Shown here: positions 1-64,000 of the stretch, piece by piece | Numbering within the stretch: the stretch's first letter is position 1 | Layout: every line of letters starts with the position of its first letter | Assembly (NCBI GenBank): GCA_030432295.1 | Contig: JAUIHI010000005.1 | Span: 62,001 to 126,000, forward strand | Direction of reading: 5' to 3' | Origin: Anaerolineae bacterium | Lineage (GTDB): Bacteria > Chloroflexota > Anaerolineae > Caldilineales > Caldilineaceae | Length of the DNA stretch: 64,000 nucleotides | Made by a program: the position numbers and the translations under genes | The notes under the pieces: model-generated | What the model saw: only the letters and a program-made list of their open reading frames with translations | Told to the model about the DNA's origin: nothing | Databases searched by the model: none

Positions 1-1
1 C

Positions 2-169
2 ACTTCCTTCAACCTGCGCGGGGAGCCGATTGTGACGACTCCGCAAAATGCCTTCAATACTTTCGTGGGCAGCGATATTGACGTGCTGGTGCTGGAGAAT
101 TTTGTGGTGCGCAAAGAGGATATGGGCGACCGCTGGCAACCGGCCTTCAAAGGCGCGTTGGGGGAATAG
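2..169 (+). CDS. Carbamoyltransferase, C-terminal fragment (NodU/CmcH family)
   Basis: The last 55 codons of a gene that begins before the window. The visible residues contain SFNLRGEPIV, then TPQNAFNTF and DVLVLENFVV. This matches the C-terminal SFNxRGEPIVxTPxDA...DxLVLxNFL block of NodU/CmcH-type O-carbamoyltransferases, which transfer a carbamoyl group from carbamoyl phosphate to sugar or natural-product hydroxyls. The stop is 6 nt before the next start, so it is probably co-transcribed with the SGNH hydrolase. That pairing suggests surface glycan or secondary-metabolite decoration, which is inference. The N-terminal catalytic domain is outside the window. Confidence 0.7.
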   Translation, partial: TSFNLRGEPIVTTPQNAFNTFVGSDIDVLVLENFVVRKEDMGDRWQPAFKGALGE

Positions 170-175
170 AAAACG

Positions 176-1756
176 ATGCGCAAAGCACTGAGTCTTCTTC
201 TGCTGATACTCTTCTATCTCGCCCTTTCCGCGGTCACCGCGGAGATCGGCGTGCGTCTGACCCGCTCTGCGCCGCCTGCTGAGGCCAGCGGCTGGTTCTG
301 GCAGGTGCCCGATCCGGTCACTGGTTGGAGCCACATCCCCGGCGCCAGTGGACGTTCCTTCAACCCTTTCTACGAATTTGACGCGCAGGTCTCCTTCAAC
401 AGTCTGGGCATCCGCGGGCCGGAGTCTTTGGGCTATGCCAAAGGCGACGCCGTATACCGGGTGCTGCTCCTGGGCGACTCGTTTATGGAAGCCGTGCAGG
501 TCAACGACGACGAAACCCTGGGCGAACAGTTGCGCTCCCTTTTACAGTCGCAGATGGGCAGGCCGGTGGAAGTTGTCAACGCCGGTGTCAGCGGTTTTGG
601 CACGGATCAGGAATTGCTCTGGCTGCGGGAAGAGGGGGTGAAATATGCGCCGGATTTGGTGCTGCTGGCCGTCTATCCTCACAATGACTTTATGAATAAT
701 GGGGAACTGCTGGAATCGGCCAACCAGGGCGGCATCAACAAACCCTTCTTTTCGCTGGTCGATGGCACGCTGGAACTCCACTACTATCCCTTTGACCCGG
801 CGACAGTGCCCGCCGTGACTAGCCCCTTTGTGGAAGAGGCCCTGCCCGATACGCCGCCCGGCCCGCTTACGCTTGTGGCGACGTGGCTGCGCGACCGCTC
901 CGCTTTCTATCGCTATTTCGACCCCCACATCCGAGTCGCTGCGCCCCGTCTGGCTGCCTGGCTGGCCCGCACAGGTCTGCTCTCCCCGGGTCAGGAGAGC
1001 AAACTGGTGGCCCAGCCCGATAGCTATGTGCCCCTCACCTATGGCATCTACCAGAACCCACCCGGCCCGGAATGGGAGGAGTCGGTGCGTCTGACCACAG
1101 CGCTCTTTGGCGAGATTCGCGCGACTGCCGAATCCTTGGGCGTGCCTGTCGCTGCCCTGGTCATCCCCTCGCCCGAATCTGTCTACCCGGATCGCTGGCA
1201 GCAGATTTTGACCCAATTTCCGGTTATGCGCAGCGACGCCTGGGACCTGCAACAGCCGGAGCGTCTGGCAATGGCCGGTTTGGCGGACGCGGGGATTCCT
1301 GCCATTTCTCTGGCCGGGAGCTTTGCCCAAAACGCAACCACGTCTCCCCTGCTCTACTTTGTCGAGGAAGGACACTGGACCGCAGACGGCCATCGGCTGG
1401 GCGCGCTGGCTGGGTTCAATTTTCTGGGCGAGAGCGGACTGATTCCTGACCTCGCCGCAGAGCCGCTGCCCCTGACCCTGCCCAAACCGGCCCGCACTTG
1501 GGGCGAGTGGGTTGTGCTGGCAATTCTGCTGGTGATAGGGGTTTCCATTCTGTGGGAGATGTGGAAGAGCGGGCCAGTGCGCTGGTTGCGCAACTTTGGC
1601 ATCGGTCTGGCCACGGTGGGTGAGTTGCTCCGCTATATGGTCCGCCAACGCCAGTTCGCGCTGCTGCCTCTGTTGATTATCCTCCTCACCTTTGCCGGGC
1701 TGCTGGTGTTGGCCCAGGCGTCGGTGGTGGGGCCATTCATTTACACCCTCATCTGA
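176..1756 (+). CDS. Membrane-anchored SGNH/GDSL-type hydrolase-like protein
   Basis: A 526-residue protein. Residues about 5-22 form an N-terminal signal anchor. The SGNH block I motif GDSF is at about 100-103 with the nucleophilic Ser, and the block V pair TADGH is near residue 400, so the catalytic Ser and Asp/His of the fold are present. Two hydrophobic segments near the C terminus (about 446-465 and 495-518) make it a likely membrane protein with the hydrolase domain outside the cytoplasm. SGNH enzymes of this layout often act on acyl groups of polysaccharides, but the substrate cannot be read from sequence. The start follows the carbamoyltransferase by 6 nt. The stop overlaps the cobU start by 1 nt (TGATG), indicating translational coupling. 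Confidence 0.7.
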   Translation: MRKALSLLLLILFYLALSAVTAEIGVRLTRSAPPAEASGWFWQVPDPVTGWSHIPGASGRSFNPFYEFDAQVSFNSLGIRGPESLGYAKGDAVYRVLLLGDSFMEAVQVNDDETLGEQLRSLLQSQMGRPVEVVNAGVSGFGTDQELLWLREEGVKYAPDLVLLAVYPHNDFMNNGELLESANQGGINKPFFSLVDGTLELHYYPFDPATVPAVTSPFVEEALPDTPPGPLTLVATWLRDRSAFYRYFDPHIRVAAPRLAAWLARTGLLSPGQESKLVAQPDSYVPLTYGIYQNPPGPEWEESVRLTTALFGEIRATAESLGVPVAALVIPSPESVYPDRWQQILTQFPVMRSDAWDLQQPERLAMAGLADAGIPAISLAGSFAQNATTSPLLYFVEEGHWTADGHRLGALAGFNFLGESGLIPDLAAEPLPLTLPKPARTWGEWVVLAILLVIGVSILWEMWKSGPVRWLRNFGIGLATVGELLRYMVRQRQFALLPLLIILLTFAGLLVLAQASVVGPFIYTLI

Positions 1757-2382
1757 TGGGCCTATCTGCTAATCCTCTATATTTCATTCTCGGCGGCGCG
1801 CGCAGTGGCAAGAGCGATTACGCCCTGGAACTGGCCCGCGGGCTGGCCGGGGATGGCCCGATCCTCTTCATTGCCACGGCCCAGGCTGGCGACGACGAAA
1901 TGGCCGAGCGCATCGTCCGCCACCGTTCCGAGCGCCCCGGCCATTGGCAGACGTTAGAAGCGCCCCTCCACGTAGGCCGTCGCTGGCGGGAATTCCCAAT
2001 TTCCAATCCCCAATCTCCAATCCCCTCCGCTGCTCTGTTGGACTGTCTCACCCTTCTCGTCGCCAATCTCCTTTTTGCCGAGGGCGCAGACCCGGAGAAC
2101 GATCCGGAGTCGCTCTTTCAGGCGCGGGTGGATGGGGAGATCGACGAACTGCTAGCTGCTCAGGTGGAGCTGAACGTGCCGCTAATTGTCGTCAGCAACG
2201 AAGTGGGGCTGGGGATCGTCCCGACGGGCCGCATCAGCCGTCTCTACCGGGATCTGCTGGGCCGGGCCAATCGACGGCTGGCCGCGGCTGCGGATCACCC
2301 CCTCTTTCTCCTGGCGGGCATCCCCCTGGACCTGAAACGCTGGCAGGCGGATTTCCCCAGCGAAGGTAGCATCCAAAGCTGA
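1756..2382 (+). CDS. cobU: Bifunctional adenosylcobinamide kinase / adenosylcobinamide-phosphate guanylyltransferase
   Basis: CobU phosphorylates adenosylcobinamide and then attaches GMP, in the nucleotide-loop assembly of cobalamin. The P-loop GGARSGKS is at about residues 13-20. The C-terminal block VVSNEVGLGIVPTGRISR, followed by YRDLLGRANRRLA, is diagnostic of the family. At 208 residues it is slightly longer than usual (about 180). The excess includes residues about 80-91, a low-complexity insert (PISNPQSPIPS) encoded by CCAATCC-type repeats at 1993-2028. No other cobalamin gene is visible, so it is probably a scavenging or dispersed function. It starts on the last base of the upstream stop codon. 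Confidence 0.9.
   Translation: MGLSANPLYFILGGARSGKSDYALELARGLAGDGPILFIATAQAGDDEMAERIVRHRSERPGHWQTLEAPLHVGRRWREFPISNPQSPIPSAALLDCLTLLVANLLFAEGADPENDPESLFQARVDGEIDELLAAQVELNVPLIVVSNEVGLGIVPTGRISRLYRDLLGRANRRLAAAADHPLFLLAGIPLDLKRWQADFPSEGSIQS
1993..2028. repeat. CCAATCCCCAAT-type repeat translated inside cobU
   Basis: About 36 bp of degenerate repeats of CCAATCYCCAAT sit inside the cobU reading frame, encoding PISNPQSPIPS between the SERPGHWQTLEAPLHV block and the LLDCLTLLVANLL block. CobU relatives usually run from one block to the other with a short helical linker. The total length keeps the frame open. Confidence 0.6.
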
Positions 2383-2471
2383 ATCAGTCCACAAAACATA
2401 AGGACGCAAAGAAAGACCGGAGATGCTTCCTTTTTGTCTGCCTGTCGGCGGTTGCGGTGGTTGCCCAATAG

Positions 2472-2508
2472 AAAAATCCCGGCGCTTCCAGAAAGCGCCG
2501 GGATTTTT
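2472..2508. terminator. Bidirectional intrinsic terminator between cobU and spoVS-like gene
   Basis: A perfect 16-bp stem (2472-2487 with 2493-2508) with a 5-nt loop. The GC core TCCCGGCGC is flanked by an A-run on the left and a T-run on the right, so it can terminate transcripts from cobU (plus) and from the convergent SpoVS gene (minus). Confidence 0.85.
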
Positions 2509-2544
2509 TGATCTGTTCGCCTCGGTGGTTCTCCGCCGGGAACG

Positions 2545-2588
2545 CCGCCTATTGGCCGCCTACTGGCCGCCTACTGGCCGCCTACTGG
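2545..2588. repeat. Four tandem 11-bp repeats
   Basis: Four head-to-tail units of CCGCCTAYTGG, followed by a partial unit. The last unit overlaps the stop codon of the minus-strand SpoVS gene, so unit number could move its 3' end. Confidence 0.85.
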
Positions 2589-2869
2589 TCTACTGGTCGT
2601 GGCAACTGCGTGCAGATGTTGAGCCGCACGGCTGTCCGCTCTTCGTTGTCCACGACAATTCCGACATATTCCGGGACAAAGGCCAGATGCATATTTTCAT
2701 CTGTCACATATCGCTGGGCGATAATCACTGCTTTGAGCATACAGTAGACCGCATCTGTCCCAATGGCCTGGGTTTGGGCGAGTCCATTTTCCCGCATCTG
2801 TCCGGCAATTGCGCCTGCGACCCGATGGGGAGGGGAATCTGCTGCAACCCGTAAAAGTTGAACGCTCAT
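2582..2869 (-). CDS. spoVS: Stage V sporulation protein S family protein
   Basis: A 95-residue protein matching SpoVS along its length: an N-terminal LLRVAADSPPHRVAGAIAG segment, the AIGTDAVYCMLKAVIIAQ helix, and the terminal EERTAVRLNI strand. SpoVS has an Alba-like fold and is thought to bind nucleic acid; it occurs widely outside spore formers. The start at 2869 is chosen because the family begins there and AGGAG (2876-2880) lies 6 nt upstream. An upstream in-frame ATG would add unrelated residues. It is convergent with cobU across a strong terminator. No other sporulation genes are visible nearby, so a role in spore formation is not implied. Confidence 0.85.
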   Translation of the reverse strand: MSVQLLRVAADSPPHRVAGAIAGQMRENGLAQTQAIGTDAVYCMLKAVIIAQRYVTDENMHLAFVPEYVGIVVDNEERTAVRLNICTQLPRPVDQ

Positions 2870-3254
2870 TTTTTGCTCCTTGATGGTGGGTGTGTTGGAA
2901 TGGTTTGCTGGGGCAAACAAATGGGAGCGTGAAAGTTTCGGTTGGGTTTATTTCCTTCCTGATGGTTTCCGCTACAACTGCCTGCCCCCGCATGGATGAG
3001 CAGTCACAGGGTAGCACGCCGAGGCTATCACAGGCCTATCGTCTTCCTATCACACTTTTCGCAAAGGGTGTTGGGGTGATCTGTTTGGAAGCGAGGGGAA
3101 ACCAGCAGTACACGCCAAAAAGGCTTTGGGGAGTAGTTGGGGCGGTCAAAGGAAGAGGTGGTGAGGCAGCCATCCGGGAAGCGGCCACAAAATGAGGGAA
3201 TGGGGGAAGATACTCTGGCCGCTTCCCGGATGGTCGAAGTCGATGGCTGCGGGG
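2870..3254. other. Gene-free stretch upstream of spoVS and downstream of the enoyl-CoA hydratase
   Basis: I see no credible gene here. It holds the SpoVS ribosome binding site at its left end, presumably the SpoVS promoter (none clear enough to mark), and the inverted repeat at 3170-3233. Open frames lack coding character. Confidence 0.5.
3170..3233. repeat. 18-bp inverted repeat downstream of the enoyl-CoA hydratase
   Basis: CCATCCGGGAAGCGGCCA (3170-3187) is exactly repeated in inverse at 3216-3233 with a 28-nt spacer. It lies just past the stop of the minus-strand gene. There is no T-run, so it resembles a REP/palindromic repeat more than a canonical terminator, though it could protect or end the transcript. 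Confidence 0.8.
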
Positions 3255-4040
3255 TTACTTCCCCCGGAAGACCGGGGCACGCTTGCCCAGAAAAGCCGCG
3301 ACACCCTCCGCATAATCGTCGGTGTCGTAGATGGCGTCGGGCAGCATTCCTTCTTCTGGCGTCAGGTCGTGCAGGTCCGGTTTGCGCAGCATCGTCTGCA
3401 CCATCTGTTTGTGCCAGCGTTGGGCCAGGGGCGCCAGATTGACCATTCGACTGGTCAGTTCGGCCACCTGGCTCTCCACATCGACCAGGGGATGGACCTG
3501 GGAACAGAGACCGATGGCGTGGGCTTCGTCGGCTTTGACGAAACGCGCGGTCAGGAGCATATCGAGGGTGGCCCCCAGACCGATGAGATGGACCAAACGC
3601 TGCAATTCCCGATAGCCCACCAGTGTATTGAGTTGGGCTACGGGCATCCCAAAGACCGCGTTGTCGGCACAGATGCGCAGATCGCAGTGGGTTGCCAGCA
3701 TACAGCCTCCGCCCACGCAATAGCCCTTCACCAGGGCAATCGTCGGCTTGGAGAGACGGGCCAGGGATTTCAGGGCCAGTTCTACCCGGCCATTGTAGAT
3801 TTTGGCCTGCCAGGGGTCCCGGCGCTTTTCGGAAAATTCGCTGATGTCCCCGCCCGCGCTGAATGCATCATCGCCTGCGCCTGTCACCACCACCACACGC
3901 ACGCTGCTGTCCTGTTCCAGGTGGGCAACGATCTCGGCGAGGGCGCGCCACATCTCCAATGTCACAGCGTTGCGCTGGTCTGGCCGGTTGATGGTGAGGG
4001 TTGCTACACCATTTGTGTTGGAAAGAATCAGGGATTCCAC
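3255..4040 (-). CDS. Enoyl-CoA hydratase/isomerase (crotonase) family protein
   Basis: A 261-residue crotonase-fold enzyme that probably hydrates trans-2-enoyl-CoA in fatty-acid or amino-acid breakdown. Visible marks are the N-terminal GVATLTINRPDQRNAV, the oxyanion-hole segment GAGDDAFSAGGDISEF, and PTIALVKGYCVGGGCMLA, where the crotonase catalytic and oxyanion glycines lie. The position corresponding to the second catalytic Glu (after AVFGMPVAQLNTLV) is not glutamate, so isomerase or another crotonase activity is possible. The GTG start is preceded by GAGG about 8 nt upstream. It stands alone, with a divergent GNAT-like gene upstream. Its thiolase and dehydrogenase partners lie 47 kb away in this window. 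Confidence 0.8.
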   Translation of the reverse strand: MESLILSNTNGVATLTINRPDQRNAVTLEMWRALAEIVAHLEQDSSVRVVVVTGAGDDAFSAGGDISEFSEKRRDPWQAKIYNGRVELALKSLARLSKPTIALVKGYCVGGGCMLATHCDLRICADNAVFGMPVAQLNTLVGYRELQRLVHLIGLGATLDMLLTARFVKADEAHAIGLCSQVHPLVDVESQVAELTSRMVNLAPLAQRWHKQMVQTMLRKPDLHDLTPEEGMLPDAIYDTDDYAEGVAAFLGKRAPVFRGK

Positions 4041-4151
4041 AGGAGCACCTCAAATGTTGGGGTTGCGGAGCAAACAGACACCCATAGAATAGCGGGAAGG
4101 GGGGAGAACGTCAAGACGGGCGAGCGGGAACGAAATAGAGCGTAAACCTAC

Positions 4152-4180
4152 TTGTCAGCCACGTTGCTTTCCATTACAAT
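4152..4180 (+). promoter_or_regulatory. Candidate sigma-70-type promoter for the GNAT-like gene
   Basis: A -35 TTGTCA (4152-4157) and a -10 TACAAT (4175-4180) separated by 17 nt, about 105 nt upstream of the chosen start at 4286. It lies between divergent genes. Confidence 0.5.
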
Positions 4181-4285
4181 AGCCATAGGATTCTGCTCCA
4201 ATCGGCCAACCACGAAAAGAGGACGCTGACTTGCGCAGAGCCATGCGTGTGGATTCGCCCCATCCGTGTGTATGGGGCTTGAACA

Positions 4286-5353
4286 GTGGCTGTTTTCACA
4301 ACAGGAGTCGTGCGTTTGCCAATTCGGCCCTTCGCTCCGGGCGATGCTCTGCTTGTCCAACGCCTGAGCCGGTATGCCACCAGATTTCATATTGGAAGAT
4401 TTTTACTACAGCCCTCTTCCCCTTTGCAGGCTGCCTTTAGCGCCTATCTACCCTGGGCGTACAAAAGCAGCGTCACCTACGTTCTGCGCCAGGAGGGGCA
4501 CGGCCTGGCTCGTGCAGGCTTTGTCCAATGGCAACTGCGAATTGACCGGGCCGAAGCTGATCTGAAAGTGCTCAGCCCGGCCTTGGACGCGCCCAACGGC
4601 CACCCGGCCATCTGGCATAAACTTCTGGCCGAGAGCGCGCTCTCCCTGGCCGATCAACAGATTCGTCGCCTCTACAGCGAACTCTCAGACCAACCCCTGC
4701 TGGTCAATACTTTTATGCAGGCGGGCTTTCATCTCTATGCCCGGGAGACCATCTGGCGTCTGGCTGGGGATATGCAGACCCGGCCATTCGTGGATGATTC
4801 TGGCCTGCGCCCGCAGATGCGCCAGGACCAGTGGGCGTTGGAGCAGCTTTATGCCCGCATCACACCCCAGCCTGTGCGCCAGGCCGAAGCAGGCGAAGGG
4901 GAGAGCGACGGCAAAGGCGAATCCTTTACACCGCCGATTTTTACCACCCGCCATCTGCACCGGCCCCTGAGTAGTTATGTACTGGAAGGCACGGATAGGC
5001 TGGATGGCTGTGTGCAGATCGTTTGGGGCAAAACTGGCGCCTGGCTGCGGCTGTGGGTGGACAGCAACCAGCCAGACACCCGGCAAGTCCGCCTGCTGCT
5101 GGGGTATGCCCTCCAGCGCATCGCCGATTCCCCCCAGCGGGGACCGGTCTACATCGGCGTGCGCGACTACCAGAGCGGCATCGGGCCTGTGTTGGAGGAA
5201 TACGGTTTTGCGCCCTTTACGGATCGGGCGCGTATGGTGCGTTCCATCTGGCAACGGGCCAAGAAAGCCGTCGAGAACCGGCTGCCTGGGCTGGAAGCCG
5301 TGCGTGAAGCCATTCCCGGTTCCCTGGCCATGCCCCAGGCCAGCCAGGAATAG
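4286..5353 (+). CDS. GNAT-like acetyltransferase domain protein
   Basis: A 355-residue soluble protein with no signal or membrane segment. It resembles long GNAT-superfamily proteins: an N-terminal region beginning LPIRPFAPGDA, a middle TRHLHRPLSSYVLEG segment, and a C-terminal part with RLLLGYALQRI and PVYIGVRDYQSGIGPVLEEYGF, like the second half of an acetyl-CoA-binding fold. Substrate unknown. The GTG at 4286 is chosen for its weak upstream G-run. An in-frame GTG at 4310 follows AGGAG, but with only 2 nt spacing. A -35/-10 pair lies at 4152-4180. Confidence 0.5.
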   Translation: MAVFTTGVVRLPIRPFAPGDALLVQRLSRYATRFHIGRFLLQPSSPLQAAFSAYLPWAYKSSVTYVLRQEGHGLARAGFVQWQLRIDRAEADLKVLSPALDAPNGHPAIWHKLLAESALSLADQQIRRLYSELSDQPLLVNTFMQAGFHLYARETIWRLAGDMQTRPFVDDSGLRPQMRQDQWALEQLYARITPQPVRQAEAGEGESDGKGESFTPPIFTTRHLHRPLSSYVLEGTDRLDGCVQIVWGKTGAWLRLWVDSNQPDTRQVRLLLGYALQRIADSPQRGPVYIGVRDYQSGIGPVLEEYGFAPFTDRARMVRSIWQRAKKAVENRLPGLEAVREAIPGSLAMPQASQE

Positions 5354-5383
5354 TGGATCTTATCAGTTGAAAGGAGGAGACCA

Positions 5384-5434
5384 ATGGAACTTCTCGACCT
5401 GTGGGTGCGTAGTATGGGTACTTGGACGGAATAA
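5384..5434 (+). CDS. Possible 16-residue leader or small protein
   Basis: A 17-codon frame (MELLDLWVRSMGTWTE) preceded by a near-perfect Shine-Dalgarno, AAGGAGGAG, with 5 nt spacing. That is stronger than the site of either neighbour. It lies 30 nt after the GNAT-like gene and just before a terminator-like hairpin (5441-5463 plus T-run), an arrangement that would suit a leader peptide or a small protein. I do not recognise the peptide. Confidence 0.35.
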   Translation: MELLDLWVRSMGTWTE

Positions 5435-5437
5435 CAG

Positions 5438-5468
5438 AAGTTCAACTTTTCTGAAAAGTCGAATTTTT
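5438..5468 (+). terminator. Hairpin with T-run upstream of the R3H ATPase gene
   Basis: TTCAACTTTT (5441-5450) pairs with AAAAGTCGAA (5454-5463) with one mismatch, and the right arm runs into TTTTT. Its arms resemble the AGAAGTTCGACTTTT hairpin at 47959-47992, so it is probably the same repeat family acting as a terminator. Confidence 0.55.
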
Positions 5469-5510
5469 GTATCGGCTCTGTGCAATGTAGCATCAATTCT
5501 TTAGGGACCT

Positions 5511-7205
5511 ATGACACAAAGCAAACTTACTGACACAAGCACGACAGATGTACTTTCGATGAAAGAACAGGGCACAATGGCCCTGCGTATTACCGACGAT
5601 TTGGACCTGCTGCTGGATGTCCTCCCCCTGCGCATTCAGGATGCATTGCGGGAGATCGGGCGTCCCTCTGAACTGATCGAAGTGGTGATGGACCTGGGGC
5701 GTCTGCCCGAAGCCCGCTTCACCGACGGCGAAGTCTATCTCAGCACGGATGAGATCAGCGCGGACGATGTGCGCAATGTGATCGACAAAATCGGTGTGTT
5801 CGGCTCGGACAACCGGGCCGGGATCGAACGTACCCTGCACCGCATCTCCGCCATCCGCAACCGCAAGGGGCTGGTCATCGGTCTCACCTGCCGGGTGGGC
5901 CGGGCGGTCTATGGGGTGATCGAAATCATCCAGGACATTGTGCTCAGCGAAAAGAGTATTCTACTGCTGGGGCGGCCCGGTGTGGGCAAGACAACCCTCC
6001 TGCGCGAGGCGGCCCGGGTTCTCAGCGACAAGAAGCGGGTGGTCATTGTGGACACCAGCAATGAGATCGCGGGGGACGGCGACATCCCCCATCCGGCCAT
6101 CGGGCGTGCCCGGCGCATGCAGGTGGCCGAGCCGGAGCTTCAGCACGAGGTGATGATCGAAGCGGTGGAAAATCACATGCCCGAAGCGATTGTCATCGAC
6201 GAGATTGGCCGGGAGTTGGAGACTATCGCAGCCCGCACGATTGCGGAGCGGGGTGTGCAGCTCATCGGCACAGCCCACGGCAACAGTCTGGAGAATCTGC
6301 TGCTCAATCCCACCCTCTCTGATCTGGTGGGCGGCATTGACAGCGTGACCCTCTCTGACGAAGAGGCCCGGCGGCGGGGAACCCAGAAGACTGTGCTGGA
6401 GCGCAAAGCGCCGCCGACTTTCGATGTGCTGATCGAAATTCAGGACCGCAAGCGGATAATCGTCCATCACGAAGTGGGCGAGGCTGTAGACGCGATCCTG
6501 CGCGGCTGGACTCTCAGCCCGGAAGTGCGCTGGATCGACGAGAACCAGACCGTGCATATCGAAACCCTGGCGAACCAGGGCGAGAAGCGCATGGGCAACA
6601 GCGGTGGACGCCGGGACAACAGCCAGCGGGCGGCCAATGGGGATCGCCGCTCCGGGCGGAGTCGGGGAGGCAGTGCAGAACCAGCCGAAACCGCCGCGAC
6701 CAATGGCAGCCAACAGGCCGCGCCCCAGGCAGAAAAGGCCGTGCGATCTGTACGGGTCTTCCCCTATGGCATCGGCCAGAACCGCCTGCGCTCTGCGGCC
6801 AAGAATCTGAATGTCAATGTGGAGATCGTACCGGAAATCAACGATGCCGACATTGTGATGACGCTGAAGAACTATTACCGGCAAAAGCCCCAGCCGATTG
6901 CAGATGCCGAACGGCGCAATGTGCCTGTCTATGTGCTGCGCAGCAATACTGTGACACAGATGGAGCAGTGTCTGCTGGATGTCTTCCACCTGAATTCACC
7001 CAATTCGGAAGCAGCCTTTGATATGGCCATGCGTGAAACCCAGGACGCCATCCAGCGTCTTCTAAAGGGTGCAGACTCGGCGGAGCTACAACCCCAGGCC
7101 GCGGCGATCCGCAGCCAGCAGCATCAATTGGCGAGGGCGGCCAATCTGGTCAGCCACAGCTATGGCCGAGAACCCCATCGCCGGGTGCGCATCTTCAGCC
7201 AGTAA
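5511..7205 (+). CDS. R3H domain nucleic-acid-binding AAA ATPase (Ycf45/SpoIIIAA type)
   Basis: A 564-residue protein. The N-terminal half contains a SpoIIIAA-like ATPase: Walker A GRPGVGKT at about 154-161, the [15 protein letters not shown] motif that follows it, and Walker B VIDEI at about 228-232. A basic, Gly/Arg/Gln-rich linker of low complexity follows (about 365-410), then a domain with [13 protein letters not shown] and a C-terminal R3H-like segment ending [13 protein letters not shown]. This order is typical of the cyanobacterial and plastid Ycf45 family, which is predicted to bind single-stranded nucleic acid; its function is poorly known. The start at 5511 has no clear Shine-Dalgarno, and an internal ATG at residue 17 or 23 is possible. 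It is followed by tmk and darA on the same strand. Confidence 0.85.
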
Positions 7206-7214
7206 ATGATCTGG

Positions 7215-7283
7215 ACCACAAAGGCACAAAGACACAGAGGAAAACGACTCTTTCTTTTCTTTGTGTCTTCGTGTCTTTGTGGT
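7215..7283. repeat. ACCACAAAG-type palindromic repeat, copy 1
   Basis: A long hairpin between the R3H gene and tmk. The left arm ACCACAAAGGCACAAAGACA (from 7215) pairs with a right arm ending at 7283 in CTTTGTGGT, with about 26 of 30 positions matching. The same sequence family recurs at 23930, 25603 and 44197. It reads open into tmk and would add a false N-terminal extension if an upstream start were used. Confidence 0.85.
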
Positions 7284-7316
7284 TGTTTTTTTGTAGACAA
7301 CTGCAAAGGCAATCCT

Positions 7317-7970
7317 GTGTTTATCACTTTTGAAGGACCGGAAGGCAGCGGCAAGACCACCCAAATTCATCTTTTGGCCGATTGGCTGCAAAGCCAGGAC
7401 CGGGCGGTTGTAACCACCCGGGAGCCAGGGGGAACCCGCATTGGCAACGGGGTGCGCGCCCTGCTGCTGGACATCAACCACACGGAGATGACCCCCCGCA
7501 CAGAGACGCTGCTCTTCAATGCAGCCCGTGCCCAGATCGTCCACGAGGTGATCCGTCCCGCGTTGGAAGCCGGACAGGTCGTCCTGTGTGATCGCTTTTT
7601 CGACAGTACTCTGGCCTATCAGGGCTACGGCTATGGCCAGGACCGGGCTGAGTTGGGGCGAATCATCCGCTATGCCACGGGCGGCCTGACCCCAGACTTG
7701 ACGATCTATTTGGATGTGCAGCCGGAGGTGGGGCTGGCGCGTAAACAGTCGGGCAGCACCCAGGAGTGGAATCGATTGGATGCCAGAGCCGTGGCATTTC
7801 ATCAGGCGGTGCAAAAGGGCTACGAGGAGTTGATCCGGGCCGAACCGGCGCGCTGGTCTGTGATTGCAGGCGACCTGCCTGCCAATACCGTACACACGGC
7901 TGTTGTGTCGCTGGTGGCTTCCCGGCTGTCTGTGGCGCGTGAAATGGAAGTAGAGGAGATGCAGAGATGA
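7317..7970 (+). CDS. tmk: Thymidylate kinase
   Basis: Phosphorylates dTMP to dTDP. The P-loop GPEGSGKTT occurs at about residues 8-16, followed by the TREPGGT motif containing the dTMP-contacting DR/EPGG element, then CDRFFDSTLAYQGYG. From the GTG at 7317 the length is 217 residues, normal for the family. AAAGG (7305-7309) lies 7 nt upstream of that GTG. An ATG at 7206 is in frame, but its 37 extra residues only translate the repeat at 7215-7283. The gene is followed by darA, the same tmk-darA order as in Bacillus (yaaQ). Confidence 0.93.
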   Translation: MFITFEGPEGSGKTTQIHLLADWLQSQDRAVVTTREPGGTRIGNGVRALLLDINHTEMTPRTETLLFNAARAQIVHEVIRPALEAGQVVLCDRFFDSTLAYQGYGYGQDRAELGRIIRYATGGLTPDLTIYLDVQPEVGLARKQSGSTQEWNRLDARAVAFHQAVQKGYEELIRAEPARWSVIAGDLPANTVHTAVVSLVASRLSVAREMEVEEMQR

Positions 7971-7980
7971 AATTGGTAAG

Positions 7981-8048
7981 AAAAACCGAGTTTTTACGCC
8001 GAGTCTCGCCTCTGATTTTCGATCATTCTTTCGAAAAACTCGGTTTTT
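7981..8048. repeat. CCGAGTTTTT palindromic repeat, copy 1
   Basis: AAAAACCGAGTTTTT (7981-7995) and its exact inverse AAAAACTCGGTTTTT (8034-8048) enclose a 38-nt spacer. The same 15-nt arms occur at 26371-26439. It lies between tmk and darA and could act as a weak terminator or processing site in that transcript. Confidence 0.85.
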
Positions 8049-8064
8049 TGATTGGAGTGCTGAG

Positions 8065-8394
8065 ATGAAACTGATCATTGCCATTGTCAACAGCGACGAC
8101 AGCCGCAATCTGCTCGATCAACTGGGACGGCGGGGCTTTTCGGCCACTGTCACCAGTTCGGCGGGCGGCTTTTTGCATGTGAGCAACGCGACGATTTTTT
8201 GCGGGGTGGAGGACGACGATCTGCCCGACGCGCTGGCCACGATCCGGGAGAACTGCACCAGTCGGGTCCAGTATGTCACTCCTCTGCCCCCTGTAATGGA
8301 GCCGGGTGAGATGCACATTCCCACCCCAGTGGAGAAGCAGGTGGGCGGGGCGACCATTTTTGTGACAGATGTGGCCCACTTCGAGAAGGTGTAA
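8065..8394 (+). CDS. darA: Cyclic-di-AMP receptor, PII-like
   Basis: A 109-residue protein of the DarA/PstA family: MKLIIAIVNSDD at the N terminus, GGFLHVSNATIFCGVEDDD in the ligand-binding T/B-loop region, and the C-terminal GGATIFVTDVAHFEKV. DarA binds c-di-AMP as a trimer; the downstream partner is not generally known. The adjacent tmk matches Firmicutes gene order. A diadenylate cyclase is not visible in the window. The start follows GGAGTGCTGAG. Confidence 0.92.
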   Translation: MKLIIAIVNSDDSRNLLDQLGRRGFSATVTSSAGGFLHVSNATIFCGVEDDDLPDALATIRENCTSRVQYVTPLPPVMEPGEMHIPTPVEKQVGGATIFVTDVAHFEKV

Positions 8395-8442
8395 GCGGAT
8401 AAACGTGAGAACATTGGGCTGCTCTCACCTTTACCCGCTTAC
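8391..8442. terminator. Hairpin at the darA/fmdB convergent junction
   Basis: GTAAGCGG (8391-8398) pairs with CCGCTTAC (8435-8442), and inside it GTGAGA/TCTCAC pair, giving an imperfect hairpin that begins in the darA stop codon. It probably terminates both convergent genes. Confidence 0.6.
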
Positions 8443-8478
8443 GTTCCGGTCAGAATACCGGGACTGACTTTCCATTCT

Positions 8479-8904
8479 CTACTCAAGTCCCCCCAGGCCG
8501 CCCATCCCCGGCATGCCGCCCATCATTCCTCCGTCGTCCCCGCCCAGCTCGGGCATGGACTGCTCGATGGATTCCGGGCTTTCGCCCGCTTCCAGCCGGT
8601 TGATCATTTCCGACATCTCCCCATCCAGCGGCTCACCCATTTCGTCGCTCATCCGGCGCATAAAGCCAGCCAGGGCGCGGGGGTCTTCGCTCTCCAGGCC
8701 AGACATCAGCGAGGCGTCGTCGGCCATCGACTCCATCCGGCTCTCCTCCGAGCGTAACATCCGCACCCGGCTGACCAGTCGATGCAGACGCTTGCCGCTG
8801 CATGTGGGGCAGGCAGCGGCCTCGTCGCTGGCCTCGGACATTGTGCGGAAGAAGACATTCACCCGCTTTGTGCAGTCGTAGCAGTAGTATTCGTAGATTG
8901 GCAT
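8479..8904 (-). CDS. FmdB-family zinc ribbon protein
   Basis: A 141-residue protein. The N terminus MPIYEYYCYDCTKRVNVFF and the second knuckle ACPTCSGKRLHRLVSRV give the CxxC...CxxC zinc ribbon of the FmdB regulatory family. An acidic, Met-rich region follows, and the tail is Gly/Met-rich (GGMMGGMPGMGGLGG). The function of these proteins is not firmly known. The ATG at 8904 is chosen because the family starts MPIYEY and AAGGAG lies just upstream. It is divergent from gmk. Confidence 0.85.
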   Translation of the reverse strand: MPIYEYYCYDCTKRVNVFFRTMSEASDEAAACPTCSGKRLHRLVSRVRMLRSEESRMESMADDASLMSGLESEDPRALAGFMRRMSDEMGEPLDGEMSEMINRLEAGESPESIEQSMPELGGDDGGMMGGMPGMGGLGGLE

Positions 8905-9042
8905 TGTGAGCCGTCTCCTTTGGTTGGGGCAAAATGAAGCCAACTTCTTCCCCCCAATTTCTCTCTGGATTGGGAGGTGGTCTATACTGAAAGTTCTTAT
9001 TGGCGTATTATACTTGGCAAATGCAAGGTGGGACAAAGCGTA

Positions 9043-9705
9043 GTGACTATTGAGACAGCGGCGAACGGTCAACAGGTGGACGATGTAGAAGCCATTTATG
9101 CAAAATTCAACGGGCCCCATCCGGTTCTGGTGGTGATTTCTGGTCCTAGCGGTGTGGGCAAAGACGCCACTCTGGCCCTGATGAAGCGGCGGGAGGAGCC
9201 TTTCTATTTTGTCGTCACGGCCACAACCCGGCCCATGCGCCCCAGTGAAGAAGAGGGCGTGGATTACCACTTCGTCTCTGTGGGCGAATTTGCCGGGATG
9301 ATCGAAGAGGGTGAGCTGCTGGAATATGCGGTGGTCTACGGCGATTATAAGGGGATTCCCAAAAAGCACGTGCGCGAGGCTCTGGCCAGCGGTATGGATG
9401 TGGTCTTGCGCATCGACGTGCAGGGCGCGGCCACCATCCGCAAGCTGATCCCAGAGGCTGTGACGATCTTTCTGGCGTCGGAAAGTGAAGAAGAGTTGGT
9501 GGCCCGTTTGCAGGAGCGCAAGACCGAAACCCCCGATAACCTCAAAATGCGCATCGCCACTGCCCGCCAGGAGATGAAGCGCATCACCGAATTTGATTAT
9601 GTGGTGGTCAACCGGGAATCCTGCCTGGAGCGCACAGTGGACCGGGTGATCAGCATTATCCACGCCGAAAAGTGCCGGGCCGATTGGAAGCCTGTGAAAC
9701 TCTGA
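9043..9705 (+). CDS. gmk: Guanylate kinase
   Basis: Phosphorylates GMP to GDP. The P-loop ISGPSGVGKD, the GMP-binding segment TTRPMRPSEEEGVDYHFV, YGDYKGIP, and the lid-region RLQERKTETPDNLKMR are all present. The GTG at 9043 gives 220 residues, including about 20 before the conserved start of the domain. Other in-frame starts exist at 8977 and 9028, and none has a good Shine-Dalgarno, so the N terminus is uncertain. Enzymes of the family are usually about 200-210 residues. Confidence 0.9.
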   Translation: MTIETAANGQQVDDVEAIYAKFNGPHPVLVVISGPSGVGKDATLALMKRREEPFYFVVTATTRPMRPSEEEGVDYHFVSVGEFAGMIEEGELLEYAVVYGDYKGIPKKHVREALASGMDVVLRIDVQGAATIRKLIPEAVTIFLASESEEELVARLQERKTETPDNLKMRIATARQEMKRITEFDYVVVNRESCLERTVDRVISIIHAEKCRADWKPVKL

Positions 9706-9771
9706 ACTGATTTTGGACGCTGATGGCGCTGAAACAGCGCTCTGTTTAGCCATATCATCGAAGGAATTTTT

Positions 9772-10584
9772 GTGTACGACCAACCAACCGGGCAACCTGC
9801 CCTGCGACCCCAACCCATCGACGCCCCCAGCCGTCCTGAATTTTATATTCCCCTGGCAGCACCGACAGTCAATAAAGTGCTGATCGGGCTGAATTTGCTG
9901 ATGTTTGCCGCTACATTCGTCTTTGGCTTGGTTGTCTTTGATACGTGGACCGGCCCGGTGGATATTCGTGTTCTCTACCTGCTGGGGATGAAATCCAACA
10001 TCGATATTCTGAACGGCGAAGTCTGGCGGCTGCTGACCGCGATGTTTTTGCACATCGGCCCCACCCATCTCATTTCCAATCTTATCGGTCTCTTTATGCT
10101 GGGTCCGATTTTGGAAGGACACTTGGGCCATTGGCGTTTTGCCGCTATCTATCTGATCGGCGGTCTCTTTGGCAGTGTGGCCAGCTACGCCTTCTCGCCC
10201 GCACTCTCGGCAGGCGCATCCGGCGCTGTCTTTGCTCTGTTGGGGGCGACGGTCTTCTACTTTTTCCGCTTTCGACAGAATTTTGGGGCACGAGGGCGGG
10301 AGATTTTACAGTCGATGCTGGTGGTGCTGGTCTTGAATCTGGTGCTGGGTGGCACAGTGGCCAATGTGGACAATTGGGGACATATCGGCGGGCTGCTGGG
10401 TGGACTACTGGTGGTGGCTGGTCTCTTCCCCACCTTTCGCCCGCCCGCGGTTATCCAGATGGGCCGCCAGCCCCTCGTGCGTGAGTACAACCTGTCCCGT
10501 CAAATTGGTTGGGTTATACTCTGCGCATTGCTGTTGGTCCTCGCATTCTGGCTGGCAACCCTGGCTGGCCCACCTCTCCAATAG
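9772..10584 (+). CDS. Rhomboid-family intramembrane serine protease
   Basis: A 270-residue membrane protein with about seven hydrophobic segments after a polar N terminus. The catalytic Ser is in GASGAVFALLGA and the catalytic His in NWGHIGGLLGG, on separate membrane helices. The HIGPTHLISNLIGLFMLG segment matches the HxxxN loop region of rhomboids. It cleaves membrane protein substrates inside the bilayer; the target is unknown. The GTG at 9772 has GAAGGA upstream. The MATE exporter gene starts 27 nt downstream, so they may be co-transcribed. Confidence 0.92.
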   Translation: MYDQPTGQPALRPQPIDAPSRPEFYIPLAAPTVNKVLIGLNLLMFAATFVFGLVVFDTWTGPVDIRVLYLLGMKSNIDILNGEVWRLLTAMFLHIGPTHLISNLIGLFMLGPILEGHLGHWRFAAIYLIGGLFGSVASYAFSPALSAGASGAVFALLGATVFYFFRFRQNFGARGREILQSMLVVLVLNLVLGGTVANVDNWGHIGGLLGGLLVVAGLFPTFRPPAVIQMGRQPLVREYNLSRQIGWVILCALLLVLAFWLATLAGPPLQ

Positions 10585-10610
10585 GATATCTCCCACAGGA
10601 GACCCGCGGC

Positions 10611-12017
10611 GTGACTCGAATTCGGTTGCCGGACGCGCCGGCTCTGCTTGGCCCCACAGTCTCTCTGAACCGGGCAATTCTCACCCTGGCCCTGCCCGCG
10701 GTGGTCGAGAATCTGCTCCAAACCGTCGTCTTTTTCAGCGACACAGTGATGATCGGCTGGATTCGGGACCCGGCGGCTCTGGCGGCGGTGGGGCTGGCTG
10801 GCACGCTCTTCTATTTGCTGATGACCCTCTTTGGCGCGTTGGCGGTCAGCGCCACCGCATTGGTGGCCCGGGCCTGGGGCGCGGAGGACAGACCGAGAGC
10901 GCAGACTGTAGCCGCCCAGTCGCTCATCCTTTGCGGTGTGCTGTCGGTTGCGGGCACGCTGCTTCTCCTGCCCCTTGCCCCGGACTATCTGCGGGCGATG
11001 GGCGGTGACGAGGAAGTCGTCCGCCAGGGCACGCTCTATATTCGCATAGTGCTGTGGTCGTCGGTCTTCAACTTCCCGATGATGGTGGCCAACGGGGCCA
11101 TGCGCGGCGCGGGGGATACCCGCACACCCATGTGGAATACGCTGGTGATGAACAGTTGGAATATCGTCGTCAGTTATGTGCTGACCTTTGGCGCGTTTGG
11201 CTTCCCGGCTATGGGCCTGGCGGGCGCGGCGATTGGCACTACCACTGCCAGAGCTTTGGGCGGCATTCTGGCGGTGGGCGCGCTGCTGGGCGTGGGCGCG
11301 CTACCGGGCGCCCGTACACCCCTGCGCGTTCCCTGGCGGGCATTCTTTTCCTGGAATTGGCGGGTAGCGCGTCGGGTGTTGCAACTGGCAATTCCCACTG
11401 CTATTGAGGGGAGTATTGCCCAGTCGGGTTTCATCCTCTTCACCCGGATGGTGGCCTCCCTGGGCACGGCCACCCTGGCGGCCCATCAGATCGCGCTACG
11501 GGTGGAGTCCCTGAGTTATATGCCTGCCTGGGGACTGGCGGCGGCGGCTACGACAATTGTGGGGCAGGCCTTGGGGGCGGGCCGGATGGAACGGGCCGAA
11601 GAGTCGATCCGGCGCACGATTCTCTTTTCGCTTGTTTTCAACGGGCTGCTGGGCCTCTCTTTCATTCTCTTTTCCCGGTCGATTGTCTCCATCTTCGGCA
11701 GCACGCCAGAGGTATTGAATCTGGCTGCGTTGGCCGTCGCCATCTCTGCCGCTGAACTGCTGGGCATTGGCATCGAAATGATCCTGGCCGGGGGGATGCG
11801 GGGCGCGGGGGATACCCGCACGCCGATGTACGTGACAATCGCCGGTGTGCTGCTCCTGCGTCTGCCGGTGGTATACCTGTTGGCGATTACTCTGGGCTGG
11901 GGACTGGCAGGCGTCTGGTGGGGCACGGCCATCGACTGGACAGGCCGCACGATTCTGCTCTGGTTTCTCTTCCGCCGGGGGCACTGGAAGACGCTGAAGT
12001 TGGAAGACGAGGAATAA
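10611..12017 (+). CDS. MATE-family multidrug/Na+ antiporter
   Basis: A 468-residue polytopic protein with about 12 hydrophobic segments in two homologous halves. The repeated signature GAMRGAGDTRTPM (first half) and GGMRGAGDTRTPM (second half) marks the MATE fold, which exports cationic or organic compounds using Na+ or H+ gradients. The GTG at 10611 is preceded by AGGAG (10597-10601). An ATG at 10509 would overlap the rhomboid gene in another frame and adds non-family sequence. malQ follows after 24 nt. Confidence 0.9.
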   Translation: MTRIRLPDAPALLGPTVSLNRAILTLALPAVVENLLQTVVFFSDTVMIGWIRDPAALAAVGLAGTLFYLLMTLFGALAVSATALVARAWGAEDRPRAQTVAAQSLILCGVLSVAGTLLLLPLAPDYLRAMGGDEEVVRQGTLYIRIVLWSSVFNFPMMVANGAMRGAGDTRTPMWNTLVMNSWNIVVSYVLTFGAFGFPAMGLAGAAIGTTTARALGGILAVGALLGVGALPGARTPLRVPWRAFFSWNWRVARRVLQLAIPTAIEGSIAQSGFILFTRMVASLGTATLAAHQIALRVESLSYMPAWGLAAAATTIVGQALGAGRMERAEESIRRTILFSLVFNGLLGLSFILFSRSIVSIFGSTPEVLNLAALAVAISAAELLGIGIEMILAGGMRGAGDTRTPMYVTIAGVLLLRLPVVYLLAITLGWGLAGVWWGTAIDWTGRTILLWFLFRRGHWKTLKLEDEE

Positions 12018-12041
12018 TTTTCATTTCTGAGGAGGTTTTAC

Positions 12042-13577
12042 GTGGATATTCCACGCTGTAGCGGTATTATTTTACACCCCACTTCCCTGCCCGGTCCCTA
12101 CGGGGTAGGCGTGCTGGGCCGGGCGGCCTATGGCTGGGTGGACTTTTTGCAGGTGAGCCGCCAGACCATCTGGCAGGTCCTGCCCCTGGGACCGACCGGA
12201 TACGGCGACAGTCCCTATCAGAGTTTTAGCACTTTTGCGGGCAACCCCTATCTCATCTGCCTGGAAACGCTGGTGGAGCAGGGGTTGCTGGACCCCGAAG
12301 AGTTGACCGGTGCGCCCGAATTCTCCGACCAAAGGGTCGATTTCGGGCTGCTCTACGAATGGAAGTTGCCTCTGCTTTTTCGGGCGGCCGCGGCCTTTGC
12401 CCAGGCAGACAAGCCAGCCGAGCAGTCTGAGTTTCAGACTTTCTGTGTCGAAAACGCGGCCTGGCTGGACGACTACGCACTGTTTATGGCCCTCAAAGAT
12501 GCCCACGACGGCGCGGCCTGGAACGGCTGGGAGATGCCCCTGCGCAGCCGGGACGCCAACGCCCTGAATGCGGCCCGCACAGAACACGCGACGCGCATCC
12601 ACGCCTATCGCTTTATCCAGTGGCTCTTCTTCCGCCAGTGGCGGGCGCTGAAAGAGTACGCCAATCAGCGGGAAATCCGCATCGTCGGTGACATACCCAT
12701 TTATGTGGCCCTGGACAGCGCGGACGCCTGGAGCCACCCGGAGCAGTTCTTCTTCGACGACGAATACCAGCCGACAGTCGTGGCGGGCGTGCCCCCGGAC
12801 TATTTCAGCGCTACAGGCCAACTCTGGGGCAACCCCATCTATCGCTGGGCGCAGATGGCGGAGAAGGGCTTTCCCTGGTGGATCGAGCGCATCCGGGCCA
12901 GCCTGGGACTCTATGACATTGTGCGCATCGACCATTTCCGGGGTTTTGCTGGCTATTGGGAAGTGCCTGCGGGGGAAACCACCGCCATCAACGGGCGCTG
13001 GGTCACCGGGCCGGGCCGCCGTCTCTTTGAGGTGATCCAGGCTGAGTTGGGCGAGTTGCCGATTATCGCAGAGGATTTGGGGGAGATTACGCCGGATGTG
13101 ATCGAACTGCGCGACCGCTTCGGCCTGCCGGGGATGAAGATTCTGCAATTTGCCTTTGCCAGCGACGCCGCCGACAAATTCCTGCCCCACAACTACACGC
13201 CCAATTTTATTGTCTACACCGGAACCCACGACAACGACACCAGCCGGGGCTGGTATCGGGCTTCCAGCGCCGAGCGGGAGCGGGATCATCTGCGCCGCTA
13301 TTTCCGCACAGACGGCAGCGACGTGGCCTGGACGCTTATCGAAGGCGCGTTGCGCAGTGTGGCCCAGGTGGCGGTCGTCCCTTTGCAGGATGTGCTGAAT
13401 TTGGACACAGAGGCACGCATGAATCTACCGGGGACCAGTGAGGGCAATTGGCAATGGCGTTTTCAGCCGGGGCAGGTCGAACCCTTCATTGCAGCCCGGC
13501 TGCGGGAAGCGACGATTCTGTTTGGCCGGGATCCCAAAACGTATGAAGGCAAAGAACCAGAAGCAGGAGGACAGTAG
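12042..13577 (+). CDS. malQ: 4-alpha-glucanotransferase
   Basis: A GH77 enzyme (amylomaltase) that transfers alpha-1,4-glucan segments in maltodextrin or glycogen metabolism. Family marks: RCSGIILHPTSLPGPYGVG at the N terminus, WQVLPLGPTGYGDSPYQS, the nucleophile-containing VRIDHFRGF, the acid/base-containing IIAEDLGEITPDV, and TGTHDNDT. At 511 residues it has the usual length of a bacterial amylomaltase. The GTG start has AGGAGG upstream. Two bases separate its stop codon from the galU start codon. Confidence 0.95.
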   Translation: MDIPRCSGIILHPTSLPGPYGVGVLGRAAYGWVDFLQVSRQTIWQVLPLGPTGYGDSPYQSFSTFAGNPYLICLETLVEQGLLDPEELTGAPEFSDQRVDFGLLYEWKLPLLFRAAAAFAQADKPAEQSEFQTFCVENAAWLDDYALFMALKDAHDGAAWNGWEMPLRSRDANALNAARTEHATRIHAYRFIQWLFFRQWRALKEYANQREIRIVGDIPIYVALDSADAWSHPEQFFFDDEYQPTVVAGVPPDYFSATGQLWGNPIYRWAQMAEKGFPWWIERIRASLGLYDIVRIDHFRGFAGYWEVPAGETTAINGRWVTGPGRRLFEVIQAELGELPIIAEDLGEITPDVIELRDRFGLPGMKILQFAFASDAADKFLPHNYTPNFIVYTGTHDNDTSRGWYRASSAERERDHLRRYFRTDGSDVAWTLIEGALRSVAQVAVVPLQDVLNLDTEARMNLPGTSEGNWQWRFQPGQVEPFIAARLREATILFGRDPKTYEGKEPEAGGQ

Positions 13578-13578
13578 C

Positions 13579-14469
13579 GTGACGATTGATATTGCGGTTG
13601 TGCCGGTGGCCGGGCTTGGCTCCCGTCTGCTACCCGCCACCAAATCCCAGCCCAAAGAGATGCTGCCCGTAGGCCGTCGGCCTGTGGTGCAATATGTGGT
13701 GGATGAGCTGACCCGCGTAGGGATGCGCCGCCTGCTCTTTGTTACCGGACCGGGCAAAAGCTCTATCGAAAATCATTTCGATCTGAACCAGGAACTGATC
13801 CAGACCCTGCGCCAGACGGGCAAAGAGGAGTTGCTGGCCGAGTTGGATTTCGAACGCGCACCCATCCGCTACTTCTTCACCCGCCAACGCCAACTGCTGG
13901 GACTGGGCCATGCGGTCCTCTGTGCCGAACCCTTTGTGGGCGATCAACCCTTTGTGGTGGCCCTGGGTGACTCGATTATCGGGATGAACGCACAGAGCGA
14001 TGTGGTGGCCCGTATGACCCAGCTCTTCCAGGAGAAGGGTGCGGCCGCGGTCATTGCTTTCGAGGAAGTGCCCGACAGCGAAGTACATCACTACGGCATT
14101 GCCAAGCCGAAGGAGAGCGGGGCGATCTTTCAACTGGCCGATGTGGTGGAGAAGCCCAGCGCCGAGGAAGCGCCCAGCAACTTTGCCATCGCGGCCCGTT
14201 ACGTCTTTGCGCCGTCCATTTTCGGAGCGCTGGAACGGACTCAGCCGGGCAAAGGGGGCGAGATACAATTGACCGACGCTGTTCGGCTACTCATCAAAGA
14301 GGGCGCGCCCGTCTATGGAATGTGTTTGCATCCGGCGGAGAAGCGCTATGACATCGGCAATTTTGACTCCTATTTCCGCGCGTTTGTAGAGTTTGCCCTG
14401 GCCGACGAGAAGCACGGCCCGGCCCTGCGCCGCTATTTGCAGGAGGTGATCCGTGCAAATCATCCGTAA
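13579..14469 (+). CDS. galU: UTP-glucose-1-phosphate uridylyltransferase family nucleotidyltransferase
   Basis: A 296-residue nucleotidyltransferase. The UTP-binding signature VPVAGLGSRLLPATKSQPKE is at the N terminus, followed by EMLPVGRRPVVQYVVDE, the LGHAVLCAEPFVGDQPF substrate block and the terminal KRYDIGNFDSYF. It makes UDP-glucose from glucose-1-phosphate. Given the glucuronokinase-type gene downstream, it may also use glucuronate-1-phosphate, which is inference. The GTG at 13579 has AGGAGG (13565-13570) upstream; a longer in-frame reading would overlap malQ. Its 3' end overlaps the next gene by 17 nt, so the two are translationally coupled. Confidence 0.9.
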   Translation: MTIDIAVVPVAGLGSRLLPATKSQPKEMLPVGRRPVVQYVVDELTRVGMRRLLFVTGPGKSSIENHFDLNQELIQTLRQTGKEELLAELDFERAPIRYFFTRQRQLLGLGHAVLCAEPFVGDQPFVVALGDSIIGMNAQSDVVARMTQLFQEKGAAAVIAFEEVPDSEVHHYGIAKPKESGAIFQLADVVEKPSAEEAPSNFAIAARYVFAPSIFGALERTQPGKGGEIQLTDAVRLLIKEGAPVYGMCLHPAEKRYDIGNFDSYFRAFVEFALADEKHGPALRRYLQEVIRANHP

Positions 14470-15472
14470 ACGCGCCTATGCTCGGGCCGGTCTCCTGGGC
14501 AACCCGTCGGACGGGTACAACGGCAAGACGATTTCCCTGATCGTCCGCAACTTCTGGGCAGAGGTGGTGCTGTACGAGTGGGACGCAGTCGAGATTGTGC
14601 TGGCTGAACACGACCGGGCACGCTTTCGGTCCATTCACGACCTGGCCCGGGATGTGCAACTCCACGGCTACTACGGCGGCATCCGGCTGGTGAAGGCGAC
14701 GATCAAACGTTTTGTGGACTATTGCCGCCAGCAGGAGATTTCCCTCCACGACGAGCTTTTCTCGATCCGTTACAGCACAAATATCCCTATGCAGGTAGGG
14801 CTGGCTGGTTCCAGTGCGATTATTACGGCGACTGTGCGCGCGCTCTGCGAATTCTATGGGGTGGAGATTCCCTTGGCAGCCCAGCCCACTTTTGTGCTTT
14901 CGGTAGAACAGGACGAACTGGGCATTACTGCGGGGTTGCAGGATCGGGTAATCCAGAGCTATGAGGGACTGGTCTATATGGACTTTGACCGGACACAGGA
15001 GCAGACTGTCGGAGGATTGACTGCCTATGGCTATGAACCTCTGTCTACGGACTGGCTGCCACCCCTATACATTGCCTATCACGCAGCCCTGAGCGAGCCG
15101 ACAGAGACCTTTCACAACGATATCCGGGGGCGCTACAATCGGGGGGATGCGACGATTGTGTCGGCGATGGAACGCTTTGCAGGGCTGGCGGTGCAGGGCC
15201 GGGATGCGTTTCTCGATCGAGATGTGGAACGACTTTCTGCACTGATCGATGCCAACTTTGATACCCGACGCACGATTTACAATCTGCCGCCCTGGCAGGT
15301 GGAGATGGTGGAAACTGCCCGCCGTTGTGGAGCCAGCGCCAAATTTGCCGGGTCCGGGGGGGCAATTGTGGGGATCTATCGGGGGGAGGAAATGCTGCAA
15401 GCACTCCAAAAGGAGATGACGGGATTGGGCTGTCGGGTTATTTTGCCTGCCATACGGGAAGAAGCGGCTTAG
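14453..15472 (+). CDS. GHMP kinase resembling plant glucuronokinase
   Basis: A 339-residue GHMP-superfamily kinase. The N terminus RAYARAGLLGNPSDGYNGKT, the ATP-binding PMQVGLAGSSAIITATVRAL, the LGITAGLQDRVIQ segment and the C-terminal KFAGSGGAIVGIY follow closely the plant glucuronokinase pattern (RAYARxGLLGNPSDxYxGxT, GLSGSSA, GLQDRV, KFTGSGGA). That enzyme converts D-glucuronate to glucuronate-1-phosphate, which a UDP-sugar pyrophosphorylase then activates. Here the preceding gene is a uridylyltransferase, so a glucuronate or sugar salvage route to a UDP-sugar is likely. The specific sugar is inferred. The GTG start overlaps galU. Convergent with the next gene, with only 4 nt between. Confidence 0.75.
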   Translation: MQIIRKRAYARAGLLGNPSDGYNGKTISLIVRNFWAEVVLYEWDAVEIVLAEHDRARFRSIHDLARDVQLHGYYGGIRLVKATIKRFVDYCRQQEISLHDELFSIRYSTNIPMQVGLAGSSAIITATVRALCEFYGVEIPLAAQPTFVLSVEQDELGITAGLQDRVIQSYEGLVYMDFDRTQEQTVGGLTAYGYEPLSTDWLPPLYIAYHAALSEPTETFHNDIRGRYNRGDATIVSAMERFAGLAVQGRDAFLDRDVERLSALIDANFDTRRTIYNLPPWQVEMVETARRCGASAKFAGSGGAIVGIYRGEEMLQALQKEMTGLGCRVILPAIREEAA

Positions 15473-15476
15473 CCGT

Positions 15477-16451
15477 CTACTTTTCTTCCTCGGGTTTGCG
15501 CCGCCGCCCGCCGAACATATCGCCGAAGAACATCTGGCGTAGCAGACCGGGCTGGGTTTCTTTGACCGGTTCGTCAGCGCTGTTGAAGGTCTGCAACTTC
15601 ACATCCCGCTGCCACCGAAGCCGCCGCTCTGTCATCTCCGACAGGGCCGCGGCCAGGGGCGCGCTATCCTCGGCAGTCAGCAGTCCCCGCCATTCGGCCA
15701 AGACAGACTCTACCTGCTCCAGGCTGCGCAGCAGATTTTCCCGGTTGGCAAAGAGGGAGCTAGCCAGTGTCGCCGGGTCATCGCCTGTCTCGGTGCTGTT
15801 GGCATAGGTTCGCCCCGCCAGCTTTTGTCCATCCCGCCAGCCGGACGAATCGCTGCCAGCTTGCATCAGGGCCGCGCCCAGCAGCCGGGGGGTCTGTTCC
15901 AACAGAGAGATGATGCCGTCGTGTTCTGTAGGATCGACGAAAAAGGGTGTGGCTTCGGCGCGTATGGCCAGGTTGTTGATCAGTTCCAGGGCGGCGGGCT
16001 GGGTCTCAACGTGGGAGCCGATGCAGAATTGGCTGTTGGCAAAGAGATCGGCCCTGGCTTCCAATTCGCCGCCCACCCGGTTCAGGATGGGATGAGCTGT
16101 CACAAAGGCGTGGTTTTTCAATGCGGCCGCGCCGATAGCCAGGGCGGGCTGCATCACTTCTGTCAGTGCAACTACGACTGCGCCGCTGGACAGGTCTTCG
16201 GCGATGTGCCCCAGCACCTCCTCCAGTTCGGCCAGGGGGGTGTCGATGATGACCAGCCCGGCCCCGGTGCAGGCCCGGTGCAGATTCCACTCAGTGCGAT
16301 CCACCGCTCCGATGCGCTTGGCATTCCCCGAAACATCCGGGCTTTTGTCGTGGCCCACCACTTCAAAGTCGCCGTCGCCCTGGCGCAACGTCAGCCCCAG
16401 GCTTGCACCGGCCAATCCTAGCCCAATAATTGTGATTTGTGACTTTGCCAT
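15477..16451 (-). CDS. tyrA: Prephenate dehydrogenase family protein
   Basis: A 324-residue NAD(P)-dependent dehydrogenase. It begins ITIIGLGLAGASLGLTLR, a Rossmann GxGxxG motif followed by the TyrA-type ASLGLTL. Further on are VIIDTPLAELEEVL, AFVTAHPILNRVGG, with the His that in TyrA proteins binds the substrate carboxylate, and FFVDPTEHDGIISLLEQTPRLL. It may oxidatively decarboxylate prephenate or arogenate in tyrosine synthesis. The long charged C terminus is less typical, and no other aromatic-pathway genes are adjacent, so another substrate in this dehydrogenase family remains possible. GGGAGAAAG precedes the start. Confidence 0.7.
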   Translation of the reverse strand: MAKSQITIIGLGLAGASLGLTLRQGDGDFEVVGHDKSPDVSGNAKRIGAVDRTEWNLHRACTGAGLVIIDTPLAELEEVLGHIAEDLSSGAVVVALTEVMQPALAIGAAALKNHAFVTAHPILNRVGGELEARADLFANSQFCIGSHVETQPAALELINNLAIRAEATPFFVDPTEHDGIISLLEQTPRLLGAALMQAGSDSSGWRDGQKLAGRTYANSTETGDDPATLASSLFANRENLLRSLEQVESVLAEWRGLLTAEDSAPLAAALSEMTERRLRWQRDVKLQTFNSADEPVKETQPGLLRQMFFGDMFGGRRRKPEEEK

Positions 16452-16486
16452 TTTTGCTTTCTCCCCAGCAGAACGAACGCGTAAGA

Positions 16487-16528
16487 GCGCTGCTTGCTGC
16501 GTCTGGATGTGTGCGCAGCAAGCAGCGC
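16487..16528. repeat. 15-bp perfect hairpin between HD protein and tyrA
   Basis: GCGCTGCTTGCTGCG (16487-16501) and its exact inverse (16514-16528) with a 12-nt loop. There is no T-run on the minus strand. It could be a REP-type element, or a processing/termination signal after the HD gene. A shorter related hairpin with CTGCGTGCTG arms lies at 26275-26318. Confidence 0.75.
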
Positions 16529-16544
16529 CCTTGCGATTGGTAAA

Positions 16545-17186
16545 TTAATTGCGGCTATCGGCCCAGTGCAGGAGGGCAAGCAACTCGTCCCGTTTGTCCG
16601 CCGGTTTGTGGCCGGACTGGTCCTGGTGATGCTCGATGAGCCAGCAGGTCAGATCAGAGCAGCCGTCTGCTCCGGCCCAGGCCGCGCCGATAGTCGGGTG
16701 TTCCCGATGGACGTAGAGCAGATAGCGCCAGCCGGTGGCTGGGTCATCAGAAGCCATTGCCTCCACTTTGGCCGGGGCCAGGGCTGTCAGCAGCACCAGC
16801 GGTCCCCGCAGCCAGGGCGAGAGCCTGATGTTGGCCGTATCCCCGGCCACTTTGCCCACGTCGTGGAGCAGGGCAGCCGCGGCCAGGTCTGGATCGTGCC
16901 AGCCCGCTGCCTGCAGGGTGTACAGCACATTCAGGCTGTGGCGTTGACCGTCCAGGGGCATTTGGCAGAAACGGCAGACCGCAGCCTTGGGCAGTGCCCG
17001 GGTCACCTCCAGCATTTCGTCCGCATCCACGTGGGCAAAGACGCCCCGCACAAACTGGCGCACGCGCCAGAAGATGCGCACGGGAAGCAGAGCCTTTGTA
17101 GCAGGAATCGGGAGGGGTGTACTCTGTTGGCGTTGTTTGGCCTGGGAGCGTGTCAGCGGAGAGGCTGTGTCGATGTCAATAGTCAT
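16545..17186 (-). CDS. HD domain-containing phosphohydrolase-like protein
   Basis: A 213-residue soluble protein. The HD signature AAAALLHDVGKVAG supplies the metal-binding HD pair; an upstream His (GQRHSLNVLYTL) and a downstream His pair (LIEHHQDQSG) complete the usual HD metal ligands. It probably hydrolyses a phosphate ester or nucleotide. The substrate cannot be told. The N terminus is rich in polar residues and lacks a signal. It is followed by the tyrA-like gene after a perfect hairpin. Confidence 0.75.
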   Translation of the reverse strand: MTIDIDTASPLTRSQAKQRQQSTPLPIPATKALLPVRIFWRVRQFVRGVFAHVDADEMLEVTRALPKAAVCRFCQMPLDGQRHSLNVLYTLQAAGWHDPDLAAAALLHDVGKVAGDTANIRLSPWLRGPLVLLTALAPAKVEAMASDDPATGWRYLLYVHREHPTIGAAWAGADGCSDLTCWLIEHHQDQSGHKPADKRDELLALLHWADSRN

Positions 17187-17270
17187 AGTTTTCTGATATT
17201 ACCGGATAGGCTACAAATTGACCAAATTGGGTAGATGCAGCGCGATTCTGATTTTTTGGGTCTGATCTGT

Positions 17271-17984
17271 TCAGCCCACCAGCCCGTACAGAAATAACAT
17301 AATCGAATAGACAATTTCTGAAATGAACGAGCCGCCCATGAAAATTACAACCATCAGCAGCAAAAAGCCATAGCGTTGCAGAGTCACTTGCAGGTCATAC
17401 GTGCTGTCGGGGAGCAGGGCAAAGAGGATGTGAGATCCGTCCAGCGGTGGCACAGGAATCAGATTGAAGACAAAGAGCAGCACATTGATAAATGCGAAGG
17501 ATTGCAGGAAGTTGCTTATCAGGTCCACACTGGTTTTGTCGAGAAAGAAGAGGGCAAGGGTCGCCAGAATCAGATTGCTGACCGGACCGGCCAGGGAGAC
17601 GAGGATAACCGCCAGGCGCACGTCGATTGTCACGTTGCGGGGACTCCACTGGACGGGCTTGGCCCAGCCAAAGCCGGTGAAGAGGATCAGCACCGCGCCG
17701 ATGGGGTCGATGTGGGCCAGGGGATTGAGGGTGAAGCGTCCTTGCAGCCGAGGGGTGGGGTCGCCCAGGGCCACGGCCATGGCCGCGTGGGCCATTTCGT
17801 GGACAGGGAAGGCAATGAACACAATTGCAACTACCGCGATTATCCATTCAGGATTGCCCAGGCGACCGATGGAACTTGCCCCGGAGAGCAGGGCATAGAT
17901 TACCAGCAGGCCGACAACCGCTACGCCGATCTGTTGGGCACGGCTGAGAGAGTTCCAGCCTCGGCTGGGTGAATTGGGGTACAT
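17271..17984 (-). CDS. Site-2 protease family (M50) membrane metalloprotease
   Basis: A 237-residue membrane protein with about five or six hydrophobic segments. The zinc-binding HEMAH is at about residues 62-66, inside a membrane helix, and the third ligand segment is in NLIPVPPLDGSHIL, the NPxPPLDG motif of the M50B family. It should cleave membrane-embedded substrates, often in signalling. The ATG at 17984 is chosen. A TTG at 18011 would add nine mostly charged residues. It lies 28 nt downstream of the glycosyltransferase stop and may share a transcript with it. Confidence 0.88.
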   Translation of the reverse strand: MYPNSPSRGWNSLSRAQQIGVAVVGLLVIYALLSGASSIGRLGNPEWIIAVVAIVFIAFPVHEMAHAAMAVALGDPTPRLQGRFTLNPLAHIDPIGAVLILFTGFGWAKPVQWSPRNVTIDVRLAVILVSLAGPVSNLILATLALFFLDKTSVDLISNFLQSFAFINVLLFVFNLIPVPPLDGSHILFALLPDSTYDLQVTLQRYGFLLLMVVIFMGGSFISEIVYSIMLFLYGLVG

Positions 17985-18012
17985 TTGTCTCTTTTCTTTC
18001 TTGTCGCACAAG

Positions 18013-19683
18013 TTAACAGCTTGTGTTGCATAAGCGGTAGCGTCGGGCTTCGATGCCGTGAAACAATTTCTGTTCTTCCAGGGAGCCGTGGGTCTCCAGC
18101 CAAGCGTCCATCAACCGCCGCCCATCCCACGAACCCGCTTCTACCAGTATAACCCAGACCTCGGCAAAGTCAGCGGTCGCGCGTTGCATCGCGTTGTCTA
18201 CCTCCTCCCGCGCCTGGCTGTCGGGCAACCCGTTTTGCGTCCACAGACCCTCGGCCCAGGGAGCCAGGCGTGTTTCGCTGTCGCTGAAAGGATCGCTGCC
18301 GAAATCGCTGGTGTAATAGCGATAGGCGTAGTGGGTGTGGGGAATCTGCAAAATGAGCAACTGATCCGGCTGGCGCTGCTCGGCCACAAAAGTGACAGCT
18401 TCGCGTAGTTGTGTTTTGTTGGGTGTAACCGTCTGCTGCCAACCGTTGACCGTCCACAGCCCAACCACAAAGAGCAGCAGAAGCCCGGCACTGAGCCGTG
18501 CCCAGCGTCCTCCGCTGCGATAGACCACCCGTAGTCCCAGAGCCAGCAGCAGCACAAAGGCTGGGCCGATCCAGATCAGATAGCGGTCCACAAAGAGCGG
18601 TTTGATGGTGCTGACGCCGTGGAGAAGCAGCACTGGCCCCACCAGCCAGACCGCCAACATCCCCACCCGCAGGGCAGGGGAAACGGGAAGATGCTGGGTT
18701 TTTGGCAACTGCTCACCCCCACCCAGCCTCCCCCAATTTGGAGGAGGAGTCGATACAGTCTCCTCCCCAATATGGGGAGGGTTAGGGTGGGGTTTAATCT
18801 CTTCCCCTTCCGACGCGCCCACCAGCAATCCGCCCAAGACCAGGAAGACCACCGGCACAATCCAATAGATCGAGCGTTGGGAAAGGGCCGCGCCCGCGTG
18901 GTCCAGCAATAGCACCCGCACCACATCAGCAAAGGGGGTGAAGGCGTAGCCGGTCTGGTAGTCCAGTGTCGTCAGGTAGTGCCACTGCCACCAGATGAGG
19001 GGCAGGTAGGGGAGGACAAAGCCGCTGAGTGTCAGCCCGTAGCCCCGCCAGCGCTGGCGGTTGAGGGGCGCAGCCAATAGAAACCAGACGAAATGGATGG
19101 GCAGAATCAGCGCACTGAGCAGGTGGGTGTAGATGCAAAACGATGTGACGAGCAGGTAGATCAGCCAGCGCCGCCCCGTTCCCCGGCGCATAGCTTCCAG
19201 CCAGGCCCAGGTGGAGGCCAATGTCAGCACAACGACGAGCGCGTACATTTTGCCTTCCTGGCTGTACCAGAGCTGGTAGGGGTGCAGGGCCAGCAACAGC
19301 GCGGCCAGCAGGGGTGTATTGGCGAGACTCAGCCGTCCATTCCCTGGCAGAAGACGCCGGGCCACCTGCCAGATCAGCCCGATGGCCAGCAGGCTGGTGA
19401 GGGCGGAAGTGTAGCGCAGGGCGTATTCCGACGTGCCGGCCAGGGCAAACCAGGGGCGCATAAGCAGGAAGTAGAGGGGGCCGTTCTGGGCCGGGGAGAC
19501 AAACATCGAAATCGTCTCAGCCAGGGGACGGATAGCCAGCCAGATCACATCCACTTCGTCCCGCCACAGGCTCTGCTGGGTCAGCCCCGCCAGCCGCCAG
19601 CCAAAAGCCGCCAGAATCAGCAGCAGCAGCCCGACCCGTTCCCCGTCGTCGGTTGTCGTCCGTCTCTCTGCCATCGCCATCAA
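18013..19683 (-). CDS. Glycosyltransferase family 39-type membrane protein
   Basis: A 556-residue polytopic membrane protein of the ArnT/PMT/mannosyltransferase superfamily. The first luminal loop has the expected acidic pair after the first helix (SLWRDEVDVIWLA), followed by NGPLYFLLMRPW. About ten hydrophobic helices precede a soluble C-terminal domain (about residues 430-556). It probably transfers a sugar from a polyprenyl-phosphate donor on the outer face. Residues about 297-322 are a non-conserved, Pro/Gly-rich insert (HPNPPHIGEE, NWGRLGGGE) encoded by an in-frame palindromic repeat. The start overlaps the GNAT gene by 4 nt (ATGA). Confidence 0.75.
   Translation of the reverse strand: MMAMAERRTTTDDGERVGLLLLILAAFGWRLAGLTQQSLWRDEVDVIWLAIRPLAETISMFVSPAQNGPLYFLLMRPWFALAGTSEYALRYTSALTSLLAIGLIWQVARRLLPGNGRLSLANTPLLAALLLALHPYQLWYSQEGKMYALVVVLTLASTWAWLEAMRRGTGRRWLIYLLVTSFCIYTHLLSALILPIHFVWFLLAAPLNRQRWRGYGLTLSGFVLPYLPLIWWQWHYLTTLDYQTGYAFTPFADVVRVLLLDHAGAALSQRSIYWIVPVVFLVLGGLLVGASEGEEIKPHPNPPHIGEETVSTPPPNWGRLGGGEQLPKTQHLPVSPALRVGMLAVWLVGPVLLLHGVSTIKPLFVDRYLIWIGPAFVLLLALGLRVVYRSGGRWARLSAGLLLLFVVGLWTVNGWQQTVTPNKTQLREAVTFVAEQRQPDQLLILQIPHTHYAYRYYTSDFGSDPFSDSETRLAPWAEGLWTQNGLPDSQAREEVDNAMQRATADFAEVWVILVEAGSWDGRRLMDAWLETHGSLEEQKLFHGIEARRYRLCNTSC
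18717..18792. repeat. In-frame palindromic repeat inside the GT39 gene
   Basis: An imperfect inverted repeat whose arms begin CCCCACCC (18717) and end GGGTGGGG (18792), each with an inner CTCC(C)C/GGAGG core, around the spacer TCGATACAGT. Translated on the minus strand it gives HPNPPHIGEE...NWGRLGGGE within a cytoplasmic or loop region between helices. Both flanks remain in the same reading frame. Confidence 0.75.
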
Positions 19684-20231
19684 CCGATCCGTTTGGTCAT
19701 CAAAATATCTGGTCGTCCCCGTCCGTTGGCGTCGGGCACAACGCCGGTGATTGTGTAGCCCTGCTTCTGGTAGAACTCGAAGGGGTGACGATTCAGGTTG
19801 CGAATAGTGCGAATCTTCTCCCAGGTGTCGGCGTAGAGATCGATCCCGGAGAGGGAAGTAGCGTCAGTCACGTCGTCTGTGCCCAGTTGAACGGTCAAGC
19901 CACCCTTTGCCCGCACCAGCCCTTCGAAATCCTGCACGAGCGCCGCGCCCACCCCTTGCCCCTGCCATTCCGGCGCGACCAGCAGGGGATGCAACTCCCA
20001 CACATTGCCCTCGTAGCCGGGAATGCCACCGATCCAGCCAATGACCTCTCCATCGGCCAGAGCTGCCCGTAGAATACGATCCGGGGCCAGCATCTCGGCC
20101 ACCTCTTCCTCAGCCTCGGCCAGGGTCGCCCAAGAGTCCTGGGGCGCAAAGACCCGATGGAGCAGGGCCGCGGCCTGGGCGATTTCGGTGGTCATAGGGG
20201 GTTTGAGATCGGAAATAGTAAAGTGGTTCAT
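19680..20231 (-). CDS. GNAT-family N-acetyltransferase, AAC(6')-like
   Basis: A 183-residue acetyltransferase. The acetyl-CoA-binding motif A is VWELHPLLVAPEWQGQGVGA (containing Q/RxxGxG/A), and the C-terminal HPFEFYQKQGYTITGVVPDA, followed by GRPDILMTKRI, is shared with aminoglycoside 6'-N-acetyltransferase-type proteins. Whether it confers resistance cannot be judged. The start at 20231 lies inside a 29-bp inverted repeat, so its first residues and translation signals come from the repeat. A later in-frame ATG at 20195 is an alternative. It overlaps the glycosyltransferase start by 4 nt. Confidence 0.75.
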   Translation of the reverse strand: MNHFTISDLKPPMTTEIAQAAALLHRVFAPQDSWATLAEAEEEVAEMLAPDRILRAALADGEVIGWIGGIPGYEGNVWELHPLLVAPEWQGQGVGAALVQDFEGLVRAKGGLTVQLGTDDVTDATSLSGIDLYADTWEKIRTIRNLNRHPFEFYQKQGYTITGVVPDANGRGRPDILMTKRIG

Positions 20232-20304
20232 TGGTTGACTGGTTGATTGGTTTCTCCGGTTGAGACGGGTATATCCCAATCAACCAATGAACCAATCAAC
20301 CACT
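20222..20304. repeat. 29-bp inverted repeat over the GNAT start region
   Basis: The left arm 20222-20250 and the right arm 20276-20304 are inverse copies with about 3 mismatches in 29, built from repeats of CCAATCAACCAATGAA. The left arm contains the start codon of the acetyltransferase gene. A hairpin here would hide the start codon in the mRNA. Confidence 0.8.
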
Positions 20305-20309
20305 CTCTT

Positions 20310-20996
20310 TTAAGGCAGGGATGACGGCCAGGAGTCCTCGTCGGGCGGCGGGGACTTGCCCGGGCCCTTTGGCGCGGGCGGGATTTCGTCTTCCGGCACA
20401 ATTTCGTAGAGATCGAAGCGCTGTCGGCTGTTGCGGTAGAAGTTGAGACCGGCAAAGGTCCCGGCCACCGCGAAAAAGACCAGCGAACCACAGGTCAGCC
20501 AAATCCACGCGCCAGAGGTGAGAGCGACAGAGAGCACCTGTCCCGTAACGCTGAACAGCGTGGGTTCTGGCGTGGGTGTTGGGATCACCACTGGACGCAC
20601 AGTAGGGGTTGGCGTGGGCGTGACGGTGGGCGTCGGTTCGGGCGTCGGCGTATCGGTCGGTGTAGGTGTGTCGGTTGGCAGCGGCGTGTCCGACGGCAAG
20701 GGGGTTTCGGTCGGCGTTTCGGTCGGCGTCTCTGTCGGTGTCTCTGTGGGCGTTTCGGTGGGCTGCTCCTGGGCTGGAGGCGTGAAGGTTTCGGTCGGCG
20801 TTTCACCCGGCTGGGGTGTCAGTGTTTCGGTGGGTGTCTCCGTCGGTGTCTCTATCGGCGTCTGCCCAGGCGAAACAGGCGAGTTCTGGCCCAGACCAGT
20901 GGCGAGGGTTGGGCTTGTGGCAAGCCAGCCGACCAGACAGATTGCCAAGAGCGCGGCCAAAAACAGGCCAAGTGGACGAAGGGGAGGTCGCTGCAC
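20310..20996 (-). CDS. Thr/Pro-rich bitopic or two-helix membrane protein
   Basis: A 228-residue protein. An N-terminal hydrophobic segment (about 8-30) reads as a signal or anchor. It is followed by a long Thr/Pro/Glu-rich region of TPTE-type repeats (about 45-150), a second hydrophobic helix (LTCGSLVFFAVAGTFAGLNF, about 168-187), and a charged tail ending SPPPDEDSWPSSLP. The Thr/Pro stretch is typical of extended, possibly O-glycosylated spacers outside the cell. I recognise no enzymatic domain. It lies 5 nt downstream of another small membrane protein, so the two probably form a pair. Confidence 0.6.
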   Translation of the reverse strand: MQRPPLRPLGLFLAALLAICLVGWLATSPTLATGLGQNSPVSPGQTPIETPTETPTETLTPQPGETPTETFTPPAQEQPTETPTETPTETPTETPTETPLPSDTPLPTDTPTPTDTPTPEPTPTVTPTPTPTVRPVVIPTPTPEPTLFSVTGQVLSVALTSGAWIWLTCGSLVFFAVAGTFAGLNFYRNSRQRFDLYEIVPEDEIPPAPKGPGKSPPPDEDSWPSSLP

Positions 20997-21001
20997 AGGC
21001 T

Positions 21002-21430
21002 CTACTCCCGCCGCCGGACAAGAAGCACAACGATCACAAGCAACCCCAGCCCCACCAGCAGCGCGCCCACCAGAATCAGACTGGCCTGGGCCTGGGTCGG
21101 CTCATTCAGGGGCGATAGGGGCGATTGGGTAAAACTTCGATCTGCGCTTGGGTTTTGGACAGATGTGGCGGATTGGCTGTTGTCGATCTGTGGCGGCGCA
21201 AGGGGCGATGGCGTCTCGGCCTGAATCAGCTGGGGCTGGTCCTGGGATAGTGGCTCTTCGTCTGGCATCGGCGTCGCCACCATCAACGGTGACAGGGGTG
21301 AAATCTGGGCAGAGGCACTTTCTGTGTTGAGGGAAAGGGCAATCAGCAGGACTGTCAGCAATGCCAGACCACCGGCAATGAGCAGGTAAATCAGACGACG
21401 ACGCTGTGTGTTAGAATCAACAAAACCCAT
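21002..21430 (-). CDS. Small secreted-region protein with N- and C-terminal membrane helices
   Basis: A 142-residue protein: basic N terminus (RRR), a helix at about 14-34, a Pro/Ser/Gln-rich middle with repeats of the type SPLSPL (about 42-112), and a C-terminal helix followed by RRRE, like a cell-surface anchoring tail. There is no LPxTG-type motif before the helix. Function unknown. It is the first gene of a pair with the Thr/Pro-rich protein, 5 nt apart. Confidence 0.55.
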   Translation of the reverse strand: MGFVDSNTQRRRLIYLLIAGGLALLTVLLIALSLNTESASAQISPLSPLMVATPMPDEEPLSQDQPQLIQAETPSPLAPPQIDNSQSATSVQNPSADRSFTQSPLSPLNEPTQAQASLILVGALLVGLGLLVIVVLLVRRRE

Positions 21431-21559
21431 TGACAGGCACTTTCAGAAAATAGAGGCACGGGCGGTCTCTGTGCATAGGAGACCAGTGAAATTATACACA
21501 GCCCGGCGGGGATCAACAATTAGCCGTCTGGCGTAGGGCGGAATAGACGTGCCATCGCC

Positions 21560-21582
21560 GCCCGGCCCTAAAGAGACCGGGC
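21560..21582. terminator. Short hairpin after birA
   Basis: GCCCGG (21560-21565) pairs with CCGGGC (21577-21582) with an 11-nt loop, at the 3' end of birA on the minus strand. A second GC-rich hairpin (GCCCCC/GGGGGC) lies within the last codons of birA. There is no strong T-run. Confidence 0.4.
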
Positions 21583-22520
21583 TAGCGGGCAACGCCCCCT
21601 GAAGGGGGCTGAAAGTCGAGGGTCTCCAGCGAGACATCCCCGACTTCTACAGGAACCCGCCGCCTGGTTTCGTCTTCTACCAGCAGCGCGCCGTCAATAT
21701 CCGTGCCCACCACCTGGCCCTGCCAGTTGCCGGTCCGGTCGTGGACCATCACAGCCCGCCCCACATTGATCAGCGCGGCCTGCCAGCGGGCATGGATTTC
21801 TGCGGCGGATGGACGGCCCGGCCCGGCCAGCAGCGCGGAGAGTGCGCGGCAGAGGGCGATCAGCAATTTTTCCCTGGCAAAGTCGTGGCCAAAAAGTGTG
21901 TGTAGACTGACAGGCGGCAGTCCACCGGAACGGGGCGCGGGCAGTTCGTCGGCTCGCTGGTTGACATTTATGCCGATGCCCAGCACAGCGTAACGGATGC
22001 CCTGGCTGTCCAGGCTGCTCTCGGCCAGGAGACCGGCGACTTTGACCGGGCCGGTTGGAAGGAGGGCGATTAAGTCGTTGGGCCATTTGAGGCGAAAAAA
22101 GTCCCCGGCACTTTTGGGTGGAGCGCACGAGGCGTGTCGGTCAACAGTCGCTGTATTCGTGAAGTGCCGGGGACTTTGTGTTGTGACAGGCAGGCTGACC
22201 GCTTGCATTACTGCGTCCAGCACAGCCAGCCCGGCAATCATCGGCAGTTGGGCCGGGCGTTCGGGCAGGTGGCTGCCCGCCACAACGACGCTGACCAGCA
22301 GCGCCCGGCCCGGTGGCGTCTCCCAGCGCCGTTCCAGCCGTCCCCGGCCCGCGGTCTGTTCGTCGGCCACAACGACCGCACCAGAAATCTGTGCCAGGGC
22401 AGGTGCTTCTTCGGCCAGGGCACGGGCGAGGGGCATTGTAGAGGGTACGGATGGGTAATAGTCAATTGTGTGGCCAAAAGGCTGCTGGTGCAGGGTCGAA
22501 CGTAGCGTGTGAATGTCCAT
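21582..22520 (-). CDS. birA: Biotin--[acetyl-CoA-carboxylase] ligase
   Basis: A 312-residue protein lacking an N-terminal DNA-binding domain, so a class I ligase rather than a repressor. It attaches biotin to the Lys of AMKM in carrier proteins, such as the one encoded at 27994-28488. Motifs: DEQTAGRGRLERRWETPPG (biotinyl-AMP binding loop), RLKWPNDL, KVAGLLAES, and GIGINVNQ. Residues about 115-142 are an insert of about 27 residues, absent from the usual LPVxLKWPND run, encoded by a palindromic element at 22098-22177. The ATG at 22520 is chosen by family alignment. The upstream frame extension is unrelated. Confidence 0.88.
   Translation of the reverse strand: MDIHTLRSTLHQQPFGHTIDYYPSVPSTMPLARALAEEAPALAQISGAVVVADEQTAGRGRLERRWETPPGRALLVSVVVAGSHLPERPAQLPMIAGLAVLDAVMQAVSLPVTTQSPRHFTNTATVDRHASCAPPKSAGDFFRLKWPNDLIALLPTGPVKVAGLLAESSLDSQGIRYAVLGIGINVNQRADELPAPRSGGLPPVSLHTLFGHDFAREKLLIALCRALSALLAGPGRPSAAEIHARWQAALINVGRAVMVHDRTGNWQGQVVGTDIDGALLVEDETRRRVPVEVGDVSLETLDFQPPSGGVAR
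22098..22177. repeat. In-frame palindromic element inside birA
   Basis: AAAGTCCCCGGCACTT (22098-22113) is exactly inverted at 22162-22177, leaving a 48-nt spacer, 80 bp in total. It falls directly before the conserved KWPND motif of birA. It is translated without a stop or a frameshift, adding about 27 residues, which include SPRHFTNTATVDRHASCAPP. Confidence 0.9.
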
Positions 22521-22635
22521 TTGCTTGTGATATGGGGTGCAATCGTGTAAAATTGACCTGTTTGGTCCAGGCTGGGCCGGGAGTGGGCCTGGGTATTTGT
22601 AACGCAACCGGCACCAGGCCATTGGCAACCCTTCT

Positions 22636-22953
22636 ATGTCTGCCCCTCCCACACCGACACTGCCTATTATTCTCTTCAGTGTATTTGCGGGCCTCGGCAG
22701 CGGGGTCCTGGCCTTCTATCTCTGCTTCGAGACCTTTGGCCTGGGCAGTGGGTGGAGTGTTGGGTTGACCAGCCTGGCGTTGATGGGTGTTGTCAGCGCT
22801 ACGGCTGCCCTCCTCTCCCGGTTGCACGACGAGCGCACGGTCGGGGTGAATGTGGGCTTTGGCTGCGGGCTGATGGTGCTGATCGCACTTTTTGCTGGTT
22901 TCTGTCTGCTGATGGGTCTCTTCGCCGGAACGTTGGCGCTGACCTTTGGATAA
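22636..22953 (+). CDS. Small three-helix membrane protein of unknown function
   Basis: A 105-residue hydrophobic protein with three or four helices (about 9-31, 40-60, and 70-100) and a short polar loop with LHDERTVG between helices two and three. I do not recognise the family. It is divergent from birA, with a repeat hairpin downstream. No clear ribosome binding site precedes the ATG. Confidence 0.45.
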   Translation: MSAPPTPTLPIILFSVFAGLGSGVLAFYLCFETFGLGSGWSVGLTSLALMGVVSATAALLSRLHDERTVGVNVGFGCGLMVLIALFAGFCLLMGLFAGTLALTFG

Positions 22954-22972
22954 TCGATTCCTAAAGAAGAAT

Positions 22973-23041
22973 TTGTAAACACGGATAGGAAGAAACACAG
23001 ATAATAAATCTATCCGTGTTTCTTTTCATCCGTGTTTACAA
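22973..23041. repeat. Palindromic repeat with TTGTAAACACGGAT arms
   Basis: TTGTAAACACGGAT (22973-22986) is exactly inverted at 23028-23041; inner parts (GAAACAC/GTGTTTC) also pair. It lies between two plus-strand genes and may act as a terminator. Confidence 0.85.
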
Positions 23042-23113
23042 TAGATAGTACAAATATAGCACGAAAGTGCGCCAGTTGATGCAATTCTCGTATCTGTGAG
23101 AGGTATTCTGTCT

Positions 23114-23920
23114 ATGGCCCAGGCCACCAAAGCTGTCTCGCGCAAGGCGAACCCAGCGACCAAAAAAGCAAGCTCGTCCGCTCGTCGCCTGTGGGAGATC
23201 GATGCCTGGCGGGGCTTGGCGATTGTGTCGATGGTCATCTACCACTTCGCTTGGGACCTGAAGTCCTTTGCCGAAGTCTACATCGACCTCTTCAGCCCTT
23301 TCTGGTTCTATTTCCAGCGTTCGATTGCCTCGTCATTTGTGCTGCTGGTGGGTATCTCGCTGACTGTCAGCTACAACCGGGCGCGCCAAAAGCAGGATGG
23401 CACTAAAAATCTTTACTGGAAATTTTTCCAGCGGGGGCTGCTGGTTTTTGGAACAGGGCTGGCAATGGGCACGGCTCTGTGGCTGATGGGCCAGGGACGC
23501 ATCGATTTCGGTGTTCTGCATATGATAGGCGTCTCGATCATTCTGGCCTATCCTTTCCTGCGCTTCCGCTGGCTCAATCTGCTCTTTATTGCCATTTTGA
23601 TGCCCCTGAGCTACTATCTGAAGACGATCCCCACCGACACAACGGCCTGGGTCTGGCTGGGCATCACCCCGCCCGGCTACGCACCCCAGGACTTCTTCCC
23701 CCTGGTCCACTGGTTTGCGGTGGTACTGATCGGCGTCTTTCTGGGCAATTCCCTCTACACAGGGGGCGTACGCCAGTTCTCCCTGCGCGACTATTCGGCC
23801 TTTTTCCCGTTCAATATACTAGGCTTTCTCGGCAAACATTCACTGTTGATTTATGTCATCCACCAGCCAATTCTGGTGGGCATTTTGATGGTGTTGGGCA
23901 TTGCCAACCTGGGCTTCTAA
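23114..23920 (+). CDS. DUF1624-type membrane acyltransferase (HGSNAT-like catalytic domain)
   Basis: A 268-residue polytopic protein with about seven hydrophobic helices. The N-terminal signature RRLWEIDAWRGLAIVSMVIYHFAWDL (first part RRLWEIDAWRGLAIVSMVIY) holds the D-x-x-RG...H arrangement of heparan-alpha-glucosaminide N-acetyltransferase-like proteins. VLHMIGVSIIL and GKHSLLIYVIHQPI later in the protein match the family. It probably moves an acyl group across the membrane onto a sugar or lipid; the acceptor is unknown. The ATG at 23114 is chosen, with AGAGG upstream. A GTG at 23096 is in frame. Confidence 0.8.
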   Translation: MAQATKAVSRKANPATKKASSSARRLWEIDAWRGLAIVSMVIYHFAWDLKSFAEVYIDLFSPFWFYFQRSIASSFVLLVGISLTVSYNRARQKQDGTKNLYWKFFQRGLLVFGTGLAMGTALWLMGQGRIDFGVLHMIGVSIILAYPFLRFRWLNLLFIAILMPLSYYLKTIPTDTTAWVWLGITPPGYAPQDFFPLVHWFAVVLIGVFLGNSLYTGGVRQFSLRDYSAFFPFNILGFLGKHSLLIYVIHQPILVGILMVLGIANLGF

Positions 23921-23929
23921 CTGAACCAG

Positions 23930-23997
23930 ACCACAAAGACGCCAAGGCACGAAGAATATCCCATTTCTCATTCTTTGCGCCTCTGTGACTTTGTGGT
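23930..23997. repeat. ACCACAAAG-type palindromic repeat, copy 2
   Basis: A hairpin with left end GACCACAAAGACGCCAAGGC and right end GACTTTGTGGT at 23997. It belongs to the family seen at 7215, 25603 and 44197. It lies between the acyltransferase and the carboxyltransferase genes. Confidence 0.85.
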
Positions 23998-24015
23998 TCA
24001 TTTCTCTGCATTGAG

Positions 24016-25584
24016 GTGAACCATTTGAGCACGAACAGCACAGACCCACGCATTTTGGAACTGCGCGAGCGCAAGGGTGCGGCGCGCCAGGGAGGCGGCC
24101 CGGAGCGCATCGCGGCCCAGCACGCCAAAGGCAAGATGACCGCGCGGGAACGCATGGAACTGCTTCTGGATAAGGGCAGCTTCAAAGAGATGGACATCTT
24201 CGTCACCCACAATTCCAACGACTTCGGTCTGGACAAACAGCGCATCCCCGGCGACGGTGTGGTGACGGGCTACGGCACGCTGGACGGGCGGCTGGTCTAC
24301 ATCTACGCCCAGGATTTTACGGTCTTTGGCGGGTCGGTCAGCCACGCCCACGCCTCCAAAATCTGCAAAATTATGGATATGGCGATGAAGAATGGCGCGG
24401 CTGTCATTGGCCTCAACGATTCCGGCGGCGCACGTATTCAGGAAGGGGTCCACAGCCTGGCCGGCTATGCGGACATCTTCTATCGCAATGTGATGGCCTC
24501 CGGCGTTGTGCCACAGATCAGCCTGATTATGGGACCCTGTGCAGGTGGGGCGGTCTATAGCCCGGCCATCACCGATTTTGTGGTGATGGTGAAGGATACC
24601 AGCCATATGTTTGTCACCGGGCCGGATGTGGTCAAGACAGTGACCCACGAGGAAGTCACCTTCGAGGAACTGGGCGGCGCGTCGGTCCACGGCAGCAAAT
24701 CCGGTGTGGCCCACTTTTCCGCGGACAGCGAAGCCGATGCCATCTTCCTGGCCCAGCAGTTGATGGGCTATCTGCCCAACAATAATATGGAAGACCCGCC
24801 CTTTGTGGCTGGTACTGACGATCCCCTGCGCCAGGACGAGGAACTGGACTCGATTGTGCCGGACAATCCCAACCGGCCCTACGATATGAAGGAGATCATC
24901 CGGCGTATTGTGGATAGTGGCCAGTTTCTGGAAGTCCACCAGCACTGGGCGCAGAATGTGATTGTCTGCTTTGCCCGGCTGGGGGGGCGTTCCGTGGGGA
25001 TTGTGGCCCAGCAGCCCTCTGTGCTGGCTGGTGTGCTGGATGTGGACGCCAGCCAGAAGGCCGCCCGTTTTGTGCGCTTCTGCGACGCCTTCAACATTCC
25101 GCTGATTGTGCTGGAAGATGTGCCCGGCTTTATGCCCGGTCTGAATCAGGAGCACGGCGGCATCATCCGTCACGGAGCCAAACTGCTCTATGCCTTTGCC
25201 GAGGCCACTGTGCCCAAACTGACGGTCATCATCCGCAAGGCCTATGGCGGGGCCTATTGTGTGATGAACCCCCGCCATCTGGGCGCGGATATGGTGCTGG
25301 CCTGGCCCAGCGCCGAGATTGCGGTGATGGGGCCAGAAGGTGCGGTCAATGTCATCTTCCGCCGGGACATCGCCAACGCGACCGATCCGGTGGTGCGCAA
25401 GAACGAACTGGTGGCCGACTATCGGGATCGTTTCGCCAATCCCTATGTGGCCGCGGCAGCGGGCTTCATTGACAATGTCATCGAACCCCACGAGACCCGC
25501 CCCCGGCTCATCAATACACTGGAAATGCTCCAAAACAAGCGGGACCAGATACCGGCGAAAAAACACGGGAATATACCGCTCTAA
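24016..25584 (+). CDS. Acyl-CoA carboxylase, carboxyltransferase (beta) subunit
   Basis: A 522-residue biotin-dependent carboxyltransferase of the propionyl/methylmalonyl-CoA type. The N-terminal [20 protein letters not shown], the acyl-CoA-binding [35 protein letters not shown], and the C-terminal biotin-site block [20 protein letters not shown] followed by [11 protein letters not shown] are all present. Together with the biotin carboxylase (26483) and carrier (27994) it forms a split acyl-CoA carboxylase; the substrate is probably propionyl-CoA or another short acyl-CoA. The GTG at 24016 is the longest start. A TTG at 24025 is better spaced from GAGG (24013-24016) and may be the real one. 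Confidence 0.93.
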
Positions 25585-25602
25585 CAACCAACCAATGATT
25601 CA

Positions 25603-25679
25603 AACCACGAAGACACAAAGCCACAAGGAAAAGCGCAAGTCTGTCTGTTTTTTCTTCGTGTCTTTGTGCCTTCGTGGTT
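25603..25679. repeat. ACCACAAAG-type palindromic repeat, copy 3
   Basis: The left arm begins AACCACGAAGACACAAAGCC and the right arm ends GTGCCTTCGTGGTT at 25679, nearly perfect. It sits between the carboxyltransferase gene and the unknown gene at 25697. Confidence 0.88.
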
Positions 25680-25696
25680 GAGAACTCTGAGAACCT

Positions 25697-26269
25697 ATGC
25701 CACTTTCCGAAATCGAATTTGAATTTTCTGCTTCCCAATATCAACTGATGGGCTTTCCCGGTTTGCAGCAGGGGGAGTCGTTGTCACTGGTGTTGGACGG
25801 GGGCATTCTGCTGCCGGACAGCGGCGCACAGTACTGGTACACTGTGCAGCCGGAGCCACTGGAGAAATGCTTTGCGCGGGTCGGCCCAGCCACCTACGCC
25901 TTTGCCGGTCGCATCGCCGAAGCGGACATCGAATACGGCCACGACCAGTTGGCCTACCTTTCCATCGACTGCGGGCCGGTTCACCTGCGCGTCACGTGCG
26001 CGCCGGGGGACGACGGCCAGTTGCCCTACGGCACGTGGGAGACCCGCTATATCAGTGGGCTGGCCTATGTCCAGGGCATTGTGGAGGACAGCTACGAGAA
26101 TCCCGTCGGGCGAAACATCAATGTCATCGTCTGGCACTTTCGGCGGCTGACGCTGGCGCCAGGCGACGCGGTCTTTGGCGAATGGCACCAGAGCGATGAA
26201 CTGCCACCCCATCCGCTGGGTGTGGACCGGGTCTTTGTGACGGCGCGGGTGCATAAAGAGGGCGTATAA
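25697..26269 (+). CDS. Conserved-looking protein of unknown function within the carboxylase locus
   Basis: A 190-residue soluble, acidic protein without signal or membrane segment. It has beta-rich character, alternating aromatic and hydrophobic residues (YLSIDCGPVHLRVTC, TWETRYISGLAYVQGIVED), and a few Cys. I do not recognise a family. Its coding base usage is like its neighbours, and it lies between the carboxyltransferase and biotin carboxylase genes on the same strand. A role linked to the carboxylase is a guess from position only. Confidence 0.55.
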   Translation: MPLSEIEFEFSASQYQLMGFPGLQQGESLSLVLDGGILLPDSGAQYWYTVQPEPLEKCFARVGPATYAFAGRIAEADIEYGHDQLAYLSIDCGPVHLRVTCAPGDDGQLPYGTWETRYISGLAYVQGIVEDSYENPVGRNINVIVWHFRRLTLAPGDAVFGEWHQSDELPPHPLGVDRVFVTARVHKEGV

Positions 26270-26274
26270 AAATA

Positions 26275-26318
26275 CTGCGTGCTGCGTGAAATTTTGTAAC
26301 CGAATACCCAGCACGCAG
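26275..26318. terminator. Hairpin after the unknown gene
   Basis: CTGCGTGCTG (26275-26284) pairs with CAGCACGCAG (26309-26318) with a 24-nt loop. It is a repeat-like hairpin just past the stop codon. No T-run follows. Confidence 0.45.
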
Positions 26319-26358
26319 CAAATTCCACGCCCGTTCCGCGCTATCCGCGTTCTATCTT

Positions 26359-26460
26359 TGAGTCTACTGCAAAAACCGAGTTTTTTGTGCAGATCGTCCG
26401 GGTTTTCAGGAGTGATTCGGTCTCAAAAACTCGGTTTTTAGCCTTTTTGCAGTGGAGTCA
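26359..26460. repeat. Terminal-inverted-repeat element (TGAGTC...CTGCAAAAA), copy 1, with nested hairpin
   Basis: TGAGTCTACTGCAAAAA (26359-26375) and the inverse at 26444-26460 (2 mismatches) bound a 102-bp element. Inside it lie AAAAACCGAGTTTTT (26371-26385) and its exact inverse (26425-26439), the same arms as at 7981-8048. A second copy of the outer ends occurs at 31353-31485 with a different interior. It lies directly upstream of the biotin carboxylase gene. Confidence 0.82.
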
Positions 26461-26482
26461 TCTTCTCAAGTCGAGGTTGTGA

Positions 26483-27997
26483 ATGTTCAAAAAAGTATTG
26501 GTTGCCAATCGGGGCGAGATCGCTGTGCGGGTGCTGCGGGCCTGTGAGGAACGGGGCATCTCCACTGTCGCCGTCTTCTCAGAGCCGGATCGCACTGCGC
26601 TGCACGTGCGCTATGCCAACGAAGCCTATTGTATCGGTCCCGCGGCCAGCCGGGAGAGTTACCTGCGCATCGACAAAATCATCGATGTGGCGCGCAAGAC
26701 TGGTGTAGATGCCATCCACCCCGGCTACGGCTTTCTGGCCGAGAACGCGGCCTTTGCCGCGGCCTGCCGGGATGCGGGCATCACTTTCATCGGCCCCAGC
26801 CCGGAAGCCATCGAAAAGATGGGCGACAAGCAGACGGCCCGGGAGACTGTGGCGAAGAACGGCGTGCCGCTGGTCCCCGGTTCGGCCAAAGGGCTGCGCG
26901 ACGACGAACTCAAAGCAGCCGCGCTCAAAATCGGCTTTCCGCTGATGGTGAAGGCGACGGCTGGCGGCGGCGGCAAAGGAATGCGTGTCGTCCACGACCC
27001 GGCCCAGTTCACCAGTTCGCTTTCTGCTGCCCGTCGCGAGGCAGGCAGCGCCTTTGGCAACGACGAAGTGTATCTGGAAAAGTACATCGCTTCGGCCCGC
27101 CACATCGAAGTCCAGGTGCTGGCCGACAACCACGGCAACACCATCCATCTGGGCGAGCGGGAGTGCAGCATCCAGCGTCGCCACCAGAAACTGATCGAAG
27201 AGTCGCCCAGCGTGGCCGTGGACGCGGTGATGCGGGATGAGATCGGGCGCATTGCCATCGCCGCAGCCGAATCGGTCAGCTATGCCAATGCGGGCACAGT
27301 CGAATTTCTCTACGATTCCGCCGCGGAGAAATTCTACTTTCTGGAGATGAACACCCGGCTGCAGGTGGAGCATCCGGTCACAGAAATGGTGACCGGCGTG
27401 GACCTGGTGAAGGAGCAGATCGCCATCGCCGCGGGCCGTCGCCTGCGCTACCGCCAGGAGGATATCGTCTCCAAAGGCTGGGCCATCGAATGTCGCATCA
27501 CCGCCGAAGACCCATTCAATAATTTCATGCCCAACAGCGGAATGGTTACATATCTGAAGGAACCGACCGGCCCCGGCGTCCGTGTCGAAAGCTCTCTCTA
27601 CCGGGGCTTTGAGGTTAGCCTTTTCTATGACCCAATGGTGGCGAAGCTGATCGTTCTGGGCGAGACCAGAGCCGAGGCTATCCTGCGCATGCGTCGGGCG
27701 CTGACCGAATATCGCATCGGCGGCATCAAAACCTCCATTCCCTTCCACCAGGAGATGATGATCAGCACCGAATTTATCTGGGGCACCTTTGACACCAGCT
27801 TTTTGGAGCGGCGGCGCCTGATGGCCACCGAGAATCCAGCCGAAGATCAGGCCCGCATCGCGGCTGTCTCGGCCGCGCTGATTGCCCACGAAGCCGGGCG
27901 TCGGGCTGTGCATATCGGCGACCAGTCGCCCGCAGCCAACCAGGGGAGCAATTGGAAGACAGCCGGCCGTATGAAGGCCACAGGAGGGCGCTGGTGA
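26483..27997 (+). CDS. accC: Acetyl/propionyl-CoA carboxylase, biotin carboxylase subunit
   Basis: A 504-residue biotin carboxylase, which carboxylates the biotin arm using ATP and bicarbonate. N-terminal FKKVLVANRGEIAVRVLRAC, ATP-grasp glycine loop KATAGGGGKGMRVV, YLEKYIASARHIEVQVLADN, and the active-site FLEMNTRLQVEHPVTEMVTG are intact. The C-terminal 50 residues past the catalytic core are polar and probably help bind the partner. The last 4 nt overlap the start of the biotin carrier gene (GTGA), so the two are coupled. A TIR repeat element lies just upstream. Confidence 0.95.
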   Translation: MFKKVLVANRGEIAVRVLRACEERGISTVAVFSEPDRTALHVRYANEAYCIGPAASRESYLRIDKIIDVARKTGVDAIHPGYGFLAENAAFAAACRDAGITFIGPSPEAIEKMGDKQTARETVAKNGVPLVPGSAKGLRDDELKAAALKIGFPLMVKATAGGGGKGMRVVHDPAQFTSSLSAARREAGSAFGNDEVYLEKYIASARHIEVQVLADNHGNTIHLGERECSIQRRHQKLIEESPSVAVDAVMRDEIGRIAIAAAESVSYANAGTVEFLYDSAAEKFYFLEMNTRLQVEHPVTEMVTGVDLVKEQIAIAAGRRLRYRQEDIVSKGWAIECRITAEDPFNNFMPNSGMVTYLKEPTGPGVRVESSLYRGFEVSLFYDPMVAKLIVLGETRAEAILRMRRALTEYRIGGIKTSIPFHQEMMISTEFIWGTFDTSFLERRRLMATENPAEDQARIAAVSAALIAHEAGRRAVHIGDQSPAANQGSNWKTAGRMKATGGRW

Positions 27998-28488
27998 AAT
28001 ATTTTGCGGCGGTGAATGGGCAGGAATACGAGATCGAGATTGAAAACGATCAGGTGCTGGTCAACGGCGAGTCGATTGACGTCGATGTGAGCCAGATCGG
28101 CGTGCCGGAACTCTACAGCATTTTGCTCGACGGGGCCAGCTACGAAGTGCTGGTGGAAGAGCAGCGCCAGGAGTATGCGGTGACCCTGGCCGGTCAGCAG
28201 TTCCATGTGCAGGTAGAGGACGAGCGCACCCGGCGGCTCAACGCGGGGCGCAAAGGGCCGCTGATTCCATCGGGTGAACTGGTGGTGAAAGCGCCGATTC
28301 CGGGGCTGGTGGTGAAGGTGCTGGTGCAGGAGGGCGACGACATCCCGGAGGATCATCCGCTGCTCATTCTGGAAGCCATGAAAATGGAGAACGAAATCCG
28401 TTCCCTGCGCGCCGGCGTCGTGCGCTCGGTCGATGTGGCCGCAGGTCAGCGGGTGGAGCAGGGCGCGGCGTTGCTGGTGTTGGCATGA
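27994..28488 (+). CDS. accB: Biotin carboxyl carrier protein (acyl-CoA carboxylase)
   Basis: A 164-residue carrier. The C-terminal biotinyl domain contains the attachment site LEAMKMENEI, with VKAPIPGLVVKVLVQEGDDI in front, the typical biotinyl fold. The N-terminal part (about 1-85) is a mixed beta region with no known domain that I can identify, and may contact the partner subunits. The GTG at 27994 follows AGGAGG with 6 nt spacing and overlaps the accC stop codon. It is the presumed substrate of the BirA encoded at 21582-22520. Confidence 0.93.
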   Translation: MKYFAAVNGQEYEIEIENDQVLVNGESIDVDVSQIGVPELYSILLDGASYEVLVEEQRQEYAVTLAGQQFHVQVEDERTRRLNAGRKGPLIPSGELVVKAPIPGLVVKVLVQEGDDIPEDHPLLILEAMKMENEIRSLRAGVVRSVDVAAGQRVEQGAALLVLA

Positions 28489-28509
28489 GATTGTAGGAGG
28501 GCGTAACTG

Positions 28510-29088
28510 ATGTGGACCGCCCGCAGCGAAGAATTGCCCGAAAGCCGCGGTCTGCGTTTCAACGTAGACCGCGATTCGCGTCCAGCCACCTACGCCGATG
28601 TCCTCGCCGGTTGGCAGAAAGACGCCCGCTTCCGCACATTCTTCAACAGCCTGCTTGCGGACTGCCCCTACAGCGCCTTCCGCTGGGAGACGCCGCCCGT
28701 CACTGCTGCCACCGTCGCCCGCCCCTTCGAGTTTGTCCTTCTTGACAGCCCATCCCTGGCCCGACGCGCCGACCCAAACGCCTTCGCCAGCCATTTCACA
28801 GACAGCCAGACTGGCGTCGTCACCTTCCCCAACCTCAGCGGGGATGCGTTGATGGTTGTGCCCTGCCCGGTTACCGGGCCAGCGGCCTACGGACATCTGG
28901 CCGCATTCGTGCGCCACGCCCCAGAGCAGCAGCGCCACGCGCTCTGGCAGGCTGTGGGCGCGGCGATGGCCCAGCGGGTTGGGAGAAAGCCGGTCTGGCT
29001 CAGTACGGCTGGGGCCGGTGTCGCCTGGCTACACATACGCCTGGACAACCGGCCCAAATACTACGGCCACTCAGCCTACCGACAGTAG
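28510..29088 (+). CDS. DUF6940 family protein
   Basis: A 192-residue soluble protein that matches my recollection of the DUF6940 pattern along its length: FRTFFNSLLADCPYSAFRWE, FEFVLLDSPSLARR, VVTFPNLSGDALMVVPCP, AYGHLAAFVRHAP, and WLSTAGAGVAWLHIRLDNRP. No function is known for the family. It begins 21 nt after accB and is the last gene of the carboxylase locus before a terminator, so it is probably co-transcribed. GGAGGG lies upstream of the ATG. Confidence 0.65.
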   Translation: MWTARSEELPESRGLRFNVDRDSRPATYADVLAGWQKDARFRTFFNSLLADCPYSAFRWETPPVTAATVARPFEFVLLDSPSLARRADPNAFASHFTDSQTGVVTFPNLSGDALMVVPCPVTGPAAYGHLAAFVRHAPEQQRHALWQAVGAAMAQRVGRKPVWLSTAGAGVAWLHIRLDNRPKYYGHSAYRQ

Positions 29089-29114
29089 CCGCCCTCACTG
29101 CGTTCAACAAAAAG

Positions 29115-29160
29115 AGGCGTGAAACGCGAGAATCATCACTTCCTCTCACGTTTCACGCCT
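29115..29160. terminator. Terminator hairpin between DUF6940 and htpG
   Basis: AGGCGTGAAACG (29115-29126) pairs with CGTTTCACGCCT (29149-29160); inner GAG/CTC pairs extend it. The right side runs into CACGTTTTTT, a good T-run for the plus-strand transcript, while htpG converges from the right. Confidence 0.8.
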
Positions 29161-29185
29161 CACGTTTTTTCCGATTCCCTCTGTT

Positions 29186-31120
29186 TTAGCCAGCCGGAAC
29201 CGCGGCCTCCATCAGCATCTGAATCCGCTCCACCATCTCCGCTGGGTTGGGGTGAATCCCCTCCACCAGCAGGGCGTTGGCGAAAAGTTGCTCGATTGTG
29301 GCGTCGATCAGCCGGTTGTCCCCGTCGTGCTGCACCAGCCCGGAGAGGTTGCGCACCAGCCCGTGGCCCCGGTTGAGTTCCAGAATTTTCTTGGGCGTCT
29401 GGAAATCCTGCTCCATCAGACGGCGGATGCGTTGCAAGTCCCGGTCGAATTCGTTCTCCGGCGAGACCAGCCGGGCCGGGTTGTTGACCAGTTGCTTCGA
29501 CTCCCGCACGTCGGTCACCCGTTCGCCCAGCACCGTTTTGACCCGTTCCACCAGTGTGTCGAAGTCGGACTGGGCGACCTTTTCGCCGGCCTCGTCCTTC
29601 TCCTTCTCCGGCAACTTCAGCCCCGCGTCGTCCACATTTTGCAGGCTCTTGCCCTCGTACTCCCGCAGCATCGACGTCATATAGCCGTCGATGGGATCGA
29701 CCAGATAGAGCACTTCGATGTCGTTGGCCCGGAAATAGTCCAGATGGGGGCTGCGGGCCACAGACTTCACATCCTCGCCCAGCACGTAGTAGATCTGCTC
29801 CTGCTCGGACCCCATCCGCTCGGCGTACTGGGCCAGTGTCACCCATTCGTCCGGGCTGCTCTTGCTGGAATGGAAGCGCAGCAGTCCTGTCAGGGATTCC
29901 TGGCTGGCTGGGTCCGAGGCGATGCCCTCTTTGATGAAAATGCCGAACTGATCCCAGAATTTGGCGTACTTCTCCGGGTCCGCGTCAGCCAGGGATTTCA
30001 GTTCCCGGATGATCCGTTTGGAGAGGGCGCTGCGTATCTGGCGGATGTTGGGGTTGTTCTGCACCACCTCCCGGGAAACATTCAGGGGCAGGTCTTCCGA
30101 GTCCACCACCCCTTCTACAAAGCGGAAGTAGTCGGGCAGCAGCTCCCGGTTGCGGTTCTGGATCAGAATCTTGCGGGAGTAGAGGCGCAGGCCGTGTTCG
30201 CTCTGCTGGGACATCAGCCCCCGGTCCCGGCGGGAGGGGATGAAGAGCAGGCTGCGCATATTCACAGGCGCGTCGGTGACCAGATGGATGTGCAGCAAGG
30301 GGTCTTCAAAGTCGAAGGTGAGCTGTTTGTAGAATTCGGCGTACTGCTCAGCCTCCACGCCCTGGGGCGACTGCCGCCAGAGGGCCGTGCGCTTGTTGAG
30401 CATCCGCCGGGTCTCTTCGGTCTCCTTCTCGCCTTCCGTCTCTTCCGTATCTTCCGACTCCACCTCTTTGGTTTCCAGCAGATAGATGGGGAAGGATACG
30501 TAGTCCGAATGCTTCTTGACAATCTGCTCCAGCCGCCAGCCGTTGGCAAATTCGTCCGCGTCATCCTTCAGTTTGATAACAATTTCTGTGCCCCGACTCG
30601 TCTTGTCCGCGGGGGTGAGTTCGTAGGAGCTTTCGCCGGTGGAGTGCCAGGACCAGGCCGTGTCTTCGGGCCGGTGGGAGCGGGAGGTGACAGTGACCTC
30701 CTCGGCCACCATAAAAACGGAGTAGAAGCCCACGCCAAACTGGCCGATTACCTCGTCCAGAGTCTTGCCCTGCTCCTTTGCGCTCTGCAAAAAGCTGCGT
30801 GCGCCGGAGTGGGCAATCGTGCCCAGATTTTGGACCAATTCCTCTTTGTTCATCCCAATGCCGGAATCGCTGATCCTCAGCGTCTTGTTCTCCCGGTCCG
30901 CGGAAAGTGTGACGGCCAACTCAGCTTCGTGGTCCACCACATCCGAGTTGGTCAGCATTTCAAATTGGATGCGGTTGAGTGCGTCCGAGCTATTGGAAAT
31001 CAGTTCCCGCAGGAAAATCTCCCGTTCGGTGTAGAGGGAGTGGGCCAGAATGTCGAGCAACTGGCGGACTTCCGTGCGATATTCCAGGGATTCGGGAGCC
31101 TGTACGGTTTCTTGGGTCAT
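29186..31120 (-). CDS. htpG: Molecular chaperone HtpG (Hsp90)
   Basis: A 644-residue Hsp90. The N-terminal ATPase has [19 protein letters not shown], the ATP-binding [16 protein letters not shown], and [14 protein letters not shown]. The charged stretch at about 215-235 ([15 protein letters not shown]) is the short linker. The middle-domain [20 protein letters not shown] and the [10 protein letters not shown] segment follow. The ATG at 31120 has GGAGG upstream with 9 nt spacing. In-frame sequence further upstream is not conserved. No CIRCE operator is seen. Confidence 0.96.
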
Positions 31121-31511
31121 AAGCTTGCCTCCAACAAAATATGAATGGGAACAATGAAATAGCATGAGAATTTGGGCAATGCCACCGTTCATTTTAGCAC
31201 AAAGCCAACTCCCATCGAAGATTCCAGCGTTAGCACTTTGTTGGTGTTTTGATAGCGCTCTGTTTGGGGAACAGGCAAAGGCTGATTGTGCCGGATTGTC
31301 ATCTGTGATAATCTGAGAATAGTTGACCGCAAGCGTCATCTGCGTCCCATTTTGACTCCACTGCAAAAAGGTCAAATTCTCCCGCAGAGCAGCGGAGACG
31401 CAGAGGATTTCAGGAGAAAAATCCGCTTTTATCAGAGTTCATCAGCGTTTATCAGTGGCTCAAATGGCTTTTTGCAATAGACTCATTTTTACACCAGCGA
31501 GGAATCCCCCC
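31121..31511. other. Intergenic region between htpG and the amidohydrolase, with repeat element
   Basis: A 391-bp stretch between divergent genes. It holds the htpG leader and Shine-Dalgarno, two direct TTAGCAC heptamers (31194-31200 and 31230-31236) of unknown meaning, and the TIR repeat at 31353-31485. A consensus-quality promoter for either gene is not evident. Confidence 0.5.
31353..31485. repeat. Terminal-inverted-repeat element (TGAGTC...CTGCAAAAA), copy 2
   Basis: TGACTCCACTGCAAAAA (31353-31369) and the inverse of TGAGTCTATTGCAAAAA (31469-31485) bound a 133-bp segment. The ends match those at 26359 and 26460, while the interior differs (a stretch with ATCAGCGTTTATCAGTGGCT). It ends about 10 nt before the region of the amidohydrolase ribosome binding site. 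Confidence 0.75.
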
Positions 31512-32489
31512 ATGCCCATCATCGACGCCCACATCCACTACGGCGACGACGCGCCCGAACTGCTGGCCCTGCTGGCCGAGTTCGACATCCGCCTGCACAA
31601 TATCTGCGTCTCCCAGGACAGCCACGGCGGCTGGCGAGAGAGCGCCGACCGCTACTGCTCCCTGGCCCAGACCAATCCCCGGCGCTATGCCTGGTGCACC
31701 AGCTTCGACCTGCCCCGGCTGGACGACCCCGGCTATGTGGACTCGGTGATTGCCGGGCTGGAGCAGGATTTTGCTGCGGGCGCGGTGGCCTGCAAAGTCT
31801 GGAAGAATATCGGAATGGAGGTGCGCTATCCCGACGGGCGCTTCTTCCACGTGGACGATCCGCTGCTGTCGCCCATCTTTGCCTGGCTGGCCGAACGGGG
31901 CTATCCTCTGCTGGCCCACATCGCCGAACCCCTGGACTGCTGGCTGCCCCTGCGCGAGGGCAGCCCCCACTACGGCTACTACAGCCGCAATCCCGAATGG
32001 CATATGTATACCCAGCCCAATTACCCTTCCCACGGCGAGCTGATGGCGGCCCGGGACCGGGTGCTGGCCCGGCATCCCAACCTGCGCTTCATAGGCGCAC
32101 ACCTGGCCAGTCTGGAGTACGATGTGGATGTGCTGGCCGCCACTTTGGACCGCTACCCCAATCTGGCCGTGGACACCTCCGCCCGGCTCTACGATCTGGT
32201 GGTGCAGGACTCGGCCAAAGTCCGCGACTTCATCACCAAATACCAGGACCGCATCCTCTTTGGCACAGATGTGGTCATGCGCACGCCACCCTCGTCCATG
32301 GCCCCGGAAGAACGGGCCCAGGCCATCGCCAGCCTGCGCACCGTCTACACCACCCACTTCGCCTATTTCGAGTCGAAGGGGGCCGTAACTGTGCGTGAGC
32401 GGGATGTGCAGGGGCTGGGCCTGCCCCAGCCTGTCCTGGAGAAGCTCTACCGCACCAACGCCGAGCAGTGGTATCCTGGCCTCAACTGA
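31512..32489 (+). CDS. Amidohydrolase family metal-dependent hydrolase
   Basis: A 325-residue TIM-barrel amidohydrolase of the amidohydrolase-2 type. The N-terminal metal-binding HxH is PIIDAHIHYGDDAP, later His residues are in LLAHIAEPLDCW and FIGAHLASLEYD, and the metal-binding Asp in RILFGTDVVMR. Relatives include decarboxylases and lactonases; the substrate is unknown. The ATG at 31512 is chosen as the family begins PIIDAHIH, with GAGGAA just upstream. It converges on clpC across a strong terminator. Confidence 0.82.
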   Translation: MPIIDAHIHYGDDAPELLALLAEFDIRLHNICVSQDSHGGWRESADRYCSLAQTNPRRYAWCTSFDLPRLDDPGYVDSVIAGLEQDFAAGAVACKVWKNIGMEVRYPDGRFFHVDDPLLSPIFAWLAERGYPLLAHIAEPLDCWLPLREGSPHYGYYSRNPEWHMYTQPNYPSHGELMAARDRVLARHPNLRFIGAHLASLEYDVDVLAATLDRYPNLAVDTSARLYDLVVQDSAKVRDFITKYQDRILFGTDVVMRTPPSSMAPEERAQAIASLRTVYTTHFAYFESKGAVTVRERDVQGLGLPQPVLEKLYRTNAEQWYPGLN

Positions 32490-32516
32490 GCCGCAAGTCC
32501 CAAACGAGAGACAAAG

Positions 32517-32546
32517 AAAGGCCCTGACCGTTCGGTCAGGGCCTTT
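32517..32546. terminator. Bidirectional terminator between the amidohydrolase and clpC
   Basis: AAAGGCCCTGACC (32517-32529) and its exact inverse (32534-32546) with a GTTC tetraloop, flanked by an A-rich left side and CTTT on the right. Confidence 0.88.
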
Positions 32547-32574
32547 CTCGCTATCGTAGTTTCTTGGGACAACC

Positions 32575-35097
32575 CTACAGCAAGAGCGCCTCAATTGCCT
32601 CGGTCGTCTCCGTGTCCTCCGGCGTCACATCCCGGTGGGCAATCGTCTCGAAGAAGTACTCGGCCCGTTCTTTGCCGTCGTCGCCCATCAGCTTGCGGTG
32701 ATCCACCTGAATCGTATCGCCGGGGACAAAGCGACCGGACAGAATCGCCTCGCTCAGCGGGTCCTGGATTTCGTTCTGGATCACCCGGCGCAGGGGCCGC
32801 GCACCGTAGTCCGGGTCGTAGCCCGCTTCGGCGATGGCCAGCCGGGCCGATTCGGCCAGGGCCAGTTCCATCTCCTGCTCGGCCAACTGCACCCGCAGCG
32901 TCTTCATCTCCAGTTCGACAATCTGGGTGATCTGTTCCTTCGTCAGACTGTGGAAAACCATAATTCCATCGAGCCGATTGATGAATTCCGGGCGGAATGT
33001 CTTCTTCAGCGCATCCATCACCCGCTTCTTCATCACCTCGTACTCATTCTCTTGCTTCGTCGTCTCATCGGCGTTGATGGTAAAGCCGAGGCCCTTCGAC
33101 CCCTGAATCAGTTTGGCACCCACATTGCTGGTCATAATCAGAAGCGCGTTGCGGAAGTCTACCCGACGGCCCTTGGCGTCCGAGAGATAGCCGTCTTCCA
33201 TAATCTGCAGAAGCATATTGAAGGCTTCGGGGTGGGCCTTTTCGATCTCGTCCAGCAGAATCACCGAATAGGGGCGACGGCGCACAGCTTCGGTCAGTTG
33301 ACCGCCTTCGTCGTAGCCCACATAGCCGGGAGGCGCACCCACCAGACGGCTGACGTTGTGGCGCTCCATAAACTCGCTCATGTCCAGTTTGATCAGCGCA
33401 TCTTCGCTGCCAAAAAGGAACTCAGCCAGAGTTTTGGTCAGGGCCGTCTTGCCGATGCCTGTGGGTCCCAGGAAGATAAAGCTACCGATGGGCCGCTTGG
33501 GGTCCTTCAGGCCCGCCCGTGCCCGGCGTACAGCCCGGCTGATGGCTTTGATGGGTTCTTCCTGGCCGATAATGCGTCGATGCAGCTCCGACTCCATATC
33601 TAGCAGGCGCACCTTCTCTTCCCCGGCCATGCGATGCACAGGCACACCCGTCCACATAGCCACCACCTCAGCGATGTCGTCGGGGGTGACGTGGGGGCGA
33701 TTGGTCACCTGCTGCCAGCCCTCCCGCAGTTTGTCCAGGCGGCTCTGCAACTCCACTTCCCGATAGCGCAGGTCGATGGCGTCGTCAAAGCGCTGGGTTT
33801 CCAGTGCCTCGTCCTTCTCCTTCTGCAAGCGGCGCAGGTCCATAAATGTCTCGCGCAGGCTGGCCGCGTGGGGGGCTTTGTACATCCGCACCCGGCTGCC
33901 TGCCTCGTCGATCAGGTCGATGGCCTTGTCCGGCATAAAGCGATCCGGGACATAGCGGGCGGCCAGATTGGCCGCGGCTTCCAGTGCGTCTTCGTTGATG
34001 ATCAGTTTGTGATGCTCTTCGTAGCGGCTTTTGATGCCCCGCAAAATCTCAATCGTATCTTCGATGCCCGGTTCTTCCACCAGAATCGGCTGGAAACGCC
34101 GTTCCAGGGCCGCGTCGGACTCGATGTACTTGCGATATTCGTCCAGCGTCGTGGCACCGATGACCTGCAACTCGCCTCGGCTCAGGGCTGGCTTGAGAAT
34201 GTTGGCTGCATCCACGCTGCTGCCCGCAGAACCCGCGCCCACCAGCATATGCACTTCATCGATAAAGAGGATCGAGCCGCTGGTGATGATTTCTTCGATC
34301 ACCTTCTTCAGCCGCTCTTCGAACTGGCCCCGGTACATTGTGCCAGCCACCAGACTGCCCACATCCAGCATCAGAATCCGTTTGTTGAGCAGTGTCTCCG
34401 GCACATCGCCTTCGATTACCCGCTGGGCCAGCCCTTCAATGATAGCGGTCTTGCCCACACCCGGTTCGCCGATCAGCGCCGGGTTGTTCTTGGTGCGGCG
34501 GCTGAGAATCTGGATGACCCGTTCGATCTCCTTCACCCGCCCGATCACCGGGTCCAGTTTGCCCTCTTCCGCGGCTGCGGTCAGGTCCATGCCCAACTGG
34601 TCGACCAGCGGGGTCTTGGACTCTTTCTTCTGCTTCTCTTTGGTCTGGGCCTGGCTTTGCAGCAGATTGCGCGCGGTCTGGGTGCGTACCCGGTCCAGGT
34701 TGATGCCCAGACCCCGCAGCACATTGACCGCAATGCCCTCACCTTCGCGTACCAGCCCCAGCAGCAGATGCTCAGTGCCGATGTAGTGATGGCCCATCAT
34801 CCGGGCCTCTTCCACGGCCAGTTCGATCACCCGTTTGGTGCGGGGGGCCAGGGAAGGTTTGCCAAAGGGGGCACGTTCTCCCCGGCCTACGGTGCGTTCC
34901 ACGGCCCGTACTACCTGGCCGGGCTCCACGCCCAACTCCTTCAGAACTTTGACTGCTACGCTATTTTCTTCGCGCACAAGCCCAAGCAGCAGGTGTTCGG
35001 TGCCGATGTAATTATGATTGAGACGTAACGCCTCTTCCTGGGCCAGGGTTAATACACGCCGTGCCCGTTTGGTAAAACGATCCAGTTTGTCAGACAT
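32575..35097 (-). CDS. clpC: ATP-dependent Clp protease ATP-binding subunit ClpC
   Basis: An 840-residue Hsp100 unfoldase that feeds ClpP. Two Clp N-repeats at about 1-150 ([20 protein letters not shown], then [20 protein letters not shown]), AAA1 with Walker A GEPGVGKT, a coiled-coil middle with a UVR-type segment around [20 protein letters not shown], and AAA2 with GPTGIGKT followed by [20 protein letters not shown]. The C-terminal D2-small domain is complete. Candidate promoter at 35261-35290. No ctsR, mcsA or mcsB gene is next to it, unlike in Firmicutes. Confidence 0.96.
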
Positions 35098-35260
35098 TGA
35101 GTTTGCACCTCAGAAATAGCAACGATAGGGTTTTGCCCTCTCTTGCGTGGGCGACACAACTATACCAGCGATTCTGTAACCGCCGCCGTAACGGGTATTC
35201 CGCTTTCACCGGGAAAGCAGTGGAAGCTGTCAGCTTGTGTTACTACCCGTCTATGAATCT

Positions 35261-35290
35261 ATTGTACCGACCCATTGTAAGATTTGTCAA
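35261..35290 (-). promoter_or_regulatory. Candidate sigma-70-type promoter of clpC
   Basis: On the minus strand TTGACA (35285-35290) and TACAAT (35261-35266) are separated by 18 nt, about 160 nt upstream of the clpC start. An AT-rich surround supports it. No CtsR-type operator is visible. Confidence 0.6.
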
Positions 35291-35388
35291 TACGACAAAA
35301 CACCTCTGCAGAAATGCCGCGTGGATTGTGGTAGATTCCACGTGACTGACGCACAATCCAACTGTCGGGTTCCACTCGGCGGGAAACA

Positions 35389-35422
35389 AACGGCGCACCG
35401 GCAAAAAGGCCGGTGCGCCGTT
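35389..35422. terminator. Terminator downstream of rpsA
   Basis: AACGGCGCACCGGC (35389-35402) and its exact inverse (35409-35422) form a 14-bp stem with a 6-nt loop. On the minus strand a GTTTGTTT stretch follows. It lies 32 nt beyond the rpsA stop codon. Confidence 0.82.
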
Positions 35423-35453
35423 GGCAACCAATCTATTGAAATCTATGACTGAT

Positions 35454-36746
35454 TTAGGCGAATTCGGGAACAGCCTCTTCGTCCATCTCGGCCACTGCTT
35501 CGGTCTCGCTCGTGTCGTCGGTCGATGCCTCCGGGTTCTCGTCCAGAGGAACGATCTCCCAGTCGAACTCGTTTTCCTCGGGTTCCGGCAGGGCCTGCTT
35601 CAGGCTCAGACCCATGCGACGGCGCTCGATGTCGATGCGGATGATCCGCAAATCGAATTCGTCGCCCTCGGCCACAACCTCTTTGGGGTGGGCAATCCGG
35701 CGATCGGCCAACTCGCTGATGTGGATGAGACCTTCCACCGCGTCGTCGTCCAGACGGGCAAAAGCGCCGAAGTTGACCAGTTTGGTGATCGTGCCGCGCA
35801 CGACCTGTCCAACCTCGTACTTGTCGGCCACGGTCTCCCACGGCTCCGGCTGCATCCGGCGCAGGCTCAAGCCGATGCGCTTGCGTTCCAGGTCCACACT
35901 CAAAATCTGGACCTGGACTTTCTGGCCAATCTGAATGACCTCGCTGGGGTGGTTGACCCGGCCCCAACTCAGTTCGCTCAGGTGGATCAGGCCGTCGGCC
36001 CCGCCCAGGTTGACGAAAGCACCAAAGTCGGCCAGGCTGCTGACCACACCCTCGGCGGTGCCACCCTCCTTCAGGGATTCCAGCAGTTTCTCCTTCTGAG
36101 CCTGACGCCATTCGCGCATGGCCAGCCGCTCGGAAAGGATCAGCCGGTTGCGGCGGCGGTCCATGTCGATGACTTTGAAGCGCAGGGTTGTACCCACCAG
36201 TTTGCTCCAGCGTTCTTCCGGATCGATGTCCGTGCGCTGCATACTCTGGCTCTCGCTGCTCAATTGGCTGGCCGGTACAAAACCACGGACCTGACCAATC
36301 TTGATGATGACGCCGCCCCGGTTATAGCCGCTGATGACGCCTTCGTCGGTATCCTGATTTTCGAGCAATTTTTCGGCCAGAATCCAGTCCTCTTCGGCTT
36401 TGGCCTTAGAGATACTCAGCATCAGATTGCCATCTTTGTCTTCGCGCATGACATAGACAGGCACTTCGTCACCGACACGCAGACCGTTGAATTCATCGCC
36501 CAACCGATCCAGGTCCCGGCTTGATACAATACCTTCGGATTTGAATCCGATATCGACAAGCCATTCGCCCGAACGCTTGTCCACAATCGTGCCCTGTCGA
36601 ATGTCGCCCATGACAGGTGTCTTCATATAGGAGTCTTCAAACTCCTCCAGAAGCAATGCCATCGGGTGGTTTTCCATGTCGATTTCTGGCTCGCTGAAAT
36701 CAAACATGAAATGTGAGGGGTCCAAAACTGCCTGCTGTGTCTTCAT
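35454..36746 (-). CDS. rpsA: 30S ribosomal protein S1
   Basis: A 430-residue S1 protein with four S1 (OB-fold) repeats, fewer than the six in Escherichia coli but common outside Proteobacteria. The repeats begin near [57 protein letters not shown] and [20 protein letters not shown]; the third and fourth have the best RNA-binding FGAF signatures. The tail is acidic ([18 protein letters not shown]). The ATG at 36746 is chosen by the family, with GGAGGAAG upstream at a long spacing (about 13 nt). A promoter-like pair lies at 36825-36853. Confidence 0.92.
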
Positions 36747-36824
36747 AAGCTCGAAGCTTCCTCCAAAAAAATAGATTTGCATCACGGAAAACGTATTTAT
36801 ACTTTCGGCCCGGAATTTTTGTAA

Positions 36825-36853
36825 TACACAGTGTTTCCGGTTCCTTGTGTCAA
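36825..36853 (-). promoter_or_regulatory. Candidate promoter of rpsA
   Basis: On the minus strand TTGACA (36848-36853) and TGTGTA (36825-36830) with 17 nt between; TGTATT at 36823-36828 (19 nt) is an alternative -10. About 80 nt upstream of the rpsA start. Confidence 0.4.
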
Positions 36854-36951
36854 TCCCATAACTTTGCCTGGGAAAATCGGGCAAATCCTCAACAAACCGA
36901 TAGTTCCCCAAGCGCTGAACCGCTACAGTTGACGCTGACCTACAGTGGGGA

Positions 36952-37332
36952 TTAGTTTGCCAGGGCAACCGCCTCGATCTCGACCAGCGCGCCCAAAGGC
37001 AACGCTGCCACCTGCACAGTGCTGCGGGCTGGCGGTTCACCGCTGAATGCCTGGGCATAGATGCCGTTGACAGTGGCAAACTCGGCAATGTCTGTCAAGA
37101 AGATCGTCGTCTTGACGACCCGATCCATGCCCGACCCGCCCGCGGTCAACACCGCGGCCAGATTGGCCAGAACCTGACGGGTCTGCTCTTCAATGCCCAG
37201 ACGAAGCTGACCGGTCAACGGATTGATACCGATCTGTCCAGAGGTGAAGACAAACTGTTCAATTTTAACTGCTTGGGAATAGGGGCCGACTGCGGCAGGA
37301 GCTTTTTCTGTACTGATAACTGTTCGATTCAC
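36952..37332 (-). CDS. ridA: RidA family reactive-intermediate deaminase
   Basis: A 126-residue YjgF/YER057c/UK114 protein that probably hydrolyses reactive enamine/imine intermediates. [18 protein letters not shown] at the N terminus, [15 protein letters not shown], and the Arg-containing [20 protein letters not shown] (Arg is the key deaminase residue) are intact. The GTG at 37332 gives the usual length. A GTG at 37344 is 12 nt upstream and cannot be excluded. A strong promoter sits at 37447-37475. Confidence 0.9.
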
Positions 37333-37446
37333 AAACAATCTCACAAAGAACTAAGTGCGCTGTTCGGACTGCTGGTTTCCAGCGCAACGTAAAAGGAGGA
37401 AGTGTCGTTGCAGCAGTTGTGGGGCGCTGCAAAACCGACCTTTTCA

Positions 37447-37475
37447 ATTGTAATTGACCCTACACATAATGTCAA
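37447..37475 (-). promoter_or_regulatory. Strong sigma-70-type promoter of ridA
   Basis: On the minus strand TTGACA (37470-37475), 17-nt spacer, and TACAAT (37447-37452), about 105-115 nt upstream of the ridA start. The region between ridA and mreB (37345-37560) holds no credible gene. Confidence 0.7.
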
Positions 37476-37560
37476 ACAGCGAAACACAAAAAAACAACGA
37501 ATAACCTACTTCTGCTATTCAATCACCCATCGAGCCTCTCCGAGGCGGTCCAGGATCACT

Positions 37561-38574
37561 CTATGAATAGACGGTCGGCAAGCTGCGCCGCATAATTTCA
37601 TAGTTTTCCAGGGCCTGCCCAGCACCCAACGCCACGCAGGCCATCGGGTTCTCTGCCACATAGGCGGGCACACCGGTCTCGGCGGTAAAGAGACGGGAGA
37701 TATTGCGCAGTTGTGCACCCCCGCCGGTGATGACCATTCCCCGGTCGATAATGTCCGCGGCCAGTTCGGGCGGCGCTTTTTCCAGGGTAGCGCGCACAGT
37801 GCTGACAATCGCCTGCAGGGGTTCGCTCATGGCCTCGGTCACTTCGGCGCTGGTGATCTCAATCGTCTTGGGCAGACCATTTACCTGGTCCCGGCCACGC
37901 ACTTCCATGCGCCGTTCTTCTTCCAGGGGCAGGGCCGAACCGATGGCAATTTTGATCTCTTCAGCAGTCTGGTCGCCGATGAGCAGATTATATTTTTTGC
38001 GGATGTAGCTGGTGATCGACTCGTCCAACCGGTTGCCACCCACCCGCACACTGCTCCACACCACAATGTCATACATCGAGACAATCGCGGCTTCGGTGGT
38101 TCCGCCGCCCATATCCACCACCATATTGCCCGTGGGTGTGCCGATGGGCAGCCCCGCGCCATAGGCCGCGGCCAGGGGTTCGGGGATGAGATAGGCTGCA
38201 CCCGCGCCCGCCTGCATGGCCGCGTCGTGGACGGCCCGCTCTTCCACGCTGGTCACGCCGCGAGGGGTGCTGATCATCACTTTGGGTTTGAAGAGGGGAT
38301 TGAAGCGGCCTGCAATCGCTTTGATAAAATAGCGCAGCATGGCTTCGGTGACGACAAAATCGGCGATGACCCCATCCCGCATAGGGCGGGCGACTTCGAT
38401 GCTCTCTGGCGTACGGCCCAACATATCGTAGGCTTCGTGGCCGACAGCCACCATTTTGCTGTCTCGCGCCCGAATAGCCACCACAGAAGGTTCGTGCAGA
38501 ACAATACCCCGCCCACGCACATAGACGAGGACGTTGACTGTTCCCAAATCAATGCCGATTTGCTTTTCAAGCAT
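37561..38574 (-). CDS. mreB: Rod shape-determining protein MreB
   Basis: A 337-residue actin-like ATPase that guides cell-wall growth. The phosphate-1 loop [20 protein letters not shown], the phosphate-2 loop [17 protein letters not shown], and the adenosine motif [14 protein letters not shown] are complete. mreC/mreD are not adjacent. A -10/-35 pair lies upstream at 38662-38690. In this window it stands as a single gene between ridA and a GH3-like gene. Confidence 0.95.
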
Positions 38575-38661
38575 AAAAGACTAATTCCCGATCGGAATTC
38601 CTAAACACACGACGTTCCACCGCCGAGGCCGTGGGCCACTGCTGTGGAACGCTGACACTTT

Positions 38662-38690
38662 ATTATAGCGGGTGGGAGAGTCAACGACAA
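38662..38690 (-). promoter_or_regulatory. Candidate promoter of mreB
   Basis: On the minus strand TTGTCG (38685-38690), 17 nt, and TATAAT (38662-38667), a perfect -10, about 88 nt upstream of the mreB start. Confidence 0.65.
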
Positions 38691-38712
38691 ATCGCTTGTG
38701 ACCGCGGGCGCA

Positions 38713-41700
38713 CTACTCCGTCTTCAATTGCAGCCAGACCATCGGGATCAGCATCCCGATAAAGACAACCCCCGCTGCACCCCAGGGGTAGAGATTGAGT
38801 TGCAGCCAGGTTCCGCCAGGAATCAGCCCCATCCCGTAGAGGATATAGACGCTCCAGCCTGTGATGGTGGCCCAGAGCAGACGATAGACCAGCATCTGCC
38901 GTGGCATCACCCGCACGAGAACGACGAGAAAGAGCGCCAGAAAGACCAGTTGGGTGATGGCGACCACTGCCAGCGTCAGGAGTGTGACCCGAGCCGTGGG
39001 TTTGGCCGGTGTGGCCGGTTCGATGACAATCACCGCTGTTGCTTCCGGGCTTGGGGTGGCGACGGGCGTCTCGGTGGGCGGGACTTCGGTGGGCGGGTTG
39101 GAGATGTTGATCTGGGCCAGGTCCTGGCCAGTCTGGATGCTGACTGAAATGCGGGTGCTGCGCATGGCATCCACACTGCTGGCTGTGATGTTGAGCGTTC
39201 CCGCCCGTTCCAGTGGAACAGCAATGCGGGCCATTCCATCCACAGTTGTGACAGGCTCGGCTGGCAGGGCCAGGTCTGCATCGCTGTAGATCAGGCGGAA
39301 GCTGACATTTGTGCCGTCGGGCGCGGGGTTACCGTTGCGGTCCACAATCGGCCCGGCCTCGATCTCCAAAATGTCGCCGAGGGCCACGGCGGCCTGGACG
39401 CTGACATCCGCGCCGGTGCGGTTGGCGACCACCTCTTTGTTCAGAATGTGCAGTTGGATCTGCTGCTCCGGGTCTGGTTCCAGCCGTTCGAGCAGATTTC
39501 CAAAACGTGTGCCCGGTGCGCTGACCGGGGGCGCGCCTGTGGCGGGCACAGCCCGGAAGAAAGCCCGCACAGCCGCATCCAGAAAGGAGTCCCCGGCGCT
39601 ATAGACGCCCAGATAGGCGGCAAGTTTGCTGATCTCTGTCGAGTCGAGATAGTAGGGCGCGTTGAGAGCCAGCACGACAATCCGCCCTCCCACCTGATCG
39701 CTGCGCAGCCGCAAGAATTGCTTCACCACATCGCTGTGTTCGAAGCGGGCCACATCCACATCGGCCATAGCAAATATCAGCCAATCCGCCTCTTCAATCG
39801 CGCTGTCCATTTCTGTGGTCTGGCTGGCCGGTGCCGTGTCGCTCAGAAAGCCGCTCAATTCTTCAAAGGTATAGCTGGTGATAGAATCGGCAGATAGTTG
39901 GCTTGTGGCCTCAGGGCCGTAAAGTTGCAGGATAATTCTCTCCAATGCGTCGGGCGGGGTTGCCTGCACAAAGGAACATCCGGGGCATTCGGCCAGGGAC
40001 CGGCTGTCAGAAAAGATCAGAATGCGATCGTTGGGTTGGGGGGCCTGGGGCAGGGTGTCGCTCAACCCCTGGGGGTCGGGGAAGAGGATTGTCAATGCCT
40101 CCCGGGCCACCTGTCCCACCAGCGCCTGGGCCTCGTCCCGGCTGTTGCCGGAGAGAACCCGCAAGTGATCGGGACGCACCAGCACATCGGCCAGGCTGAT
40201 GTTGACATTCGCCGCACTGGAGACTGGGGCTTCGTTTTCGACTGTCCCATAGAGCCGAAACTTCAAGCGCAAAATCCGGCGCAGGGAATTGTCCACCCGA
40301 GTCGCAAAGCTGGGGTCTCTGGTGTAGAGGTCCCGGAAGAAGAGAATCGTCTCTTTGATATTATTGCGGGCATCCGGCCACTGGTCGGTCAGAGAAAAAC
40401 GGGAGAGATAGAGCAGATCGTTGCCCGCCAAAAATGCGTCCAGTGCGATCTGTTTGCGTTGGAAGCGTTCCAACTTGGGGTCGTAGTAGCGGCGCACGGC
40501 AGGCAGGCCCAGGGCATCGCTCATCACCAGTCCACCCTGGCTGCGCCAGGCAGCGAACTCTTCCAGGGCCAGAATAGTGCTCAATTCCGTAGCCAGGCTG
40601 ATGGGCGGCGTGCGTTCCCGGCTGCCCTGAAAGCTGCTGTAGCGGATGTGGCCGGAGATCAGCCCTTCGGTGATGCCGGGGTCGCCGTTGCTACGCAGCA
40701 ACGCGGAGGGGGCGTTGGTGACACCGGCAAAAGGCAGCAGGTCTGTGCGGCGCAACTCTTGCAGGCTCTTTTGGATGGTTGCCACTTCTTCATCCGGGCG
40801 GCGGTCTGTTCCGCCCTGGCCGGGGAAATGGGAAGCCATTGTCGCGATCCGCTGCTCGCTGCCCTGGTGGATGCCGGTGATGTAGGCCCGCCCCAATCTG
40901 CCCACCCAATAGGGGTCCCCGCCGAAGCTCTGCACCCCCAGACCCGCGCCCGCGTCTGTCCGGGGCTGTTCCAGCACATCCAGCCCTGGCCCCAGCAGCA
41001 TATTGATCCCCACCGCGGTCAGCTCCCGCCCGACAATCGAGCCGATGCTTTCGACCAATTCCGGGTTCCAGGTTGCGCCCAGTGCCATCGGCGAAGGCAG
41101 GGAGGTGAATCCCTGGCGCAGGCTGGTACTGAGCAGATCGTCTCCCACCTGCTCCACGCCCACAAAGAGGGGCAGTCGTTGGGATATGCGTTGGAAGATG
41201 CCCAGATCGAGGGTGTCCGGTGCTGCCAGGAGCGCAGCCGGTGGATTGAGAGCCTGATCCGAGCGCAAATAGACCCCATAGGCCAGTGCCTGCAACTGGT
41301 TGGTCAGCGTGGCCACCTGGACCGGTGTATTGCTCCCATCCACATTGCTGAAATTCTGGTTTTCTGGATTGATAACAACACCGCCCACCCGGTATTCCTG
41401 GATCAGTTCGGCAATGTCGCTGGTTGTGCCCACCTGATTGCCCTGGAAATCGATGACAAAGAGTTGACCGACTCTGTCGGCTACGCTCATACCCGCGATG
41501 ATTCGGTTGATTTCCTGGGTCAGCAGTTCGTCGGGTCCGGGCGTGGGTGTGAGGGTGGGGGTCGGACTGGGTGTCAGTGGGATAGTGGGACTGGGCTGGG
41601 CCGTCTGGGTTTGCACGGCTTGGGCGGTGGCAGTCGCAAACGCCCGCAGTGCTTCTGTGATGGAGGTGCTGCTGCGGAGAGTGGGTATAGCGTCGATATC

Positions 41701-41919
41701 GCCTGGCGCTTCATCGAGCCGAGTTGGCGTGCTGGTTGGTGTGCCGGTTGGGGTGGGCGGAGTGTCCTGGGCCGATGCAATGTAGCTCTGGCTAAAGAGG
41801 AGAAGCAAACAGGCGAAAACGCCGACCATACCCATGCCAAGGGTAAGCAGACGGTTTCGTCGGGAGGGTGTCGTAATAGCGCGCGAGGAGAACGATCTGT
41901 TTCGATTCATCCATCGCAT
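38713..41919 (-). CDS. Large GH3-like extracellular protein with C-terminal membrane segments
   Basis: A 1068-residue protein. An N-terminal signal/anchor (about 24-50) precedes a TPTGTPTSTPT linker. A GH3 (NagZ-like) TIM-barrel follows from about 140: VGQLFVIDFQGNQV, FVGVEQVGDDLL, MASHFPGQGGTDRR, and GLVMSDALGLPAV, where GH3 enzymes carry the nucleophile Asp. The KH of the usual KHFPG and the His of the NagZ DSH loop are replaced (SHFPG; GGTDRRPDEE), so normal N-acetylglucosaminidase activity is doubtful. A GH3 C-terminal-like domain and an Ig-like segment follow (about 800-930), then a Pro-rich linker and about four membrane helices at the C terminus (about 950-1065). Start between 41910 and 41919 uncertain. 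Confidence 0.75.
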   Translation of the reverse strand: MRWMNRNRSFSSRAITTPSRRNRLLTLGMGMVGVFACLLLLFSQSYIASAQDTPPTPTGTPTSTPTRLDEAPGDIDAIPTLRSSTSITEALRAFATATAQAVQTQTAQPSPTIPLTPSPTPTLTPTPGPDELLTQEINRIIAGMSVADRVGQLFVIDFQGNQVGTTSDIAELIQEYRVGGVVINPENQNFSNVDGSNTPVQVATLTNQLQALAYGVYLRSDQALNPPAALLAAPDTLDLGIFQRISQRLPLFVGVEQVGDDLLSTSLRQGFTSLPSPMALGATWNPELVESIGSIVGRELTAVGINMLLGPGLDVLEQPRTDAGAGLGVQSFGGDPYWVGRLGRAYITGIHQGSEQRIATMASHFPGQGGTDRRPDEEVATIQKSLQELRRTDLLPFAGVTNAPSALLRSNGDPGITEGLISGHIRYSSFQGSRERTPPISLATELSTILALEEFAAWRSQGGLVMSDALGLPAVRRYYDPKLERFQRKQIALDAFLAGNDLLYLSRFSLTDQWPDARNNIKETILFFRDLYTRDPSFATRVDNSLRRILRLKFRLYGTVENEAPVSSAANVNISLADVLVRPDHLRVLSGNSRDEAQALVGQVAREALTILFPDPQGLSDTLPQAPQPNDRILIFSDSRSLAECPGCSFVQATPPDALERIILQLYGPEATSQLSADSITSYTFEELSGFLSDTAPASQTTEMDSAIEEADWLIFAMADVDVARFEHSDVVKQFLRLRSDQVGGRIVVLALNAPYYLDSTEISKLAAYLGVYSAGDSFLDAAVRAFFRAVPATGAPPVSAPGTRFGNLLERLEPDPEQQIQLHILNKEVVANRTGADVSVQAAVALGDILEIEAGPIVDRNGNPAPDGTNVSFRLIYSDADLALPAEPVTTVDGMARIAVPLERAGTLNITASSVDAMRSTRISVSIQTGQDLAQINISNPPTEVPPTETPVATPSPEATAVIVIEPATPAKPTARVTLLTLAVVAITQLVFLALFLVVLVRVMPRQMLVYRLLWATITGWSVYILYGMGLIPGGTWLQLNLYPWGAAGVVFIGMLIPMVWLQLKTE

Positions 41920-41966
41920 TGTACTTGGGCAGTCGGAGAGAGGTCAAACCGGGAGGGGAAGAGATT

Positions 41967-42003
41967 GGGGCTGAGTCGTGGCCGGGACGTTCGTCCCAGC
42001 CCC
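41967..42003. terminator. GC-rich hairpin after the small membrane protein gene
   Basis: GGGGCTG (41967-41973) pairs with CAGCCCC (41997-42003), and inside it GGGACG and CGTCCC pair around TT. It lies past the stop of the gene at 42030-42227 on the minus strand and upstream of the GH3-like gene. No T-run is seen. Confidence 0.45.
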
Positions 42004-42029
42004 CAGGCTCCGATCTAAAGTCCCATCTA

Positions 42030-42227
42030 TCAGTTCCGAATCACCAGTTGCAGGCCGAGCCAATAGGTGGCAACAACCCGGCCCATCACCTGGCCCGCAG
42101 GGCGCAAAATGTGTTTGGCGACCAATCGGGAGACAGGCCGAAAAATGAGCATAGCAAATAGCAGCACATTCAGCACAAAGCTAAATCCAAGCAAAGGCAA
42201 GATGACTTCAAGCATTTCCGATGTCAT
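42030..42227 (-). CDS. Small single-helix membrane protein of unknown function
   Basis: A 65-residue protein with one hydrophobic helix at about 7-30 (LPLLGFSFVLNVLLFAMLIF) and a basic, Arg/His-containing C-terminal half with two short amphipathic stretches. The ATG at 42227 is chosen because GGGGA lies 8 nt upstream. I do not recognise the family. It precedes the large GH3-like gene by about 110 nt on the same strand. Confidence 0.5.
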   Translation of the reverse strand: MTSEMLEVILPLLGFSFVLNVLLFAMLIFRPVSRLVAKHILRPAGQVMGRVVATYWLGLQLVIRN

Positions 42228-42487
42228 TGTTTTATTCCCCAATGTATCGTGTGTGTTAATTTGGTCCCTATTAGTACCACAATACTACCGACCGGCCAGG
42301 GAAATGCTGTCAAATGGCTGACAAGTCGTCAAGAAATGGCTGCTGTCCGAGGTGGGTAACCGGCAATGTAGGGGGATTTGCACGTTCATTGAAAGTGCCC
42401 CATCTGTAAATTAGTAGAGAACACTTCTGATGTATTCTGCCGGGATATCTTTGCGGTTGATAGTAGATAGCCAGGCGTTTGTGTGAC

Positions 42488-42673
42488 AGTCCGCAGGCAA
42501 TCCAGCGGGAAGTGGGGATGCGGGTGATGGAAGCCCTGGCCCAGGCCAGTGGCAGCAGTCGCCAGCCGGAGTTTCTCAGCAGCCACCCGAACCCGGATAA
42601 CCGGATTGAGAACATTCAGGCCGCGATTGAGGCCGCATTTCCCGATGGCTTGCCAGAGGGGTTGACGCCGTAA
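42488..42673 (+). pseudogene. Fragment of an M48-family peptidase C terminus
   Basis: About 60 codons read SPQAIQREVGMRVMEALAQA, then RQPEFLSSHPNPDNRIENIQ, which is the C-terminal part of M48 peptidases (PQAMxxVM...PEFLSTHPxPxNRIExI). The catalytic HExxH region and the rest of the gene are absent upstream. There is no Shine-Dalgarno before the only ATG. It therefore looks like a remnant left by a deletion, next to repeats. Confidence 0.65.
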
Positions 42674-42688
42674 AACCGTTGAAGCGTT

Positions 42689-42728
42689 AGAGCGTTGGAA
42701 CGTCGAACCCTGCGCCTTCCAACGCTCT
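42689..42728. terminator. Hairpin after the OmpR-type histidine kinase gene
   Basis: AGAGCGTTGGAA (42689-42700) pairs exactly with TTCCAACGCTCT (42717-42728), and the right arm reaches into the stop codon of the minus-strand kinase gene. The 16-nt loop is large for a terminator; it is also convergent to the M48 remnant. Confidence 0.6.
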
Positions 42729-44172
42729 ACCGCTCTTTCGCTTCAGCGCTCCCCAGCCGCAGAACAAATTCCGCGCCGTGCCCGTCCCCTTCCGCCACAG
42801 TCAGTGTGCCGCCGTGGGCCTCGGCCAACCGCCGGGCCAGGGCCAGCCCAATCCCCATCCCTTCTTGAATCCGGGTCTGGTTGGGGGCGCGGTAGAAGAA
42901 CTGAAAGATATTTTCCCGATCCGCCGGGTCTATCCCCGGCCCGGTATCCCGCACACGCACGACTATCGGCGCGTTCTGCCCTGCCCCCTCCTGGGCCGCG
43001 GAGACAACCACCCGCCCCCCGGCTGGCGTATATTTGTAGGCGTTGTCCAGCAGATTGCCCAAAATCTGGCCGATGCGCACCGGGTCTACCTGTAAAGGCG
43101 GCAGGCTGGCAGCCACCTGACAGGAGAGGGCGATCTCTTTGGAACGCAATTTGCCTTCGCTGCGGTGACATTCGGCCTGAATCAGTGCGCCCACATCAGT
43201 GATTTTCAGGTCCAGCGCCAACTCCTGCATCTCGCTTTGGGCCAGCAGTGTCAGATCATCCAGCAGCAGGCGCAATTGGTCCACCTGCTCGTCGATACCT
43301 CCAGCCAGTTCGCCCACAACCTCGCCATTATTCCCGCTGTTCTGCCCCAACACCTGGGCCGCGGCTTTGATCGCGCCCAGGGGTCGGCCCAGTTCATGCA
43401 CAATACTGCGCAGAAGCCGTCGCCGGCCCTGTTCCAGTTCGTATAGCCGCTCGGCCATGCCGTTGAAAGTGTGGGCCAGCAGACGCACTTCGCTGGGGCC
43501 ACTCTCCAGGACAGTCGGCGGTGGCTGGTCAAAGCGGATGGAGCGGGCGGCTGCGGTCAACTGTTCCAGGGGGCGGTTGAGGGAGCGGGAGAGCAAAAAG
43601 CCCAGCAACCCGGCCAACACCATCCCAATTCCCGCGGTGGCCCAGACCAGCCAGCGCAGGAGCGCCAGCCGACTGCCTGTCTGCCCCAAGCCCTGGGATA
43701 GCTGAATCGCGCCCACCACCTCCTGATTTTCGTTGAAAACCGGCACAACCACATCCACCCCATTCGTCTGGGGATTCACACCGGAATGGGTTTGGCGGCT
43801 GGCTTGGCCCGCCAATGCCTGGCGCAGCAGCTCTTCGTTGAGGGAGAGGACGGGAACGTTTTGGGTGGTGGCCGCTACGCCAGAGGAGACCAGCAGACGG
43901 CCCTGGCTGTCCACCACAAAAATCTGGGCGGGCACAAGCACTTGCAGCCGGGTCATCAGGGGCTGGGACTGGTTGGGGTCCTTCCACGCCTGCCAGTTGC
44001 TCTGGGTCAGCCGGGCCACCAGTTGAGCCTGCACGGCCATTTCGTTGGCCACATTGACCAGCGCCACACGGGTTTCCAGCAGGTAGATCAGGGCCAGGCT
44101 GAAGAGTGGGACAAGGACGAGGATCGGTATGAAGTGGCTGAGGGCCAGGCGGAAACGCAGGCTGGAGAGCAT
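42727..44172 (-). CDS. Sensor histidine kinase (HisKA type)
   Basis: A 481-residue kinase. Two membrane helices (about 9-32 and 190-211) enclose an extracytoplasmic sensor domain of about 155 residues. A HAMP domain follows (SRSLNRPLEQLTAAARSI), then the H-box RSIVHELGRPLGAIKAAAQ with the phosphoacceptor His, the N-box DNAYKYTPAGG, G1 VRVRDTGPGIDP and G2 GMGIGLALARRLAEAHGG. The signal is unknown. The ATG at 44172 is chosen; a longer reading translates the repeat at 44197. It pairs with the response regulator upstream, from which it is now separated by a composite repeat. Confidence 0.9.
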   Translation of the reverse strand: MLSSLRFRLALSHFIPILVLVPLFSLALIYLLETRVALVNVANEMAVQAQLVARLTQSNWQAWKDPNQSQPLMTRLQVLVPAQIFVVDSQGRLLVSSGVAATTQNVPVLSLNEELLRQALAGQASRQTHSGVNPQTNGVDVVVPVFNENQEVVGAIQLSQGLGQTGSRLALLRWLVWATAGIGMVLAGLLGFLLSRSLNRPLEQLTAAARSIRFDQPPPTVLESGPSEVRLLAHTFNGMAERLYELEQGRRRLLRSIVHELGRPLGAIKAAAQVLGQNSGNNGEVVGELAGGIDEQVDQLRLLLDDLTLLAQSEMQELALDLKITDVGALIQAECHRSEGKLRSKEIALSCQVAASLPPLQVDPVRIGQILGNLLDNAYKYTPAGGRVVVSAAQEGAGQNAPIVVRVRDTGPGIDPADRENIFQFFYRAPNQTRIQEGMGIGLALARRLAEAHGGTLTVAEGDGHGAEFVLRLGSAEAKER

Positions 44173-44196
44173 CGGATGTATTTCCCAAGAATGGAT

Positions 44197-44434
44197 AACC
44201 ACGAAGACACAAAGCCACAAAGAAAAACAGTCTCTTTCTTTTGCTTTTTGTACTGGTCAACGGGATGGTGGAATGGCTATTTCTTAACGCAAAGATGCAA
44301 AGAGGCAAAGGCACAGAGAGAAAAGCGATTTCTTTGCGTCTCTGCTCCTTTGCGTCATTGCGTTGAAACTTCCACCATCTTCTTGACTACTACACTTTCT
44401 TTTGCTTTTCTTTGTGCCTTTGTGCCTTTGTGGT
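44197..44434. repeat. ACCACAAAG-type palindromic repeat, copy 4, split by a 146-bp element
   Basis: Left half from 44197 (AACCACGAAGACACAAAGCC) and right half ending at 44434 (CCTTTGTGCCTTTGTGGT) form the same hairpin as at 25603. The loop region is interrupted by the element at 44249-44394, with the 15-nt sequence CTTTCTTTTGCTTTT on both sides. It fills the gap between the response regulator and kinase genes. Confidence 0.9.
44249..44394. mobile_element. 146-bp MITE-like element, copy 1
   Basis: Begins TGTACTGGTCAACGGGATGG and ends with the inverse of TGTAGTAGTCAAGAAGATGG, so the ends are imperfect terminal inverted repeats of about 25 bp with TGTA/TACA tips. The interior is itself a hairpin of AACGCAAAG-type sequence. 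It is flanked by a perfect 15-bp direct repeat (44234-44248 and 44395-44409), expected of a target duplication. No coding capacity. A nearly identical copy of the same length lies in inverse orientation at 48704-48849. Confidence 0.88.
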
Positions 44435-44440
44435 AAAAAC

Positions 44441-45133
44441 TTACGCGCCAGAGACCAGCCGATACCCCACGCTGCGCACGGTCAGCAGACGCTGGGGTTT
44501 GTTGGGTTCGGTCTCGATTTTAGTGCGCAGCCAACGCACGTGGACATAGACAGTCTGGGGTTCACCCGCCCATTCCTCGCCCCAAACATTGACAATAATC
44601 TCTTCCAGAGGCACAGCCTCGCCCGCGCGCTGGGCCAGGTAATAGAGCAGGTCGTACTCTTTGGGGGCCAGTTCGATCAGCTTGCCGCCAACTGTCACCT
44701 GATGGGCCGTGGGATCGATGCGCAGATCGCCCACGGCGATGGGTTGGGCAGGCGGAGCAACGGGCTGGCGCTGTTGTGCCCGGCGCAGCACCGCCTTCAC
44801 CCGGGCCAGCAGAATGTCCATATCGAAGGGTTTGGTGACGTAGTCATCTGCGCCCATCTCCAGGCCCACAATCTCATCCAACTCCCGGCGGCGGGCGGTG
44901 ACGAAGATGACCGGCGCGGCCACTTCCTTCTGGAAAGCGCGCAGGGTTTCCAGCCCGTCCATCCCCGGCAGGCCGATGTCGAGCAGCACTAAATCCGGGC
45001 GCAGCTTGCGGGCTGCGGCCAGACCCTCCTCGCCACTGCCCGCGGTTTCCGTGGCATAGCCAGCGTCGGTCAAACTCAGCGAAACGCTGCGCCGCATCAA
45101 TCTGTCGTCGTCGATCACCAGAATTCGTGTCAT
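44441..45133 (-). CDS. OmpR/PhoB-family response regulator
   Basis: A 230-residue regulator. The receiver domain has the acidic pair IDDD at 7-10, the phosphoacceptor Asp at about 52 (LLDIGLPG), the Thr/Lys switch residues in VIFVTAR and DDYVTKPFD, and a C-terminal winged helix (ELAPKEYDLLYYLAQRAGEA, then TVYVHVRWLRTKIE). It should be phosphorylated by the kinase at 42727-44172. It starts 28 nt after the P450 stop codon, so P450 and regulator may be co-transcribed. Confidence 0.92.
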   Translation of the reverse strand: MTRILVIDDDRLMRRSVSLSLTDAGYATETAGSGEEGLAAARKLRPDLVLLDIGLPGMDGLETLRAFQKEVAAPVIFVTARRRELDEIVGLEMGADDYVTKPFDMDILLARVKAVLRRAQQRQPVAPPAQPIAVGDLRIDPTAHQVTVGGKLIELAPKEYDLLYYLAQRAGEAVPLEEIIVNVWGEEWAGEPQTVYVHVRWLRTKIETEPNKPQRLLTVRSVGYRLVSGA

Positions 45134-45161
45134 ACGCCTATTGTGCCAGCTTTGGAGGAAG

Positions 45162-46556
45162 TCACCAAACGGTTGACGCTGCGTCAGATCGTTCCCGCGG
45201 GTGAGCTTTCATCCACAGCCCATCTTTGGGGCGCAGGGTGATGCGTGGGTCCATCAACACCGCCCGATTGTCTGCCGGGCGAAACTGCCAGCGGCGGGCC
45301 AGTGTTGCCAGCAACAGAATACCTTCCATCCAGGCGAACTGTGCCCCGATGCAGACCCGCGGCCCTCCGCCAAAGGGGAAAAAGGCGAATTTGGGTCTGT
45401 CGTTTCGCTTCTCGGCCAGCCATCGCTCCGGGCGAAATTCGTCGGCCCAGGCAAAGTAGCGGCTGTCCCGGTGGGTGACCCACTGGCTGAGGAGAATCAT
45501 CGAACCCGCGGGCACGGCATAGCCGCCGATTACACAATCAGCGATGGCCGAGCGGCCAATCACCCAGGCCGGGGGATAGAGACGCAGACTCTCGGATAGC
45601 ACCGCGCGGGTGAAGGGCAGCCGCCCCAAATCGGCCATGCCCGGCAGCCCGCCGCTGGGCAGTAGCTGGTCTACTTCGGCGTGGAGCCGAGCCTCGGCCT
45701 CCGGGTGGGCGGCGAGCAGATGCCAGACCCACGCCAGCGCGTTGGCCGTCGTCTCGTGGCCAGCCAGGAGCAGTGTCAATGCCTGATCCCGCACAAACTG
45801 GTCATCGACGGATATGCCGCTCTCCTCATCCACTGCGGCCAGCAGCATATCCAGCAGATCGCCCTGGCCTGGCCCGCTCTTTCGTCGCCGGTCGATCAGC
45901 CCGTCGATCAGCCGGTTGAAAAAGTCTCTGGAATCGCGAAAGCGGCGAGCGGTTGGGGTGGGCAGCCAGGCCATCAGCGGGGCCAGCATCAGATGAACCG
46001 GGTCCGTCACTACCATCAGATCGTCCAGCGCCGTTGCGATCCGCTCCACTTGGCCGGAGAGATCCGTGCCAAAGAGCGTCTGCCCTACGATGCGTAACGT
46101 CAGATGGTTCATCGCCTGGGCCACATCGAAGAGAGCGCCCCCCTGCCATTCGTCGGCAACGCGACTGGCTTCCTGGGCCATCAGATCGGCATAACCGGCA
46201 ATGCGCTCGTGATGAAAGGCCGGTTGCACCAGACGACGGGCCTTCTGGTGCTCTTCCCCTTCGCTGGTCAGCAGCCCCTGGCCCAATACCACCCGCATCT
46301 GCTGCAACCCTCGACCTTTCGAGAAATTCGCGTGGTCTGTGACCAGAACCTGCTGCACGAAATCTGGATGGTTGAGGAGAAAGGCAGGGCGTCCCGCAAT
46401 GGAAAATTCGACAATATCGCCGTAAGTGCGGGCCAGCCCAGCCAGCATTCCGGTGGGGTCCCGGCGAAAGGCCAGTATCCGCTGGCCGGGAAAGGTAAAG
46501 CCTGGGCCGGGCGCGCGTTTGGGCGCAAGAGATTTATGGGAAAGAGTGTGTATCAT
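45162..46556 (-). CDS. Cytochrome P450
   Basis: A 464-residue monooxygenase with no N-terminal anchor, so soluble. The I-helix oxygen-binding motif AGHETTANALAW, the ExxR motif in SESLRLYPPAWVIG, and the heme-binding FPFGGGPRVCIGAQFA with the Cys ligand are intact. The ordering resembles CYP102/CYP4-like bacterial P450s that act on fatty acids or lipophilic compounds, but the substrate is not readable. No ferredoxin or reductase is adjacent. The ATG at 46556 has GGAGG 5 nt upstream. It follows the lipoprotein gene by 47 nt. Confidence 0.93.
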   Translation of the reverse strand: MIHTLSHKSLAPKRAPGPGFTFPGQRILAFRRDPTGMLAGLARTYGDIVEFSIAGRPAFLLNHPDFVQQVLVTDHANFSKGRGLQQMRVVLGQGLLTSEGEEHQKARRLVQPAFHHERIAGYADLMAQEASRVADEWQGGALFDVAQAMNHLTLRIVGQTLFGTDLSGQVERIATALDDLMVVTDPVHLMLAPLMAWLPTPTARRFRDSRDFFNRLIDGLIDRRRKSGPGQGDLLDMLLAAVDEESGISVDDQFVRDQALTLLLAGHETTANALAWVWHLLAAHPEAEARLHAEVDQLLPSGGLPGMADLGRLPFTRAVLSESLRLYPPAWVIGRSAIADCVIGGYAVPAGSMILLSQWVTHRDSRYFAWADEFRPERWLAEKRNDRPKFAFFPFGGGPRVCIGAQFAWMEGILLLATLARRWQFRPADNRAVLMDPRITLRPKDGLWMKAHPRERSDAASTVW

Positions 46557-46603
46557 TGGGACCTCCGATAGGTAGCAATCCATAACTCGCAACTCGCCAT
46601 CCG

Positions 46604-47824
46604 CTAGGGCCGTCGGCCACCGGTGGGCGGCTGAACGTTGCCAGGCCGGCCAGGTGCCGCGGCTGCGCCATTGCCGCCCAGCGAAGGCATCTGTGTATTG
46701 ATTCCTTCCAGGCCCTGGTGCGCGGCGGGCAGATCGTTGCGGGCCAGGGCGTCCGTCACCGAATCGATGGAGCCAGCCATTCCCTGCAACTGAGGACCTC
46801 CGAAGTCCTTCAATCCAGCCGATGCATTGGCCCCAGCCTGGGCGATGGCAACGATTTCGCTCTGGTCGATGCGTCCATCTGCCAGGGAGCGCTGGGCCAC
46901 ATCCACAAAAGAGCGGGTCATTTGCAGAGCCGCAGGCAGATCAGTCGCCATCTGCTGGGGCTGAATCGTCTGAATCAGAGCAGAAAAATCGGCTGACTGG
47001 TTTGCCAGCGCGGCCTGTGCATCTTTGGCCCGATCCACCTGGGCCTGCAAGCTGCTCTGCCAGACTTGGGCCTGGGCTTGCGCCTGATCCGCTGCGATCT
47101 GCGCCTGGGCCGCGGCGTTTTCCAACTGGGCAATGCTCTCTTCGGCCAGTTCCAGGCCCGCCTCCAGCGTTGCGCTGATCTCTTCCAGGCTGGTGGCAAT
47201 CGACGCCGCGTTTTGGTTCAGCGTCGCCAGTTCCTGCTCGATGCCATTTAGCGCTGCCACCATCTCGGCGCTGCTGTCCGCATAGAGCTGACCGTAGGTC
47301 GCCAGCACTTCTTCGGCATAGGCAATCGTCTCTTCGGCCAGTTGGACATAGACTTCCAACGTCTGCACTTCGTCGCTGGTCACTACCGCGTCGGATGTGG
47401 CTGTGGACGCTGCTTGGGCAGAGGCTTCGGTGGCGGCCACGGCCTGTTCCACCGCCTCGTCGATAAGCGCTTCCAGCTCCTCTTCGCTCATCGAAATGTA
47501 TACGTCCTGGGGCACATAGACAATTTCCGTAACAGTTTCGACAACTGTTTCTGTAACGGTTTCTGTAACCGTTTCAGTATTGGTGATGACAATCGGTGTG
47601 GGGGTTGGTGTCAGCGCTGCGTTGTCGCCCAGAGCTGTGGCTGTGGCTTGCACAGCGGCGTCGATGGATGCCTGGGTTTGGGCCTGGGCTGCGGTGGTCG
47701 CCTGGACAGCCGCAGCGATGGTGGCCTCCGCATTGGGCGCGGGTGTATTTGCTCCTCGACCGCAGGCGGCCAGGGCAAGGAGAATGAGGCAAAGGGTGAA
47801 GATTCGGGGGAGAGAGAATTTCAT
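46604..47824 (-). CDS. Coiled-coil lipoprotein of unknown function
   Basis: A 406-residue lipoprotein. The signal peptide ends in the lipobox LALAACG with Cys at about 21. A Thr/Val repeat (TETVTETVTETVVETVTE, about 84-101) precedes a long Ala/Glu/Gln-rich coiled-coil region (about 115-290), then a tail rich in Gly/Pro (about 380-406). The long coil suggests a stalk or periplasmic/envelope spacer. No enzymatic motif is seen. It lies between two two-component systems and directly upstream of the P450 gene. Confidence 0.65.
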   Translation of the reverse strand: MKFSLPRIFTLCLILLALAACGRGANTPAPNAEATIAAAVQATTAAQAQTQASIDAAVQATATALGDNAALTPTPTPIVITNTETVTETVTETVVETVTEIVYVPQDVYISMSEEELEALIDEAVEQAVAATEASAQAASTATSDAVVTSDEVQTLEVYVQLAEETIAYAEEVLATYGQLYADSSAEMVAALNGIEQELATLNQNAASIATSLEEISATLEAGLELAEESIAQLENAAAQAQIAADQAQAQAQVWQSSLQAQVDRAKDAQAALANQSADFSALIQTIQPQQMATDLPAALQMTRSFVDVAQRSLADGRIDQSEIVAIAQAGANASAGLKDFGGPQLQGMAGSIDSVTDALARNDLPAAHQGLEGINTQMPSLGGNGAAAAPGRPGNVQPPTGGRRP

Positions 47825-47958
47825 TGGTCGGCTCCTGGTTCAGACAAAATGTGCGAGATGGCCGGTTCCATCTTCATCTGCCTGCCAGAATACCAATTCA
47901 GCCCAGAAGAGTCAGCCTCCATTCGTCGTAGAAATCGACCCTTCTTTCGTATGAAGCC

Positions 47959-47992
47959 AGAAGTTCGACTTTTCGGAAAAAGTCGAACTTCT
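47959..47992. terminator. Hairpin at the end of the NarL-type regulator gene
   Basis: AGAAGTTCGACTTTT (47959-47973) and its exact inverse (47978-47992) form a 15-bp stem with a 4-nt loop. The right arm overlaps the stop codon of the minus-strand regulator. It has the same arms, less degenerate, as the hairpin at 5441-5463. Confidence 0.75.
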
Positions 47993-48635
47993 ATGGCCCC
48001 ATCGCATCCACATCGACCAGCCCGTAGCGGACAGCCAGCAGCGCGGCCTGGGTGCGGTCGGCTACGTGGAGTTTGCCCAAAATTGTACTGACGTAGCCCT
48101 TTACCGTCGCTTCGGTCAGAAATAGCCGGGCGGCTATCTCTTTGTTGCTGTTGCCCTGGGCCAGCAGCGTCAATACTTCGCGCTCCCGCTCGGTCAGTTC
48201 GTCCAGGGGAGTGGCGGGCGCGGGCATCTGGCCCATTAGCTTGCGGGCAATGTCCGGGTGCAATTGGGGAATGCCCTGGGCCGCGCCCCGAATCGCGGCG
48301 ACCAGACTGTCCCCCGGCGTATCCTTGAGCAGGTAGCCCGTCACGCCCGCTTTGAGCGCTGCGTAGAGTTTGGCGTCGGTGTCAAAACTGGTGAGGATGA
48401 GAATGTGGACATCCGGCTGGTTCGCTCGAATCTTCTCTGCAGCGGCCAGCCCGTCCATCTCCGGCATCTGAATATCGAGCAGCAGCACATCCGGGGATTG
48501 GGCAGCCGCCAGCAGGACGGCCTCCCGGCCATTGGCCGCCTCGCCCACCAGCTCCATATCTTCCTCGCCCAGAATTGTCATACGCAGACCCCGACGCACA
48601 ATCTCGTGATCATCTGCAATAGCTACTCGAATCAT
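47991..48635 (-). CDS. NarL/FixJ-family response regulator
   Basis: A 214-residue regulator: receiver domain with IADDHEIVRRGL and phosphoacceptor Asp at about 54 (LLLDIQMPEMDG), and a LuxR-type HTH (LTEREREVLTLLAQGNSNKE, then TVKGYVSTILGKLHVADRTQ). Its partner is the NarL-type kinase gene upstream at 48905. The two are separated by 269 bp containing a MITE-like element, so the operon has been split or the terminator-like element lies inside it. AAGGAAA precedes the ATG at 48635. Confidence 0.93.
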   Translation of the reverse strand: MIRVAIADDHEIVRRGLRMTILGEEDMELVGEAANGREAVLLAAAQSPDVLLLDIQMPEMDGLAAAEKIRANQPDVHILILTSFDTDAKLYAALKAGVTGYLLKDTPGDSLVAAIRGAAQGIPQLHPDIARKLMGQMPAPATPLDELTEREREVLTLLAQGNSNKEIAARLFLTEATVKGYVSTILGKLHVADRTQAALLAVRYGLVDVDAMGP

Positions 48636-48703
48636 CAAATTTCCTTTCTTGAACGAAAACCAGAACGCTGGTTTGGGCAAAAACTACAGATTTTGCAGAT
48701 TTT

Positions 48704-48849
48704 TGTAGTAGTCAAGAAGATGGTGGAATTTTCAACGCAATGACGCAAAGGAGCAGAGACGTAAAGAAATCGCTTTTCTCTCTGTGCCTTTGCCTCTTTG
48801 CATCTTTGCGTTAAGAAATAGCCATTCCACCATCCCGTTGACCAGTACA
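48704..48849. mobile_element. 146-bp MITE-like element, copy 2
   Basis: An inverse-orientation copy of the element at 44249-44394, also 146 bp, with TGTA and TACA tips. It is flanked by AGATTTTGCAGATTTT (48688-48703) and AGATTTCGCAGATTTT (48850-48865), a 16-bp direct repeat with one mismatch. The flanking sequence itself belongs to another repeat type (CAGATTTTATCTGTATTTAT), so it too was inserted in a repeat. No coding capacity. Confidence 0.88.
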
Positions 48850-48904
48850 AGATTTCGCAGATTTTATCTGTATTTATCAGCGTTCACCAGTGGCTGTTTT
48901 CACA

Positions 48905-51052
48905 TCAGGGGCGGGACCAGACCGCGTGTACACGGGTTCCCGTCCCCGGCGTGGATTCTATGGAAAGGGTTGCGCCGATCTTTGCGGCCCGCTCCGCCAT
49001 CGAAGCCAGGCCCAGGCCGTGCCCTGCTGTGGAAACGCTCTGCTCTGGCACAAATCCCTTGCCCTCGTCGATAATCCGCAGGTGTACTTGCCCGTCTCCC
49101 TCGTCCAGACGGCAGAGAGCTTGGGAAACCCCCGCATACTTTAGCACATTGTGCAGGGCCTCTTTGCTGATGAAGAGCATCTCCTCTGCCACCTCTGCCG
49201 GCAGAGCGAGATGCTCTGGCGCTTCCAACTGCACGTGCAGGCCGTTGGCAGCCAATTGCCGACAGTGGGCGGCCAAATGCCGGGCCAAATCGCCGTCGGG
49301 CAGCAGCGGGGCACGCAGTTGCGCGAGCAATGCCCTCATCTCGCCCAGGGCTTGCCGGGCCGCATCTTCCTGCTCGGCCAGCCCCTGGCTGGTGGCCGCG
49401 GGATCGCGCAGGGCCAGTTTGCCCAGTGCCCGGCTCCCCAGGCTAATGCTGAAGAGGGTCTGCGTCACCGAGTCGTGCAGGTCCCGGGCCAGCCGCTGCC
49501 GCTCTTCGGCCACGGCCAATGCCCGCTGTTGATCCAGCACCTGCTCGGTCTGGGCGGCCACCTGGGCTTCCAGATTCAGGTTCAGATCGGTCAGCACTTC
49601 CAGGGTTTCGGCATAGGCCAGGGCCAGGGCTGCCTGGGCGACAATCCCGTGCAGCGCGGCCTGCTCGGCCCCGTCGAAGGGCAGACCGCTGCGCCGGGGA
49701 CCGAGCCAGTAGCGACCCAGCACCCGATCGCCCACTTCCAATCGGCCATTCCAGGCGGGCTGGCTCTCTCTCTGGCCTGGCACATCCTGGGCTGGGGCCA
49801 GCACCAGACCGGCCCAAAGTGAATCCAGCGCAAGCGGCAGTTCGTCTTCCAACAGTGCATAAATCTCTCGTCGGGAAACCACCTGCTGCAAGCGGTTGCG
49901 GGCCTCGGCCATTACGTGGGCAAAGCGCAGCCGTTCCGGATAGAATATCCGATCGACAAAACCCAAGAGGAGTTGATAGAGGGGACGAAAGGCCAGCGCG
50001 GCTATAATAAGGGTGAGCAGAATCGCGGCTGTCTGAAACTGGGGAAGCAGTTGGGCGAGCAGGCGGCTGAGGAAGTCGGTAAAGCCAAAATAGACGCCGA
50101 GCAGAACCGCGCTGACACCCGTATAGGCCAGGGCACGGCGCACAGCCGCATCGATCCCAAAAAGGTCGTGTCGCTGTATCGCATAGGCAACGGTCAGCGG
50201 GACAGCAATCTGGAAGAGCAGTGCCACGTCATAGGGGATGGTGACCGGCCAGCCCAGACCAAAAAGCAATAGACGCAGCAACAGCGGTACTTCGGCCAGC
50301 AGAAAACCGAGCAGAAGAAGCCGAGCCTGGCTGGCCGAACCCAGCCAGGCCGGGTCGCTCTCCCGGCTGACCCGGATTAGCTGGAGATGGGCAAGGGCCA
50401 ACAGAAAGAGCAGCCAGCCGATCATTGGGATTCCGACGGCATAACGCAGCCAGCCCGGCGGCGGGAGCAATACGCCAAGCGTAAGAAGAGCCGTTATCAG
50501 ATAGACGTACAGCAGATGGCGATCCGTAGGCGTTTGGGCCTGGGCCTGGGGGCTGCGGGGCGGAAAGCGGGCGGCCAAATGCAGGGCGACCGGAATTGCC
50601 AACGCCGCGTTGAAGTAGCGCAGGAGCGCATGGGGTGGCAAAGAAGAGAGAAGTGAGACTTTGCGTTCCAGATTGACCGAAGAGATGTCAAAGGGGATGA
50701 CCAGCAGACCGGCCAGCAGAACCGCCAGAATGGCAGCCAACCGGGTGTCGTTGCCCGGACGCAAGACAGGAATCAGCAGCCCGCTGGCAACCAGCAGCAG
50801 AGAGACACCCGCGGAAAAGCGAGTGATCCCCAGCTCCATCTGCTGGGAAGCCATAGCCAGCCCCAGCAGTTCGACAGCGATCAGCAGCAGCACAGGGATA
50901 CAGGCCTGGGCAAGGCTGGCTGAAGGGGTTGCCGCGTTTTGGGGAGTTGAATGCACGTCGCGTTTGGACACGGGCCTGACAGATTCTTTCGATGGCTGGA
51001 GAAGATATCGCAGGGTGAGTCTATTGAAGAAACGGGTTTTTCGCAAACACAC
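48905..51052 (-). CDS. Membrane sensor histidine kinase (NarL/DegS type)
   Basis: A 715-residue kinase. About eight hydrophobic helices occupy residues 50-330, then a cytoplasmic GAF-like region, a coiled coil (LNLNLEAQVAAQTEQVLDQQ), the HisKA_3 box RLARDLHDSVTQTLFSISLG with the phosphoacceptor His, and the ATPase domain with IIDEGKGF and GHGLGLASMAERAAKIGA. The N-terminal 45 residues from the GTG at 51052 are not conserved-looking, so a later start is possible. It is the partner of the regulator at 47991-48635 and divergent from fadN. Confidence 0.88.
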   Translation of the reverse strand: MCLRKTRFFNRLTLRYLLQPSKESVRPVSKRDVHSTPQNAATPSASLAQACIPVLLLIAVELLGLAMASQQMELGITRFSAGVSLLLVASGLLIPVLRPGNDTRLAAILAVLLAGLLVIPFDISSVNLERKVSLLSSLPPHALLRYFNAALAIPVALHLAARFPPRSPQAQAQTPTDRHLLYVYLITALLTLGVLLPPPGWLRYAVGIPMIGWLLFLLALAHLQLIRVSRESDPAWLGSASQARLLLLGFLLAEVPLLLRLLLFGLGWPVTIPYDVALLFQIAVPLTVAYAIQRHDLFGIDAAVRRALAYTGVSAVLLGVYFGFTDFLSRLLAQLLPQFQTAAILLTLIIAALAFRPLYQLLLGFVDRIFYPERLRFAHVMAEARNRLQQVVSRREIYALLEDELPLALDSLWAGLVLAPAQDVPGQRESQPAWNGRLEVGDRVLGRYWLGPRRSGLPFDGAEQAALHGIVAQAALALAYAETLEVLTDLNLNLEAQVAAQTEQVLDQQRALAVAEERQRLARDLHDSVTQTLFSISLGSRALGKLALRDPAATSQGLAEQEDAARQALGEMRALLAQLRAPLLPDGDLARHLAAHCRQLAANGLHVQLEAPEHLALPAEVAEEMLFISKEALHNVLKYAGVSQALCRLDEGDGQVHLRIIDEGKGFVPEQSVSTAGHGLGLASMAERAAKIGATLSIESTPGTGTRVHAVWSRP

Positions 51053-51195
51053 CCCAGCGCAATGGATGATACAATTGAGGAAGCTGGGTCAACGACTTCA
51101 AAACCAACCCGCAACACCCCGTCGCTAGTATTGTCCCACGCGTTCATACCAATACCCAACATCTGATACCCAATCCCTCCCCCCAGGAGAATCCT

Positions 51196-53628
51196 ATGCC
51201 AAAATCCATCTCCCACGTGACCGTCATCGGCGCCGGCACAATGGGCGCGGCCATCGCTGGCCATCTCGCCAACGCGGGCATCGCCTCCCATCTGCTCGAT
51301 ATTATCCCGTCTGAATTGACCGCCGAAGAGTCGGCCAAAGGGCTGACGCTGGACAGCCCCGCGGTGCGCAACCGCATCGTCAGCCAGGGCTTCGAGCGGA
51401 TGGTCAAAAGCAAACCGGCCAATCTCTTCTCCGAGCAGCAGGCGGCGCTGATTTCTCTGGGCAATCTGGAGGACGATTTCGACGCCGCGGTGGGCCAGAG
51501 CGACTGGATTGTAGAGGTGATTGTCGAGCGTCCCGGCCCCAAACAGGCGCTGATGGAACGCATCGAAGCTGCCGCGCCCGCCCACGCCATCATCAGCACC
51601 AATACCTCCGGCATTCCCGTCCACATCATCAGCCAGGGACGCAGCCCGGCCTTCAAAAAGCGCTTTCTGGGAACCCACTTTTTCAACCCGCCCCGTTACC
51701 TGCACCTGCTGGAGATTATCCCCACTGCCGACACCGACCCGGCGATTGTGGCCCAGATGAAAGCCTTCGCCGAGAGCCGTCTGGGCAAGGGCGTCGTCGT
51801 CTGCAAAGACACGCCCAACTTTGTGGGCAACCGAATGTTCAGCTTCATCCAGAGCGATGTGATGGAGTATGCCATCGAAAACGGCTACACCGTCGAGGAA
51901 GTGGATGCCCTGACCGGGCCGCTGATTGGCCGCCCCAAGACCGCCACCTTCCGCCTGAACGATGTGGTGGGGATCGATGTGGCCGCGCTGGTGGGCGACA
52001 ATCTCTACGATCTGATCCCGGACGACGAGGACCGGGAAGTGTTGCGAGGACCGGGTGGTTCGGCAGTGATGAAACTGCTCATTGAAAACAAACTCCTGGG
52101 CAGCAAAACCGGCCAGGGTTTTTACAAAACAATTGTTGATGAAAAGAGGCGCAAGGAATTTTGGGGGCTGGATTTGCAGGCCGCGGCCGATGGCACAATC
52201 GACTACGTGGCCCCGGTCAAGCCCCGCTGGGCCAGTGTGGGCGATGCCAAAGACGAAGAACTGGCCGAGCGTCTGCGCCGTCTGACCGACGCCGATGACG
52301 AGGCGGGCGATCTGATCTGGCACACACTCAGCCGCACCCTCGCCTACGCCAGCAAGCGGGTGCCGGAGATCGCCGACAGCCCCGCCGACATCGACAACGC
52401 CATGAAATGGGGCTTCGGCTGGGAGATGGGGCCTTTTGAAACCTGGGACAGCCTGGGTGTGCAGGACGCGCTGGACCGGATGGAGGGCGAGGGCATCGCC
52501 GCGGCCGGCTGGGTCCAGGAAATGTTGGATTCCGGGCGGGAGACTTTTTACGTCTACGAAAGCGGCCAGCGCACGGTCTATGCCCCTGTGGAGAAGGCCA
52601 GTAAAGCCGTCGGCGATCCCCAGGCTGTCACTGTCGCCGACCTCCGCCGCAGCCGGGGTGTCCTGGCCGAGAACGACGCGGCCAGCCTGCTCGATATGGG
52701 CGATGGCGTGCTGCTGCTGGAATTTCACACCAAAATGAATGCGCTGGACACAGCCATCGGCGAGATTGCCAACGCGGCCATCGAACGGTTGCACGGCAGC
52801 GCGGCTGGTCTGGTCATCGGCAACCAGGGCGGCAACTTCAGCGCCGGGGCCAACATTTTTATGATCGGGATGCTGGCCCAGTCCGGCCAGTGGGAGCAGT
52901 TGGACGCGGCCATCCACGGCCTGCAACAGATGATTTTGCAGATGCGTCTGGCTCCCAAACCGGTGGTGGCCGCGCCCTATCAGTTGGCCCTGGGTGGCGG
53001 CGCGGAGATTTCGATGGGCGCGGACCGCATCGTCGCCCACGCTGAGACGTATATGGGACTGGTGGAGGTGGGTGTGGGCGTCATCCCCGGCGGCGGCGGC
53101 TGCAAGGAGATGGTGCGGCGCAATGTCAGCCCCCACATGCACGCGGCCAATGTGAATCCCAGCCCCTATTTGCAGCAGATTTTCGAGCAGATCGGCTTTG
53201 CCAAAGTCTCGACCAGCGCGGTGGAGGCGCAACAGATGGGCTTCTTTGCCGACACTGACCGGATTGTGATGAACTACGATCACTTGCTGGGCGAGGCCAA
53301 AGCCGAAGTCCTGCGCATGGGGGCGAATGGTTACACAGCGCCCAGCGTCAAAGGCAACGTCTACGCCGCGGGCCGAGATCAGCTTGCTAACCTGCGCGTC
53401 GGCATCTACTCTCTGAAAGAAGGCGGCTACATCAGCGAGCACGACGCCCTCATCGCCGAGCAGTTGGCGACTGTCCTCTGCGGCGGCGAACTGAGCCAGC
53501 CCGCCTGGATGGACGAGCAATACTTCCTGGATTTGGAGCGGGAAGCCTTCAAGACCCTCTGCGGCTATCAGAAAACCCAGGAACGCATTTGGGCGATGTT
53601 GCAGAGTGGTAAGCCACTGCGGAATTGA
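51196..53628 (+). CDS. fadN: 3-hydroxyacyl-CoA dehydrogenase / enoyl-CoA hydratase (FadN type)
   Basis: An 810-residue bifunctional beta-oxidation protein. The N-terminal NAD-binding ISHVTVIGAGTMGAAIAGHL and the dehydrogenase GTHFFNPPRYLHLLEIIPTA, KDTPNFVGNRMFSF and a second C-terminal dehydrogenase-like half (about 330-440) come first, then a crotonase domain from about 500: VLLLEFHTKMNALDTAIGEI and GLVIGNQGGNFSAGANIFMI. This order matches Bacillus FadN. Its partner thiolase is at 54156. The gene between them seems inserted. The start follows AGGAGAATCCT. Confidence 0.93.
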   Translation: MPKSISHVTVIGAGTMGAAIAGHLANAGIASHLLDIIPSELTAEESAKGLTLDSPAVRNRIVSQGFERMVKSKPANLFSEQQAALISLGNLEDDFDAAVGQSDWIVEVIVERPGPKQALMERIEAAAPAHAIISTNTSGIPVHIISQGRSPAFKKRFLGTHFFNPPRYLHLLEIIPTADTDPAIVAQMKAFAESRLGKGVVVCKDTPNFVGNRMFSFIQSDVMEYAIENGYTVEEVDALTGPLIGRPKTATFRLNDVVGIDVAALVGDNLYDLIPDDEDREVLRGPGGSAVMKLLIENKLLGSKTGQGFYKTIVDEKRRKEFWGLDLQAAADGTIDYVAPVKPRWASVGDAKDEELAERLRRLTDADDEAGDLIWHTLSRTLAYASKRVPEIADSPADIDNAMKWGFGWEMGPFETWDSLGVQDALDRMEGEGIAAAGWVQEMLDSGRETFYVYESGQRTVYAPVEKASKAVGDPQAVTVADLRRSRGVLAENDAASLLDMGDGVLLLEFHTKMNALDTAIGEIANAAIERLHGSAAGLVIGNQGGNFSAGANIFMIGMLAQSGQWEQLDAAIHGLQQMILQMRLAPKPVVAAPYQLALGGGAEISMGADRIVAHAETYMGLVEVGVGVIPGGGGCKEMVRRNVSPHMHAANVNPSPYLQQIFEQIGFAKVSTSAVEAQQMGFFADTDRIVMNYDHLLGEAKAEVLRMGANGYTAPSVKGNVYAAGRDQLANLRVGIYSLKEGGYISEHDALIAEQLATVLCGGELSQPAWMDEQYFLDLEREAFKTLCGYQKTQERIWAMLQSGKPLRN

Positions 53629-54110
53629 GCGAGGGGCGTGGGGCGAGTTGCGAAGGTAGGTGAAACGCGATGGATAAACCCAAACGTTTCGAGGAGTGGC
53701 AGGAAACTGTTCCGTTTCGCATCCGCAATGGGCCACTCTGGAAAACGCTCTTTTATCAAAAGTCACTGTTTCTGTACGATTTATGCTGGTTTGATTGTGA
53801 TCTGTTGATGAAAGATCGGCGTGGACAGGCAATTGCCGAGCAGATCATCCGTAGTTGTGGTTCAATCAGCGCCAATATCGAAGAGGGCTACGGACGCGGC
53901 TTTGGCCGGGATTATGCCCGTTTTTTGAAATACGCAGTCGGCTCTGCCCGCGAAACCCAAGGCTGGTATCTGCGTTCCCGCGTTTTGTTGGTTGCCGAAG
54001 TCGTAGAACACCGCCTGCATCTGTGCGACGAGATTATCGCTATGCTTGTCCCATCTATCAACACACAGCGAAGCTAGACACCAGCCATCGCAACTCGCAA
54101 TTCGCCCCTC
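53629..54110. mobile_element. Putative small mobile cassette with a four-helix-bundle gene
   Basis: The segment is bounded by inverted repeats of 25 nt: left 53629-53653 and right 54086-54110, matching at 21 of 25 positions (outer GCGAGGGGCG and inner GCGAGTTGCGA, differing only in a 4-nt stretch between). The left one begins right after the fadN stop codon. The cassette lies between fadN and the thiolase, which are normally adjacent. No target duplication could be identified. Confidence 0.6.
53670..54077 (+). CDS. Four helix bundle protein (23S rRNA intervening-sequence-protein family)
   Basis: A 135-residue helical protein. The central GQAIAEQIIRSCGSISANIE, then EGYGRGFGRDYARFLKYAVGSARETQGW, match the family found in intervening sequences of 23S rRNA genes and as free genes in many genomes. 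Its function is unknown. The start is only 19 nt after the left inverted repeat. It is positioned inside a beta-oxidation operon, where it has no obvious role, consistent with an insertion. Confidence 0.85.
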   Translation: MDKPKRFEEWQETVPFRIRNGPLWKTLFYQKSLFLYDLCWFDCDLLMKDRRGQAIAEQIIRSCGSISANIEEGYGRGFGRDYARFLKYAVGSARETQGWYLRSRVLLVAEVVEHRLHLCDEIIAMLVPSINTQRS

Positions 54111-54155
54111 GCCCTACGAGCGAGTATTCATCTGAACACGAAAGGATCACCTCCT

Positions 54156-55334
54156 ATGCCAAATGCCGTAATCGTTTCCGCTGCCCGCACTGCTGTGGGC
54201 AAAGCGCCACGGGGCACCCTGCGCACGGCCCGCCCGGAAGATATGGCCGCCGCGGTCATCAGCGCTGTCGTCGAACGCGCGCCAGGACTGGACCCCAAAG
54301 AGATCGAAGATGTGATTCTGGGCTGCGCGATGCCCGAAGCCGAGCAGGGAATGAATGTGGGACGTATCGCGGCCCTGCGTGCGGGTCTGCCCGTGGATGT
54401 CCCCGCGCAGACGGTCAACCGCTTCTGCTCCAGCGGGTTGCAATCCATCGCCCTGGCTGCGCAACAAATTATGGCAGGAATGGGCGAAGTCGTCCTCGCC
54501 GGCGGCGTGGAAACGATGTCCCGGGTGCCGATGAGCAGCAACAAATTTATGGCGAACCCGACCCTGGCCCAGGAACACCCCGGCGTCTATTTGGGGATGG
54601 GACTGACCGCGGAGAATGTGGCCCGCCAGTACGAAATCAGCCGAGAGGAGCAGGACGCCTTTGCTCTGCGCAGCCACCAGCGGGCGGCCGTGGCCCAGGA
54701 CGGGGGCTACTTCGGCGACCAGATCGTGCCCCTGAATGTGAGCGTCACTACCGGGGAAGGCAGTGACAGCCGTACGGTCGAGACCGTCTTTGCCGCGGAC
54801 GAGGGCATCCGCCGGGACAGCACAATCGAAGCGTTGGGCAAATTGCGCCCGGTCTTCCACGTGAAGGGCAGTGTGACCGCAGGCAACAGCAGCCAGACCA
54901 GCGACGGCGCGGCCGCGCTTCTGCTGATGAGCGAGGAGAAGGCGAAGGCGCTGGGGCTGAAACCGCTTGCCCGTTTTGTCAGCTTTGGGGTGGGGGGCGT
55001 GCCGCCGGAGGTGATGGGTATCGGCCCGGTGGCGGCTGTGCCCAAAGCCTTGCGTCTGGCAAAAATGAATTTGTCCGACATCGACCTCATCGAACTTAAC
55101 GAAGCCTTTGCTGCCCAGAGCCTGGCCGTCATCCGGGAATTGGGAATGGACGAGGCGCGGGTGAATGTTAACGGCGGTGCGATTGCCCTGGGCCATCCCC
55201 TGGGCTGCACGGGAGCTAAGCTGACTGTGCAGATGCTCTACGAACTGATCCGCCGGGACAAGCAGTTCGGGCTGGTCACAATGTGCATCGGCGGCGGCAT
55301 GGGCGCTGCGGGGATTGTGGAACGGCTGAACTGA
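54156..55334 (+). CDS. fadA: Acetyl-CoA acyltransferase (thiolase)
   Basis: A 392-residue thiolase that cleaves 3-ketoacyl-CoA. The acyl-accepting Cys is at about 91 in [20 protein letters not shown], the His is in [20 protein letters not shown], and the second Cys in [18 protein letters not shown]. Together with FadN it completes the last three steps of beta-oxidation. The start follows GAAAGGATCACCTCCT. It ends before a strong terminator. Confidence 0.95.
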
Positions 55335-55347
55335 GTGCACAAGCGGA

Positions 55348-55406
55348 AGTAGTGAAAAGAAAAAGGTGAGAGCGATATTCGCTCTCACCTTTTTCTTTTC
55401 ACTACT
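55348..55406. terminator. Bidirectional terminator between fadA and the SH3b/GH protein
   Basis: A perfect 27-bp stem (55348-55374 with 55380-55406) and a 5-nt loop. A GC-rich GGTGAGAGCG core is followed by CTTTTTCTTTT on the right, and an equivalent A-rich left side suits the minus-strand gene. Confidence 0.93.
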
Positions 55407-55449
55407 GCACTTCGTCTGGCAGCAAGCCTTGCGCGCCTGCCTATCCCAA

Positions 55450-57081
<1,632 letters not shown>

Positions 57082-57124
57082 CAACGGTTCCTTTGGCTGT
57101 GGAGCCTCTGTTTTGCGTATGGGT

Positions 57125-57146
57125 GGGAAGCCGGGGGAGGCTTCCC
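57125..57146. terminator. Hairpin between the two SH3b/GH genes
   Basis: GGGAAGCC (57125-57132) and GGCTTCCC (57139-57146) with a 6-nt loop of G/A. It follows the stop of the upstream minus-strand gene at 57186 and may attenuate readthrough into the second gene. Confidence 0.55.
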
Positions 57147-57185
57147 TATTGTACGAGGGAACGGGCAAAAGGCGAAATTTGTTCC

Positions 57186-59096
57186 CTACTTCCCCATCGA
57201 GCGCAGTGCCTCATAGACCGGCAGCGGACTCCAATCGTTGCGCACGATTCCCCACTGGGCCTTCTCTGTGCCGTTGGCCACCACCCGGAAGTTGAGATTC
57301 CACAGGAAAGCCGGACCAACCCAGCCCCAGGCCCGCATCATCTGATAGGCTTCGACTGTCCAGGCGGCCTGCTCTTCATAGCTGTTGTCGTTGGCATAGG
57401 CATAGGCCGGGTGGAAGGCGCCGCCCGCTGCCCAGCCGAACTCTGTGGGCCAGATGGGCAGGTGGGCTGCGCCGTAGACGACGGCAATGTTGCGGTAGCC
57501 TTCCATTGTGCTGCGGAAGCTCCAGGAGTGGTGGGGATTGTCGCAGGCCCCGTTGAATGTGTTGCCGCTCTGTTGGATGGCCGCGCAGCCGTCCTGCCAG
57601 ACAACGCTGGCGGGCACATTGTAGCCGCTGGGGTGTGCGCCGATGCCATCCGCATAGCGGGCGACACCATTTTTGAACATCTCTTCCAGATAGCGGAAGT
57701 CGTCCATAGCGAAGTTGCCGTTGTCACCCGCGGGGGTCAACGCGCCGCTGATGACGTACATAGATGGGCAGGCGGCTTTGATGCTGGCATAGGACGGGGC
57801 CAGCAGGCGCACGTATTCCGCCGGGCTGAGGGGTTTGTTGCCCCATTCGTAGTGAAGATTCTGCTCGTTCCAGACTTCGATAGCCTTCAGCGAAGAGCCA
57901 CAATACTCCCCGGCCAGCCGGCCCAGGAAGTTGGCAAGGGTCTGGGGATCAGCTGGGGGGCCCCCCACACTGGCATCAAAGCCCGGCTCCCGCGCCCAGT
58001 CCGGCGCGTTGACCACACTGAAAAGCAGGTTGATCCCCCGCAGATTGGCCGCGCCGACAATCGGCCCGATGTCGCCAAAGCCGTACTGGCCGGGGTTGGA
58101 CTCGAAGATGCGCCACTCGATCTGCTGCTTCATCCACGAAAAACCCATCTCCCGGGTCTTGTCCATAGCCAGCCCTTCCTGGCCTGTGTGGATGACGTGG
58201 GCCTGGACGCCGTAGCCAAAACCGATGCCGGGCAGGGCTGCGGCCTGCACGACCGGTAGCGCGGCGGGCGCAGCAGCCGCTGCCGCGGACGGCGCACTGG
58301 CGACTTCCGCTGGCGCGGGTTGGGGTCGGGGCGGAATCTCGTCCTCGCTCAGTTGGGGAATCCCGTCCAACGATCCGTGGAGGGTAGTCAGACCGGCGAA
58401 AATCCAGAGTTTTTCCTCCTGACCTTCCAACGCCACCTGATACCACTGGCGCTCCGGACCGAGGCCCACAATCTGGGCCTGGGTTCCTGCATTGACACCT
58501 GTGGCGATGGGGTACTCGGTTCCCGGCCCACCCCGCACATTCATCCGGGCGGGTGTGGTCACAGCCACCGGCCCAGCAGAGGTGTCGATGACAATTTCGG
58601 GTTCTTCAACAACCGCCGGTTCTTCAGCAACCACCGGTTCTGCCGAAACCGTCGGTGTGATCGTTACTGTGGAAGAAAGCGCTACCGTCGAGGAAAGGGC
58701 AACTGTCGTCGAAATTGGTGTCGTGTCGCTTACCGTCTGGGACGGGGCAATCTCTCGCTCTCCGTCCACTTCTTGCGCGGTTGAGGTCTGAACCGACAGC
58801 AGCCATTTGGCCAGCCAGACTGGCCCATCGAAGCCTTCGATCTGGACCCGTGCCCAGGTTCCGTCCGCGTTCTCGCCGACGATCGTTACTTCGGTCCCGG
58901 CAGGGACATTGCCCAGCACCCGATAGGTGGTGGCCGGTCCCGATCGCACATTCATGCGCAGGGGGACGGTCACGGCGGTGGCTGTGCCTGTGGATTCCTG
59001 GCTGGCTGGCGCGGCCAACACAAAAGTGGGCAGCCCAATCAATAGAAACAGAAGCAGACAGGACAGAACAATTGGCGGGGTTAATCGACGACGCAT
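57186..59096 (-). CDS. Secreted double-SH3b glycoside hydrolase-like protein, copy A
   Basis: A 636-residue secreted protein. A signal peptide (about 1-28, ending FVLAAPA) is followed by two SH3b domains ([17 protein letters not shown] at about 47 and [18 protein letters not shown] at about 170), a Ser/Thr/Val linker between them, an Ala-rich linker, and a TIM-barrel hydrolase from about 330 with the acid/base-type Glu in [15 protein letters not shown] and the nucleophile-type Glu in [11 protein letters not shown]. It is a paralog of copy B but with one more SH3b domain and no lipobox Cys. The ATG at 59096 is chosen as the signal-peptide start. Confidence 0.8.
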
Positions 59097-59237
59097 GGAG
59101 AACTCCTGCACGAAAAGAAAAAGGAAGTAGGATGCAAATACCGGTCTATTGTACTGAGAGGTCGTGGAAACCTGAAATCTGGCAGGGACAGTAGTTCGTT
59201 GTCTGCTCCAATTGGGATAGAAAATTGGAATAAAAAT

Positions 59238-59267
59238 AGGGGCAGCCAATCGCTGTCGGCTGCCCCT
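59238..59267 (-). terminator. Terminator of the aap transporter operon
   Basis: AGGGGCAGCC (59238-59247) and its exact inverse (59258-59267) with a 10-nt loop; on the minus strand ATTTTTATT follows. It lies 36 nt beyond the stop codon of the ATPase gene. Confidence 0.85.
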
Positions 59268-59302
59268 GCATTTCGTTGTGCCTCTGTGTCTTGGCGGTGA
59301 AT

Positions 59303-60052
59303 TTACAGAATTTGGCTCAGGAAGAGCTTTGTGCGTTCGTGCTGTGCATTCTCGAAGAAATGTTCAGGCGTGCCCACCTCCACCACAGAACCGGCCTCCA
59401 TAAAGACCACCCGGTCGGCCACCTCTTTGGCAAAGCCCATCTCGTGGGTCACTACAATCATTGTCATGCCGGATAGTGCCAACTCTTTCATCACATCCAA
59501 CACCTCTTTGATCATCTCCGGGTCCAGGGCCGAAGTTGGCTCGTCGAAGAGCATAATCTTCGGTTTCATTGCCAAAGAACGGGCAATCGCCACCCGCTGC
59601 TGTTGACCACCGGAGAGCTGGCCCGGATATTTCAGGGCCTGTTCTGGGATGCCCACCCGGTTGAGCAGACTCATCGCATTCTCTTCGGCCTCGGTCTTCT
59701 TTTCCTTGCGCACGTGGATAGGGGCAAGGGTGATATTCTCCAGCACCGTCAGGTGTGGGAAGAGGTTGAATTGCTGGAAAACCATCCCGGTTTCCGAGCG
59801 AATCTGCTCGATGTTGCGCACGTCGTGGGTTAGGGGGATGCCGTCCACGATAATATCTCCGCTCTGGTGCTCTTCCAGCCGGTTGATGCAGCGGATGAAT
59901 GTGGATTTCCCCGAACCGGAGGGGCCAATGACGACCACCACCTCCTGCGGTTTCACGTTCAGATTCACATCTCGCAGCGCGTGGTATTCCCCGTACCATT
60001 TGTTCACATCTTTGCAGGCAATAATGTGTTGGCTTGTGGACTGTTCGGACAT
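59303..60052 (-). CDS. aapP: Polar amino-acid ABC transporter, ATP-binding protein
   Basis: A 249-residue ABC ATPase of the GlnQ/AapP type. Walker [11 protein letters not shown]-loop [13 protein letters not shown], signature [20 protein letters not shown], Walker [16 protein letters not shown], and the H-loop [11 protein letters not shown] are intact. It drives uptake with the two permeases upstream. Gene order on the minus strand is J, Q, M, P. Confidence 0.95.
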
Positions 60053-60098
60053 AGAAAACTCCTGTAGAATGCCGCGGTGCGGCCAGCGTTATAGTGAA

Positions 60099-61316
60099 TT
60101 AGCGAGTGCCGACAGCCAGGCTCGCCTCAATGCGGCGGCTGGTATAGGACATCATATAACTGAATATCCAGTAGAGCAGACCGATAAAGGCATAGACTTC
60201 CTGGTGGGTTCCCAGCCAGTTGGGGTTGCCCAAAATCGTGCGGGCAATGCCCAGCAGGTCGAAGAGACCGACCAGCGCCACCAGAGATGTATCCTTGAAA
60301 AGGCCGATAAACTGGCCGACCAATACAGGAATCACCGCGCGCAGGGCCTGGGGCAGAATAATAAAGTACATCGACTGGAATGTGCTCAGCCCCATTGCAT
60401 CCGCGGCTTCGTACTGACCCTTCGGGATTGATTGCAGACCGCCACGCACATTCTCTGCTGTGTAGGCTGCCGAGAAGAGGGTGACCGCGGCCAGGGCACG
60501 CAGTGCCCGGTCGATTGTCGGGAAGCCATCGGGCAGAAAGAGCTGCAACATCACCTGGGCCATAAAGAGCAGACTGATCAGCGGCACGCCCCGAATAAAT
60601 TCGATATACAACACCGAAACCATTCGAATGGCGGGCAATTTGGACTGGCGGCCCAGGGCCAGCAGAACGCCCAATGGGAAGGAGATGGCGATGCCAAAGA
60701 CGGCCAGAAGCAGGGAGAGGAGAAGACCACCCCAAAGATTTGTGGGTACGCCTGCCCACAGGCCGGTTTCGCCCGATCCGCCGCGCAGAATAACCAGCAT
60801 CACAACCGCGTAGATCAGCAGCGCCCAGACGCCCAGATTGCTGCGCTTTTCGGGTACGAAGCGCCCAATCCCATAGCCGACCAGCCCTGCTGCCTCGATA
60901 ATCAACAGATTGAGGCGAATTCCACCGTCAAAGAAGGGGACGAGCATCAGCAGAAGAGGAATAGCGAAGAGGGTAATCAGCTCGCCCCGGATCGTTTTTG
61001 TATTGGCGGCCCAGGCAAAGCCGATCACAAAAGCCAACAGGAAGAGCACCACCCAGAGCCGTATGGCTTGCTCTGGCGGGTATTGTCCCCGCATAATCAG
61101 ATTGATATTGGCCGGGATCACTTCCCAGCGGGCCGTGTTAAACGTCCAGTTGAACAGCGGTCGCAGCAGGGCCAGGATCAGGCCCAAAGCCACAACGGTC
61201 AAGGCTGAGTTGAACCAGCCGTCAAAGAGATTCTTGCGCAGCCAGCCCAGAACTGTAGAGCGCTCGCTGGGCGGTGGCAGAGCATTGCGCATAGATGATT
61301 GTACAGCAGGTGCCAT
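60099..61316 (-). CDS. aapM: Polar amino-acid ABC transporter, permease (AapM type)
   Basis: A 405-residue permease with about eight hydrophobic helices, longer than simple His/Glu permeases (about 220) and typical of the AapM type. The EAA-like loop ENVRGGLQSIPKGQYEAADA, with QAMGLS following, lies near the C-terminal third and docks with the ATPase. FIRGVPLISLLFMAQVMLQL marks the His/Glu/Gln permease family. It starts about 30 nt downstream of aapQ and is followed by aapP. Confidence 0.92.
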   Translation of the reverse strand: MAPAVQSSMRNALPPPSERSTVLGWLRKNLFDGWFNSALTVVALGLILALLRPLFNWTFNTARWEVIPANINLIMRGQYPPEQAIRLWVVLFLLAFVIGFAWAANTKTIRGELITLFAIPLLLMLVPFFDGGIRLNLLIIEAAGLVGYGIGRFVPEKRSNLGVWALLIYAVVMLVILRGGSGETGLWAGVPTNLWGGLLLSLLLAVFGIAISFPLGVLLALGRQSKLPAIRMVSVLYIEFIRGVPLISLLFMAQVMLQLFLPDGFPTIDRALRALAAVTLFSAAYTAENVRGGLQSIPKGQYEAADAMGLSTFQSMYFIILPQALRAVIPVLVGQFIGLFKDTSLVALVGLFDLLGIARTILGNPNWLGTHQEVYAFIGLLYWIFSYMMSYTSRRIEASLAVGTR

Positions 61317-61347
61317 TGTCTTTCTCCCCTCAATCAGCTTGTGAGAA

Positions 61348-62529
61348 CTAGCGCTCGACCAATTTGATCCGCTGATTGTAGATATTCATAAAGAAGGATG
61401 TGGTCAGGCTGAAAAAGAGATAGACCCCCATAATCAGCGAGAATACCTCAATCGCTCGGCCTGTCTGGTTGAGGGTTGTGCTGCCTACGGCGAAGAGATC
61501 AGGATATCCGACGGCAATCGCCAGGGACGAATTTTTGGTCAGATTCAGGTATTGGCTGGTGAGAGGAGGAATGATCACCCGCAGGGCCTGGGGAAAAATA
61601 ATCAGCCGCAAAGTCTGAAAGGGGGTGAGTCCCAGGGCTGTGGCCGCTTCCCGCTGGCCTTTGGAAACCGACTGGATACCGGCACGCACAGTTTCGGCAA
61701 TAAACGCCGCTGTGTAGATGATCAACCCGCTGACCAGTGCCATAAACTGTTGGCTGAAGACCCGCCCACCCTGGGTGTTGAAGCCGACAAGTTCTGGAGT
61801 TGTCAAGGTAAGTGGCTGGGGCAAGGCAAACCAGCCAACAATGGCCACTCCCACAAAAGTCACCAGAAACCAGAGAGTGAGGAGAGGCATACGGCCTGTG
61901 CGTTTGCCTTGCTCTTTCAGCAGGCGAGCTACCACATAGGCCAGAATCAGTCCCACAATCAGGACAATGCGATAGGTGGGCCAGGATTCCGTCGGTACAC
62001 CCCAAGGGATCGCCATCCCCCGGTTGCTCAGAAAAGTGGGTCCGGGGAAGATAATTGCTTCCTGCACACGGGGAAGTTTGAAAAAGACCGCCTGCGCCCA
62101 GAAGATGAGCAGTAGCAGCAGAGGAATATTACGGAAAATGTCGATATAGACAGCCGCGATTCGATTTACCAGAAAATTGGTGGAAAGCCGCATCACACCG
62201 ATGAGGACTCCCAACAAAGTGGCAAAGAAAATCCCCAGAACCGCAACTTGGAAGGTATTGAGCAGGCCCACAACCAGTGCTTGTAGATAGGTCGAGGCCC
62301 GGCTGTATTCGATCAGACCCTCGCCGATGTCAAAACCGGCGGTAGAACGCAGAAAGCCGTAGTCAATGGCAACGCCCAACTGCTCGCGCAGCGCGCTGAT
62401 CATATTGTTGTAGAAGTAGCCGAGCAGACCCACCACTAGGCCGACGACCACAATTTGGCTGATCACGCCTAAAACACGTTCGTCTCGGTAGAAGGGGGGA
62501 GTGGCCTGACTGGCCGCGATTTTTTGCAT
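61348..62529 (-). CDS. aapQ: Polar amino-acid ABC transporter, permease (AapQ type)
   Basis: A 393-residue permease with about eight helices. RNIPLLLLLIFWAQAVFFKL and the EAA loop ETVRAGIQSVSKGQREAATA, with LGLTPFQTLRLIIFPQALR following, are characteristic. The ATG at 62529 is preceded by GGAGG 6 nt upstream. An upstream in-frame ATG at 62547 would hide that site. It is separated from aapJ by two hairpins, which could lower expression of the permeases relative to the binding protein. Confidence 0.92.
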   Translation of the reverse strand: MQKIAASQATPPFYRDERVLGVISQIVVVGLVVGLLGYFYNNMISALREQLGVAIDYGFLRSTAGFDIGEGLIEYSRASTYLQALVVGLLNTFQVAVLGIFFATLLGVLIGVMRLSTNFLVNRIAAVYIDIFRNIPLLLLLIFWAQAVFFKLPRVQEAIIFPGPTFLSNRGMAIPWGVPTESWPTYRIVLIVGLILAYVVARLLKEQGKRTGRMPLLTLWFLVTFVGVAIVGWFALPQPLTLTTPELVGFNTQGGRVFSQQFMALVSGLIIYTAAFIAETVRAGIQSVSKGQREAATALGLTPFQTLRLIIFPQALRVIIPPLTSQYLNLTKNSSLAIAVGYPDLFAVGSTTLNQTGRAIEVFSLIMGVYLFFSLTTSFFMNIYNQRIKLVER

Positions 62530-62605
62530 CGTGCCTCCGTCTTGCACCTAAGCTTTAGTCAATGGGGATGCACAGGGGGTTGTGCAGCCAGAGAGGGAGA
62601 AGAGC

Positions 62606-62680
62606 GACCTTCCCGGAAACTCAGCAGCTACCGGGAAGGTCATGTATAAAGCGAGCTTCTGTACAGAAGCTCGCTTTATA
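62606..62680 (-). terminator. Two hairpins between aapJ and aapQ
   Basis: GACCTTCCCGG (62606-62616) pairs with CCGGGAAGGTC (62631-62641). Next to it 62645-62680 is a perfect 36-nt palindrome of AT-rich ends and an AGCGAGCTTCTGTACAGAAG-type centre. They lie right after the aapJ stop on the minus strand and may act as an attenuator or mRNA stabiliser. Confidence 0.75.
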
Positions 62681-62683
62681 GTC

Positions 62684-63781
62684 TTACCGAATCGGGGGAG
62701 CGTAGAGCAGGCCACCTTCGGTGTAGAGGCTGTTCAGGCCACGGGGCAGATTGAAGACTGTGTCCGGGCCGAGATTCTTGTTGTAGATCTCGCCGTAGTT
62801 GCCGACCTGCTTGATGACCTGCACGAAGCAGTCGTTGGCCAGGCCCACTTTGCTGCAGAATTCGCCTTCCAGGCCGAGCAGTTTCATGATATTGGGGTCT
62901 TCTGTGTCCATAAAGGTGTCTACATTGGCGCTGGTGATGCCCATCTCTTCAGCGGTGAATGTGGCATAAACAACCCAGGTTACCAGGTCATACCACTGGT
63001 CGTCGCCGTGGCGCACAGCCGGTCCCAGGGGTTCTTTGGAGAGGGTGACATTCATAATCTCGTGGGCCGAAGGATCGGCCATAACCGTCTGTCGGGAGAC
63101 GAGACCAGACTTGTCTGTGGTCCAGGCATCGCAGCGACCTTCTTCATAGGCAGTGGTCACTTCGTCGGCGGTCTCAAAGACAACCGGTTCGTAGCTCACA
63201 CCTGCCGCGGCCATCTGGTCGGCCAGATTAAGCTCGGTGGTGGTGCCTGTCTGCACGCAGATGGAAGCGCCGTTCAGGTCCTGCAGGGTGACAATGCTGC
63301 TGTCTTTGTGCACCATAATGCCCTGGCCGTCGTAGAAGGTGGTGGGCGCAAAGTTCATGCCCAGGTCGGTTTCCCGGGACATAGTATCAGTGGTGTTACG
63401 GATCAGCACATCGGCTTCGCCGCTCTGAAGCACTGTGAAGCGCTCGGAAGCGGTGGTGGCGCGAATCTCGGCTTTGGTGGCATCGCCAAAGATGGCCGCG
63501 GCCAGGGCCTTGCAGTAGTCCACATCAAACCCTGTGAAGACACCAGCTTCGTCCAGGAAGCCAAAGCCCGGCAGCACTGCATTGCCTACGCAAATAATTT
63601 TGCCCCGTTCTTTTACGATGTCCAGGGTGGATTTGGCGTCTGTCTGGGCCACAGGCGCGGCCGGTTCTTCGGCGGTGGTGGACGCAGGGGCCGCCGCAGG
63701 AGCCAGACAGGCAGCAATAACCATGCCCACAACCATGGACAGAATCAGCGCTACGGTTTGAACTTTTTTACCTTTCAGCAT
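62684..63781 (-). CDS. aapJ: Polar amino-acid ABC transporter, substrate-binding lipoprotein
   Basis: A 365-residue binding protein. The signal peptide ends in VVGMVIAACLA with a lipobox-like Cys at about 25. The mature part starts STLDIVKERGKIICVGNAVL, typical of AapJ-type general L-amino acid binding proteins, and contains FTGFDVDYCKALAAAIFGD and NTTDTMSRETDLGMNFAPTT. The ATG at 63781 is chosen for AAGGAG upstream and the signal-peptide start. A palindromic operator-like site lies upstream at 63933-63960. It is followed by two hairpins and then the permeases. Confidence 0.94.
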   Translation of the reverse strand: MLKGKKVQTVALILSMVVGMVIAACLAPAAAPASTTAEEPAAPVAQTDAKSTLDIVKERGKIICVGNAVLPGFGFLDEAGVFTGFDVDYCKALAAAIFGDATKAEIRATTASERFTVLQSGEADVLIRNTTDTMSRETDLGMNFAPTTFYDGQGIMVHKDSSIVTLQDLNGASICVQTGTTTELNLADQMAAAGVSYEPVVFETADEVTTAYEEGRCDAWTTDKSGLVSRQTVMADPSAHEIMNVTLSKEPLGPAVRHGDDQWYDLVTWVVYATFTAEEMGITSANVDTFMDTEDPNIMKLLGLEGEFCSKVGLANDCFVQVIKQVGNYGEIYNKNLGPDTVFNLPRGLNSLYTEGGLLYAPPIR

Positions 63782-63932
63782 TGCATTCTCCTTGTGATAG
63801 AAAAAAAGGGTGACAGAAAATCTTTGGAACAATCGAAAAGCAAATACGTTGGAGAGTTGCCAGACGATTGCAAAGCACGAGTGAGAAAACGGCAGGTGAA
63901 AAAAGGCTGAACTGAATTTAGGGGTTTGGCAA

Positions 63933-63960
63933 AGTATACTTCCCCCTAGGGGCGTATACT
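63933..63960 (-). promoter_or_regulatory. Operator-like dyad upstream of aapJ
   Basis: An imperfect 28-nt dyad: AGTATAC (63933-63939) with GTATACT (63954-63960) outside, and CCCC (63943-63946) with GGGG (63949-63952) inside. On the minus strand its right-hand half contains TATACT, a possible -10. It lies about 150 nt upstream of aapJ and is the only clear palindrome in that leader. A repressor operator is suggested; the regulator is unknown. Confidence 0.5.
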
Positions 63961-64000
63961 AGAATGCCAGACACGCCAGTGGATTATACATATACCTTCA

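Follow-up and report, generated by a model that had tools for sequence, protein, structure and literature searches.

Insertion sequences of the IS481 family generate target duplications of 2-15 bp, with 15 bp in ISMac4 and ISA0963-1 (PMC10045372). Part of the IS1202 group, which has TG/TGT ends, makes duplications of 15-17 bp (PMC10045372), and 16-28 bp are given for the IS1202 long group (PMC10132070). Duplications of 15 bp are rare. We analysed a 64,000-nucleotide stretch of the genome of an Anaerolineae bacterium of the Caldilineaceae (hereafter the window), in which an initial annotation had reported a MITE with a 15-bp target duplication. Copies, empty sites and a sharp 15-bp peak in flank identity back that reading: the 146-bp sequence represents a family of non-autonomous DNA transposons (MITEs), itself part of a superfamily whose members in this Caldilineaceae genus have only their ends in common.

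The element occupies positions 44249-44394 of the window (+ strand; coordinates and sequence match the earlier description exactly) and serves as the reference copy. Its terminal inverted repeats are imperfect and 25 bp long, with TGTA...TACA tips; the left repeat, TGTACTGGTCAACGGGATGGTGGAA (44249-44273, + strand), which is found again in other copies, agrees at 20 of 25 positions with the reverse-complemented right repeat (44370-44394), reading TGTAGTAGTCAAGAAGATGGTGGAA on the - strand. Inside lies a palindrome, AACGCAAAGATGCAAAG...TTTGCGTCATTGCGTT (approximately 44285-44367), similar cores of which occur in other genomes of the class without these ends. Outside, a perfect 15-bp direct repeat, CTTTCTTTTGCTTTT, borders the element on the left (44234-44248) and on the right (44395-44409). 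The entire element folds into one hairpin of -70.8 kcal/mol (shuffled sequences, -34.3 +/- 3.8; z -9.65), a fold that fits its earlier description as non-coding; it carries no gene, and an Rfam search of it returned nothing beyond a sub-threshold hairpin match.

The insertion breaks an older palindromic repeat, AACCACGAAGACACAAAG...CTTTGTGCCTTTGTGGT (44198-44435), and parts a response regulator gene on its operon-upstream side (44441-45133, - strand; Pfam PF00072, PF00486) from a histidine kinase gene downstream (42727-44187, - strand; Pfam PF02518, PF00672, PF00512). Both gene assignments, proposed earlier from the letters, are confirmed by these Pfam matches. The 146-bp hairpin could act as a putative terminator between the two genes. 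At two loci of other Caldilineaceae (L091, L099) the gap between response regulator and kinase holds an unrelated palindrome of the GACCGCAGACCGC...GCGGTC type, as if this gap collects hairpin repeats.

The host genome (6.72 Mb in 61 contigs, rated 100% complete) was read directly in part, and the remainder was covered by pattern or profile search. It holds 33 copies of the element at 91-100% identity, besides further, more diverged ones. In the 30 copies examined with their flanks the boundaries fall at identical bases, so the ends assigned to the window copy are the exact ends of copies elsewhere, and most copies are bordered by a 15-bp repeat of their own, differing from site to site. Since so many copies have common ends and their own 15-bp repeats, the element at 44249-44394 is not a chance arrangement. 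A second copy lies within the window in the opposite orientation (48704-48849, - strand), between flanks AGATTTTGCAGATTTT and AGATTTCGCAGATTTT (15/16). Most aligned copies are within 0-5 changes of the consensus, and the spread of the 146-bp copies therefore looks recent.

The site of insertion was also found empty. On contig CAMDEX010000110.1 of a Litorilinea MAG (L089), the gap between the same two genes (response regulator 87% identical) holds the outer palindrome ACCACAAAGGCACAAAG...CTTTGTGGT intact, with no insert and a single copy of the target; once the element and one of its two 15-mers are deleted from the window sequence, the two loci align again. The proposed insertion into an older palindromic repeat is thus borne out, and this relative lacks the second target copy along with the element. 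At a further locus (L150), a copy of the 146-bp element is split by a 137-bp relative with a perfect 16-bp duplication. These are two independent empty sites; the elements have moved. Insertions also occur in tandem: at C13/C58 two different elements apparently used one target, GAATTCACAAAAGAC, in turn, with three copies of the 15-mer (we infer the join across an unassembled IS), and locus L248 in genome G005 shows a similar tandem. In the relative G006, two superfamily MITEs interrupt adjacent DUF1670 (PF07900) genes (L292, G006:C357, 3721-5100), with 15-bp duplications ATTAATCGAAGAATT and GCATTTTGGAATATG.

These loci bear on a reading without any transposon, by which a palindromic regulatory or terminator repeat was spread by recombination and the direct repeats belong to the repeat itself. 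The strong hairpin, the intergenic location and the related cores present elsewhere in the class without these ends agree with such a history, but each copy has its own, differing flanking 15-mer, two insertions lie within the DUF1670 genes, and the orthologous and nested empty sites refute it in practice; we give it almost no credence. The C13/C58 junction (G000:C13 right end, L334; C58 left end, L214) holds a further insertion, in which an IS with the end GGTGCTCATCCGCTAATACTTTGA breaks a 137-bp MITE at TAGTGATC with an apparent 8-bp duplication; the broken MITE adjoins a 146-bp MITE, and the shared 15-mer occurs three times around the pair.

To keep the estimate of duplication length free of circularity, only the inverted repeats were used to place the boundaries, and the flanks on the two sides were matched at all lengths between 1 and 25. 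Flank identity in the host genome (58 elements) was 0.794 at 15 bp, compared with 0.388 at 14 and 0.422 at 16; 23 of the 58 duplications are perfect and 40 reach at least 80% identity. Relatives of the same genus gave 0.844 at 15 bp, compared with 0.371 at 14 and 0.348 at 16 (21 elements). Among mismatched flank pairs, used as control, 23/6162 reached 12 of 15 positions. The peak falls exactly at 15 bp, in agreement with the perfect 15-nt direct repeats noted earlier around the window copy, and the stagger of these insertions is 15 bp.

Alignment of 78 target sites showed a target preference. Positions 2-4 and 12-14 are W-rich, and the commonest bases are G at position 1, T at 6, A at 10 and C at 15, which gives an AT-edged motif approximately symmetric about its centre, roughly G-W-W-W-Y-T-N3-A-R-W-W-W-C. 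Such symmetry would be expected from a two-fold symmetric strand-transfer complex. A preference for insertion into hairpins was rejected: strong hairpins (at or below -35 kcal/mol) were present in 15% of own-genome empty sites and in 3% of GC-matched random windows, but the overall shift was not significant (p = 0.11).

The duplication length would also fit a MITE descended from a casposon, with a Cas1-type casposase as the mobilising enzyme; casposases make duplications of 14-15 bp (PMC6977970). The targets, however, are AT-edged and symmetric and have no CGCA motif, no tRNA gene lies near any of the 30 fetched copies (mostly 1.5 kb per side), and the genome's sole Cas1 is an ordinary CRISPR Cas1, encoded beside a CRISPR array and a cas2-like gene; we regard this origin as very improbable. 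In the CRISPR-Cas locus (G000:C39, 1-9000; L152), cas1 and the cas2-like gene are accompanied by an array of GTTTCAATCCCTCGGATGGGTTGGGGGTGGTTCGGAC repeats, which lies at the contig end.

The ends extend well beyond the 146-bp family. End patterns matched 133 sites in the host genome, whereas the reversed-pattern control matched 0, and the sites that were read are mostly paired approximately 65-160 bp apart, as further families. Many diverged elements carry the TGTANTGRTCAR... ends around unlike palindromic interiors, which are family-specific passengers: palindromes of the AACGCAAAG and GACGCTGATT...CTGCGT types in the host genome, and those of the GTAGGTGCGGTTTGCAACCGCAC and GTCGGACTAACAGTCCGAC types among relatives. 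Each same-genus genome holds between 4 and 144 end matches. Our catalogue comprises 95 distinct elements with target duplications, 67-361 bp long; none of the catalogued elements exceeds 400 bp, and no pair of terminal inverted repeats with a duplication was spaced more than 400 bp apart. One of the shortest superfamily members is a 69-bp element, TGCATTGGTCAGGATGACGCGGC...CATCCTGACCAATACA (L254, G005:C2, 3545-3613). Outside the genus, matches to the 146-bp query mostly cover just the interior palindrome, which is also present there without these ends, and IMG/VR (exact end patterns), phages and plasmids gave no match. The length below 500 bp with terminal inverted repeats, the lack of a transposase gene, the dispersed copies with duplications and the empty sites are those of a bacterial MITE. 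The superfamily is real, orphan and recently active, and its duplication is unusually long and constant.

We looked for the driver of these elements. The assembled host genome gave no match to the rve integrase core (PF00665, E<=0.001) and none to the ISNCY profile NF033594, which we take to cover IS1202. A full-length IS with the same 25-bp ends, which the initial annotation had suggested seeking, was found neither in the host genome nor in the portions read of four genomes of the same genus. The assembly breaks or drops repeats longer than approximately 127 bp at contig ends (overlaps of approximately 127 bp). An IS present in several copies could therefore be absent from it, but the ends of such an IS would then be expected within approximately 130 bp of contig ends. 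Of 122 contig ends, 93 were examined and none showed a matching IS end; the only ends of this type there are left over from elements that other IS had interrupted. Either the driver has been lost or has escaped assembly, or it is of a kind that was not anticipated.

Several candidates were rejected. Genes encoding four-helix-bundle (PF05635) and GxxExxY (PF13366) proteins, present in 9 and 3 copies, are accompanied neither by these ends nor by convincing 15-bp repeats. ISNCY-like elements of class relatives have different ends and no duplication of at least 14 bp, and own and same-genus sequence read directly held no homologues of their transposases. A non-palindromic, IS-end-like end in the relative G002 (contigs C83, C162) led to nothing longer in 396 genomes. 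On C5, the contig-edge sequence beside the TTGACTACTACA end turned out to come from an IS630-type IS (DDE_3) that had inserted into a MITE, and the inverted-repeat-like end at the C13 edge belongs to a MITE cut by another IS. A multi-copy IS630-type IS (DDE_3) is present at six contig ends (L300 at G000:C5, 1-145; L301, L302, L205, L312 and L356), one copy being inserted near the end of a MITE.

We propose that a DDE-type transposase acting in trans would bind the TGTANTGRTCAR... ends and excise or copy the element, whose two 3' ends would be joined to the target strands with an offset of 15 bp at a symmetric, AT-edged site, gap repair then producing the 15-bp duplication. The enzyme would be of IS481/IS1202 type, now lost from the genome or missing in the assembly. 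We put the probability that the MITE is moved in trans by such a DDE transposase, with a 15-bp stagger, at about 0.6. The DDE chemistry is presumed, and an IS481/IS1202-type enzyme is the best candidate because the elements described in the literature as combining TG/TGT ends with such duplications belong there. The IS481-type driver that had been suggested earlier was a reasonable guess on the same grounds; the TGTA...TACA tips agree with TGT...ACA and 15 bp falls within the 2-15 bp of the family, but the assembled genome, which has gaps, gave no rve-type (PF00665) or NF033594 match, and an IS of full length carrying these ends turned up neither there nor in the same-genus sequence read. With respect to IS1202, the imperfect inverted repeats (25 bp, 20/25) agree with the approximately 22-29-bp repeats starting from TGT, the 15-bp duplication compares with 16-28 bp in the long group (PMC10132070), or with 15-17 bp as given elsewhere for some of its members (PMC10045372), and the genome search with NF033594 detected no IS1202/ISNCY transposase.

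A driver of some different or undescribed type, a transposase that happens to make a 15-bp stagger, would account for recent copies in a genome that is rated 100% complete yet has no PF00665 match and no long element with these ends, and for one end type framing many unlike interiors in several species. It could be encoded by a domesticated gene that is present once and lacks flanking ends, in the manner of RAYTs for REP elements. However, the elements described as making 15-bp duplications with TGT ends belong to IS481/IS1202, MITEs commonly lose their driver after a burst, and repeats above approximately 127 bp are dropped from the assembly at contig ends; we consider a driver of another kind rather unlikely. 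More doubtful is a specific form of it, in which a driver outside rve/IS481/IS1202, perhaps standing alone without ends of its own, mobilises any hairpin framed by TGTANTGRTCAR ends with a constant 15-bp stagger; if true, it would be a new driver class.

The family offers a large collection of natural, independent insertions, almost always with 15-bp duplications, with a symmetric target motif and with empty sites, and it touches the question of why IS481/IS1202-type enzymes make discrete staggers of approximately 5, 15 and 25 bp. That one end type frames many unlike palindromes is also relevant to the spread of short palindromic repeats, both inside a genome and from one genome to another. 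A literature search for MITE studies in Chloroflexota returned none. Without its driver, the family remains a well-documented orphan MITE family.

Among known systems, casposons resemble the family in their 14-15-bp duplications (PMC6977970) and differ in being large, in encoding Cas1 and in targeting tRNA genes, none of which is seen here. MITEAba12 of Acinetobacter (113 bp) is likewise a short bacterial MITE with target duplications and an interior unrelated to its driver, but it has a 9-bp duplication and a resident driver with the same ends, ISAba12 (PMC6382973), unlike the orphan family described here. By published description, ISTde1, ISCARN53/62/63 and ISHahy13 of the IS1202 group share TGT/ACA ends, imperfect 24-27-bp inverted repeats and long duplications (PMC10132070); they are 1.3-1.7 kb long, encode transposases of 394-507 aa and make duplications of 16-17 bp, compared with 15 bp here in a host with no NF033594 match. 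ISMac4 and ISA0963-1 of the IS481 family, also compared by published description, are alike in the 15-bp duplication and in the TG/TGT...ACA ends that are typical of that family (PMC10045372), but they are archaeal full-length IS with a DDE transposase, whereas the elements here are 67-361 bp long and geneless, in a host with no rve-type gene. The parabasalid families IS481EU-N1_TV to N3_TV are non-autonomous, have similar tips and include families with 15-16-bp duplications, and for some no autonomous partner is known (PMC10045372); their hosts are eukaryotes, and their duplications vary (approximately 4, 15, 25) even within a family, whereas those of the Caldilineaceae elements are almost only 15 bp.

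Follow-up and report, generated by a model that had tools for sequence, protein, structure and literature searches.

A family of miniature transposons with 15-bp target duplications at paired A/T triplets in an Anaerolineae genome, probably moved by an IS481-like transposase

The 146-bp element found twice in the window (the whole stretch of 64,000 nucleotides that was analysed) is a non-autonomous miniature transposon (MITE), represented by about forty copies in its own genome. The feature common to its target sites, near-universal in two independent sets of insertions, is a pair of A/T triplets separated by seven bases, WWW-N7-WWW (W = A or T). We assign a probability of about 0.87 to the reading in which an IS481-like transposase acts in trans on the ends of this MITE and joins them to the target 15 bp apart at a symmetric A/T-triplet site.

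In this mechanism, an IS481-like DDE (rve) transposase supplied by insertion sequences (IS) of about 1.5 kb from Anaerolineae would bind in trans to the terminal inverted repeats of about 25 bp (TGTANTRRTCAR...). The ends would be joined to the two target strands with a stagger of 15 bp, occasionally 14 or 16, where the sequence to be duplicated has A/T triplets at positions 2-4 and 12-14, and gap repair would then leave the 15-bp duplication.

The 146-bp element and its copies

The element at 48704-48849 is inverted with respect to the copy at 44249-44394 and 99% identical to it; computed as 44248-44394 and 48704-48850, the inverted pair is 99% complementary with a spacing of 4309 nt. Its tips, TGTAGTAG... 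and TGTACTGG..., form imperfect inverted repeats of 25 bp (20 of 25 positions identical), and the 146 nt as a whole fold into a single long hairpin (DNA fold z = -7.8; 0 of 200 shuffles equally good). Both window copies lie within palindromic repeats, and each is flanked by the gene of a sensor kinase and a co-directional response-regulator gene, the products being read from the ORF translations. A search of Rfam over 43,900-49,300 gave no family above the gathering score. The preliminary description of this DNA was right about the coordinates, length, tips, opposite orientation and flanks of the 48704-48849 copy. It had ascribed a 16-bp duplication to both copies, which is correct for 48704-48849, flanked by AGATTTTGCAGATTTT and AGATTTCGCAGATTTT (15 of 16 identical), but not for 44249-44394, where the duplication is 15 bp long (CTTTCTTTTGCTTTT, 15/15). 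The features are listed below.

48704-48849, + strand: MITE copy 2, 146 bp, tips TGTAGTAG...CCAGTACA
48704-48728, + strand: left terminal inverted repeat, TGTAGTAGTCAAGAAGATGGTGGAA
48825-48849, - strand: right terminal inverted repeat, reading TGTACTGGTCAACGGGATGGTGGAA on the - strand, 20 of 25 positions in common with the left one
48731-48822, no strand: core hairpin of the CGCAAAG type, with the terminal repeats around it
48688-48703, + strand: target-site duplication of copy 2, left, 16 bp
48850-48865, + strand: target-site duplication of copy 2, right, 15/16 identical
44249-44394, - strand: MITE copy 1, inverted, 99% identical
44234-44248, + strand: target-site duplication of copy 1, left, 15 bp
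44395-44409, + strand: target-site duplication of copy 1, right, 15 bp, 15/15
44198-44434, no strand: hairpin repeat of the CACAAAG type split by copy 1, arms 44198-44229 and 44403-44434

Further free-standing hairpin repeats of the CACAAAG type were observed in the window at 7215-7283, 23930-23997 and 25603-25679, and a perfect 28-bp inverted repeat with a 3-nt loop at 55348-55406.

A DNA search of the own genome revealed 32 near-full-length copies, far more than chance would give, plus some ten truncated or diverged ones. The spread of the 146-bp family looks fairly recent, because the 29 copies of exactly 146 bp have a mean identity of 96.4% (minimum 88.4%). Duplications were surveyed in 48 elements of this genome, comprising 32 members of the main family and a further 16 that have diverged but carry ends of this kind; the end pattern was listed at the first 100 of its 114 places. 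Truncated or decayed loci (L033-L036 and L038-L040) were left out, as were unpaired or degenerate matches (L041-L043, L048, L049, L052 and L056). A 15-bp duplication with up to three mismatches was present in 36 of the 48 elements (21 exact, 8 with one, 4 with two and 3 with three mismatches); three had 16 bp, one had 14 bp and eight had no clear duplication. The 48704-48849 copy is therefore one of the three with 16 bp, and 15 bp is the rule in the genome. In outside genomes, 94 loci carrying the pattern yielded 43 elements with a 15-bp duplication (two mismatches at most), 23 of them exact. The multi-copy family and the duplications at 36/48 elements bear out the earlier proposal of a mobile element that duplicates its target.

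The traits that define a MITE were all found, namely 25-bp inverted ends (20/25), a duplication of constant length, multiple copies and no transposase inside the 146 bp. An autonomous element with the same ends was present in a genome of the same genus and not in the own assembly. At one locus (L126, element start 3795) the hairpin core of the MITE is itself split by another hairpin-bearing insertion.

Target sites

When the 36 own duplications were stacked both ways, positions 2-4 and 12-14 were A or T in 89-90% of cases and the other positions in 35-64%, which gives the symmetric pattern N-WWW-N7-WWW-N. This pattern was matched exactly by 16 of the 36 own sites, compared with 1.8% of the 58,362 positions scored as intergenic and 0.5% of those in coding DNA. 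Shifting the frame by -1 or +1 left 7 and 4 fits in these sites, and shifts of 2 to 7 bp left 0-1; smaller peaks appeared at an offset of 10-11 bp, with 9 and 6 fits upstream and 6 and 3 downstream. The same six positions were 87-92% A/T in the 43 outside elements (other positions, 29-73%), with an exact fit in 25/43, some of these genomes being more A/T-rich than the own one. Since the A/T triplets are placed one helical turn apart, we infer that the transposase recognises bendable DNA, not hairpins, and that the target is bent. Duplication lengths fall into discrete classes of about 5, 15 and 25 bp according to PMC10045372, and these classes would differ by whole helical turns. The two-triplet motif with its one-turn spacing offers a testable geometric account of the long duplications of the IS481/IS1202 lineage, hitherto unexplained.

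The location of both window copies in palindromic repeats had led to the proposal that the element prefers hairpin-forming DNA, to be abandoned if most copies lay in non-repetitive DNA. Empty sites were reconstructed for the 40 elements with a duplication by removing the element and one duplication copy, and 90 nt around each site were folded; the hairpin and repeat tests thus omit the 8/48 elements that have no clear duplication. Values of z<-2 were obtained at 13/40 empty sites, versus 2-5 of 39-40 at 100-200 bp on either side. For sites called intergenic the figure was 11/24, versus 88/400 motif-matched intergenic controls (Fisher p = 0.012, odds ratio 3) and 82/400 other intergenic sites (p = 0.0085). 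Motif sites did not differ in hairpin richness from other intergenic sites (p = 0.55), so the motif does not account for the hairpin bias. Because the ORF calling behind the intergenic mask was greedy and assigned 93% of the DNA to coding sequence, 16/40 sites were classed as coding, 2 of these 16 having z<-2. Insertion points fell in dispersed repeats (sequences found at least twice elsewhere in 0.86 Mb) in 14/40 cases, versus 3, 0, 2 and 0 of 40 at four offsets.

A modest hairpin preference is therefore likely to be real as a minor bias. Hairpin repeats receive insertions about twice as often as matched controls, and may perhaps simply be places where insertion is tolerated. Targeting of hairpin-forming palindromic repeats as such is nevertheless improbable: 27/40 sites had no significant fold, 26/40 lay outside dispersed repeats, and the A/T-triplet motif is near-universal in the own and the outside sets. 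Most copies occupy non-repetitive, non-hairpin DNA, the outcome under which the proposal was to be abandoned. The two window copies, both in repeats, are not representative, and the proposed preference survives for the minority of sites that fold (13/40).

Partner insertion sequences and alternative readings

The own genome assembly is rated 100% complete and consists of 61 contigs. Profile searches detected neither rve nor ISNCY_2 in it and no match to the IS tail described below was found, so that it shows no resident enzyme. Public genomes were scanned with the end pattern. Among the matches listed, contig ends of a genome of the same genus (G006) begin with such an end, followed by the tail of a transposase gene. 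In G006, 8 contig ends carry this tail; across the class it was present in 16 of 396 genomes. The opposite IS end was located on 3 contigs of G006, of which 2 extend as far as the start of the transposase. The G006 IS is known from its two ends, its middle being absent from the assembly; both pairable copies (2/2) had exact 15-bp duplications, GAAAACCGTAGATTT and AAATGGCAGAAATTC, and both fitted the motif. The MITEs of G006 also have 15-bp duplications and 23 of 25 end bases in common with this IS. In the own genome, some diverged subfamilies are closer to this IS in their ends than the main family is. Full-length related IS were identified in other genera, with lengths of 1492 bp (L189, 16-bp exact duplication), 1592 bp (L193, 15-bp exact duplication) and 1506 bp (L191, 15-bp exact duplication).

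The sole rve match in the genus, a protein of genome G005, is an IS21 transposase and hence not the partner. Single end-pattern matches in Marivirga, Nitrospirae, Amylibacter, a proteobacterium and one viral contig had no paired end and were considered chance; those in Parabeggiatoa, which have no clean duplication, are candidates at most. A plasmid collection contained no match to the 39-aa transposase tail or to the 506-aa protein of L195.

Two related transposases encoded in a single frame (506 and 518 aa as translated) had IS481 as their best NCBIfam match (E 3e-39 and 1e-40), with 135 and 140 bits, below the curated cut-off of 224 for NF033577 (IS481). Pfam rve, rve_3 and HTH domains were recognised in the related IS proteins (PF13683 and PF00665 matched, PF13683 above its cut-off), and comparison with solved structures gave weak matches to retroviral integrase cores. 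About 150 extra charged residues, read from the sequence, follow the first catalytic strand and precede the remainder of the core. Four elements have the gene divided between two frames at an A-run near nt 445, with a -1 shift in L189, L201 and L205 and a +1 shift or indel in L191, which looks like IS3-type (programmed) frameshifting or slippage. The 146-bp element was most likely moved by an IS481-like transposase of the kind found in the sister genome.

Membership of the IS1202 family, through its long-duplication members (16-28 bp), is unlikely. PMC10132070 gives this group long duplications of 16-28 bp and TGT/ACA tips; the tips found here agree, and the duplication length does so approximately, being mostly 15 bp, with 16 bp in one related IS. 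The N-terminal part of the transposase does match ISNCY_2 at E 5e-5, but the same part matches IS481 at 1.7e-20, and the catalytic part matches IS481 and IS3, not ISNCY_2. Matches to the ISNCY_2 profile (NF033594) were N-terminal only (E 5e-5 and 3e-5), at 22-23 bits versus a cut-off of 250.

We consider it very improbable that the 44.4-48.7 kb segment is switched by inversion between the two copies, a possibility raised earlier and consistent with 146-bp inverted repeats of 99% identity placed 4.3 kb apart. Inversion would split both gene pairs straddling the elements, yet the left kinase-regulator pair had the order and orientation of the window in 6/6 same-genus genomes, the right regulator-kinase pair kept both in the 3 loci that span it, and no recombinase is tied to the segment. 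The spacers compared in these relatives are without the 146-bp element. Because the straddling pairs are unchanged in relatives, the assembled orientation of the segment is ancestral, and the comparison shows no inversion. In G005 the right kinase is located elsewhere. A rearranged junction relative to the other genomes was located at about 45.17-45.21 kb, between the regulator and the P450 gene and not at either element. This junction (window 45170-45210) is absent from the same-genus genomes, in which the two blocks are apart.

Casposons produce target duplications of about 14-15 bp, and a casposon-like or Cas1-driven element, which agrees in duplication length only, can practically be dismissed, since the sole Cas1 of the own genome is beside Cas2-, Cas4- and Cas6-like genes (read from translations) and a CRISPR array, and the matching ends are on IS with an rve transposase. 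A CRISPR array with Cas1 and Cas2-, Cas4- and Cas6-like genes was observed at a contig end (L087, G000:C39:1-3598).

Hairpin cores and comparison with known systems

The cores were compared in 95 elements (48 own and 47 outside, with three duplication mismatches at most) after trimming 27 bp from each end. BLAST sorted them into 4 multi-member clusters and 4 singletons, and a word-based sort distinguished at least five types, CGCAAAG, GACGCAGAT, GTAGGTGCGG, GGAGTGCAA and CACCCTGAG. Against dinucleotide shuffles, 86/95 cores folded at z<-2 (median -4.3). Since at least five unrelated cores are found between these ends, and most cores fold, the elements have the look of modular, hairpin-carrying MITEs.

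Other genera of the family have CGCAAAG hairpins that lack such ends. Within 0.86 Mb of the own genome, all 12 CGCAAAG hairpins had a stretch resembling the terminal inverted repeats nearby, and the GACGCAGAT type was found free at three places; outside loci were chosen by their ends, and free hairpins are therefore under-counted there. The capture of chromosomal hairpins by the ends is the simplest reading, and hairpins may also have entered MITEs by the reverse route. A broader and rather doubtful proposal is that ends of the IS481-like group repeatedly bracketed unrelated chromosomal hairpin repeats, and that the resulting elements insert into hairpins above expectation. If this were true, hairpins would serve as cargo and also as preferred insertion sites, and intergenic palindromes would spread through genomes in this way. 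How hairpin repeats disperse in bacteria is poorly understood, and the element set offers a concrete route by which they could move as passengers of DDE transposons. The kinase-regulator spacer (window 44178-44453) and its counterparts in relatives (L255, L256 and L258) contain different iterated hairpin repeats, of the CACAAAG and GACGGCGGACGGCGG types, as if this slot were repeatedly filled by unrelated hairpins.

No account of this MITE family, its target motif or its hairpin cores was found among the papers listed on IS481 and MITEs, Chloroflexi MITEs and hairpin targeting. Exact words for six cores or repeats were absent from a collection of 5.39 million papers, a search that sequences given only in figures or supplements would escape.

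Like bacterial MITEs, the element is short and non-coding, with inverted ends, a duplication of constant length, many near-identical copies and an autonomous relative; unlike these in general, it has the same ends around several unrelated hairpin cores and a 15-bp duplication. With REPINs and REP repeats it shares the form of dispersed intergenic hairpins. The mobility of REP repeats is tied to Y1 (RAYT) enzymes and is not known to produce such duplications, whereas the element described here has 15-bp duplications and DDE-type ends.

Some IS481 members, ISMac4 and ISA0963-1, have 15-bp duplications according to PMC10045372, and the family studied here resembles them in its partner DDE/rve transposase, its TG...CA tips and its duplications of about 15 bp. 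It differs from the IS481 family in that the related transposases score below the cut-off, contain about 150 extra residues and are encoded in two frames in 4 elements. The TGT/ACA tips and imperfect ends of 24-26 bp are shared with IS1202 as described in PMC10132070, and the duplications resemble the long ones of one IS1202 subgroup, but the transposase is mainly similar to IS481 and not to ISNCY_2.
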